Counted from the stretch's first letter, positions 1 through 40,006 are shown. The stretch is 40,006 bases of DNA from an uncultured Chthonomonas sp. (GCA_903859705.1 CAIONQ010000054.1:1-40006); one strand, 5' to 3'. Notes: generated from the sequence alone by a model not told the origin. A program made the numbers and translations.

Positions 1-1554
1 ACTGTGCAGGAGCTGGATGGAACAAGAGTTACCTTTGGATACGATGTTACGAGCCAGTTAACGCTGGAACAACGCAGCGGAGCACAGGCCTACGACATCG
101 GGTACTCATATGACCGGGCTGGGAACAGGCTTACACAAACCAGCAAACGAAGTGCGGTAGAAATTGCTTTTCGTAACAACCTGCTCATACAGTACAATGC
201 CGCCAATGCGCAGGTGCTGATAACGCCGCCAACTGGCGCGCCAACCACCCAGACCTTTGACCCTGTGGGCAACCTTACCATCCAGAACACTGGCGGCGCG
301 GATTCAGAGGTTGTCGCAGCAAGCTGCTCCTCAAATCATGCCAACCCCGGCATGATTTGGAGTCCAGAAAACCGCCTGCTCTCCATATCCAACCCGGATG
401 GAAGTGGTGAACAGAGCACCTACTCCGCAGATGGCCTGCGCAAGTCCAGGACCTCTGGCGGCGTAACCACCAACTTTACCTGGGATGCCCAGAACCTGCT
501 GATGGAAACCGATACCAGCAACGTAATTCAGGCCAGATACACTGATTTCCCGGGCTACTGGGGAGGCTTAACCAGCCAGAACAGAAGTGGAACAAGCTCC
601 TTTTACGGTTACGACAGCCAGGGCTCGGTGTGCATCCTCACAAACTCTGCCGGCACGCCAACCGATAGCTACGTCTACACCGCATTCGGGGTAGAACTCC
701 TCAACGGCAGCGGCACCATAAACCCATTCCAGTATATTGGTCTCTATGGCTACTACATGACCTTCATTAATCTGTACTATGTGCGGGCACGGTGGCTTGA
801 TGCTGTGAAGGGAAGGTGGGATAGCAGGGATCCGATTGGATTTGATGGTGGCGATTGGAACCTTACGAGATACTGCAACAATATTCCTTCGTGTGTGATT
901 GAACCCACAGGAACTCAGATAAGCTTTGGAGATGGGCTTTTGTCGATTTGGGATCGTACCATGCGGTTTATTTCAGATCCAGAGGGCAATGATCCTTGGA
1001 CTGCTGTCGGGAAAAAAATCTGGCGAAGGGGAAAGCGAATTGCGATAGAGTTTATAGATAACTGCTTAATTCCAAATCTGCCTTATTTACCATGTACAGA
1101 TTGCGCATCTGCAATACTTAGCGAGTGGCAGGGTGATCCAAAGATCTGGAATGTTAAGCGTGGCACATACCCTGTTAAACCAGGAGGGCAGCCACCACAA
1201 CATGTATGTAATCCGGATTATGCACATTGCATGGCATGCTGCACCCTATCGCGAGCAAGCGATTTTTTATGTGCCTTGTCTTCGCAAGCATTTCAGAACA
1301 GTCGATACAACGCAGGACCTGCCAAGGCGAAGCGACGAGATGACGCCTGCCGGATCGGAATCGCTGTATCATTCGCTGACAATATTTCGTGTCACTCCCA
1401 ATGCAGTACTATTTTTGACGACTGGAAAAACAAGGTTGATCCTGTTTACAAGGGCAATCGATTTTGCAACGATCTACACAGGTCCCGCAGGGAAATTCCG
1501 TTTAAACCGTCGATGGGACTTCCTCCGTTACTTGAATGCAATTATATACAGTGA
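1..1554 (+). CDS. RHS repeat protein, C-terminal part, with Cys-rich variable tip (5' partial)
   Basis: The reading frame is open at the first base, so only the last ~517 residues of a larger RHS protein are present. YD-type repeats occupy the first ~230 residues. The RHS core lies at about 240-303 (numbered from the GTG at 4), with LYYVRARW, RDPIGF and GDWNLTRY motifs and a PTG end that usually marks the boundary with a variable tip. The ~213-residue tip holds 13 cysteines, including CTDC, HCMACC and CHSQC clusters. In RHS polymorphic toxins the core builds a shell and the tip is the secreted effector, often followed by an immunity gene. I do not recognise the tip fold, so a toxin role is inferred from position only. 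The next gene starts 27 bp downstream. Confidence 0.9.
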   Translation, partial: TVQELDGTRVTFGYDVTSQLTLEQRSGAQAYDIGYSYDRAGNRLTQTSKRSAVEIAFRNNLLIQYNAANAQVLITPPTGAPTTQTFDPVGNLTIQNTGGADSEVVAASCSSNHANPGMIWSPENRLLSISNPDGSGEQSTYSADGLRKSRTSGGVTTNFTWDAQNLLMETDTSNVIQARYTDFPGYWGGLTSQNRSGTSSFYGYDSQGSVCILTNSAGTPTDSYVYTAFGVELLNGSGTINPFQYIGLYGYYMTFINLYYVRARWLDAVKGRWDSRDPIGFDGGDWNLTRYCNNIPSCVIEPTGTQISFGDGLLSIWDRTMRFISDPEGNDPWTAVGKKIWRRGKRIAIEFIDNCLIPNLPYLPCTDCASAILSEWQGDPKIWNVKRGTYPVKPGGQPPQHVCNPDYAHCMACCTLSRASDFLCALSSQAFQNSRYNAGPAKAKRRDDACRIGIAVSFADNISCHSQCSTIFDDWKNKVDPVYKGNRFCNDLHRSRREIPFKPSMGLPPLLECNYIQ

Positions 1555-1581
1555 TGTACCTAATTGGCGAGGAGTACTGCC

Positions 1582-1860
1582 ATGCAAATTGCAAAATCAA
1601 ACACAATTAAGCGAGAACGAGGGTGGCCCCCATCGACGCGCCCCACAACCGTTTTACTGCTATTCGCATTCTATACGTTCCTATGCGTAGTGGTTGCGTA
1701 TGATCATCCTAAAATGCTTATGTTAGGTGCTAATCCAGCACTTAACTTCTCTGATCCGAGGTATTTCAACTGGGGGAACCTGCACGATCGGGTATTTCGG
1801 ATACCGTTCGTAGCGGCTTTACGGGCTTGGCGGCTGTGTTTTCCGTATGCTTCCTCCTGA
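1582..1860 (+). CDS. Small membrane protein; likely 5' half of a frameshifted ankyrin gene
   Basis: I chose the ATG at 1582 because an AGGAG lies about 7 bp upstream. The 92-residue frame has one clear membrane segment (about residues 24-42, rich in L, F, V) followed by a soluble stretch containing FNWGNLHDR. Its end, from about residue 80, is Arg/Trp/Cys-rich and looks like out-of-frame sequence. The next frame, open from 1755, continues with two more hydrophobic segments and ankyrin-like repeats. The simplest reading is that 1582-2492 was or is one gene with a frameshift between about 1755 and 1830. It sits where an immunity gene for the upstream RHS tip would be expected. Confidence 0.5.
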   Translation: MQIAKSNTIKRERGWPPSTRPTTVLLLFAFYTFLCVVVAYDHPKMLMLGANPALNFSDPRYFNWGNLHDRVFRIPFVAALRAWRLCFPYASS

Positions 1861-2492
1861 CAGGGCTTTTTGTCCGGCCATTTAAAGGGTTGCGATATGG
1901 ATTATTGGAATCAATCGCCCTCTTCCCAGGGATGTTTACCGTATTGAGTGCCTGTTTTGTTGTACCCGGGATTCTCGAACTGAGGCGATATGACATAGCG
2001 TGCCAGCCGGTTCTACAAAAAAGAGTATGCGAGGCAGCGCGCGATAACCAACCAGAACGGCTGAACAAGCTCATTCACGCGGGTGCCGATCCTGATTCGA
2101 CTATGGAAGATGCTAACGGCAATATGCTCGGTGCACTTACATATGCCAGTATTGAAGGCAACGAACAGTGTGTAGAGGTTCTGCTGAAGTGCGGTGCATC
2201 TCCAAGTGGTGCTGGGGACGGTACATCGGGTGGTACGACGGCGTTGGACTATGTGGTCCTTCACAACCGTATCGCGATAATGGCGCGCTTGTTAAACGCA
2301 GGCGCAAATGCGCACTATGTAACCTGGGCATCGACAGATAAACTCGTACTTACCCACAACTATGCCATGGCAGAGCTATTGCTTAAGGCCGGTTTGGATC
2401 GTCTCACATATGACAGCTTTATGGATATGAGTTCCAAGTCCAAGGACACTCGGATGCTTTCGCTTCTGAAGAAATATCCTCCTGCCGACTGA
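1827..2492 (+). CDS. Membrane-anchored ankyrin-repeat protein, possible RHS immunity partner
   Basis: The frame would have to start at a TTG (1827) without a convincing ribosome site, which supports it being the 3' part of the gene that begins at 1582. Two hydrophobic segments (about residues 2-14 and 25-47) precede ankyrin-like units from about residue 65: an N-terminal unit with LNKLIHAGADPD, then one with CVEVLLKCGASP, then one with MARLLNAGANAHY, and a last one with MAELLLKAGLD. Ankyrin repeats mediate protein binding, and ankyrin proteins are known as immunity partners of some polymorphic toxins. Binding to the RHS tip is an inference from adjacency. Confidence 0.7.
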   Translation: MAAVFSVCFLLTGLFVRPFKGLRYGLLESIALFPGMFTVLSACFVVPGILELRRYDIACQPVLQKRVCEAARDNQPERLNKLIHAGADPDSTMEDANGNMLGALTYASIEGNEQCVEVLLKCGASPSGAGDGTSGGTTALDYVVLHNRIAIMARLLNAGANAHYVTWASTDKLVLTHNYAMAELLLKAGLDRLTYDSFMDMSSKSKDTRMLSLLKKYPPAD

Positions 2493-2716
2493 CGGTGCAT
2501 CAGGTGTGAGCAACTCTCGGTGCTTCGCCAGATGGCGGTACCTCACGGTAAGCATCAGAAAAGGTGTGCCTCGACAAATGTCTCAAACAAAATAAACTAC
2601 TGACACCTAAATTTGTAAGGATAGTTCTGCCTGCCCTAGAAGCCGCAAATGCACTGTGCAACTGGCACGTCTCGCATGCCGCATCGAAGTGGAAGGTTTT
2701 GCTGCCGTGAATGTTA

Positions 2717-3058
2717 TCAATTACCTTTGAAGCAACACAGAGCGAGGATCACGAGGAAAGAGCGGAGGTCAAATGCTGTGCGAACTATTGCTTCTTCGTC
2801 TGAAACATGAGCCTCTGCATGAAGAATGCATGTGTGTGCAAGCAAAGATGGCGGGATGCTGGGGCGACCGTTCTTATCTGCATTCAAGACAGCGAAGTCA
2901 TCATCTATAAAAAGCCGTGATGCAGCTTTTGCAAGTTGCGCAGGGGAATTACCCGCCGGAAGCTCAACGTCTAATACGTTCCCGACATCGTACAAATCCA
3001 TATGGTTACTGCGCTTACTGATTATATCGACTCCACAGCCTGCCACTCCATATTTCAT
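2717..3058 (-). pseudogene. Remnant of an IS1182-family transposase (N-terminal part)
   Basis: About 80 residues from 3001 down to roughly 2750 match the start of IS1182-type DDE transposases: an ELPAGNSPAQL opening, a hydrophobic-acidic DDDFAVL stretch, then GRPSIPPSLLA and VSDEEAIVRTAFDLR, which correspond to the usual GRPPIPPE...L and GxSDREAVExxxFDLR motifs. The match stops right after FDLR and the frame ends 14 residues later. No DDE catalytic region and no terminal inverted repeats were found around it. It is a decayed mobile element, consistent with the accessory nature of the RHS flank. Confidence 0.6.
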
Positions 3059-3352
3059 TGATGCCCTGAAACGGGCGGTAGTTAGTGCTTACATGGACGG
3101 CACCGTGGCTTCCCTCAAAGATTGTACTATTGGCAATGCCGAGTGGGCGAGAAATGATTCGCCCCTTGCGCAGATCGCGATAGCGCGCATATGCGCTGGC
3201 CAATTTCTGCATAACTGAACCCCATCCTGATTTCTCTTGTTCAGGCGGTGGGACGAGGCATTTCTGTTGCAAACCTGCCGCAAGGCGGGCGATATCTCAC
3301 CCCGAAGTGCGGAACCCCGGGGCGGGAATCCCCCACTGCCAGTATATGAATG
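3059..3352. other. Gene-poor gap between transposase remnant and GH127 gene
   Basis: Several short overlapping frames cross this stretch, none with a recognisable motif or a good ribosome site. It is the 3' side of the GH127-like gene and may contain further decayed insertion-sequence DNA. Confidence 0.4.
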
Positions 3353-5539
3353 CTACGGCAGTGCTTCAAAGCCGGCCACGTTGATGAAATGATCTTTTGA
3401 AGCGGGGTTCTTTTCGTTGATTATTCGGATCTGGATTTTGTGCTTAGCTGCTGGCAGACCGGCGGTTTTCCATTCGAAGGGCAGATCTCGGCCAGGGGCA
3501 AATTGATCGACGGTGGCAACTTGCTTGCCATCGATTATTACTTCGGCGATGCCGGCATCGTCGTATTTACCGCCGAGCCAGCGTACTCCCGTCCCCTCAA
3601 ACTCTGCCTCGGCGATTGCCCCTACCTCACGAGTAAACCGAAAGGATCCAGAGTCGTTCCAGCCGGGGCTGAAGTGTACTAACCGATAGCTTATTCTATC
3701 TGGCGCTGCCGGATCAAGGTAGATGAGGTAAGGTTCGCCTTCGGCGAAGGTGTAGAATGGCCGGAATGTGGCTGTTGTACGGTTGCTGCCGAGCAGCTCA
3801 AAGGTGAGTGGATGGCCAGCAACCGGCCGCAGGTGTTTGAGCAGATCAGCGGCGGGAAGGTTTCGCAGGGTATCGTGCAATGGACCTTTGACGGGCGTGG
3901 CCAGCGCAGTTGGGCCGACGGTTATTGCGGCCGGGTAGGCTTTGCCGGGCATAAATGGCGTTATGGTGGGCGCCATTGGCAGGCTTACGTCCACTCTGTC
4001 TCCAGAAGTTAGTGGGCTGGATATCCGTAGCCAGTGATCTGTACCGGGGCTTGCAGACGCTGATTTTCCGTTGATCCTAACCTGCATGTTGCCGGCGAGC
4101 CAGCCGGGTATCCGCAGCGCCAGTCGGAAGTTGTTTGGGCTTTGCTTTACTATAAAGTGCGCTGCACTTTCCTGCGGAAAGGTGCCGTGTTGCTCCAGGC
4201 GAAGCTTGCCACCTGGCAAGTGTACGTTGACGCTGGAGGGAGTGTATAGGTTGACGAAGAGTGTATTTGCTGCGTGGAAGTAGATGAGATCGTGGTAATC
4301 TGCAGCGGCCATGGGGCGTGTGCCAGTGCAGCAGGTCCATGGGGTTTCCATGTTGTGCTTTTCTGCGCCGCCTGTGCAGTAATCTGAGTAGTAACATACC
4401 TTGCCATCCGGGCTCATAGATATGCTGGCCCCAATGCCGTTTACAATAAGCTTCTCTATCCAGTCGCCATATCTGGCATCACCCGTGCAGCTGATAAGGT
4501 ATTTGCACACTTTAAATCCGGCCCACGATCCACATTGGGTTTCGAAGCTGTTGTGCGTTTCGCCTAACAGCCTCAACAGTGTGTCACGGGGTGCAAGCAG
4601 TTCATTTGGCCCAAAGCCGCCGGTTGCAAAGCATTGCTCTTTCTGCAGAATGTCGTAGGCGTTGGATAGGGTTTGTATGTGTCTCTTATCGCCATCCACT
4701 AGGTAGGCAGCCCCCAGCCCACTGAGGGTGTTTACATGGCTGTAAGCGTGATAGCCACCCGTAGTTTGCCCGTTGGGGCGTTTGCCAAAGATATCGCCTT
4801 TGCGGCCGTAGATATCCCAATATTCGTTATATTCCCACACCTTTGCGAAATCACGGTAGCGCGTTTCACCGGTAGCCAGGTAAGCACGGTAGAGGTTCTC
4901 GCTCAGTGTGTACCACTCAGTATCGCCATCTCCAGCATTAAATGCGTAGCCTCGCTTTCGGCTGAGGTTCTTTTCTGCCCAGGCAGTTATGCGGCTTAGA
5001 TCCTGCTTCGCCCCATTGCTGTGGCAGTAAATTACCATATCCACCAGACCACCGATTGTTTTTTCGTAGGTGTAATGCCTGGCATTCGGGTTCTTAGAGA
5101 AGTAGAAAAAGCCATCTGGTGATATGCATTTGCTCCACTCGGATCTCAGGTACTCTGCACGCTTCAGGCAGGCGGGATCGCCGGTGGCGGCATACATTCT
5201 GGCAAGGCCAGACAGTATCTGGCCAAATACATGAAAAACGTCCGAGCTGTACCAGCCACCAAGATCAATCCCTGGCGCTGGAAGGCCTGCACGCTGGCGA
5301 AAGCCTTTCAAGAGAGCATCTGGCGGTATTCGCAGATAATCAAAACGGATTTCATCAAACTGAGATTTCAGCGGCCCATCTTCCAGGGTTACACCGGCAT
5401 AATCGAAAGGGCTAAGAATGCGCTTGCCGATTTCGTGCGAGGCTGTTCGGGTTTGCGATTGCCCGCGGGCAGCCAACAGCAAGAGCATGGCTGGCAGAAT
5501 TGATAGATAGCGTTTGAACACCGTTCGGAAGTTTGCCAC
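3353..5539 (-). CDS. Secreted GH127-like glycoside hydrolase (beta-L-arabinofuranosidase family, DUF1680)
   Basis: This 728-residue protein starts at a GTG with GGAGA about 8 bp upstream and has a signal peptide (about 1-29). The body matches the GH127/DUF1680 (alpha/alpha)6 barrel: DGPLKSQFDE near 54-63, GGYHAYSHVNTL near 261-272, ETQC at 333-336 and WTCCTG at 401-406. GH127 enzymes use a Zn-bound cysteine nucleophile in a Cys-Cys pair, here probably Cys403/Cys404. The usual second ligand motif is E-T-C, whereas this protein has E-T-Q-C, so the metal site may differ. After the barrel come beta-rich domains and a C-terminal ~100-residue domain (from about 630) resembling a carbohydrate-binding module. 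The substrate is probably arabinose- or related sugar-containing glycans. It is divergent from the next hydrolase, sharing a 159-bp intergenic region. Confidence 0.88.
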   Translation of the reverse strand: MANFRTVFKRYLSILPAMLLLLAARGQSQTRTASHEIGKRILSPFDYAGVTLEDGPLKSQFDEIRFDYLRIPPDALLKGFRQRAGLPAPGIDLGGWYSSDVFHVFGQILSGLARMYAATGDPACLKRAEYLRSEWSKCISPDGFFYFSKNPNARHYTYEKTIGGLVDMVIYCHSNGAKQDLSRITAWAEKNLSRKRGYAFNAGDGDTEWYTLSENLYRAYLATGETRYRDFAKVWEYNEYWDIYGRKGDIFGKRPNGQTTGGYHAYSHVNTLSGLGAAYLVDGDKRHIQTLSNAYDILQKEQCFATGGFGPNELLAPRDTLLRLLGETHNSFETQCGSWAGFKVCKYLISCTGDARYGDWIEKLIVNGIGASISMSPDGKVCYYSDYCTGGAEKHNMETPWTCCTGTRPMAAADYHDLIYFHAANTLFVNLYTPSSVNVHLPGGKLRLEQHGTFPQESAAHFIVKQSPNNFRLALRIPGWLAGNMQVRINGKSASASPGTDHWLRISSPLTSGDRVDVSLPMAPTITPFMPGKAYPAAITVGPTALATPVKGPLHDTLRNLPAADLLKHLRPVAGHPLTFELLGSNRTTATFRPFYTFAEGEPYLIYLDPAAPDRISYRLVHFSPGWNDSGSFRFTREVGAIAEAEFEGTGVRWLGGKYDDAGIAEVIIDGKQVATVDQFAPGRDLPFEWKTAGLPAAKHKIQIRIINEKNPASKDHFINVAGFEALP

Positions 5540-5698
5540 TTTGATTATCTCCGGGGCGCATGGTTGCCGCCGTAAGAGGCAACTTCGCCAAACTTAGGCC
5601 AGCATCCTTCGGAAGCTCGCAGGAGAGTCTGCTAACGGCATGGTACCTATCTTCAGGATATTGTTTGGGGCAAACTGGCCCCGGGTTGGAGAGAACAA

Positions 5699-7702
5699 AT
5701 GCATCGTTCAAGGCTAACCGGCCTAATCGCCCTTTTCAGCATTGCTATTGGAATAGGTGCCCATATTCCTGCCTCCGCTCAAGAGCGCGACCTTATGAGC
5801 GACACCTGGACAGCAACAGATGCGCTTGGCCGCACGATGCCGGATTACTCCAGCGTTGGGCCTATTAAGAAAGACCACCGACGCGTGGTTGGCATGTTTT
5901 ACATTACCTGGCATAGCGATGGCCTGGCAAAGTTGCGCTCACCGTATAAAGCGGATGTAACCAAAGTACTGGCGGCAAACCCGGAGGCCAGGCTCAATGG
6001 AGCGGATCCACACTGGACAGAGGGCTCCTACCACTGGGGCGAGCCTGAGATGGGTTACTTCCTGAGCAAAGACGAATATGTGATTAGGCACGACATATCC
6101 ATGCTGGCGGATGCTGGCGTGGATGTGCTTGTGATGGATGTAACCAATGCCGTGCGGTACTGGGATGAGTGGAATGTGCTATTCCCGGTTATGCAAAAGA
6201 TGAAGGCAGAAGGTAACAAGGTGCCTCAGTTCTGCTTCTGGGCGTTTAACGGGCCCGTGATAACGGTTGTTCAGGACCTGTACGACAAGATTTACAAAGA
6301 GAAGAAGTATCAAGACCTGTGGTACTACTGGGATGGCAAGCCCCTCCTGCTTTACAACAGCAACACCACCGTAGATGCAAATGGCAAAGGCGTTGAAAAC
6401 CCCAACCCACATTACGATGCGGCCGCCGCAACCGACCCGAACAACCCACATTACAAGGATCAGGACTACACCGAAAAGGCTTACAAAGATTACACAAAGG
6501 AAGTAAAGAGCACTTTCACCCTCAGAACTATGTGGTGGGGCTACTACGAGTGGGCGGGCAAACGGTTTATAGGAACTGAAGACAACTGGAGCTTCGGTTA
6601 CGATATGGGCAACAAAGATGTTATGCGCCTCACCCCACAACAGCAGGTATCCCGGCACAATGGCATTGCCGAAGAGGCTGCCGTTACTCCTGGCCAGCAC
6701 CCATCCAGCCTCATTGGTAAATCGTGGACCCGTGAGGACGGCGAACCGCCTCTGGATGAGCATGACCTGCCGATATCTGCGAAAGACCCGTGGAGTGGCA
6801 AAACGATAAAGAACCCGGAAGCCTATGGCATTTACTTTCAGCAACGATGGGAAGAGGCACTTCAGGCAGATCCACAATTTCTTTATCTCAACGATTGGAA
6901 CGAATGGACTGCAGGTAAGTACCCACCAGATGGAGCCAAAACGACGAAGTTTATGCGGAGGGACAGCAACTACTTTTTTGTAGACCAGTATAACTCTGAG
7001 TTCAACCGTTCCATTCAGCCCATGAAGGGTGGATATACCGATAACTACTATATGCAGATGGCGCAGAACATCCGCAGGTACAAGGGCGTTCGTCCGCCGC
7101 AAACCGCACAGGGTTACCACAGTGCTCCCCTTACGGGTGACATGAACCACTGGAGGAGCGTTCAACCGGAGTTTCTGGATACTATAGGCGATACAATTCA
7201 TCGAGATTACGACGGATATGGCGGACAACACTATACAGACACCACTGGCAGAAATGACATTGTGGCCTCGAGAGTTGCCGTGGACGCCTCAAACATCACA
7301 TTCTACGTAGAAACAAAGGATGCGGTAACGCCGCACACTGGCAAGAACTGGATGCTACTGTTCATCCGAACATCCAAGAACTTGAAGGACGGTTGGTACG
7401 GATACAGCCACCTTGTAAACCTGAAGGTTATAGATCAAACGCATACCACATTGATGCACTGGAAGGGTGACCAGGCAGGCGGCAACTGGACCGATGCTGC
7501 GAATATCCGATATCGGTATGCCGGCAATAAACTCGAAATCAAAATACCGCGCAAACTGCTGGGGCTGCGCGGAAATCACCTTGATTTCGAGTTTAAGTGG
7601 GCAGATAACCCAACCGATTTGAAAGATCCTATTTCGCTGAGCACCAGTGGAGATACTGCCCCAAATCGACGGTTTAACTACCACTTTTTGTGGAGTAAGT
7701 GA
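5699..7702 (+). CDS. Secreted GH71/GH99-like glycoside hydrolase with C-terminal CBM9-like domain
   Basis: A GGAGAG sits just upstream of the ATG, and residues 1-28 form a signal peptide ending ASAQE. The central region (about 60-480) reads as a TIM-barrel of the GH71/GH99-like clan: a VVGMFYITWH strand near 63-72, VDVLVMDVTNAV at 141-152, KPLLLYN near 214-220 and LNDWNEWTAG at 397-406, which is typical of this group. The last ~170 residues (from about 490) resemble a CBM9/DOMON-type beta-sandwich, with a tract reading NDIVASRVAVDASNITFYVE. The family cleaves alpha-glucan or alpha-mannan bonds; the substrate here is unknown. It is transcribed away from the GH127 gene. Confidence 0.8.
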   Translation: MHRSRLTGLIALFSIAIGIGAHIPASAQERDLMSDTWTATDALGRTMPDYSSVGPIKKDHRRVVGMFYITWHSDGLAKLRSPYKADVTKVLAANPEARLNGADPHWTEGSYHWGEPEMGYFLSKDEYVIRHDISMLADAGVDVLVMDVTNAVRYWDEWNVLFPVMQKMKAEGNKVPQFCFWAFNGPVITVVQDLYDKIYKEKKYQDLWYYWDGKPLLLYNSNTTVDANGKGVENPNPHYDAAAATDPNNPHYKDQDYTEKAYKDYTKEVKSTFTLRTMWWGYYEWAGKRFIGTEDNWSFGYDMGNKDVMRLTPQQQVSRHNGIAEEAAVTPGQHPSSLIGKSWTREDGEPPLDEHDLPISAKDPWSGKTIKNPEAYGIYFQQRWEEALQADPQFLYLNDWNEWTAGKYPPDGAKTTKFMRRDSNYFFVDQYNSEFNRSIQPMKGGYTDNYYMQMAQNIRRYKGVRPPQTAQGYHSAPLTGDMNHWRSVQPEFLDTIGDTIHRDYDGYGGQHYTDTTGRNDIVASRVAVDASNITFYVETKDAVTPHTGKNWMLLFIRTSKNLKDGWYGYSHLVNLKVIDQTHTTLMHWKGDQAGGNWTDAANIRYRYAGNKLEIKIPRKLLGLRGNHLDFEFKWADNPTDLKDPISLSTSGDTAPNRRFNYHFLWSK

Positions 7703-7789
7703 CCGTTGCTGTTTGGGAACTGGCAAGGTGCTGAATGCGTTTATGTAATGAGCAGTGTAGTGCGCAAAAGCACCCTGAAAGGAATAGCC

Positions 7790-8206
7790 ATGAGCGCGGA
7801 ACAGCCCGATGATATAGTGGAGAAGACAGAGGAAGAGTGGAAAGAGGTGCTAACCCCGGAACAGTACTACGTGCTGCGGCAAAAGGGCACTGAACACGCC
7901 TTTACGGGCGAGTACTGGAACCATAAGGGTGACGGAACGTATCAGTGTGCGGCCTGCGGGCAGGTACTTTTTGGTTCAGACACCAAGTACGATAGCCATT
8001 GTGGCTGGCCAAGTTTTTATGATGCGATACCTGGCACCGTTAAGTATTACGAAGACAGAACACATGGAATGCTGCGAACAGAGGTTACCTGCAGCCGATG
8101 TGATGGGCACCTGGGGCACATCTTTCCCGATGGGCCACGACCAACGGGTACGCGCTTCTGCATAAACTCTATAAGCGTTAAGTTCGTGCCAGAGAAGCTG
8201 GACTGA
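7790..8206 (+). CDS. msrB: Peptide-methionine (R)-S-oxide reductase
   Basis: I chose the ATG at 7790, preceded by GAAAGGA about 8 bp upstream, rather than an upstream in-frame start that lacks the family's usual beginning. The 138-residue protein has all MsrB marks: zinc-binding CAAC (53-56) and CSRC (101-104), HCGWPSF (70-76), [11 protein letters not shown] (107-117) and RFCINS with the catalytic Cys124. Cys71 in the CGWPSF motif is at the usual resolving position. It reduces methionine-R-sulfoxide in proteins using thioredoxin. No signal peptide is seen, so it is cytoplasmic. It lies 87 bp after the hydrolase and ends in a clear terminator. Confidence 0.97.
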
Positions 8207-8240
8207 CACCAGAGCGCTGGCACTGAAGCTGGAATTTGTG

Positions 8241-8263
8241 GGGACGGCGTAAGCCGTCCCTTT
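8241..8263 (+). terminator. Rho-independent terminator after msrB
   Basis: GGGACGGC, loop GTAA, then GCCGTCCC forms a perfect 8-bp stem, followed by TTT. It lies 35 bp after the msrB stop codon and upstream of the regulator gene. Confidence 0.75.
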
Positions 8264-8321
8264 CCATTTGTAGGCTGGCAAACTGAGCAATAGAAGGTAA
8301 GTTTTTCTGATGAGGCACCTT

Positions 8322-8327
8322 TATAAT
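8322..8327 (+). promoter_or_regulatory. Perfect -10 box (TATAAT) of the AraC/GyrI gene
   Basis: TATAAT ends 8 bp before the first ATG at 8336, so the predicted transcript would start at or within a few bases of the start codon. The matching -35 is weak. This geometry predicts a leaderless mRNA. Confidence 0.5.
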
Positions 8328-8335
8328 AGGTAGTG

Positions 8336-9241
8336 ATGATGCGGCACACCACACGAATAGACCATGAACAGCGAATAGAAGAGGCCATCTGGCTGATAAT
8401 GCAGAGGCTGGATGAAACGGTAGACGCCAGGGAGTTGGCGGATAGAGTAAGTATGTCTCGTTTCCATTTTCATCGTGTATTTCAGGCGCTGACCGGCGAA
8501 ACCGTTGGCGAAATGCTTAGAAGGCTCCGGTTAGAGCGTGCTGCCCATCTGCTGATATCAACACGCGCACCCATTACACAGATTGCTCTGGATGCCGGGT
8601 ATGCCACGCATGAGGCATTTATCCGGGCAATCCGGGCTGCATTTGCCTGCACCCCATCCGGTCTCAGGCGGCATGTTCAGTACAGGGTTGCGCTGCCGTC
8701 GCCTAACGGCGTGCACTGGGGAAGTGAGGGTGTGGTGAGGTTTATGAAGCCAGAAGGAGCAACCAGGATGACTACGGAACTCAGAAGTGTACCACCAATG
8801 CGCGCTGCCTGCCTTGCCCACCGCGGCCCGTACTTTATGATTGGCCAAACGTTTGGCAAACTGGGTGCCTGGATGGCCTGTACCGGTACAGAAGCCGGAC
8901 AGGGCATTGCCCTTTATTACGACGACCCGGAAACTACCCCGCCAGGCGAGTTGAGATCCGATGCAGGGATGCTTGTAAGCGACACGTTCACTTCCGACGA
9001 TCCCGATATTACCATAGTAGATATCCCGGGTGGGCTTACAGCCGTTTACACGCATGTTGGCCCCTATTCTGGTTTGCAGGCCGCCTGGAACGATCTGTTT
9101 AGTAACTGGTTACCAGCATCTGGTTATACGTTGATTAGCGAGCCGGGTTATGAGCTGTACATAAATAGCATGGGCAATACTCCTGAAACGGAGCTTGTAA
9201 CCGAGATCCACCTGCCCGTTCGAAAGGTGGAAACGGCATGA
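8336..9241 (+). CDS. AraC-family regulator with GyrI-like effector-binding domain
   Basis: Possible starts are GTG 8333, ATG 8336 and ATG 8339; I give the first ATG. The N-terminal ~110 residues hold two helix-turn-helix motifs of the AraC/XylS type, including LADRVSMSRFHFHRVFQALTG and ITQIALDAGYATHEAFIRAIR. From about residue 140 a GyrI-like/SbmC domain follows (AHRGPYFMIGQTF, then VYTHVGPYSGLQAAW near 235-250), which binds small molecules such as drugs or dyes. The arrangement matches the Rob/TipA-like class of multidrug-responsive activators. It overlaps the downstream amidohydrolase by 4 bp (ATGA), so the two are co-transcribed and translationally coupled. Its target genes cannot be told from the sequence. 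Confidence 0.92.
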   Translation: MMRHTTRIDHEQRIEEAIWLIMQRLDETVDARELADRVSMSRFHFHRVFQALTGETVGEMLRRLRLERAAHLLISTRAPITQIALDAGYATHEAFIRAIRAAFACTPSGLRRHVQYRVALPSPNGVHWGSEGVVRFMKPEGATRMTTELRSVPPMRAACLAHRGPYFMIGQTFGKLGAWMACTGTEAGQGIALYYDDPETTPPGELRSDAGMLVSDTFTSDDPDITIVDIPGGLTAVYTHVGPYSGLQAAWNDLFSNWLPASGYTLISEPGYELYINSMGNTPETELVTEIHLPVRKVETA

Positions 9242-10569
9242 GTGCTCGGAAGAGCTTCCGTCCTCTGGCCGTAATGGTAGTGGGTGCCGTGCTGAATGTT
9301 TGCGCATCTGGGCTTGCCCATCCGCAACAGAAAATCAAGAGCGCCCAACATCCACGCGCCATCGCGCTTATACACGCTCTGGTTATTCCATCTCCTGCAT
9401 CGGACGCTATAGCAGATGCTACCATTGTTATTCGGGATGGAAAAGTGGTATCGATACGGCAGTCAGGTTCAATCCCCCCTGGTTCCGAATGCATAGATTG
9501 CACTGGAGATACAGTACTTGCGGGCTTCTGGAACTCCCACGTGCATTTTACAGAGCCGATATGGCAGGACGCTGCAACCGCACCCGCTGAACGTGTTGAA
9601 GCCGGGCTCACCAAGATGTTCACCCGGTTTGGGTTTACCCATGTGTTTGATACCGGTTCGGACATAAAAGTAAGTGCCGCACTGCGCAAACGCGTAGCTA
9701 ACGGAGAAGTAACCGGGCCGGAGATTCGGACGGCTGGAGCAATCATCTATCCCAGGAATGGCGCGGCGAAGATGCTGAATGCATCTGAGCACAGGGATGT
9801 GGCAGGCGCACCCTTACGTACTCCTACGCAGCCAGAGCTGGATTTGAGCCTTTATGAGGCAGAAACACCGGAGCAAGCAAAGAGGCTGGTAGCCAACAGA
9901 CTGAACAGTGGCTCCGACGCGATAAAGCTGTACTTGCAGGCGTGGTGGGACCCGGCTATACAACTACCCGCGCCTGTAATTGCGGCCGCGATTGCCGCGG
10001 CGCATAAAGAGCACAAGCTGGTACTGGCCCACCCATCCAACAGTTATGGGCTGCAATCGGCGGCGGCACTCGGTGTTGATGTGCTTTTGCACACAACACC
10101 TCAAACGGAACCATGGTCAACAACGCTCATAGAACAGCTAAAGCACAACGGGACTTCAATTACGCCCACACTCAAACTGTGGCGATTTGAGCTTACCCGG
10201 GCAGGAGCTCCTGCAGAGGTGGTAGATGCGTTTCAGGAAGCGGGTGTCCAACAATTAAGGGCATGGCACCGTGCGGGTGGGAGTATTCTATTCGGTACCG
10301 ACGTTGGTTATATGCCAGAAGCAGACCCGGCAGAAGAGTACAGGCTGATGCAGAAAGCTGGGATGGGGTTTAGAGACATATTACGCTCGCTTACTACCGA
10401 GCCAGCACGCAAATATACAGGAAATGCAGCAAATGGGGCCATTCAAACTGGCAAGAAGGCGGATATAACAGTTATCCAGGGCAATCCAAATAAGGATGGC
10501 GCTGATCTCAACCGGGTTGCGCTGGTAATAGCTGGCGGCAATGTAGTTTACCAATCGGCGCGCAAATAG
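9238..10569 (+). CDS. Exported amidohydrolase-family protein (metal-dependent)
   Basis: This 443-residue protein overlaps the regulator stop by 4 bp. It has a signal-peptide-like start (hydrophobic 9-25). Amidohydrolase features are in order: IVIRDGKVVSI (63-73), HVHF (His101, His103), a lysine in DAIKLYLQ (Lys230) that could be carbamylated, LAHPSN (His265), LLHTTP (His285) and FGTDVGY (Asp355), then the short C-terminal beta domain with KKADITVI. These are the residues that hold a one- or two-metal centre. Relatives include imidazolonepropionase- and prolidase-like hydrolases; the substrate is unknown. Coupling to a GyrI-type sensor suggests it may act on a small molecule sensed by that protein, which is an inference. 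Confidence 0.88.
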   Translation: MSARKSFRPLAVMVVGAVLNVCASGLAHPQQKIKSAQHPRAIALIHALVIPSPASDAIADATIVIRDGKVVSIRQSGSIPPGSECIDCTGDTVLAGFWNSHVHFTEPIWQDAATAPAERVEAGLTKMFTRFGFTHVFDTGSDIKVSAALRKRVANGEVTGPEIRTAGAIIYPRNGAAKMLNASEHRDVAGAPLRTPTQPELDLSLYEAETPEQAKRLVANRLNSGSDAIKLYLQAWWDPAIQLPAPVIAAAIAAAHKEHKLVLAHPSNSYGLQSAAALGVDVLLHTTPQTEPWSTTLIEQLKHNGTSITPTLKLWRFELTRAGAPAEVVDAFQEAGVQQLRAWHRAGGSILFGTDVGYMPEADPAEEYRLMQKAGMGFRDILRSLTTEPARKYTGNAANGAIQTGKKADITVIQGNPNKDGADLNRVALVIAGGNVVYQSARK

Positions 10570-10602
10570 TTTACTATTTAAAACCTGTGCTGCAACTGAA
10601 AA

Positions 10603-10641
10603 TGCCGGGGCTCGATGCGTTTATACATGCAAGCCCCGGCA
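10603..10641 (-). terminator. Bidirectional hairpin between convergent genes
   Basis: TGCCGGGGCT (10603-10612) and AGCCCCGGCA (10632-10641) form a perfect 10-bp stem with a 19-nt loop that can itself pair. On the minus strand it is followed by TTTT, fitting a terminator for the Gly-rich protein gene; it can also end the amidohydrolase transcript. Confidence 0.7.
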
Positions 10642-10675
10642 CTATTATTCGTTGACAAACAGAGGTAAGAAGGGG

Positions 10676-11515
10676 TTAGAAACCACCTCGGCCGCCACCG
10701 CCACCGCCGAAGCCGCCGCCACCTCCGAAGCCACCGCCACCACCCCGGCCGCCGCCGCCAAAGCCGCCGCCACCGAAGCCACCGCCGCCCATTCCGCCGC
10801 CAAAGCCGCCGCCACCGAAGCCACCGCCGCCCATTCCGCCGCCGAAGCCGCCGCCGCCCATACCACCACCCATGCCGCCGCCCATGCCACCCATGCCGCC
10901 GCCCATACCACCCATGCCGCCGCCGAAGCCGCCCATGCCGCCTCCCATGCCGCCACCCATGCCACCGCCGAGACCACCACCGCCGAACATAGGCAGGTAG
11001 CCGACATTAACTATGGTGCCGCCGAACGCCTGGACAATGTCCGTAGCGCTGAGGTTGACGGGACGAATAAAACCATACTTGTAACCGCCGGCGCCTGGGC
11101 CAGCCGTATCATCCTTTTTGGTTTCTTCGGGAGTAGCAGTTGCATCCTCTACCTTTGGCACTACGCTGTAGATGCCACTCTCCACCTTGTAAGTGAGTGG
11201 AGTACTGGTAGATTTGAGCAGGGTTTCGAGGGCAACTCGGAACGGAACCTGAGAGAGGTGGGCCGTTACAGACAGGCTTTTGAGCGACTCATCGATGGTG
11301 AAGTTAGCCTTCACCTGCGAAAAGAGGAGCTTAAGCCCATAGTAGAGGTTTGTTGATTCCAGATCGAGATCGATCTTTTTGTTGGTAGGATCGTTGGCTC
11401 CACCGGAAGCCTCAGATCCCGGGTCTTGCGCGTGAGCTGGTGCGGTAGCCAGAAGACCACCGGCCAGTGTGAGAGAAAAGACTGCAAGCCCGACCTTGTA
11501 CACATGCAGCGCCAT
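10676..11515 (-). CDS. STN-domain (secretin N-terminal-like) exported protein with Gly-rich tail
   Basis: I chose the ATG at 11515, with GGAGGATTAGA directly upstream, giving 279 residues. A signal peptide (to about 29, ending AHAQD) is followed by an STN domain (about 47-120: IDLDLESTNLYYGLKLLFSQ, then VPFRVALETLLKST), as found at the N-terminus of secretins and TonB receptors. A short stretch YGFIRPVNLSATDIVQAFGG looks like the beginning of a secretin N1 domain. There is no secretin pore domain; instead the last ~100 residues are almost pure Gly with Met and Phe (GGGMGG, GGGFGG units). It is monocistronic, between two terminator-like regions. It could be a truncated secretin or a surface or periplasmic structural protein. 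Confidence 0.75.
   Translation of the reverse strand: MALHVYKVGLAVFSLTLAGGLLATAPAHAQDPGSEASGGANDPTNKKIDLDLESTNLYYGLKLLFSQVKANFTIDESLKSLSVTAHLSQVPFRVALETLLKSTSTPLTYKVESGIYSVVPKVEDATATPEETKKDDTAGPGAGGYKYGFIRPVNLSATDIVQAFGGTIVNVGYLPMFGGGGLGGGMGGGMGGGMGGFGGGMGGMGGGMGGMGGGMGGGMGGGGFGGGMGGGGFGGGGFGGGMGGGGFGGGGFGGGGRGGGGGFGGGGGFGGGGGGRGGF
10682..10988 (-). repeat. Gly-Gly-Met/Phe codon repeats in the STN protein gene
   Basis: Tandem degenerate units of 12-18 bp (on the plus strand CCGCCGCCCATGCC and CCGCCGCCGAAGCC) encode GGGMGG and GGGFGG. Met-type units dominate the N-terminal half of the tract and Phe-type units the C-terminal half. Such tracts change length easily by slippage. Confidence 0.85.
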
Positions 11516-11586
11516 TCTAATCCTCCATGTCATGCAGTAAACCAAGCACTTCACCACAGCACATAAAAGAGACACACATCACCACT

Positions 11587-11626
11587 GAGCGGCATGAGCC
11601 GCTCGAGCTGCTCGCAATACGAGCAG
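11587..11626. promoter_or_regulatory. Two adjacent perfect stem-loops upstream of the STN gene
   Basis: GAGCGGC-ATGA-GCCGCTC (11587-11604) is followed by CTGCTCG-CAATA-CGAGCAG (11608-11626), each with a perfect 7-bp stem. The motif around CTC(G/A)CAATACGAG recurs at about 11645-11657. They lie 70-110 bp upstream of the STN start codon, where they could be leader structures or operators. The remaining 11516-11856 gap shows no gene. Confidence 0.4.
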
Positions 11627-11856
11627 ACATTTAAACTGCGAAACTCACAATACGAGACGGATTTGAACCCTGAAAGTTCCAAGAATCTTTTGGATTTTAT
11701 CCATCGATTCCGGAATTCCTTCGTGATCCAATTCGCAGATCGATTGCAATAATGTGGCGATACCGCCGCGATCTATCGCTGTTTTCTGTTTATATGACGA
11801 AGCTGTAAGGAGGCTGGTTACACAGTGTGAGCCTCAAGTTTGTGAACAATTCCACA

Positions 11857-12570
11857 CTAAAAGCTAAACTGTCTGCTTATGTTTAAGAAAAAGCCATCTA
11901 ATCGATGTTTGTCGTTTGAAAAGAGCAACGCAGGGTTCAGCACCGTTTTCTGATCTGGCAGAACGTAGGCTACTCCCGCTGTAAGTGCGTTGCCTGCGCC
12001 GCTTATCCAATCTGTTTGAAAAACGGCCGAATCGCTCATCTGCAAATCCGCCCCAACAAATGGAGTGAGTGCACCACGGAAGTTGAGCATCATGCCCGCA
12101 TGCACTCGCCGCCCCAGTAGTTTTCTGTTTCTACGGTGGTGAGCTTTGTAGCGCTCACGCTGCTGCTGATCGTAGTTCAGTGTTTTGGAGAGTGTAATGT
12201 AGTAGGACGGAATGAGGTGGTTCCCAATGTTCATGATACCCATGGCAGCATTTGGCCGGAATTCATTCTCGTTTTGCAATGTGTCTTTGATGTTAAATTG
12301 AAACGATTCTGCATTTCGGCTCGCATCGTAGGATGCGTCAACCCCTGCCTCAACACGCCCATTCAAAGCAAACTCGGTTTGTTTAACGAGCATAGGAGCG
12401 CTGTAGAACGCAGGAACGCCAAAACCGGTATTGCCGTTTTGAAGGTTGGCAATCCAGCTGTTTTGCGGAACGATATCTGTAGTAGGTATTGTATTGAGGC
12501 CCGTAGGGCCTGCGTAGGCGGCGGAGGCTACCGTAACTAGCAGGGCAGCACATGGGATGATTGCTTTCAT
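11857..12570 (-). CDS. Outer-membrane beta-barrel-like protein, last gene of the efflux/cytochrome set
   Basis: An AAGGAGAAGG sits upstream of the ATG. The 237-residue protein has a signal peptide ending at about 20 (ASAAYAGP), an opening GLNTIPTTDIVPQNSW that resembles the beginning of YjbH-type or similar envelope barrels, alternating hydrophobic/polar beta strands and a C-terminal aromatic residue (NISRQFSF), a mark of outer-membrane insertion. A basic stretch near 140-155 (HHRRNRKLLGRR) would form a loop or turn. It overlaps the upstream HAMP gene by 4 bp (ATGA), so it is translated with it. Function is unknown; it could be the outer-membrane partner of the periplasmic cytochrome. Confidence 0.7.
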   Translation of the reverse strand: MKAIIPCAALLVTVASAAYAGPTGLNTIPTTDIVPQNSWIANLQNGNTGFGVPAFYSAPMLVKQTEFALNGRVEAGVDASYDASRNAESFQFNIKDTLQNENEFRPNAAMGIMNIGNHLIPSYYITLSKTLNYDQQQRERYKAHHRRNRKLLGRRVHAGMMLNFRGALTPFVGADLQMSDSAVFQTDWISGAGNALTAGVAYVLPDQKTVLNPALLFSNDKHRLDGFFLNISRQFSF

Positions 12571-13220
12571 GCCTTCTCCTTACCACCATCGGTGCTACTA
12601 ATTTCATTTACCGGGCGGTTATCCAGTTGCGGTGCCTCACCAACCTCGGGAACAGTGAAATATGCCAGTTCCCGCTGCAGCTTATCTGCAAGAGGTTTAA
12701 TGGTATCTAAAGCCTGGCCAGATGCAGCGGCCTCCTGTTGAATCTGAGCAGCCAAGTACTGCATTGAGGTTATTTTGGAAGCAAAAACATCAACTACCCT
12801 ATCGGCTGCAGCAGCAATCTCCTGAAATTCATCCTTCTTGCGAAACTTAATTTCGTGCCGAAGATCGCCGGCAGCAACCTCATTTAACAATCGATGCAGT
12901 CGGTGCATTGGCCCAGCTATCCTGTGAGCATCGATCATGGACCAGTAGCCGAAGATGAGTACTGCGACAAACGTTACGACACCCGCCACTTTAACACCGC
13001 TGTTAAGCAGCTCTCTGGTTTGCTTGATGGATATGTGAGCCGAGTACATGGTATCGCCAATCTCTTTATTGCTAAGCACATACAATATGCCAATGGCGAT
13101 AAGGGAGGCGGCGAGAGCAAATGCCATGTCATCCAGTACCAGGCGAAGCTTTACACCACGATTGATATGGTGGTTAAAGAAGCGTCTACGGTTGCGAACG
13201 GGCTGCTGTGGATCCGACAA
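12567..13220 (-). CDS. Membrane protein with HAMP domain and no output domain
   Basis: It begins at a TTG with GGAGG about 6 bp upstream. Of 217 residues, 30-50 and 77-98 are membrane segments, separated by a periplasmic loop of only ~26 residues. A HAMP domain follows (about 99-150: HRIAGPMHRLHRLLNEVAAGDL, DEF, AAAADRVVD), then a short helical tail. HAMP normally relays signals to a kinase or methyl-accepting domain, but none is present. Similar stand-alone HAMP proteins occur next to multiheme cytochromes, as here (cytochrome gene 18 bp upstream). It may couple redox state to another protein in trans. Confidence 0.8.
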   Translation of the reverse strand: MSDPQQPVRNRRRFFNHHINRGVKLRLVLDDMAFALAASLIAIGILYVLSNKEIGDTMYSAHISIKQTRELLNSGVKVAGVVTFVAVLIFGYWSMIDAHRIAGPMHRLHRLLNEVAAGDLRHEIKFRKKDEFQEIAAAADRVVDVFASKITSMQYLAAQIQQEAAASGQALDTIKPLADKLQRELAYFTVPEVGEAPQLDNRPVNEISSTDGGKEKA

Positions 13221-13238
13221 TTGGAACCTCCCTACTCT

Positions 13239-13943
13239 CTACAGATCATCGTGGCAGCTGTTACACAGTCCGCCCCGGCGGTTATCTTTACGAAGCATCA
13301 TCCCAAAGCGATCCTGCTGTTTGTGGCCAATGTGGCAGGTAACGCATGTGATGTTACCCTCTGGCGAGAGAGGCAGGTCGGCGGCTTTCTTTTTTTTGTT
13401 CGGCACTCCAACCGGGTGAGTAACAGGACCATCGTAGTGGCAGCGAGAGCATTGTTCATCCATACCTGGCTTCAGGATATGTGCCTCTGTTGGCGGCGCC
13501 TTGGCCAATAGCTGCTGTGGTTTTATGTGGCAGTATTCACAGTTTTGATTTGCAGTATGCGAGTTTGTGAGGGCATGATTTCCGTAATGGCAATTGTTGC
13601 AAAGGCCTTTTTGGTCCCTGGCAAGAAATGCATCACTTCGATGTTTAAACGCACGGGTATGACATGTTCCGCAGGTGATTTCGCCGGCAACACCCATAAC
13701 AGTTTTGCCGTTTGCGGGCCAAGCGGGCTTTACGGCTTCCGGGTGCGGCAATGGGCAGCCTTTTTGATGGCACCCCGTGCAGTAGGCTATTTCGCTGGTA
13801 TTGGGTGGAACAACTATCTTTCCAGAGGCGTGCGGGTCCCCCATGGGAGCCAGCTGTTGTGCGCCCGATATAAGGACAATTGCCACCAGCAGCGCAAGTG
13901 TTAGCGCAGACATGGCCGCAAGCCGTTGTTTGTAGGATCGCAT
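13239..13943 (-). CDS. Seven-heme periplasmic cytochrome c
   Basis: This 234-residue protein has an uncleaved or cleavable N-terminal hydrophobic segment (about 9-27). Seven CxxCH heme-binding motifs are present: CTGCH, CGTCH, CNNCH, CEYCH, CSRCH, CVTCH and CNSCH, spread from about residue 55 to 231. Paired spacing and CHxG/CHYGNH contexts resemble the doubled-CXXCH and NapC/NrfH-like families. It carries electrons across the periplasm or to the outer membrane. It lies 108 bp downstream of the RND gene and just before the HAMP and barrel genes, which together suggest an electron-transfer unit. A GGGAGACGAG lies just before the ATG. Confidence 0.9.
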   Translation of the reverse strand: MRSYKQRLAAMSALTLALLVAIVLISGAQQLAPMGDPHASGKIVVPPNTSEIAYCTGCHQKGCPLPHPEAVKPAWPANGKTVMGVAGEITCGTCHTRAFKHRSDAFLARDQKGLCNNCHYGNHALTNSHTANQNCEYCHIKPQQLLAKAPPTEAHILKPGMDEQCSRCHYDGPVTHPVGVPNKKKKAADLPLSPEGNITCVTCHIGHKQQDRFGMMLRKDNRRGGLCNSCHDDL

Positions 13944-14051
13944 CTCGTCTCCCTCAGTTAGCTTGCCTGGTTCATCCCGGTATGCACATCAGCATACCAG
14001 CAGTTGCACTTTTCTGCACTCATACCCTTGATAGCCAAAATCAATCGGCTA

Positions 14052-17000
14052 TCAAGTTTCTCCTGAGCGGGCTGCCAACTGATCTGTACGCTCAGGATCG
14101 GAACCACCGAACACGGTGTACAGTACCGGCAATACAAACAGCGTGAGGATGGTTGCACTAACCAGGCCCCCTATGATAACAATTGCAAGCGGTTTTTGGG
14201 TATCGGAGCCAATGCCTGTAGAGATAGCTGCAGGAATGAGGCCAATGCTTGCGAGAATTGCCGTCATCAGCACCGGTCTTAGCCGGGCAACTGCCCCTTG
14301 AATTACCGCCTCAATCAATGGCACTCCCTCATTGCGCAGCACATCAAACTGGCTTAACATAATAACGCCATTTTGAACTGCAACACCGAACAGGGCAATA
14401 AAGCCCACTGCCGCAGCTACACTGAGATGGAAACCGGTGAAGTAGAGTGCAAAGATGCCGCCAATGAGCGCAAGAGGCACGTTTAACATAACCAGGGCAG
14501 CGCGGGAGAGCCTGTTGAACAGCAGGAAAAGCACCATGAAGATGAGACCAAGCGTTATAGGAACTATGAGCATAAGGCGGGCAGATGCACGTTGCATGCT
14601 TTCGAACTCCCCACCCCACACCGTGTTGTAGCCGGATGGCAGTACCACTTGCTGTTTTACCTTTAGCTGGGCTTCTTTTACTGTTCCGCCAATGTCTCGG
14701 CCCCTCACGCCAAACTTGATGGCAATAAACCGTTGATTGCCTTCTCTGTAAACAAATGCTGCGCCGCGCTCGGTTTTGATATCTGCGAGCTGTGCCAACG
14801 GAATGCGCAGGTTATCCGGTGTGCTAACCGGTATGGATCGTATCTGCTCTATGTCTCGGCGGCTTTCGGAGTTGAAGCGCGCAACCACGGCAAACTTCTT
14901 CTCGCCATCCAGCTGTTGTGTAATGGTTTTGCCGCCCACCGCAGTTTCAATTACATCCTGTACATCCTGCACATTGATGCCGTAGCGGGCAATCTTTTCA
15001 CGATCCACCACGATCTGTACCTGCGGTTCACCGGTTTCTCGGAAAGTATCCAGATCTACAACACCGGGTATGCTGGCGATTACTTTCTGAATTTCATCGG
15101 CCTTTTGTTCCAGCACGGCCAGATCTTCACCAAAGAGCTTTACAGCAAGTTCCCCTTTGATGCCTGTAACGGCCTCCTCCACGTTATCTTCGATATTCTG
15201 TGAGAAGTTAAAGCTTACACCGGGGATGGTTGCCAGTTCGGCATTCATCTTCTGTATCAACTCATCCTTGGTTTTGTATCCCTTCCATTCCGTATAAGAG
15301 CGCAGATCTGCAAGGAATTCGCAGTTGTAGAAGCCGGTTGCATCGGTGCCATCATCTGGCCTGCCAAGCTGAGAAACCACAATTCTTACAGGCTGATATT
15401 TGGCGATGATATTTCGGACAACAGGCACCACTCTCTGCGCCTCGGAAGAGGAGATGGTGAGCGGCATGGTTGCTCTTATCCAGAGGTTGCCTTCATCCAG
15501 GTGTGGCAAAAACTCGGTGCCAAGGCGAGGCGCAACCATCTGGGATATCAGGAATAGCCCGAAACCCGCCATCAGCGTTGGGATCGGATTGGCGAGAGCT
15601 GAGCAGAGCACACGCTTATAGGCGGCATTAGCAGAGCGTTCTAAACGCGTTTCATGTTGCCGCAGGCCCTTCTTTAGCCACATTACGCAGAGCACGGGTG
15701 CGATGAGTATGGCCATTATGAGTGAACCTACCAGCGCGAAGCCGATAGTAAACGCCATAGGAGCGAACATCTTCTTTTCGACACTTTGCATTGTGAAGAG
15801 GGGCAGATAGGCCAGTATGATGATTGCTGTGGTGAAAACAATTTCGCTCTGAACTTCGGAGGTGGCGTGCATTACTGCCCGCATAGTAGTTTCGCCAGGA
15901 GCGCGCGAAGCCAATCTGCGATAGATGTTTTCGACCATGATGACGGCACCATTTACGATGATACCAAAGTCGATTGCGCCGAGGCTAAGCAGGTTGGCCG
16001 GCAGGTGAATGGCGTTCATACACGAGAACGCGAACAGAAGCGAAAATGGGATGGTTAGTGCAACGATGAGTGCCGCCCGCACATTACCAAGAAATAGAAA
16101 CAGGATGGCCACAACCAGAAGAACGCCTTCTACGAGGTTCTTTTCTACTGTATGCGTGGTTGTGTGTACCAGATCAGTTCTATCGATAAACGGCACGATT
16201 TTTGTGCTGCCTGGAAGGCGCGTGTTGAGATCGGCGATCTTCCTATGGATAGCATCCAGCACGGGATCCGGGTTTTCGCCCCTCCGAAGCAGAATAATGC
16301 CTTCTACAGCATCATCGACGTCCTTCTCTGCACCAGAACCCCCCAGCCGCCAGCCCACTTTGCCCATTCTTGGCTGGCAACCCAGTTCTACTCTGGCAAC
16401 ATCATGCACTTTGAGCGGCGTGCCTGTGCGTGATATCACCACAACATTGCCGATATCATCCACATTCTTTAACAGGCCTACGCCACGGATAACGTACTCT
16501 TCCCCACCCCGTTCTATATTGTTGCCGCCGGAGTTCGCGTTGGCCGCGCCGATAGCATCGGTCACATTTTTGAGGGTAACATCGTAAGCCCGCAGTTTGG
16601 CAGGATCGATCATAACCTGATACTGCTTGATTGGCCCACCGAAGCTATTTACATCGGCAACACCCGGTATGCTCTTAAACTCCCGCTCCAGGGTCCAATC
16701 TTCAAGGGTTTTAAGCTCCATAAGCGAGAGCTTTGGGCTAACGAGTGTATACCGAAAAATTTCGCCTGTGGCAGAGGCGAGTGGCGAAAGCGCTGGCTGA
16801 ATACCCGTTGGTAAGTCTGCCGCAGCTATGCGTTCTGCAACCTGCTGGCGCGCAAAATAGTCGTCCACACCATCGTCAAACACAAGATAAACAACAGAGA
16901 GCCCGAAAAGAGATCTGCTGCGCAGGCTGGATACCCTCGGCACACCGTTAAGGCTGGTTTCCAGCGGAACCGTTATTAGCTTCTCCACCTCTTCGGCGGC

Positions 17001-17168
17001 ATGCCCGGGCCATTGCGTAATAACTTGAACCTGGGTGTTCATAACATCTGGATAGGCTTCAATTGGCAGTTGTGTAAAGCTGAAACCGCCCCAGGCAAGC
17101 ATGACAATTGCCACAAGAATTACGATGACACGCTGCGTAAGCGCCAGGTTAACGAGCCGATTAATCAT
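14052..17168 (-). CDS. HME-family RND efflux pump (CzcA/CusA type)
   Basis: The 1038-residue protein has the full RND plan: TM1 near 12-30, two large periplasmic loops and 12 expected membrane segments. It opens with NLALTQRVIVILVA and contains QVITQWPG, EVEKLITVPLE and VPRVSSLRSRS typical of heavy-metal efflux pumps. In TM4 the signature reads DFGIIVNGAVIMVEN (400-414). In CzcA this is DFGxxxDG...VEN, with Asp402, Asp408 and Glu415 as the proton relay; here the middle Asp is Asn406 while Asp400 and Glu413 remain. Its GGAGG ribosome site overlaps the last codons of the upstream fusion-protein gene. It is the inner-membrane pump of a tripartite system; the metal or other substrate is not clear. 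Confidence 0.95.
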   Translation of the reverse strand: MINRLVNLALTQRVIVILVAIVMLAWGGFSFTQLPIEAYPDVMNTQVQVITQWPGHAAEEVEKLITVPLETSLNGVPRVSSLRSRSLFGLSVVYLVFDDGVDDYFARQQVAERIAAADLPTGIQPALSPLASATGEIFRYTLVSPKLSLMELKTLEDWTLEREFKSIPGVADVNSFGGPIKQYQVMIDPAKLRAYDVTLKNVTDAIGAANANSGGNNIERGGEEYVIRGVGLLKNVDDIGNVVVISRTGTPLKVHDVARVELGCQPRMGKVGWRLGGSGAEKDVDDAVEGIILLRRGENPDPVLDAIHRKIADLNTRLPGSTKIVPFIDRTDLVHTTTHTVEKNLVEGVLLVVAILFLFLGNVRAALIVALTIPFSLLFAFSCMNAIHLPANLLSLGAIDFGIIVNGAVIMVENIYRRLASRAPGETTMRAVMHATSEVQSEIVFTTAIIILAYLPLFTMQSVEKKMFAPMAFTIGFALVGSLIMAILIAPVLCVMWLKKGLRQHETRLERSANAAYKRVLCSALANPIPTLMAGFGLFLISQMVAPRLGTEFLPHLDEGNLWIRATMPLTISSSEAQRVVPVVRNIIAKYQPVRIVVSQLGRPDDGTDATGFYNCEFLADLRSYTEWKGYKTKDELIQKMNAELATIPGVSFNFSQNIEDNVEEAVTGIKGELAVKLFGEDLAVLEQKADEIQKVIASIPGVVDLDTFRETGEPQVQIVVDREKIARYGINVQDVQDVIETAVGGKTITQQLDGEKKFAVVARFNSESRRDIEQIRSIPVSTPDNLRIPLAQLADIKTERGAAFVYREGNQRFIAIKFGVRGRDIGGTVKEAQLKVKQQVVLPSGYNTVWGGEFESMQRASARLMLIVPITLGLIFMVLFLLFNRLSRAALVMLNVPLALIGGIFALYFTGFHLSVAAAVGFIALFGVAVQNGVIMLSQFDVLRNEGVPLIEAVIQGAVARLRPVLMTAILASIGLIPAAISTGIGSDTQKPLAIVIIGGLVSATILTLFVLPVLYTVFGGSDPERTDQLAARSGET

Positions 17169-17173
17169 GGTTG

Positions 17174-18808
17174 TTAACCTCCGCCGTTAGAATCGTTCAG
17201 GAAGATAGCCCCATGCGTAACAATGCGTTCTCCCGGGAGAAGCCCACTATCTACAACGCCCTTGCCATCCGTCTCCTTCAATACATGGATTGTTCGGCGC
17301 AGGTAGCCATCTTTAGATGAAACATAGACAAATGTTCGATCGCCATCGTGCTGCAGAGCCGAGAGTGGCACCATAACTGCAGGTGCTGAGGCCGCTGCAT
17401 GTATCACCACCTCGCCATACATTCCATCTCTCAAAGTGCTTTGCTGGTTAGGTATCTCCATGCGAACGTGAACGGCATGGCTTTTAGAATCCAGTGCGGG
17501 TGCGATGCGAAGCACACTGCCACGGAAAACTTTATCTGGATATGCGGCTACTCGCAATTCGGCGGGTTGCCCCACATGCACTCTACTCAGGTCTTTCTCG
17601 TAAACATCTGCATCCACCCAGATGTTGTTGGTGTTTACAATGGTCATCATCTGCCAGGGCGTCATTTGCGATTGATCTACCGCCTGCCCGGGGTTTGCAA
17701 GTCGCTCAGTAACCACACCAGATATGGGAGATTTCACTTCGAGGCTTCCATCAGATGCAGGGGTGCCATACAGGGCAAGTGTGCGCCTTGAATTATTAAA
17801 GTCCAGCAATGCGCTCTCATAATCGCTTCGTGCCTGCTCCAGATCGCGCTGAACCTGTGCCTTTGCCAGACTGAGCGCGCGCGCTGCCGCTTGCAACTGT
17901 AGCACAGCCTGATCGTTATCGCTTTCTGCCGAACGAACCGCCTGATTGGCATAAAGGCCCGTAGAGAACGCCTTCTTTTCGCGCTCTACTGCCTGTTCGG
18001 AAACCTGAACGCTTTCCCGAGCAGCCGCAGCGCCCGCCTGAGCCTTTTCTAGCACATTTGTAGCGGCTTCCAGATCGCTGCGGGAGCCAACTCCAATATC
18101 TACAAGGGTGGCTTTGCGATCTCGATCTCGCTTTGCCTGTGCCAGATCGGATTGCGCCTGAGCACTTGCCGCCCTCGTCGCAATGAGAGCAGACTTTGCA
18201 TCCTCCATAGGCTTCTGCGTGAACCCACCAATCTGTGCCTGCTCTCGAATGCGAGCAAGTGCATCTTTAGTAAACTGGGCGCGTGCTCTGGCTTGATCAA
18301 CTGCGGCCATCGCCGAAGTGACATCACTGGTGCCAAGGTTGAAGAGTCGCTCCTGCCTGTTAAGCGCCAGCTTAGCCGTGCGCAGCCGGTTTTCTGCCTG
18401 CCTTGTTGTGTTCACCGCCCCGGCCGCATCCACACTTTCCAACACGGCAACGGTTTGCCCGGCTTCAACGTGGTCGCCAACATGCACGGTAACCTGGCGA
18501 ACGCGGCCGGCAAGGCGTGGGCTAATGTGCACCACGCTATCTGCAGGGTAGCTGAGTAAGCCAGAAGCATGGATTTCGGCGGGCATGACTACGGTAGTAA
18601 CCGATTCGGTTTCAAGGCCAAGTAACCTGGATCCCTGCTCTGAAACGGATACAGCATCCGACTTGCCTCCAGCGCTTGCAGGCTGTGAAGCGCTTTTATG
18701 TGGACGAAGAAGCAGATACCCCGTTATCACAAGTCCAAGAACGACCACAGCGCCAGGGACAAGCTGCTTACTTAGCGGATTGCGGAATTGCGAGGAAGTT
18801 GATGCCAT
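17174..18808 (-). CDS. RND membrane-fusion (periplasmic adaptor) protein
   Basis: This 544-residue protein has one N-terminal membrane anchor (about 16-34). It has a split lipoyl domain (HISPRLAGRVRQVTVHVGDHVEAGQ near 90-115 and VKSPISGVVTERLANPGQ near 358-375) flanking a very long Ala/Gln/Arg-rich coiled-coil hairpin (about 130-345). A beta-barrel (DVYEKDLSRVHVGQPAELRV) and a C-terminal membrane-proximal domain (VPLSALQHDGDRTFVYV) complete it. At 544 residues it is long for CzcB-type adaptors, owing to the hairpin. No His-rich metal-binding segment is seen. It is first in the minus-strand operon with the pump gene, and an inverted repeat lies about 45 bp upstream. Confidence 0.93.
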   Translation of the reverse strand: MASTSSQFRNPLSKQLVPGAVVVLGLVITGYLLLRPHKSASQPASAGGKSDAVSVSEQGSRLLGLETESVTTVVMPAEIHASGLLSYPADSVVHISPRLAGRVRQVTVHVGDHVEAGQTVAVLESVDAAGAVNTTRQAENRLRTAKLALNRQERLFNLGTSDVTSAMAAVDQARARAQFTKDALARIREQAQIGGFTQKPMEDAKSALIATRAASAQAQSDLAQAKRDRDRKATLVDIGVGSRSDLEAATNVLEKAQAGAAAARESVQVSEQAVEREKKAFSTGLYANQAVRSAESDNDQAVLQLQAAARALSLAKAQVQRDLEQARSDYESALLDFNNSRRTLALYGTPASDGSLEVKSPISGVVTERLANPGQAVDQSQMTPWQMMTIVNTNNIWVDADVYEKDLSRVHVGQPAELRVAAYPDKVFRGSVLRIAPALDSKSHAVHVRMEIPNQQSTLRDGMYGEVVIHAAASAPAVMVPLSALQHDGDRTFVYVSSKDGYLRRTIHVLKETDGKGVVDSGLLPGERIVTHGAIFLNDSNGGG

Positions 18809-18851
18809 ATTGCTTGCTGCTCCGAGCCGAACAAGTTTGTAAGCCTCACCG

Positions 18852-18867
18852 ACACGTGTTCACGTGT
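18852..18867. promoter_or_regulatory. Palindromic operator candidate upstream of the efflux operon
   Basis: ACACGTG-TT-CACGTGT is a perfect inverted repeat with a 2-bp spacer, 44-59 bp upstream of the adaptor start codon. It is a good size for a dimeric regulator site. Confidence 0.45.
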
Positions 18868-18928
18868 GCTGTAGGCTGCCTCCCGTTAGAGAACACTTTT
18901 GTTGATCGATGCGTTGCGAACAAAAAAG

Positions 18929-18972
18929 TGCCTGGCAGCGGCGTATTTCGACAAGGGCACCGGTGCCAGGCA
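18929..18972 (-). terminator. Terminator of the two-component operon
   Basis: On the minus strand TGCCTGGCA and TGCCAGGCA pair over a 26-nt loop and are followed, after a C, by TTTTTT. A second palindrome, GGCACCGGTGCC (18955-18966), lies inside. It is about 145 bp after the response-regulator stop. Apart from this hairpin and the operator, the 18809-19115 gap shows no gene. Confidence 0.65.
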
Positions 18973-19115
18973 ATCCGGGAGAACATCACTTGTGAACGAA
19001 AGCAATTCTACCGGCTACAAAACGCTGTGAAACAAAGAATGAACCCAGGCAACCGAACTGGCAACCAATGGTACAAAAATCCGGACGGGTGTACAGTGAA
19101 AATGGATCAAATTGC

Positions 19116-19883
19116 TCAGCCAGAGATGCCAAGGCGCTGCTGCAAATCAGCATAACGTGTTCTTGCAACCGGTATCTGGGCGGAATCGGACATTCGAACT
19201 ACATAGCTGTGGTTGCCAAGCAGCACTATTTCAAGTGCATGATTTAGATTAATAAGAGCAGACTCATGAACCCGAACAAACACATCGTCGGGCAGGATTG
19301 CCTCTAACTGGGCCAGGGTGTATGTAGTGCGGTACTCCCGATCCGCCGTACGGATAACAACTTTGCGGTTTCGAGAGACGATAAAGAGGATATCCTCTGG
19401 GCGCAACAGGTGGATGGAGTAGTCTTCGCGCACAGGCAGGCGCATGAGAGGTTCCGACTTTGCATGCGTGTAGATTGCCTCTGTAGATGCATTGCGGAGC
19501 TCGGCCTTTTGCATAGTTTTTGTTGCACGATTCAGTGCAATCGCAAGGCGTTCGGCAGTGATTGGTTTTAAAAGGTAATCAATTGCACCGGCTTCGAAGG
19601 CATCCACGGCATAATCCGAATAGCCCGTGATGAACACTATTAACGGGGGATTAGCCATTTTAAGAAGAGCTGAAGCTAGTTTCATGCCCGTGATGCCGGG
19701 CATCTGAATATCCAGCAGCACAATATCCGGCTCGAGCTCAGCGGCCATCTCCAGAGCCTCAATGCCGTTGGCAGCCTCTCCCAGTACTCGTACTGGCAGC
19801 GATGCCAGCAGGCGTGCAACATGCGCCCTAGCAAGTGGTTCATCATCGGCGATAAGTACAGTTGGCTGTAAATCCTGGCTCAC
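19116..19883 (-). CDS. LytTR-family response regulator
   Basis: I chose the GTG at 19883 because AAGGAG lies 6 bp upstream; an in-frame TTG five codons earlier overlaps that site. The 255-residue protein has a receiver domain (about 8-120) with the acidic pair DDE (Asp13, Asp14), phospho-acceptor Asp58 in LLDIQMPG, Thr in FITGYSDYA and Lys106 in LLKPI. A LytTR DNA-binding domain follows (about 150-250: LLRPEDILFIVSRNRKVVIRT, FVRVHESALINLNH). LytTR proteins bind repeated sites upstream of their targets. It follows the kinase gene by 29 bp and is the obvious partner. Neighbouring efflux and barrel operons are likely targets. Confidence 0.95.
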   Translation of the reverse strand: MSQDLQPTVLIADDEPLARAHVARLLASLPVRVLGEAANGIEALEMAAELEPDIVLLDIQMPGITGMKLASALLKMANPPLIVFITGYSDYAVDAFEAGAIDYLLKPITAERLAIALNRATKTMQKAELRNASTEAIYTHAKSEPLMRLPVREDYSIHLLRPEDILFIVSRNRKVVIRTADREYRTTYTLAQLEAILPDDVFVRVHESALINLNHALEIVLLGNHSYVVRMSDSAQIPVARTRYADLQQRLGISG

Positions 19884-19912
19884 AATCAGCTCCTTCAACA
19901 GGCAAGTCCCAG

Positions 19913-21151
19913 CTACTTCCAGGCACGAACAGGCAACTGAAACCCTACCAGCGTACCTTTGCCCGTACTGCTAAACAGGTGCAGTCGGCTGCGATGGCCA
20001 AACTGCAGCTCGAGCTGGCGATTGAGGAGCACCAACCCATGCTCTTGCCCATTCCGCTCAGTAAGCACCGTTCTCCGGGCATCTTTTGAGATGCCCAGCC
20101 CGTTATCAATCACAACTACAGCTACTCTTGAATTACGCTGCACAACCCTAATTTGGATAGACCCAGCGTTAATGGATGGCGCAATACCATGATTGATAGC
20201 GTTTTCTACGAGCATTTGTACGCAAAATGGTGGGCACGATGCTGAAAGCGCATTTAAATCTATCTGCCATTCCACATGAAGTCGATCGCCCATCCTGTGT
20301 TGTTCGATTTCCAGGTAGGCTCGTACGTGATCTATTTCCACGCTCAGTGGGTGCAAACTGCTTGGCCCAACAGCAAGAGCCCTGCGCATCAACAGGCTCA
20401 GCTGAACTACTGCCCTTTCGGCCTTTTCGGGAGCGAGTGTGCACAGAGCGGCGATTGAAGTTAGTGCATTAAACAGAAAGTGCGGATGGACACGCGCCCG
20501 AAGCGACATGAGCTGGGCCTCTGCGGCCATAGCCTGGCTGCGCTCGGCCGCTATTCTGTTGTACTCGCTCTGGTTACGCATCTGCGCTTCGTTGAATATT
20601 AGCTGCAGTAGGACTCCACCCAACCCATTGGCAAGCGCTGCAAACAGGCCGGTTGAAACAGGTGCAAGGTTGCTGGATGAGATGTGAAACTGATGGCTTG
20701 CAAGCACAAACATTGCCTGACACAATACCGCCGTGGCCCCGGCACGCACCAGTGACCCTGGATGCTTCCAGGTTCGGCGCGTTACCACCCCGATAGTGGC
20801 GGACAACAGCAGCACCACTGCCAGCGGCAAGGACGCAATTGGCGCACGAATCACAAGCGAACCTGCTGCAATTACGAGAGCTGCCGATACCCCAACGTAG
20901 AGGCCCGAGGTGAGCGCTGAGAACGATACAAGCAGCGTATGCACCACGTAAGGTGCGCGTGCCCCGGGGAACACAAGTTCCGAGATACCAACAAGGCCGA
21001 ATAGAGCACCGAGGGCGATTCGCTGGGCCCGTGTGAGATGAGACGAAAACATCATGGCCAGTATTCGGCCACGTGCAATCAGGTAGGCGATTACCGCAAT
21101 GACACAGGTGTCTTCAATAAACGCATTTAAGATTGGCAGATGAATGATCAC
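19913..21151 (-). CDS. LytS-type sensor histidine kinase
   Basis: It begins at GTG 21151. The first ~185 of 412 residues are hydrophobic, with about six membrane helices and no large periplasmic domain, resembling the LytS/YehU type of membrane sensor. The His_kinase domain (from about 210) has RARVHPHFLFNALTSIAAL with the phosphoryl-accepting His around 222-224. The ATPase domain has the N box MLVENAINHG (313-322) and the G box IDNGLGIS (348-355). It autophosphorylates and passes phosphate to the adjacent LytTR regulator. The signal is unknown; the lack of a sensor loop suggests it senses within the membrane. Confidence 0.94.
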   Translation of the reverse strand: MIIHLPILNAFIEDTCVIAVIAYLIARGRILAMMFSSHLTRAQRIALGALFGLVGISELVFPGARAPYVVHTLLVSFSALTSGLYVGVSAALVIAAGSLVIRAPIASLPLAVVLLLSATIGVVTRRTWKHPGSLVRAGATAVLCQAMFVLASHQFHISSSNLAPVSTGLFAALANGLGGVLLQLIFNEAQMRNQSEYNRIAAERSQAMAAEAQLMSLRARVHPHFLFNALTSIAALCTLAPEKAERAVVQLSLLMRRALAVGPSSLHPLSVEIDHVRAYLEIEQHRMGDRLHVEWQIDLNALSASCPPFCVQMLVENAINHGIAPSINAGSIQIRVVQRNSRVAVVVIDNGLGISKDARRTVLTERNGQEHGLVLLNRQLELQFGHRSRLHLFSSTGKGTLVGFQLPVRAWK

Positions 21152-21245
21152 GGCATATTGTATTCCATAATATCACTTGAAACCGCACCTTTAGGTACCG
21201 TGCACACCAAGTTCAATGCCGAATGGCTTCAAGGATATGATATCA

Positions 21246-22067
21246 ATGCCCAACCGATTTCAGCTGCCTACCGTACGATTTCGTGCCCTTACTACGCTTT
21301 TTACAGCTGCTACACTGCTGGCTGGCCTTACCGGAATATCGGCGAGATGCAACGCACAGGAGAACTATGAAATACAGGTTTATGGCAGCGAAACAGTAAA
21401 GCCAGGAAAAACTATGGTGGAGATGCACAGCAATTACACCTTCAATGGTTCTACCACCAAACAGGAAGGTGTGCTGCCAACCAGGCATCAGCTGCACGAA
21501 ACCCTGGAGATTACGCACGGATATTCGGATACTTTTGAAACTGGGTTTTACCTGTTTACAAGCGCTCAAAAGCACCAGGGGTGGGACTTTGTGGGGGCGC
21601 ACATTCGACCACGCTGGCGTGTGCCGGAGAGTGCGAAGTGGCCGGTTGGATTCAGCCTATCCACAGAGTTTGGATACCAGCGGCGCGATTTCTCTACAGA
21701 TGACTGGACTTTTGAGATACGGCCTATCATAGACAAGCAGCTTGGCAGATGGTATGTTGCATTTAACCCGGCGTTTGAGCAGAGCTTCAAAGGATTGAAT
21801 GCACCACGGGGCCTTGCCTTCTCGCCGGCAGCAAAGATTAGCTACGATGTTACCCCAAAGGTAACACTCGGGTTGGAGTACTATGGCTCTACGGGCCCAT
21901 TTCTGCAGTGGGATAGGCTGGCCGACCAGCAGCACCAGATCTGCCCATCTGTCGATCTCAACCTCGGGCAGGAGTGGGAGTTTAACTTTGGGGTAGCACT
22001 TGGGCTAACCCATAGCACGGATAACATGCTTGTAAAGATGATTGTTGGGAAGCGGTTTAACTTTTAG
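21246..22067 (+). CDS. Outer-membrane beta-barrel-like protein, function unknown
   Basis: Three in-frame ATGs exist (21216, 21237, 21246); I chose 21246 because AAGGAT lies about 9 bp upstream and a typical signal peptide follows (hydrophobic about 15-30). The 273-residue mature protein is built of alternating beta strands and ends in KRFNF with a terminal Phe, a barrel-insertion mark. It has many Tyr, Trp and Phe residues at strand ends, and phrases such as GYSDTFETGFYLFTS, VGFSLSTEFGYQRR and VTLGLEYYGSTGPF that suggest a porin or DUF-type transport barrel. It is divergent from the two-component genes by ~95 bp, so it may be one of their targets. The DUF3187 gene starts 39 bp later. Confidence 0.75.
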   Translation: MPNRFQLPTVRFRALTTLFTAATLLAGLTGISARCNAQENYEIQVYGSETVKPGKTMVEMHSNYTFNGSTTKQEGVLPTRHQLHETLEITHGYSDTFETGFYLFTSAQKHQGWDFVGAHIRPRWRVPESAKWPVGFSLSTEFGYQRRDFSTDDWTFEIRPIIDKQLGRWYVAFNPAFEQSFKGLNAPRGLAFSPAAKISYDVTPKVTLGLEYYGSTGPFLQWDRLADQQHQICPSVDLNLGQEWEFNFGVALGLTHSTDNMLVKMIVGKRFNF

Positions 22068-22106
22068 GCCGCCAGTTAGTTACTGAGAACTGTGAGAACT
22101 GAGCCC

Positions 22107-23201
22107 ATGATACGTTACTCCTACAACCGATTGCGTTTACCTGCCTGCCTGATTACGGCTGTTTCTGTTGCCCTGGCAGCAGGCACACTCAAGCCCGCTG
22201 CAGCGCAAACGAAGGAACAGCCAGCTGAACAGGAGCAGCAGAGCCACGGCCCCATACCCATGCGGGATGGGCGACCACTAAACCTGCTGTTTCTGCAGTT
22301 TGTGCCAGAGTTACCAGATGTGCTGAAACGAAACACAAACCGATATGATCTGCAGCTGGATATGATCAACAACATGCAGATACCGGCTCCAGGTGGTGCT
22401 TCTACCGTGATAGAAGACAACGAGTACGAGCGGCTGCGGTTTTCGTGGCGCCATGGGCTGCCTGGCAACACCGAATTCGGGATGTATGTGCCAATTGTAT
22501 GGCGCAGCGCCGGGTTTATGGATGCGATTATCGATGCATACCACCATATGGTAGCTCTGCCCGCCAATTCGCTGGATGTGCCAGCAGGGCGGGGCAGTTA
22601 CCCGGAGTACCGCTCTCAGCTCACAGTTATCGATGCATCCGGCAAGGTATTGATAAACTCTGGCAATGGGTTCGGGTTTGGAGAAACGCTACTTACATTA
22701 AAGAAACAGCTTACCCACACATCCAGCAAAGGCGCTCTTGCTGTTAGGATTGGCCTTAAACTGCCTACCGGCCCAACAAGCCAGCTACTGGGTAGCGGGC
22801 ACCTGGATGGCGGGGTATCGATAGACGGTCGGTTGCGCCTGGGCCGAGAGCTATCCGTATTTGGCAACATAGGCTGGGTTGCGCTCGGCAAATCTAACAT
22901 AGCGCTTGGCACACGCCCCACAACGGTGCAAACGCTGGCCGGAATTGAGTATCGACCTAACAGCCGCGATAGTTACATTCTTCAGGTGGATGGTAACGGG
23001 CAGTTTGTTACCACCGGTAATGACTTTGCAGACCGATCCAATGTGACGGCTACATTTGGGTACCGACGAAAATTTGACCGCCATCACTCCGGATTTGCAT
23101 CCTTTAGTGAGGGCGGCCATATTTACAATTACCATGCACCAGGGCTGATAAATGCCAGCCCTGATTTCACGGTTTCTCTTGGGTTTACCTGGCTGCCTTA
23201 G
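22107..23201 (+). CDS. DUF3187-like outer-membrane protein
   Basis: I give the ATG at 22107; a GTG at 22092 is also possible. The ~364-residue protein has a signal peptide (about 12-34, ending AAAQT). It opens with PIPMRDGRPLNLLFLQFVPE, which resembles the start of the DUF3187 family (predicted outer-membrane barrels of about this size). Beta strands alternate through SWRHGLPGNTEFGMYVPIVW and LAVRIGLKLPTGP, and the end, FTVSLGFTWLP, is barrel-like. Function is unknown. It is co-directional with the preceding barrel, and its stop codon overlaps that of the convergent aldolase gene. Confidence 0.75.
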   Translation: MIRYSYNRLRLPACLITAVSVALAAGTLKPAAAQTKEQPAEQEQQSHGPIPMRDGRPLNLLFLQFVPELPDVLKRNTNRYDLQLDMINNMQIPAPGGASTVIEDNEYERLRFSWRHGLPGNTEFGMYVPIVWRSAGFMDAIIDAYHHMVALPANSLDVPAGRGSYPEYRSQLTVIDASGKVLINSGNGFGFGETLLTLKKQLTHTSSKGALAVRIGLKLPTGPTSQLLGSGHLDGGVSIDGRLRLGRELSVFGNIGWVALGKSNIALGTRPTTVQTLAGIEYRPNSRDSYILQVDGNGQFVTTGNDFADRSNVTATFGYRRKFDRHHSGFASFSEGGHIYNYHAPGLINASPDFTVSLGFTWLP

Positions 23202-25363
23202 CGCAAGAAGGCTTCGGTAAGTCCGGCATCCACGGGCAGCATCTGCCCCGTTGTTAGAGATAACCTGGAAGACGCCAGCAGGAAGGCAGCCTCTGCCACG
23301 CCAGCTGGCGTTACTTTTTTGTGCAGAAGTGTTCGCTTAGAGTAGTATGCCGAAAGCCTATCTCTCAGGGCCTCGGTGCTTTCACCCTCATCATAGGCAA
23401 TTCCGTACTTGGCCAGAGAAGAGAGCACCCTATCTCGTGGGAACTGCAAAGAGCCCTCCACAACGCTGGCGGGCGCAACGCCATTAACCCGCACCAAGGG
23501 GGCGAACTCTACGGCAAGCTCACGAACAAGGTGGTTGAGGGCAGATTTGCTGGTATCGTAAGCCCAACTGCCCTTTTTTGCAACCACGCCGTTGGCGCTG
23601 CTTATCAGCACAATACTGCCTTCGCTCTTCTGTGCAGCGATGATCCTGTTGGCTTCATCGGCGGCCAGCATGGAACCAAGCAGGTTGACGTCGAACGTTT
23701 TGCGCCACTGGTCTTCTGTAATTCGCCCGGTGGCATCCGGAGGGAAGAACACCGCAGCAACGCTCACCAGCAGATCTACCCCACCATAAGCCAGAGAAGC
23801 AGAACGCATTAACTGCCTTACCGAATCGCGGTTGGTACAATCTACCTGGGCGGATACGGCTGTTTCCCCACCGAACTTCTTGTTTACATGTTCGGCCGCA
23901 GTTTTCGCCAGCTCCAGATTGATATCTGCAAGTACCAGGTGAGCACCCTCTTTAGCAAACTTCTCTGCCACCGCAATGCCAATGCCCGGGCTGGCACCAA
24001 CCACCACAGCCACCTTGCGGCTCAGCTCTTTTTCCGGCGGCATGCGCTGCAGTTTTGCCTCTTCCAACAGCCAGTATTCAATACCAAATGCCTCAGAGAG
24101 CGGGAGTGCCACATAGTTATCCACCACACGGTCGGCGGGTATACCCTCCTGTGCGGGGAGATCGTTGAGGGCGGTAGCGCCCTCCATAACATGGATGGCA
24201 TTGATATAGAACTCGCCTGTGCGGCGTGCCTCTGGCTTGTTTTTTCCGAAGCTGAACATTCCCACACCGGGAACCAGGATTACGGTGGGTGTTGGCGTGC
24301 GCATTGCCGGGGAATCTGGCTTTTTATTCTCCTCATAATAGGCGGCATATTCGGCGCGGTAGGTAACCATGCCAGCCTCTGCCGCAGCTATGAGATCCTC
24401 TGCAGTGCCGCTTACGGGATCCCATTCAACAAAGAGTGGGCGTACCTTGGTGCGTACAAAGTGATCTGGGCAGCTGGTGCCCTGCCATGCCAGTGCCTTT
24501 GCGCGGGCGCTGTTGATGAAGCGCAGCACATCTGCCGAGGCATCGAAGTGGCCAATAAAGCTGCCGACCAGGCCGCGTAGGGCCGGTATAACGTCCGCCG
24601 CGAGTTCGCCAGCATCTGGCCGAGCTGCCGTTATCTGGCCCCCAAACAGGGAATCGCCAGCGGCCTCAACGCGGCTGATAACATATTGGCCGATGGTATC
24701 CACCACTTCAACCGTTTTCAGGTAGCTCTCTCTGCCGGTTTGTCCCCAGGTGAATAGGCCATGGGAGCCCAGAATTATTCCATCCAGATCCGGGTTTGCT
24801 GCTACACAGTTTTCCAGCCAGAGGCCAAGTTCAAAACCAGGGCGCTTCCAGGGGAGCCATGCCAGTTTTATCCCAGTTTCTGCTTCCAGCCTTTTGAGCT
24901 GTTCTGGCCCATTAGCACAGGCTGCCAGGGCGATGGCCCAATCGGGATGCAGATGATCGACATGCGGGAAGGGCAAAAAGCCATGCAACGGTGTATCGAT
25001 AGATGTTGCGCGTGGGTTGGCACCAAAGGTGCAAAGTGGGTAGCGATCCACCATCTCATCTTCAAACTCAACGCCGCGATACTGTTTCTTAAGGGCGTTG
25101 AGGCTATCCATAAACAGGGTAGAAAATCCATCTCGCTTGATGGTGCCAAGATCGCCGCCGGAGCCCTTAACCCATAAAACCTCTACCGTGTTGCCAGTAA
25201 CAGGATCTACAGTCGGCAGCTTGGCCGAAGTGTTGCCGCCTCCGAAATTGGTGAGGCGCAGGTCTCGCCCGAGCAAGTTTGATCGGTAGCGCAGGAGCTC
25301 TGGCTCATCCAGTCCTTCGGTTTCGGCATCCACCCACAGATCCTTCAAGTACTTAAGTGCCAT
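23198..25363 (-). CDS. Bifunctional rhamnulose-1-phosphate aldolase / short-chain dehydrogenase
   Basis: This 721-residue fusion starts at an ATG with AGAGGA upstream. The N-terminal half (to about 400) is a class II aldolase with LTNFGGGNTSAKL near 37-49, the metal-binding HVDHLH (134-139) and GSHGLFTWG (His201). The C-terminal half (about 448-721) is a short-chain dehydrogenase with GASPGIG (456-462) and YDTSK (catalytic Tyr602, Lys606). The family splits L-rhamnulose-1-phosphate into dihydroxyacetone phosphate and lactaldehyde, and then oxidises lactaldehyde, so both steps are coupled in one protein. Length and domain order match known members. No rhamnose isomerase or kinase lies in the window. 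Its stop overlaps the convergent gene by 4 bp. Confidence 0.95.
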   Translation of the reverse strand: MALKYLKDLWVDAETEGLDEPELLRYRSNLLGRDLRLTNFGGGNTSAKLPTVDPVTGNTVEVLWVKGSGGDLGTIKRDGFSTLFMDSLNALKKQYRGVEFEDEMVDRYPLCTFGANPRATSIDTPLHGFLPFPHVDHLHPDWAIALAACANGPEQLKRLEAETGIKLAWLPWKRPGFELGLWLENCVAANPDLDGIILGSHGLFTWGQTGRESYLKTVEVVDTIGQYVISRVEAAGDSLFGGQITAARPDAGELAADVIPALRGLVGSFIGHFDASADVLRFINSARAKALAWQGTSCPDHFVRTKVRPLFVEWDPVSGTAEDLIAAAEAGMVTYRAEYAAYYEENKKPDSPAMRTPTPTVILVPGVGMFSFGKNKPEARRTGEFYINAIHVMEGATALNDLPAQEGIPADRVVDNYVALPLSEAFGIEYWLLEEAKLQRMPPEKELSRKVAVVVGASPGIGIAVAEKFAKEGAHLVLADINLELAKTAAEHVNKKFGGETAVSAQVDCTNRDSVRQLMRSASLAYGGVDLLVSVAAVFFPPDATGRITEDQWRKTFDVNLLGSMLAADEANRIIAAQKSEGSIVLISSANGVVAKKGSWAYDTSKSALNHLVRELAVEFAPLVRVNGVAPASVVEGSLQFPRDRVLSSLAKYGIAYDEGESTEALRDRLSAYYSKRTLLHKKVTPAGVAEAAFLLASSRLSLTTGQMLPVDAGLTEAFLR

Positions 25364-25453
25364 GCGTTGTCCTCTATTTCCGACTCGAGATATTGGCTGC
25401 CTCCACTCTGGGAGGCGTGGTTATTGGCAGCACTCGGGAAATTGCCCGTGCTG

Positions 25454-26959
25454 TTAGTTTCTTCGATCACCCATCGGGCCATGGCTTAACTCAGCCAGGC
25501 ACTCGAAATCTATATGTCCCCTCTCGGGGTCTGCGGTTAACAGGCGCACACGTGCCCGGTCGCCAACATCCAGCCCGGGCACGCCGCAAGTAACGCGCCC
25601 TTCAACGGGCGGCGAAAGTAGGCGAACATAGGTGCCCTTGGGCGAGGCACCGGTTACAATTGCCTCAAACACATCACCCAGATGCCGCTGCATCAGCAAA
25701 GCTGCACTTGCTTTTCTAACAAAGCGCTCTACTTTGCGGGCCGCGTTTTCACGCTCTGTACAGCTATGGCCAATCTGCTGCAGTTCTTCTGGTGTATATG
25801 GAGAAGACGTTTGCGCGAGAGCCGCTTTAATTAGCCGCTGGATAACCAGATCGGCATATCGGCGGTTGGGTGCAGTGGAGTGTGTGTAGCTCTGAACGGC
25901 AAGGCCAAAGTGCCCGACGTGTTCGGAGGGCGAACTAACTACATCATATTCGCCCGGGCCAAGCAGTTTAACGATGGATAGCGACAGATCTGGAAATCGA
26001 TCTGGATCCTGTTGACGGCGCGCGGTAAGAAACCGGGATAGTGCTACAGGATCGGGCTCAGCTGGCAGGGTCCAATTGTAGCGTTCTGCCAGTGAGACTA
26101 TTCGGTTCCAGCGCTCTGGCGACCGTACTACGCGCTGAAGTGACGGAATTCCACGTTGTTCTAAATAGGCAGCGATGCTGCTGTTGGCTGTAACCATCAG
26201 GTTTTCGATGAGAGATCGTGCTCGATTTTTGTGTGGCACATGAAGCGAGACCACCTGGCCGTTTTCAACAACCGGCTGCGCTTCAACCGTTTCAAAATCG
26301 AGAGCGCCGTTTTCGCAACGCTTCATACGCAGGCGTTCAGCAGCCTCTGCCTGCATCCGGAGCTGTTGCTCTATGCCGGGCACCGCCACGGCAGCATCGG
26401 GCAATGACCCATCGCCTTCCAACCAACTGCCCACTTCTTCATAAGAGAGCTTTGCATGGTTGTGTGTAAGGGCCACAAACAGTTCCACGCCGGCTACATC
26501 GCCAGATGGCTGAACGTCCATCGAAACAACGATAGCCGGGCGATCTGCCGCCGGTTTTAGCGATGTTTGATCTGTAGAAAATGCCTCTGGGAGCATGGGA
26601 TAGATGTCCGCGCCGGTATACACAGAGCAACGGTTGTGGGCGGCATGGAGATCTACCGGGCTGCCAGCTGGCGTAAGGCAATCCACATCCGCAATGCCAA
26701 CATAGATCCGAATAACATCTCCGGGGAGCTGCTCTGCCACTTCAATCTGATCCAAATCCAGAGAGCTCTGATTATCGATTGAAGACCAGAGGAGGGTGCG
26801 CAGGTCCCTAAAGGGCAACTCTCTGGCAGATTGTGGCATGGAAGAGTGCGAGGTTTGCTCTATTGCTTCGGCGGAGAAATTCACAAGAAATCCAGCTTCC
26901 CGCACGGCACGATCCGAGCGCTCCTTAAGATCAAATGCTGGCCTGTATTGATCACGCAT
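25454..26959 (-). CDS. RNB-domain ribonuclease (RNase II/R-like, compact form)
   Basis: I chose the ATG at 26959 (AAGGGG about 7 bp upstream) over a GTG 33 bp further up. The 501-residue protein has an RNB domain from about 45 to 415: SIDNQSSLDLDQIEVAE (61-77) with Asp62, Asp68 and Asp70 for Mg2+ binding, and STAPNRRYADLVIQR (361-375). An S1/OB-like C-terminal domain follows (about 430-490: GTYVRLLSPPVEGRV). The fourth acid of classical RNase II (DxDD) is Gln71 here, as in the compact subgroup that reads DLDQ. No cold-shock domains precede the RNB domain, so it is shorter than E. coli RNase II or R. It degrades RNA 3' to 5'. Confidence 0.93.
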   Translation of the reverse strand: MRDQYRPAFDLKERSDRAVREAGFLVNFSAEAIEQTSHSSMPQSARELPFRDLRTLLWSSIDNQSSLDLDQIEVAEQLPGDVIRIYVGIADVDCLTPAGSPVDLHAAHNRCSVYTGADIYPMLPEAFSTDQTSLKPAADRPAIVVSMDVQPSGDVAGVELFVALTHNHAKLSYEEVGSWLEGDGSLPDAAVAVPGIEQQLRMQAEAAERLRMKRCENGALDFETVEAQPVVENGQVVSLHVPHKNRARSLIENLMVTANSSIAAYLEQRGIPSLQRVVRSPERWNRIVSLAERYNWTLPAEPDPVALSRFLTARRQQDPDRFPDLSLSIVKLLGPGEYDVVSSPSEHVGHFGLAVQSYTHSTAPNRRYADLVIQRLIKAALAQTSSPYTPEELQQIGHSCTERENAARKVERFVRKASAALLMQRHLGDVFEAIVTGASPKGTYVRLLSPPVEGRVTCGVPGLDVGDRARVRLLTADPERGHIDFECLAELSHGPMGDRRN

Positions 26960-27115
26960 GCTGTATCCCCTTCTATTATCCAAAAGGTTCACCTGCGCGG
27001 TTTGTCATTCCTGCCGCCTGGCAAAAGTGGTACTCCTGTGCGTGGATGGCAGGTATACTCGGTGCATGTGTTGCGTTTGCTTTTACTGTTTGTTGTGCGT
27101 ACGGAGAAAGTTGCC

Positions 27116-27751
27116 GTGCTAAGTGAGCGGTTTATTAATGGATTTTTCCTGACCGGAGCGGTATTATTCGCTACAGGCGGTGCTGCAATGATCCGTAGTT
27201 CGCCACTCCAGGGTATTGGTGGATTAGCGCTCGCGGCCTATATGGGCACATTCTATTACCGCCTTAAAAATCATGAAAACTTCGACTTATCTTCACCCAT
27301 AGACGGTCGATTTATAGACAGGTGTTTGCGCGCGGTTGAATGTCGCTTTCACCGGAAGCCTAAACAGCAGTGCACCCACTCAAGCAGTTCTGCTATGCCG
27401 GAAGAAGTATCACAAACCTTACAGCAATTCTACGGCAGCAGTAAGCACGGCGACATACGTGCCAGCAAATGGAACAAGGTTATCTGCATTGGCTCAACAT
27501 CGAACCAGCATGCCCAAAAGGTGGCGGTAGCTACATCCGATATATATAGTGCAGTCAGAATCCGCGTCAACGCATTAAGCCAGGGAGCGGAGATGCTGCG
27601 GCCAGCAGGCAACCAGGCTGATCCAATGCAATTGCTACGCGGATGTACGGAAACCAGTAACGACACCACTTTGCTGAGGGCCGCCCCCACCGATTACCCG
27701 GCACATCAACCTAGAGAGGAAGTTGCTCATACGGTAGAAGTAAATCGTTGA
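27116..27751 (+). CDS. Small membrane protein of unknown function
   Basis: The frame is open from 26831, but its 5' part lies over the ribonuclease gene. I chose the GTG at 27116 because GGAGAAAG lies about 6 bp upstream. The 211-residue product has two membrane segments at about 8-24 and 29-45 (FFLTGAVLFATGGAAM and IGGLALAAYMGTFYY) in the first 50 residues. The rest is a hydrophilic C-terminal region without recognisable motifs, rich in Ser, Gln and Arg. I recognise no family. It may be real only in its N-terminal half; the tail composition is unlike the neighbours. It is divergent from the ribonuclease gene and convergent with the ATP-grasp gene. Confidence 0.4.
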   Translation: MLSERFINGFFLTGAVLFATGGAAMIRSSPLQGIGGLALAAYMGTFYYRLKNHENFDLSSPIDGRFIDRCLRAVECRFHRKPKQQCTHSSSSAMPEEVSQTLQQFYGSSKHGDIRASKWNKVICIGSTSNQHAQKVAVATSDIYSAVRIRVNALSQGAEMLRPAGNQADPMQLLRGCTETSNDTTLLRAAPTDYPAHQPREEVAHTVEVNR

Positions 27752-27805
27752 ACAATAGACGTTTGCTTGCCTAAAAGGCCGTTGGTTGCAAAATCCCTGG
27801 CAGCC

Positions 27806-28744
27806 CTATAAACCTACCGGGGTATTTCCGGATATCAGCAGATCGCAAAGGGCTTCTGTAATTGGGAGGCCGGCAGACTGTTCGTAGTAGGTGTACCCTG
27901 GAGATGGGTTTACCTCAAAGCATACCCAGCGGTCGCCGGTTGGTGAACGGCGCAAATCGATACCAGAAAATGCAAGACCGAGCTCACGAGAGAGTGAAAT
28001 GCACTTGTGGGCAATCTCATGAGGTAGGTCAATGGGCTCAATACAGGGGCTTTCGGAATCGGAATTGGGATAGCGGTAGTCTGCAGCACGGCTGGTTATC
28101 GAACATGCAAACACGCGCTCCGTGCCAAGTATCACATGAACGCGCACATCTGTCCCGGCGACATACTCCTGCATCTGCAGCGGACATGCACAGTTTTTGA
28201 GCCTGTTTATCACATTGTGATCGATCATGGCAACCTTGCTTCTTGTGCCACCTATTGATTTGTAGATGCACTCCGGGTGTTTAGCAAGGAAGTTTATTGC
28301 CTCTGCAGCGTCGGATGTAAGCAAAGTTTCTGGCGTATCGAATCCCGCTGCCTCAATTAGCGAGCTCTGGTATGGTTTTGAACTATTGGAGTGCATTGCG
28401 GACGGACGGTTAATTGCGAGCGCAGGGGTAAGGTCCGCCCACGTAAGCACTGCATCATCAAATAATTGTAATTTCAGCTCGGTTTCTGGATCATCTGCTT
28501 TCGCTGCTTTTAAGATTCGCCGAGAGTCGTAGGGCCGCATATAGAAGGCCGAAACCTGGCTCAGCTCTATTCGGCCAGAGTGAGTTGTAAGGTACCCTAC
28601 TGTTGGGTTGGTTTCTGAGAACTCGATTTCATGCTGACGGAACTCAAACTGATCGAGCCAGATTGTTTCGGCAGCACGGTCAGAAAGTTCTCTGTACACC
28701 GCTTTTAAGGGCCCATCCTGCTTGATGCCCCACAGAACAATCAT
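27806..28744 (-). CDS. RimK-like ATP-grasp ligase, third gene of the kelch operon
   Basis: The 312-residue protein resembles ATP-grasp ligases of the RimK/graspetide (MvdC/MdnC-like) type in length and layout. It has a pre-ATP-grasp region with INRPSAMHSNSSKPYQ (111-126), an ATP-contacting Lys162 in IYKSIGG, a hinge with MQEYVAGTDVRVHV (191-204; Glu193, Asp199, Arg201), Asp263 in GIDLRR and the metal-binding FEVNPSPGY (Glu277, Asn279). Such enzymes activate a carboxylate as an acyl phosphate and join it to an amine or hydroxyl. It overlaps the upstream gene by 4 bp (ATGA). The substrate is unknown; operon context points to a protein or peptide encoded just upstream. Confidence 0.88.
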   Translation of the reverse strand: MIVLWGIKQDGPLKAVYRELSDRAAETIWLDQFEFRQHEIEFSETNPTVGYLTTHSGRIELSQVSAFYMRPYDSRRILKAAKADDPETELKLQLFDDAVLTWADLTPALAINRPSAMHSNSSKPYQSSLIEAAGFDTPETLLTSDAAEAINFLAKHPECIYKSIGGTRSKVAMIDHNVINRLKNCACPLQMQEYVAGTDVRVHVILGTERVFACSITSRAADYRYPNSDSESPCIEPIDLPHEIAHKCISLSRELGLAFSGIDLRRSPTGDRWVCFEVNPSPGYTYYEQSAGLPITEALCDLLISGNTPVGL

Positions 28745-29418
28745 TGGTTACTTCCCTTGCACATACCATCAAGCGGACGCAGCAGTTCTTCGCATGGCGC
28801 GGGCATGGCATTGGCGAATACAAATTCGCCCTCGCTGTTGAAGGCTGCCTGAAGCAGCTTACAGCCAGCAGCATCTGCCAGGCGGAGCGCAGATTCGGCA
28901 GCCTTCGGAGACGGATATTTGATTACTGTGCCATTGAGAACGAGTACTTCGTTCACGTGCATGGTATCGATTGGTTGCAGTTTGGTAGAGCAACGGATGC
29001 GTTCGATAGCAGGTATCCCCAGTGCCGCAGCAGTGCAGCGCCATTTCTCCTGGCGCCAGCCCGGCCCGCAGAGGCTGCCTTCGCCGGGCCCATTTACAAC
29101 CGGAACGGGCAGAGTGGCAAGCCACCACATAAGCAGAGCAGTGAGCTCTGCAGCAACGTATTCCCTGTCTTCCTCCATTATGTGAGAGAGCTCTTGTGGG
29201 TACACCGCAAAGCGGCGTACAAGCACGCCAGAGATTGCCGAAATCTGGCACAGGCTGCCTTCGGCAACAAAGGATCCCTGGCCGGGAGCGGAAGTATTCA
29301 GCTTCCAGCCAGGGCAAGAGAGGTCTCTCACGGAGAGGAGCATGGCCCCGGAAGGGCCAAGAAATGATCTGGCAGCGAGCGCTTCGGGATCGCGCTCGCT
29401 GCCGAGTATCAGGATCAC
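28741..29418 (-). CDS. Half-ATP-grasp-like partner protein, second gene of the kelch operon
   Basis: It starts at GTG, 2 bp after the stop of the kelch gene, and overlaps the ATP-grasp gene by 4 bp. The 225-residue protein opens MILILGSERDPEA, like the pre-ATP-grasp strand of its neighbour. The stretch PVVNGPGEGSLCGPGWRQEK (about 105-124) aligns by eye with the neighbour's INRPSAMHSNSSKP region, followed in both by a helix and a (G)IPAIE/(G)FDTPET strand. The catalytic C-terminal part (EYV...D.R, FEVNPS) is absent. It looks like an ATP-grasp N-terminal half that lost catalysis and may bind or present the substrate. I know no named family for it. Confidence 0.6.
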   Translation of the reverse strand: MILILGSERDPEALAARSFLGPSGAMLLSVRDLSCPGWKLNTSAPGQGSFVAEGSLCQISAISGVLVRRFAVYPQELSHIMEEDREYVAAELTALLMWWLATLPVPVVNGPGEGSLCGPGWRQEKWRCTAAALGIPAIERIRCSTKLQPIDTMHVNEVLVLNGTVIKYPSPKAAESALRLADAAGCKLLQAAFNSEGEFVFANAMPAPCEELLRPLDGMCKGSNQ

Positions 29419-29420
29419 TG

Positions 29421-31244
29421 CTACTCTGCTTCCTTCTCTGCTGTAGGAGTTGAAGAGTGGAGCAGCGGGGTTTCTCCCACTGTGGGGCGCTCCTCTGGTG
29501 TGATTGGCGCGCGTAGCTGCTGCACCTGAGCAGATAAGGCCTCTACCCTATCCGAAAGGGATTGAAGAGCGGCCGTAAGCGCAGGATCAGAAGCAGGCAT
29601 TGTAGGGCCGGGATTGGATAACTGCTGCTGAAGGTTCTGAATGTTCTCAGCATCTTTAAGCTTGTTCTCCACAATTACTTTTTCGAGCTCTTTGATCTCG
29701 TGCTTTTCTACCTTGTGCTCCTTGATTTCGATCTTTTCTACCTTCTCAATCTTCTCGACTTTCTCGATTTTTTCGAGCTTAATCTCCTTAATCTCTTTGA
29801 TCTCGATCTTTTTGAGGCTAATGGTTACACTTTGCGCCGCCGATGGGATACCGTTTGCGATTACCACCATAGAGTAGTTGCCAGTGGGAGCACTTGCAGG
29901 AATGCTTACACTCGTGCTAACTGTTGCGGCACCGGTGGCAATGCCCATGGTGGAGTGGTTTGCAGTTCTGCAGTAGATAACCGCACCGGTAGCGGTGTTG
30001 GTGAGCCGAACAATGGGATAGTTAGTGGCCATCGTGGCGTCATCGCCATAGCAACAGCATTGAGATAGCCCATTTAGCTGATGGCCACTAAGGGTGTAGG
30101 TACCGCCACCATGTACGGATGCCGGGAACGCTGTGATTACAGGCCGCCAAGCGGCATTAGGCGCACCATCCGGGGTGTAGATAGCTATTCTATTGCTATG
30201 GCTGGAGAATAGCACCTGCCCCGTTGGCAGCATAAGCATTCTGCCCGTAAAGCATGGCCCGGATGCGTTAGATGGCGATGCGATTAACGTCGCAAGGTTT
30301 GTTGCCGGATCGTACTCAAGGAACTCGGTTGGGCCAGGGAACGAGCAGGGTGGCGACGGGCTTGCAGCTATCAGCACTTTGCCATTGGGAAGCAGCGCTG
30401 CAGGTGCATCAATAGGAAACAGGGTGTGCCCGGAGCCATCTTTCAGCGTAGGGCCAGCGCTCCAGGTGCCCGGCGAAGCTGGTGCGGGAGACGACGCGTA
30501 GATGGCTGTGTTGCCGGTGGCACCAATGGTGAGTGCATGCCCGGAAGCAAGAACTACTGTTGGGCCGATCTCCGCAACAATACCCGGGCAGCTCTGAGGC
30601 AACGTGGAAGGTGTGTTCCCGGCTGTTACCCAGCTGTTGCTTGCAGGCACATACTTTTCGGAACCGGGTATGGTGGTGCATTGTACCGCCAGCACGGTGC
30701 CATCTGGCAGAAGTGTAAACGACTCTTCAGAGCAGGAATCGAGCTTATTGGGGCCAGCGGTATAGGTTCTGGTAACGGGATCGAAAAACGTGGTCTGGCT
30801 GTTATTCAGATTACCGAGCAACACGCGTCCATCTGGCATTACACATAGCGGTACATCGCCCATCTGTGCCCAGCCGGGCGGAGTAGTAAGGTTTGTCCAG
30901 CTATTTGCCACCGGGTCAAAAAGCGTTGCAGCTGCCATATCGCAGCTAACGAGGTGGTTGTACTCCCCACCGGCAATAAACAGGGTGCCATCTTTCAGTA
31001 CAGCCGAACCAAAAAAGCGTGGGGCATAAGTAGGGCCACCGATGCCAGCGGAGAGCGCTGGATTATCGGGCATAGCTGGCACAGCCAGCCAGGAGCCAGT
31101 TTCATAATGACCGTGGCTATCCGGCACAAGCCGGTGCCAGCTGTGGGTATCCAGTTCATGAGCCATTACCGATCCATCTGTAAGCAAGAGCATGGTATCG
31201 ATATTGGCGGGAGGGTTGGCAATCAGCGACCAGGAACCAGACAT
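29421..31244 (-). CDS. Kelch/galactose-oxidase-like protein with E-set domain and Lys/Glu/Ile-rich tract
   Basis: This 607-residue protein has GAGGAGG before its ATG and no signal peptide. Residues 1-360 hold about six kelch-type units (MLLLTDGSVMAHE, AVLKDGTLFIAGG, CVMPDGRVLLGN, TLLPDGTVLAVQ, ALLPNGKVLIAA, LMLPTGQVLFSS), expected to form a beta-propeller. An E-set domain like that of galactose oxidase follows (about 367-477) with a CCCYGDD cluster (396-402) and NYPIVRLTN. Residues 478-530 are a charged tract of Lys, Glu and Ile/Val in short repeats (KEIKEIK, EKIEKVEK), then a coiled-coil helix (about 533-577) and a Pro/Thr/Glu-rich tail. The Cu-binding residues of galactose oxidase were not evident. 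It heads a three-gene operon with two ATP-grasp-type proteins. Confidence 0.85.
   Translation of the reverse strand: MSGSWSLIANPPANIDTMLLLTDGSVMAHELDTHSWHRLVPDSHGHYETGSWLAVPAMPDNPALSAGIGGPTYAPRFFGSAVLKDGTLFIAGGEYNHLVSCDMAAATLFDPVANSWTNLTTPPGWAQMGDVPLCVMPDGRVLLGNLNNSQTTFFDPVTRTYTAGPNKLDSCSEESFTLLPDGTVLAVQCTTIPGSEKYVPASNSWVTAGNTPSTLPQSCPGIVAEIGPTVVLASGHALTIGATGNTAIYASSPAPASPGTWSAGPTLKDGSGHTLFPIDAPAALLPNGKVLIAASPSPPCSFPGPTEFLEYDPATNLATLIASPSNASGPCFTGRMLMLPTGQVLFSSHSNRIAIYTPDGAPNAAWRPVITAFPASVHGGGTYTLSGHQLNGLSQCCCYGDDATMATNYPIVRLTNTATGAVIYCRTANHSTMGIATGAATVSTSVSIPASAPTGNYSMVVIANGIPSAAQSVTISLKKIEIKEIKEIKLEKIEKVEKIEKVEKIEIKEHKVEKHEIKELEKVIVENKLKDAENIQNLQQQLSNPGPTMPASDPALTAALQSLSDRVEALSAQVQQLRAPITPEERPTVGETPLLHSSTPTAEKEAE
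29655..29813 (-). repeat. Short repeats encoding the Lys/Glu/Ile tract
   Basis: Degenerate 9-12 bp units (on the plus strand TTCTCGATC, TTCTCGACT, TTTTCGAGC) encode EKIEKVEK-like repeats in residues 478-530 of the kelch protein. The tract is conspicuously T/C-rich compared with its surroundings. Confidence 0.7.
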
Positions 31245-31320
31245 GGGATCCTCCTCGGATACAATGGAGTTGGCGGCATCGCCAAACCATTGATGGGTGT
31301 TAACTTCTTACTGCTGGGTA

Positions 31321-31353
31321 ATCCGCCAAAGCTTGCATCGCTATTTGGCGGAT
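31321..31353. promoter_or_regulatory. Inverted repeat upstream of the kelch/ATP-grasp operon
   Basis: ATCCGCCAAA (31321-31330) and TTTGGCGGAT (31344-31353) form a perfect 10-bp inverted repeat with a 13-bp spacer. A smaller palindrome, TGGCG-GCAT-CGCCA, is at 31271-31284. They lie 27-110 bp upstream of the kelch start codon, so they are operator or leader candidates. No poly-T follows. Confidence 0.5.
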
Positions 31354-31467
31354 AAGAAGAAACAGGCGGTGCGAATTACTCATGAGTGCCTCAGAGTGGA
31401 TGCTCTGGAGGCGTTAGTGAAAGTTATTGCCAGATTGAAACTTATCAAGCCACCGGAGGACAAGAAC

Positions 31468-31581
31468 ATGCAAATATCCAGACAACAGAACGAAGCAATT
31501 GCCTTCGTAATCCTGCAATGCTTTGTTTCCGTTTACGTCGACAGGTGGACGAGTATAGAACTCACAATCTTGCCCGTTTAA
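31468..31581 (+). CDS. Possible small peptide gene (37 residues)
   Basis: An ATG with GGAGGA 8 bp upstream opens a 37-residue frame beginning MQISRQQNEAIAF with a hydrophobic stretch in the middle (FVILQCFVSVYV). It lies in the 703-bp gap between the divergent kelch operon and the Gfo/Idh gene. No family is recognised, and a frame this short can arise by chance. The rest of the gap (31245-31947) shows only the inverted repeat and scattered short frames. Confidence 0.2.
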   Translation: MQISRQQNEAIAFVILQCFVSVYVDRWTSIELTILPV

Positions 31582-31947
31582 GGTAAGTGCGGTCCCAATT
31601 TAATGCGTAACCACGATTGAAGTCTGTTGCAAATATTCAAATGTTCCAGAATTATTCACCCTTTTTTGTTTCATCGGAAATCGCCAACCGAATAACAACT
31701 GTTGTTTCCACAAACCACGCAAAAAGGTGGCTGCCAGCGCGATGATGCTTAACAAAGAAAACAGAGTGCCATTGCATGCACAATTGGAACGAAAGTCGAG
31801 CATGCCACCCGTCAGCGGGCGCGACACGACTGCATGTGTATCGAATAAATCAAAGGATAATTGCGCTTCATCAAACAAATTAATCGCGTACAGATACCGA
31901 GATGAGTGAATGCGGGCTTTGCTCGTGCTCACCAGATAGGACAGCGC

Positions 31948-33279
31948 ATGAAAGAGACAGCTGTAAGCAAGCTCTCCAACCCAGTTTCGCGTCGATCGCT
32001 AATAAAGACTGCCGCGGCAGCCGCGATTGGTGCCGCCAGTTTTCCAACCGTTGTGCCCGCACGCGCTCTTGGCCGTGGTGGCCATACGGCTCCGTCTAAT
32101 AGGATTGTTCTGGGCCACATAGGCGTTGGCGGCCAGGGCACACAGCACGTGGTGGGCGGCCCATGGACCCAGAAGGGCGGGATGACGGGCCGCGATGATG
32201 TGCAGGTGGTTGCCATTTGCGATGTAAACCAGGGCCGCAGAGACAATGCACGGCATCTGGTAAATGATCGATACGGAAACTCTGACTGCGCGGTTTACAA
32301 CGACTTTCGAGATCTACTTGCCCGCAAGGATGTGGATGCAGTGTTGATCGCTACCGGAGAACGGTGGCACCCACTCATATCAATGGCGGCGGCACGGGCT
32401 GGCAAAGATATTTATTGCGAAAAGCCAACGAGCGTAACCATTGCCGAGGCACAGGCCTTAAGACAAACAGTTCGCGATTATGGAATTGTGTTTCAGCAGG
32501 GAACGCAGCAGCGAAGCAGCTACTCCTTCCGTTTTGCATGCGAACTTGTACTGAATGGCTATATTGGCCAACTAAAAGAGGTTGTGGTTGGTGTTGCGGG
32601 TGGCCCCACGTACAAGCAGTGCACTTTGCCATCGCAGCCGGTGCCGTCTTACCTGGATTATGATATGTGGCTTGGCCCGGCCCCATGGCGGCCCTACAAT
32701 GCAGACATGGTGGGCGGCTGGATGGCCTATCGCGATTTCAGCGGTGGTGAGATGACCAACTGGGGCGCTCATCACTGGGATATGGCACAGTGGGGTAGCG
32801 GTAACCAGTTATCCGGCCCAACGTTGATCGTGCCGCCCAACGGGAAAGACGTTAAAGTACTTACATATCACTTTAAGAACGGGGTTACCTACACACGCGA
32901 TCCAGACAGAACCGCCCGGGAATCACCGGACGGTAATGGCGTGCTTTTTGTTGGTACAAAGGGCAAGGTTGCTGTTTGGCGATACGACCTGAAAACCTGG
33001 CCAGAAAACCTGAAACAGGTGAAGATTGGGCCAAACGAGATTCATCTGCATTCGGCAGAGAACCACCATACCGACTGGCTAAACGCGATTAGAACGCGCA
33101 GCCGACCGGGAGCGGATATTGCCATTTCGGCACGTTCCATCACCATATCGCACCTCGGCAACATAGCCTATGAGCTGGGACGCCCCGTGCATTGGAACCC
33201 GGATACCGAAACTTTTGTGAACGATCCGGATGCGGATCGGCTGTTCGCCCGCAGTATGCGGTCTCCCTGGCACCTGTAG
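31948..33279 (+). CDS. Tat-exported Gfo/Idh/MocA-family oxidoreductase
   Basis: I chose ATG 31948 (AGGA about 6 bp upstream) over an upstream GTG because it places the Tat signal properly. The 443-residue protein has SRRSLIK (Arg15, Arg16) followed by an Ala-rich hydrophobic segment, then a Rossmann fold with GHIGVGGQG (56-64), a strand ending VAICDVN (88-94), and the family's EKP motif (158-160, CEKPTS). The C-terminal alpha/beta domain contains GGEMTNWGAHHWDMAQW near 271-287. The family oxidises or reduces sugars with a tightly bound NAD(P). Export via Tat is common for such proteins in Armatimonadota and planctomycetes. It is first in a co-directional set with a HEAT-repeat and a discoidin-like protein. 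Confidence 0.92.
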   Translation: MKETAVSKLSNPVSRRSLIKTAAAAAIGAASFPTVVPARALGRGGHTAPSNRIVLGHIGVGGQGTQHVVGGPWTQKGGMTGRDDVQVVAICDVNQGRRDNARHLVNDRYGNSDCAVYNDFRDLLARKDVDAVLIATGERWHPLISMAAARAGKDIYCEKPTSVTIAEAQALRQTVRDYGIVFQQGTQQRSSYSFRFACELVLNGYIGQLKEVVVGVAGGPTYKQCTLPSQPVPSYLDYDMWLGPAPWRPYNADMVGGWMAYRDFSGGEMTNWGAHHWDMAQWGSGNQLSGPTLIVPPNGKDVKVLTYHFKNGVTYTRDPDRTARESPDGNGVLFVGTKGKVAVWRYDLKTWPENLKQVKIGPNEIHLHSAENHHTDWLNAIRTRSRPGADIAISARSITISHLGNIAYELGRPVHWNPDTETFVNDPDADRLFARSMRSPWHL

Positions 33280-33331
33280 AACGCTGGCCGGGCCGTAGCT
33301 TTGCGACCCCTGGCGATGGATCGATAACCGA

Positions 33332-35893
33332 ATGAAAAGACATTATAGATACAGCATCGCTGCTGGACTAACGGCTGGCCTTGCGGCCATAACATGCGCT
33401 GCTGGCGCACAAACTCCAGATGCCGATATCCCACAACTCAAGAGTTTCGTTTTCCAGAAAGATGGCTCACTTGTAGATCGCATTGGCCTGGAAACGGCTT
33501 CGGCAAGGCGTACGGGGGGCAGCGCAAAGGCTCATGTGGCGGCCCTGCTGGCTTCCGTTGTGGCATCTGATGCGACGTTTGATGCGAAAGAGTTCGCCTG
33601 CAGGCAGCTGGTATTTGTTGCCGGGCCCACAGAGGTAAAAACGCTTGTTGCCGCAGCAAAAGACCCGGCTCTGGCACAGTATGCAGTGGGAGTTTTGGCT
33701 AACATCCCGGGTAAGGCAGTAAATGATGCCGTGATAGCAGCCCTGCCCACTTTGCCAACAGATTCGCAGTTCTACCTTGTGAAGCTCCTTGCCGAACGGA
33801 ACGATGCGCGGGCAGCTGCTACGCTCACTTACTTTATGATGGGTGCCAATCTGGAGCGCGCATCCAGTGCGGCTGCCTCCCTGGCGCGCATATCCGGCCC
33901 ATCCGCTCATGAGGTACTTGTGGCTGCGTTTAAGGCCTCTGATGAAAAGCGAAAACCTGGCCTTGGAGCTGCCCTTATCCTTAGGGCTGGCAGGCTGGCC
34001 GCAGCTGGCAACAGCGCAGATGCCGCCCAGCTCTATTCCATTTGCGATGCCTCTGGCCTGCCCATGCTGCGCGCCGCGGCATTACGCGGCAGGGCGGCAT
34101 CCAACCCTTCAGGCTCGGCATCGTTGGTGCTTGCTGCACTGAAAGAGAACGGTACCCCACGGCAATCTATGGCGGCCGATATTCTGAGAACCAGCAGCAA
34201 TCCCACCTTGCGCTCTCAGGTAGGCGCGGCACTGCCGGCACTCACACCGCATACGCAAACCATTGTTCTAAAAGCCCTGGAGGATCAAGGAGAGCGTGCC
34301 GATTGGCCAGGCATTAGAGGGCTGGCATCAAATGGCACCGGTGAAGTTAAGCTTGCAGCCATTGAAGCACTTGGGAAGATCAGCACACCCAGTGCGCTGC
34401 CAGTTTTACTTAAATCGGCAGCTTCTGGATCTGCGGCAGAGAAATTGGCAGCACAGGATAGCATCTGCCGTTTGCGTGGTGCAGAAGTAGATGCAGGGTT
34501 GAGAGCTGCTCTGCTCAACGGGTCAACACCCGGAGCTATTCGGCAGATTTCTGCAGGTTTGCTGGCTCGCCGCCGCGCAGTTTCTGCCTTTGGCGATATC
34601 TCCAGCCTGCTCGGCACTAAAGATGAAAAGCTGCGGGCCGCATGCTACGCTGCTTTGCGCGATTCTGGCCCGGCATCGCTGCTGCCCACCGTACTGGCAC
34701 ATGCCCTCACACTACCGGCCGATGCTCGGGATAATGCCATAGAAGCCTGTGTAGAGATTGCGCGCAGAGGAACCACAGAAGCTGAGCGCACCGGACCCCT
34801 GTTAACGGCTTTGGACGCTGCAAAACAACCGGCAGACAAGCTGACCCTGCTTACAGTACTTAACCAGGTGGGTGGGCTAAGGGCGCTGATGGCCCTGAAG
34901 AAGGCGTACTCCTCCCCAACTATTGAAGTACGAGAAGGGGCGCTTGCACTGCTATCCGAATGGCCCACGGAAGAGCCGCTGGAGCTGCTGCTGAAAGCGG
35001 CAAAATCTGGACTAACCCCCAGAACCAAAGCGATTGGCCTGCGTGGATACCTGAAGATGATAGCGGCCAATGAGCAGCGTGCTCCTGAGAAAACCCTGGC
35101 ATTGCTGAACAGCATCGCACCCGAGGTAACTCGCCCAGAGGATAAGCGGCAGATACTATCCGCAATAGCCAAAGTTCACTCAATCGATGCCTTGCGGTTT
35201 GTTTCAGGATATCTGAAGCAGGATGGAGTACAATCCGAGGCTGAGAGCGCGGCAGTAGAGATTGGCCGTACCACAGCATCCGCATTCCCGGATGAGACGG
35301 CGGCCATCCTTGGCCCCATCGCTTCGAGCAGTTCAGATGATGCCGTAAAGGCGGCAGCTTCAGCGGCACTGGCAGCCCCCGCAAAGGCGGCCGGGTTTAT
35401 AACGGCCTGGGAGCTTTCGGCACAATACACACGCGATGGCGCCGATTACAAAACGCTATTCGATGTGGTATTTCCGCCCGAAACAGCCGGGAGTGCAGCT
35501 GGCAACTGGCGCCTGATGACGCCTATAACCAATGCAGAGCAGCCATGGCTTATGGATATACTGGCAGTGTATCCAGGAGAACAGAAGGTTGCTTACATGC
35601 AAACCGCAGTGAATGCCCCGGCCGACCTGGATGTGACGCTGGACCTGGGCAGCGACGATGGGATTAAGGCCTGGGTGAACGGTGCGCTGGTCCTAACCGA
35701 CAACACCGCCCGCGCCGCCGCCCCCGGTGAAGAAAAGGTGCAGATCCACCTGAAACAGGGTTGGAACACACTCATGCTGAAGGTTACTCAAAATGTAATG
35801 GGCTGGGGCGCGTGCGCCCGGCTTATCGGCGCGGATGGCAACACTCCTGCCGGGCTCAAATACTCGGTGCCTTCGGCAAACAAGGCCAGATAA
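33332..35893 (+). CDS. Exported HEAT-repeat protein with C-terminal beta-sandwich
   Basis: This 853-residue protein has a signal peptide (about 9-26, ending AGAQT). From about 60 to 690 it consists of Ala/Leu-rich helical pairs of ~30 residues typical of HEAT or PBS-lyase-like repeats (for example VKLAAIEALGKISTPSALPVLLKSA and VREGALALLSEWPTEEPLELLLKAA). The last ~140 residues form a beta-rich domain with LDLGSDDGIKAWVNGALVL and LKQGWNTLMLKV, similar to modules that bind carbohydrate or pack on glycosidases. HEAT arrays bind proteins. It lies 52 bp after the Gfo/Idh gene. Function is unknown; a scaffold role in surface sugar processing is an inference. Confidence 0.85.
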   Translation: MKRHYRYSIAAGLTAGLAAITCAAGAQTPDADIPQLKSFVFQKDGSLVDRIGLETASARRTGGSAKAHVAALLASVVASDATFDAKEFACRQLVFVAGPTEVKTLVAAAKDPALAQYAVGVLANIPGKAVNDAVIAALPTLPTDSQFYLVKLLAERNDARAAATLTYFMMGANLERASSAAASLARISGPSAHEVLVAAFKASDEKRKPGLGAALILRAGRLAAAGNSADAAQLYSICDASGLPMLRAAALRGRAASNPSGSASLVLAALKENGTPRQSMAADILRTSSNPTLRSQVGAALPALTPHTQTIVLKALEDQGERADWPGIRGLASNGTGEVKLAAIEALGKISTPSALPVLLKSAASGSAAEKLAAQDSICRLRGAEVDAGLRAALLNGSTPGAIRQISAGLLARRRAVSAFGDISSLLGTKDEKLRAACYAALRDSGPASLLPTVLAHALTLPADARDNAIEACVEIARRGTTEAERTGPLLTALDAAKQPADKLTLLTVLNQVGGLRALMALKKAYSSPTIEVREGALALLSEWPTEEPLELLLKAAKSGLTPRTKAIGLRGYLKMIAANEQRAPEKTLALLNSIAPEVTRPEDKRQILSAIAKVHSIDALRFVSGYLKQDGVQSEAESAAVEIGRTTASAFPDETAAILGPIASSSSDDAVKAAASAALAAPAKAAGFITAWELSAQYTRDGADYKTLFDVVFPPETAGSAAGNWRLMTPITNAEQPWLMDILAVYPGEQKVAYMQTAVNAPADLDVTLDLGSDDGIKAWVNGALVLTDNTARAAAPGEEKVQIHLKQGWNTLMLKVTQNVMGWGACARLIGADGNTPAGLKYSVPSANKAR

Positions 35894-35917
35894 TTGGCAA
35901 GTGACAATAAATCAACT

Positions 35918-36631
35918 ATGAGAAAAGTGCACGTGAATTTAAAACCTCTCCAGCTGCCACTGGCGGCTTTCACATCCCTGGGCATTGCCCTGCTTGCTGG
36001 CCCTGCCTTTGCACAGCAGCCATCAGATCAGGTTCCCCTGCCGCTCAAGCTGCCACGGGCCGTGTTTGCTGGCACCCATCCAGATCTGACGCCTGCCCAG
36101 CTGGCTCGCATAGAAAAACCCGCCAACAAGCCGAGGGCCGTGCCACTGGTTCCTAAAGGAACCACGAACCTTGCCTTGCACAAGAAGGTATCCAGCAGCA
36201 CACCACCCGTTGCTGGCCCGCTGGATAAGATTGTGGATGGCAACAAAGAGGCCACCGAAGAATCGGTGGTTGAGATGAAAACTAAGCTGCAGTGGGTGCA
36301 GATAGATCTTGGTGCTGCTGCCAACCTATCGTACATTGCCGTATGGCACTACCACTCCGAACCAGTGGTTTTTCACAGTGTGGTGGTTCAGGTATCAAAC
36401 GATCCCCTGTTTCTGGATGGGGTTATTACTCTGTTCAACAACGATCAGGATAACGCTGCCGGGCTTGGAATTGGCAAAGATAGAGAGTACTTCGAGAGCT
36501 CTGAAGGCAAGCTCGTTGACGCTAAAAACACAAAAGCCCGCTACGTGCGCCTGTACAGCAAGGGCAGCACTTATCGGGATCCATTGAACCGATACACCGA
36601 AGTTGAGGTGTACGGGGTACCTGCGAAATAA
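35918..36631 (+). CDS. Exported discoidin (F5/8 type C)-like protein
   Basis: I chose ATG 35918; a TTG eight codons earlier abuts the HEAT gene. The 237-residue protein has a signal peptide (about 10-33, ending AFAQQ). From about 90 to the end it has the discoidin/galactose-binding pattern: NLALHKKVSSSTPP, the LDKIVDGNKEATEES start, LQWVQIDLGAAANLSYIAVWHY, and KARYVRLYSKGST plus YTEVEVYG. In such domains loops bind sugars. It follows the HEAT gene by 24 bp and is last in the set, so it probably acts with the previous two in the periplasm. Confidence 0.85.
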   Translation: MRKVHVNLKPLQLPLAAFTSLGIALLAGPAFAQQPSDQVPLPLKLPRAVFAGTHPDLTPAQLARIEKPANKPRAVPLVPKGTTNLALHKKVSSSTPPVAGPLDKIVDGNKEATEESVVEMKTKLQWVQIDLGAAANLSYIAVWHYHSEPVVFHSVVVQVSNDPLFLDGVITLFNNDQDNAAGLGIGKDREYFESSEGKLVDAKNTKARYVRLYSKGSTYRDPLNRYTEVEVYGVPAK

Positions 36632-36862
36632 CGGAACGTGGGAACAGTGAAATGCCCCCTGTCTGATGAGCAGGGGTGCTGAGTTGGCAGGTTACTGTTT
36701 GGGACGACGGGGATCAGTTGGTTGAGATACCCGGGTTAACTTAGCACTCCCCTTCAGGGCTACGCGTCAGTGCCGTGACAATTGTGACAATGACGGAAGA
36801 GCTCATTTACCCCGTTGTTGGGGTACTGGAGCCGCAGGCAGGTACCCCGTACCTGCCCTCGG

Positions 36863-38758
36863 TCACGGATGACGTTGTTTATTCGCCGATGCCTCACGTA
36901 CAGGCAGCACAAGATGTGTGGGATGCCGTCTGGATCGATAGATGCTCTGCGTTGCGATCTGGAAATCTTCTGCCTTTGCCTCGAAGATATTCGGCACAAA
37001 TTTCTGGGGATTATGGTCGATAAGTGGGAACCAGGTGCTCTGGATCTGCACTCCTATTCGGTGGCCCTTGAGGAACACATGGTCTGCCGTATGAAGGTCT
37101 ATGCGGTACTCCTCAACGTGGTTGCTCGGTATTGGCTCTGGCCGTTCAAAGCTCTTGCGGAAGCGGCCACGAAAAGCCTCATCAGAGATAATTAGCTGAT
37201 ATCCGGAAAGTGTAGGCTCAGCCGGATACTCATCTGGATAGATGTCGAGCAGCTTGATCACCCAGTCGCTATCCGTGCCTGTTGTCGCCGCAAACAAGTC
37301 TGCCAGAACATCCCCTGCAATCGTGATATCGCTACTTAATGGAGCGGTTTTCCAGGTAAGCACGTCTGCCCGCATCTGAAGATCTCTCTGATCATCTGTC
37401 AGCCATGTGTACCAGGTGGATCCATCACCATACGTGGGAAGGATCGGCCTTTTGCGGTACGGCGCGGGATGAGCGGGATCGGAAACATACGTCTCGACGC
37501 CGGCAGCATCTGTGGCCTTCGGGCGTTCGAACGATGCGCTCTGTCCTGAATTTAAGTAAAGGTTGCGCTTTACCGTTGCCTTTGGTGGCCAGCTGTCGCC
37601 GGTAATCCACTTCCCGCTTCCGGTCTCAAAAGTCCACACATGAGCGAAGCTGCTGTCTGTCTTACCGGTGGTTTTCAGCCTGCTATCGAACCATGGCATA
37701 AGAATTTTCTCTCGATAGTAGTTACCGGTGGCACTTCCAAAATCGATTGGGCCGAGCTTCTGCCCCGGGCCGCCTTCCCAGCCACCATGGTTCCAGGGGC
37801 CAAGAACGAGATAGGCATTATGGTAGGGATCGTGCTGAGCCAGCTCAGCGTAGATGCGCTGAGGGCCATAAAAGTCTTCTTGATCGTACCATCCTCCAAC
37901 CACCAGGGTTGGTACGGTAAGCGGCGACTTTAAGTAAGGAGCTATCGCCTGTTTCTGCCAGAACGCATCGTAGTTCGGATGGGCAACAAAGTCGTTCCAG
38001 CTGGGATATTTGCCGTGCAGGTAGTTCGCATTAGCGTTTGAAAGAGGCCCCATGCGCAGATACCAGTTGTAGGCATCTGGCAAGTCGATGGGCCAGGTGG
38101 TGTTCAGCTCTTTGCCAGATTCGAGCATCCACACATATTCAAAACCATAGCTCAGGCGGAACGCACCGTTGTGGTGAAAATCGTCACCGAAGAACATATC
38201 TGCAACAGGTGCCTGTGGAGAGGCCGCCTTCAGCGCGGGATGCGGATGGATGAGCGCCATTGCAGCGAGCCAGCCATCGTAGGAGACACCGGCTATACCT
38301 ACACGGCCATTGTTACCGGGCACATGTTTGACGAGCCAATCGATGGTGTCATAGGTATCGGTGCTTTCATCGATGCCGCGGATGTCCTTTTCGGCATGGG
38401 GCTGCCGAAGCATAACGAACGTGCCTTCGGACTTAAACTTGCCGCGGATATCCTGCCACACTCGGATATAACCCTGTTGAGCCAGAGAGGCACTGGCGCC
38501 CGGTGGAAGCGATTTCATGAGCTCTTCTGGAGTTCCGTAAGGCGTACGCTGCATTATAAAGGGCATCGAACCGGAGGGCAGTTTCGGCGCAGCAATCAGG
38601 GTATGCAGCTTAGTGCCATCACGCATGGGGATCTCGGCAGCTGTAACCACCCAATCCTTAGAGGCATCTGGTGCGGATTGAGCCACACTTCGAACACCGG
38701 GCACCAACGCAAACGTGCAAATAAACGCGGACAGGAAAATGGTAGGGTGTTTTATCAT
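36863..38758 (-). CDS. Exported CocE/NonD-family hydrolase (X-Pro dipeptidyl-peptidase S15 type)
   Basis: I chose the ATG at 38758; a TTG five codons upstream is also in frame. The ~631-residue protein has a signal peptide (to about 28, VRSVAQS). The alpha/beta-hydrolase part shows IPMRDGTKLHTLIAAP, QDIRGKFKSEG and the catalytic triad: nucleophile Ser159 in GVSYDG, Asp292 in GGWYDQED and His324 in GPWNHGGW. A C-terminal jelly-roll domain (from about 400) contains LSSDITIAGDVLADLFAATTGTDSDWVIKLLD and ends near HPTHLVLPV, as in the CocE/NonD family. Relatives split esters or X-Pro peptides. The precise substrate cannot be told. It stands alone, convergent with the discoidin gene. Confidence 0.93.
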   Translation of the reverse strand: MIKHPTIFLSAFICTFALVPGVRSVAQSAPDASKDWVVTAAEIPMRDGTKLHTLIAAPKLPSGSMPFIMQRTPYGTPEELMKSLPPGASASLAQQGYIRVWQDIRGKFKSEGTFVMLRQPHAEKDIRGIDESTDTYDTIDWLVKHVPGNNGRVGIAGVSYDGWLAAMALIHPHPALKAASPQAPVADMFFGDDFHHNGAFRLSYGFEYVWMLESGKELNTTWPIDLPDAYNWYLRMGPLSNANANYLHGKYPSWNDFVAHPNYDAFWQKQAIAPYLKSPLTVPTLVVGGWYDQEDFYGPQRIYAELAQHDPYHNAYLVLGPWNHGGWEGGPGQKLGPIDFGSATGNYYREKILMPWFDSRLKTTGKTDSSFAHVWTFETGSGKWITGDSWPPKATVKRNLYLNSGQSASFERPKATDAAGVETYVSDPAHPAPYRKRPILPTYGDGSTWYTWLTDDQRDLQMRADVLTWKTAPLSSDITIAGDVLADLFAATTGTDSDWVIKLLDIYPDEYPAEPTLSGYQLIISDEAFRGRFRKSFERPEPIPSNHVEEYRIDLHTADHVFLKGHRIGVQIQSTWFPLIDHNPQKFVPNIFEAKAEDFQIATQSIYRSRRHPTHLVLPVREASANKQRHP

Positions 38759-38867
38759 GGCAGAGACATTCAATGCAGCTGCCTTTGAATCCTACATTGG
38801 ATGCGCCCTTGGCGCGGGTCGGGGAACTGGGTTTCGCCGTGGCTGAAGGGCCGATTGCGTGCACTTA

Positions 38868-38912
38868 GGCCTGAAGGGCCGGCATAAGGTAGCCTGGGGC
38901 GCAAGGCCAACA
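38868..38912 (+). repeat. Dispersed intergenic repeat, divergent copy
   Basis: A hairpin-like GGCCTGAAGGGCC is followed by GGCATAAGGTAGC and a second part, CCTGGGGCGCAAGGCC. This is the same architecture as the three copies at 39198-39716: hairpin, short conserved linker with ATA and TAGC, hairpin. The surrounding 38759-39207 gap has no gene; it also holds a tract around 39118-39160 resembling the CTTTGCG(G)C...CTTTGCGTG intergenic repeats seen in several phyla. Confidence 0.45.
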
Positions 38913-39197
38913 TACGTTGCCAATATGAACCCGAGCACTGCAGGTGCGATCTCAATTTGGCTGCTTCGAGTTGAACTGAGATGGGCTACTCGGTGATGCT
39001 TTGTGGTGTTTACTCTCAGCATCCTCTCAACAAGTCTCTGCGTAAGCGGCTTTGCGTGCACCTATGCTTCCACAACCTACCACCTCTGCACGCCTCACTC
39101 CGAAGGCAACAACCTCTCGTTAGAATCTTTGCGGCTCCGCGTCTTTGCGTGCCGCTAATAAAAAAACCTATCGGCCCACACCCGCCCCCCATCCGAA

Positions 39198-39252
39198 GGC
39201 GCGCATTTCAGTGCTGAAAGCGCGACATAGGATAGCGAAGCCCGATAGGGCT
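39198..39252 (+). repeat. Dispersed intergenic repeat, copy 1
   Basis: GGCGCGCATTTCAG, a short hairpin arm, then GATAGCGAAGCCCGATAGGGCT. It is directly repeated at 39521-39575 and inverted at 39668-39716. Confidence 0.7.
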
Positions 39253-39540
39253 CACAGTAGGCGTACCGGGTTCACTGCCGCGCCGAGAGAAGCGAGGGAA
39301 GAGCGGTAGGGGGAAGTCTCCAGCGTAGATTGGATCTCTGGAGATTAACCTGCCTATACTCGCATCGTAGTATCGGTGCCCGAGCAGCATCAGGCCAGAA
39401 TCGGCGTCGGCCCAACCGCCGGGTTCCGGGCTCGCGCCCAGCATGAGAAGCGTGCAACGAATTGCCGCAGGCGCACTTGGCACCAATCCCCAATCTTTAA
39501 TACCCAACTCCGCGCCGGTAGGCGCGCATTTCAGCCCCAA
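39208..39540 (-). pseudogene. RHS core remnant
   Basis: Within this frame, residues encoded by 39316-39420 read WADADSGLMLLGHRYYDAS...GRLISRDPIYAGD, a typical RHS core segment (YYD, GR, RDP). Nothing RHS-like lies on either side: the preceding ~40 residues and the end (FPRFSRRGSEPG...) are unrelated, and dispersed repeats abut both ends. It is a broken fragment of an RHS gene, on the opposite strand to the RHS gene at the left edge. Confidence 0.65.
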
Positions 39541-39575
39541 CGGGGCGGTATACGATAGCGAAGCCCGATAGGGCT
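39521..39575 (+). repeat. Dispersed intergenic repeat, copy 2
   Basis: GGCGCGCATTTCAG, the hairpin CCCCAACGGGG, then GTATACGATAGCGAAG and CCCGATAGGGCT. It is the copy with the clearest hairpin arms. Confidence 0.7.
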
Positions 39576-39602
39576 GGGAAATGAGATGTTCAAAAAATCA
39601 AT

Positions 39603-39645
39603 CCCCCTCCTGTTGCCGCGCCAACGGCGCGGCAACAACAGGGGG
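39603..39645. repeat. Long perfect hairpin
   Basis: TGTTGCCGCGCC and GGCGCGGCAACA (39611-39622 / 39626-39637) pair with a 3-nt loop. After a 2-nt mismatch, CCCCCT pairs with AGGGGG. No poly-T follows, so it is more likely part of the repeat cluster than a terminator. Confidence 0.6.
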
Positions 39646-39667
39646 CAGGTTTGTGCCCGATATTACC

Positions 39668-39716
39668 AGGGCTATCGCCCTTCGCTATCGTATAACGCAC
39701 TTTCAGCGCTGAATGC
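39668..39716 (-). repeat. Dispersed intergenic repeat, copy 3 (inverted)
   Basis: Read on the minus strand: GCATTCAGCGCTGAAAG, then GCGTTATACGATAGCGAAGG and GCGATAGCCCT, matching the other copies in opposite orientation. Just to its right, 39730-39796 holds a direct repeat of CCTCGCT...CGAAGCGGCCTAAC. The 39576-39826 stretch contains no gene. Confidence 0.65.
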
Positions 39717-39826
39717 ATGAGGTCGCAAGGCATCCTCGCTTCACGAAGCGGCCTAACTCTCCTCGCTTCCCTCGCTAAGCGAAGCGGCCTAACCCAGCCA
39801 CCGGTGATGTAGGGGGAATCTCACTA

Positions 39827-40006
39827 CTAAGAGTCAAAGTTGTTATGTGCCTCAAGTAATCTCACTACTGTGTCCTGCAGGTACTCCTCATCAGCGTCGA
39901 GTGGAACCGTTGAGGCTATCGCCAATAGATCTGGCATAAGTTCTTCCACAAGCTCCCGATCGCCGTAAACTACACTGCCAATAAGAAAGTACTTCCAGAT
40001 TGTGTC
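39827..40006 (-). CDS. Small acidic protein, 3' end only (partial)
   Basis: The minus-strand frame is open to the window edge and ends at TAG (39829-39827), giving the last 59 residues: it contains WKYFLIGSVVYGDRELVEEL, MPDLLAIAS and a last part DEEYLQDTVVRLLEAHNNFDS. It is acidic and helical, of a type often seen in small immunity-like proteins. Its position just upstream, on the same strand, of an RHS remnant fits such a role, but no family can be named from a fragment. Confidence 0.6.
   Translation of the reverse strand, partial: DTIWKYFLIGSVVYGDRELVEELMPDLLAIASTVPLDADEEYLQDTVVRLLEAHNNFDS

Follow-up and report, generated by a model that had tools for sequence, protein, structure and literature searches.

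A three-gene cassette in an uncultured Chthonomonas sp. probably encodes a tag-directed pair of proteins, an ATP-grasp ligase and a pseudoenzyme, that would cross-link lysine to glutamate or aspartate side chains in the tail of a large protein. The arrangement of the cassette suggests tail stapling on a full-sized protein rather than modification of a small peptide. The genes lie on the minus strand of the window (the whole 40,006-nucleotide stretch of DNA that was analyzed) and encode a kelch carrier, a partner protein and the ligase (Table 1). Their coordinates bear out the spacing originally described, with 2 bp between the carrier and partner genes (29419-29420) and a 4-bp overlap of the partner and ligase genes (28741-28744). 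The genome of origin contains a single ligase gene of this graspetide-type family. One neighbor of the cassette encodes an RNase II (Pfam), no extracellular contractile injection system (eCIS) genes were seen around it (neighbors other than RNase II were judged by eye), and PADLOC gave no defence-system matches among the cassette genes.

Table 1 Features of the kelch cassette, with positions counted from the first letter of the window.
Feature	Position	Strand	Remarks
Kelch (carrier) gene	29421-31244	minus	607 aa
Carrier region: galactose-oxidase-like kelch propeller and E-set, residues 1-476 of 607	29817..31244	minus	Foldseek on model
Lys/Glu/Ile tract, proposed cross-linked core, residues 478-533	29646..29813	minus	30% K, 30% E
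K522-V-I-V-E526, Lys...Glu i,i+4 pair	29667..29681	minus	kept in L090 as KIVAE
Short helix before tag, residues 554-577	29514..29585	minus	conserved L-x2-R-[VLI]-x2-L-E/S-x2-V
Putative docking tag PITPEERPTV, residues 580-589	29478..29507	minus	diverged form of F-[IV]-x4-R-P-x-[LV]
Partner gene	28741-29418	minus	225 aa, GTG start
Partner: predicted degenerate graspetide synthetase without ATP-binding core (pseudoenzyme)	28741..29418	minus	predicted structure
Ligase gene	27806-28744	minus	312 aa
Graspetide-type ATP-grasp ligase, predicted active	27806..28744	minus	K162, R201, D263, E277, N279 invariant in family

Judged by its sequence, the third gene encodes an intact graspetide-type ATP-grasp ligase. 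Its best NCBIfam model was TIGR04187 (E = 1.3e-33; 116.6 bits, well below the cut-off of 350), and it also stayed below the cut-offs of TIGR04185 (70.5 bits, cut-off 425), TIGR04184 (59.9 bits, cut-off 475) and the RimK subfamily model TIGR00768 (47.2 bits, cut-off 143.4), while passing that of the general Pfam RimK-like domain (27.4, cut-off 21). The best PDB sequence match was the graspetide synthetase PsnB (1.2e-21). A ligase profile of 23 relatives aligned over its full length with PsnB, PruB, MdnB, MdnC, AMdnB and CdnC (E-values of 1.8e-46 to 5e-28 for PsnB, PruB, MdnB/C and CdnC), whereas RimK was aligned only partially (3e-10). Full-length alignment and invariant catalytic columns uphold the original prediction of a complete ATP-grasp ligase and assign it to the graspetide type. 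All 23 ligases also match the rimK_fam and MptN models, as would be expected of a RimK/MptN-like system that adds an amino acid (glutamate or other) or an amine to side chains of the substrate, for which an acid- and lysine-rich tract would offer many attachment sites and which would yield a branched tail. We consider such addition unlikely, as the best models and all of the best structures are graspetide synthetases and as it would require no 1:1, ordered proportion of lysines and acids.

The partner gave no Pfam or PDB sequence match, yet its predicted structure (pLDDT 90.8) retrieved graspetide synthetases at Foldseek ranks 1-32, and with VIA-align the best nine PDB entries were all graspetide synthetases (Z 17.3-14.7, with PsnB at 17.3). 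The central ATP-binding part is missing from the partner, and the ATP-site residues are lost in 10/10 partners examined, three longer ones included. Because the model matches synthetases while the ATP-binding part and ATP-site residues are gone, the partner appears to be a pseudoenzyme of the synthetase fold, and the idea of an ordinary protein of unknown kind was rejected. The half-ATP-grasp-like, non-catalytic protein noticed earlier can thus be described as a degenerate synthetase, which is present in every locus and in one case, a Terriglobia MAG (L028), is fused to the ligase in one open frame.

For the carrier, Pfam matches were below cut-off (Kelch_6, 2.8e-4; GO-like_E_set, 0.014), as was the match to the GlxA model NF052501 (24.2 bits, curated cut-off 800). 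Nevertheless, an AlphaFold2 model, of low confidence (pLDDT 57) and built from a two-row alignment, gave GlxA (5lqi, 1.4e-16) and galactose oxidase (1t2x, 1.5e-16) as best Foldseek matches in the PDB. The predicted fold is that of a kelch propeller with an E-set domain, of the copper radical oxidase/galactose oxidase kind, in agreement with the initial description of a kelch/E-set protein.

A scan of the genome collection recovered 26 loci with about 35-45% identity to the ligase, spanning Acidobacteriota, Cyanobacteriota, Actinomycetota and Pseudomonadota. The partner gene was directly upstream of the ligase gene and a tagged protein was encoded alongside in 26/26 loci, which is far beyond chance. 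When whole genomes were sampled, the partner profile was found in 3/291 Acidobacteriota, and the ligase profile (E < 1e-84) in 3/292 Cyanobacteriota, 1/398 Pseudomonadota and 3/396 Actinomycetota, the latter counts including the center genomes. A plasmid search produced one distant match only, and a viral collection a single locus (L104). The cassette is therefore rare and widely scattered in bacteria, and its ligases form one clade (support 100/99).

The substrates in these loci differ in their main domain, which is a kelch protein (window and L090), a Peptidase_M6, Peptidase_S8, Peptidase_C13 or trypsin-like protease, or a DUF6519 protein; the L004 carrier has a 263-aa domain without family assignment. 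Tract and tag are common to the six unrelated carrier types, and every substrate has the Lys/acid region and the tag, in most cases with the short helix ahead of the tag, the tract of tail-borne carriers lying between carrier domain and tag. By sequence conservation it is the tag, rather than the tract, that is the most conserved feature of the substrates, and it was overlooked in the original prediction. In its strict form, F-[IV]-x4-R-P-x-[LV], it was matched 41 times in 774,475 residues of six-frame ORFs from all loci (overlapping loci counted), each time in a cassette substrate. The two kelch proteins carry diverged versions, that of the window lacking the Phe and that of L090 (VIQSLELPKV) lacking both Phe and Arg. 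Scanning 11 genomes for the tag at the DNA level, with a view to several substrates per genome, gave noisy results, and the two best extra matches look spurious.

The conservation of the tag could also be read as a sign that the ligase modifies the tag itself, the residues that follow it or the carrier C-terminus, leaving the tract as a mere spacer or helical rod; the shrinkage of the tract to a few residues in L004, L090 and L104 would fit with this. We rate this reading as quite improbable, given that the x4 positions of the tag are variable and provide no constant Lys/Ser/Thr donor, that only the tract follows the tag in L026 and L091, where the latter is placed at the N-terminus, and that the ordering of lysines and acids would require another cause.

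Such ordering was evident when the tracts of 24 substrates were pooled. Acids were found directly after lysine at 2.7 times the shuffle expectation (z 27) and four residues after lysine at 1.6 times the expectation (z 9.6), as opposed to 0.59 times for the reverse i+4 order (acid, then lysine), although these lag statistics are not independent of each other. Lysine and acid are near 1:1 in most of the Lys/Asp/Glu tracts. The i+4 bias is missing from the tract of the window itself (z -1.6) and likewise from that of L026, both of which follow a Glu-Lys-x register unlike the pooled set, and no KxxxD/E pair was found in the Variovorax tails (L007). In the window, the Lys/Glu/Ile tract had been noted with a length of 53 residues; it measures 56 aa and is enriched in Lys-Lys spacings of 3 (shuffle p 0.008). 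That the tract is the substrate is favored by its recurrence beside the ligase pair on unrelated carriers and by its near 1:1, ordered composition. As a point against cross-linking, a charged tract of such a kind can form a simple, unmodified helix.

According to the original prediction, homologues that keep both ATP-grasp genes should also keep the tract, and this holds only in part. A long tract is nearly absent in L004, L090 (the kelch homologue) and L104, in all of which both ATP-grasp genes are present, and a strict need for it was accordingly rejected. What remains besides the tag are short Lys...Glu/Asp pairs, namely KDVTD in L004, KREFD and KIVAE in L090, and KIGKE and KENGE in L104, which are weakly above shuffles (0.29, 0.052 and 0.019, respectively). 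Among them, KIVAE of L090 aligns with KVIVE of the window (K522...E526), so that this pair is kept between the two kelch proteins. Since the ligase pair and the tag persist in these loci with no more than one or two Lys...Glu/Asp pairs, a long tract is not required, whereas a minimal Lys...Glu/Asp core may be. The donor (Lys/Ser/Thr) and acceptor (Asp/Glu) patterning of a graspetide core is present among the substrates and weak in these three.

The kelch protein has no Sec-like N-terminus, and none was found in any other carrier, some of whose starts are uncertain. The missing signal peptide, previously left unexplained, is therefore a property of the whole family of cassette carriers. From this, we infer that cytoplasmic making followed by non-Sec release is a theme common to the carriers. 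In a Methylocystis locus (L106), two Baseplate_J genes and a weak CIS_tube match precede the genes for a DUF6519 carrier, partner and ligase, and this was the only locus with such neighbors. Its substrate is hence probably a tail fibre of an eCIS, DUF6519 corresponding to eBAP5, which has been described as such a fibre (PMC12923769). A tail-fibre substrate would also suit cross-links between chains, with the tails bundling as helices and being joined by the ligase into covalent oligomers or fibres. The short conserved helix before the tag and the ability of ThfB to cross-link assembled chains (PMC12291112) agree with interchain welding, but the stand-alone precursors of the basal branch resemble ordinary intramolecular substrates, and we hold it to be very unlikely.

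These precursors are encoded in L026 (Elioraea) and L091 (Acidobacteriota), where the substrate is a small stand-alone protein with an N-terminal tag followed by the tract, similar to a leader-core precursor. The two loci form the deepest branch of the ligase tree, with partners that are longer but dead, and the remaining clade has moderate support (93/88). Because the leader-first form occupies the deepest branch, the tail-borne form is suggested to have derived from a leader-core precursor. On balance, we lean slightly towards a natural modular stapling system that evolved from leader-first precursors, in which the dead paralogue would serve the graspetide-type ligase as docking subunit for a portable C-terminal tag, and links would be made between Lys and Glu/Asp of tails borne by proteases, a galactose-oxidase-like propeller or an eCIS tail fibre.

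The cross-linking reaction can be envisaged as follows. Strict co-occurrence, the 4-bp gene overlap and the one natural fusion suggest that ligase and degenerate paralogue form a complex. The docking site of this complex would be the short tag close to the kelch protein's C-terminus, since no other element is conserved between the unrelated carriers. Side chains of Glu and Asp in the neighboring Lys/Glu tail would then be phosphorylated by the ligase and joined to nearby Lys amines, giving the isopeptide bonds expected from the chemistry of the ligase family. The product, presumably made in the cytoplasm since carriers are without Sec signal, would be a folded protein of full size whose tail, held by covalent staples and therefore stiff and resistant to proteases, might serve as a tether or assembly module.

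Individual elements of such a system are already known, including the class of chemistry, dependence on a partner and tolerance of a C-terminal leader (PMC13097080, PMC12291112, PMC13003496, PMC8939145). The closest characterized analogue by HMM is corallotide (graspetide group 15; CorA/CorB, Corallococcus), whose synthetase CorB belongs to TIGR04187, the best HMM of the window ligase, and makes Lys-Asp i,i+4 isopeptides in the five KxxxD repeats of a large precursor (PMC13097080). The corallotide bond lies in KIVAD (PMC13097080), to be compared with KVIVE and KIVAE of the two kelch proteins. In contrast to the cassette substrates, the ~22 kDa precursor CorA carries a helical leader domain at its N-terminus and is accompanied by an oxygenase, and no partner pseudo-synthetase, enzyme or fibre carrier, or FIx4RPxL tag has been described for it (PMC13097080). 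The synthetases of microviridin (MdnB/C), plesiocin (PsnB), prunipeptin (PruB) and chryseoviridin (CdnC) share ligase fold and catalytic residues with the cassette enzyme, and a further likeness is the short recognition motif that starts P-F-hydrophobic in many graspetides (Phhx(1,2)h; PMC8939145). However, known graspetides have small precursors with N-terminal leaders, a form of short precursor with C-terminal core into which only the substrates of L026 and L091 fit and that of the window does not, while the cassette tag is usually C-terminal on a folded protein of 260-1200 aa. The fuscimiditide leader still guides its synthetase when moved to the C-terminus (PMC13003496), but this construct was engineered, whereas the position of the cassette's recognition sequence after the core is natural. 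Rosaritide MirB likewise needs a co-encoded partner, although this partner, MirC, resembles SurA and contains an RRE-like domain, rather than being a dead synthetase copy (PMC13097080), and cyclization of whole proteins by a graspetide synthetase has been reported (PMC12291112). With eCIS tail fibres (eBAP5; PMC12923769), the family shares its DUF6519 substrates and the eCIS operon setting of L106, unlike the kelch/galactose-oxidase-like carrier of the window. Groups 32 (diverse neighboring proteases) and 41 (large precursors) of PMC13097080 may overlap the cassette family. In the open-licence literature, we found no description of a natural system that combines full-sized carriers and a portable tag at their C-terminus with a dead synthetase partner. 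Searches of the same literature for graspetides with kelch proteins, ATP-grasp enzymes with subtilases and isopeptides, or ATP-grasp enzymes with eCIS also returned none, although this does not establish novelty.

The graspetides known so far are small natural products. Here, an enzyme of this kind appears to have large folded proteins as substrates and to modify their tails, helped by a portable tag and a partner that is a pseudoenzyme. If stapling is correct, the mature product would be the whole protein, its tail locked by covalent bonds, and no peptide would be released. The cassette would then add a class of bacterial protein modification that would escape databases of mature proteins, and would show that C-terminal recognition, reported for graspetide biosynthesis only as an engineered feature until now, also occurs in nature. 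It would also link peptide-ligase chemistry to the fibres of injection systems and to proteases that lack a signal peptide, and would offer a ready tag-and-ligase tool for covalent protein stapling.

In two loci with relatives of the window ligase (L092 and L094), the ligase was kept, the partner (half-ligase) was reduced to a fragment and no tagged protein was found; these are decayed or rearranged cassettes. The ligase of a Leptolyngbya locus (L004) has a C-terminal extension of ~330 residues that is absent from other members. A cyanobacterial cluster (L098) encodes a ligase that is much extended at its C-terminus, together with a 262-aa protein resembling a half-ligase and a small protein in which KQPFIQDTFRRDTLLDL occurs. 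In L091, the small ORF adjoining the stand-alone substrate shares an MSVRDLLTLLG-like segment with it and carries neither tag nor tract.

The substrate of the eCIS-enclosed cassette (L106) is a DUF6519 protein, and this operon contains CIS_tube (weak match) and two Baseplate_J matches.

Positions of features in the ligase-relative loci
Locus	Positions	Feature
L004	6913-7911	C-terminal extension of ligase
L091	4404-4784	second small ORF
L092	7068-7965	incomplete cassette
L094	6852-8038	incomplete cassette
L098	5445-8367	cyanobacterial cluster
L100	4969-7497	Actinomycetota; second-tier ligase, no partner
L106	2707-17574	eCIS operon enclosing cassette
L108	11824-14550	908-aa protein with GDSL lipase, trypsin-like peptidase and endonuclease/phosphatase domains, adjoining S8-carrier cassette
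L109	6755-10413	DUF5682 and VWA_CoxE genes upstream of Leptolyngbya cassette

Upstream of the L100 ligase lies a metallopeptidase gene. The C-terminal repeats of its product (KFRDDPVGT...) resemble the KIVADDP of corallotide. This suggests a second and independent example of a protease tail carrying graspetide-like cores.
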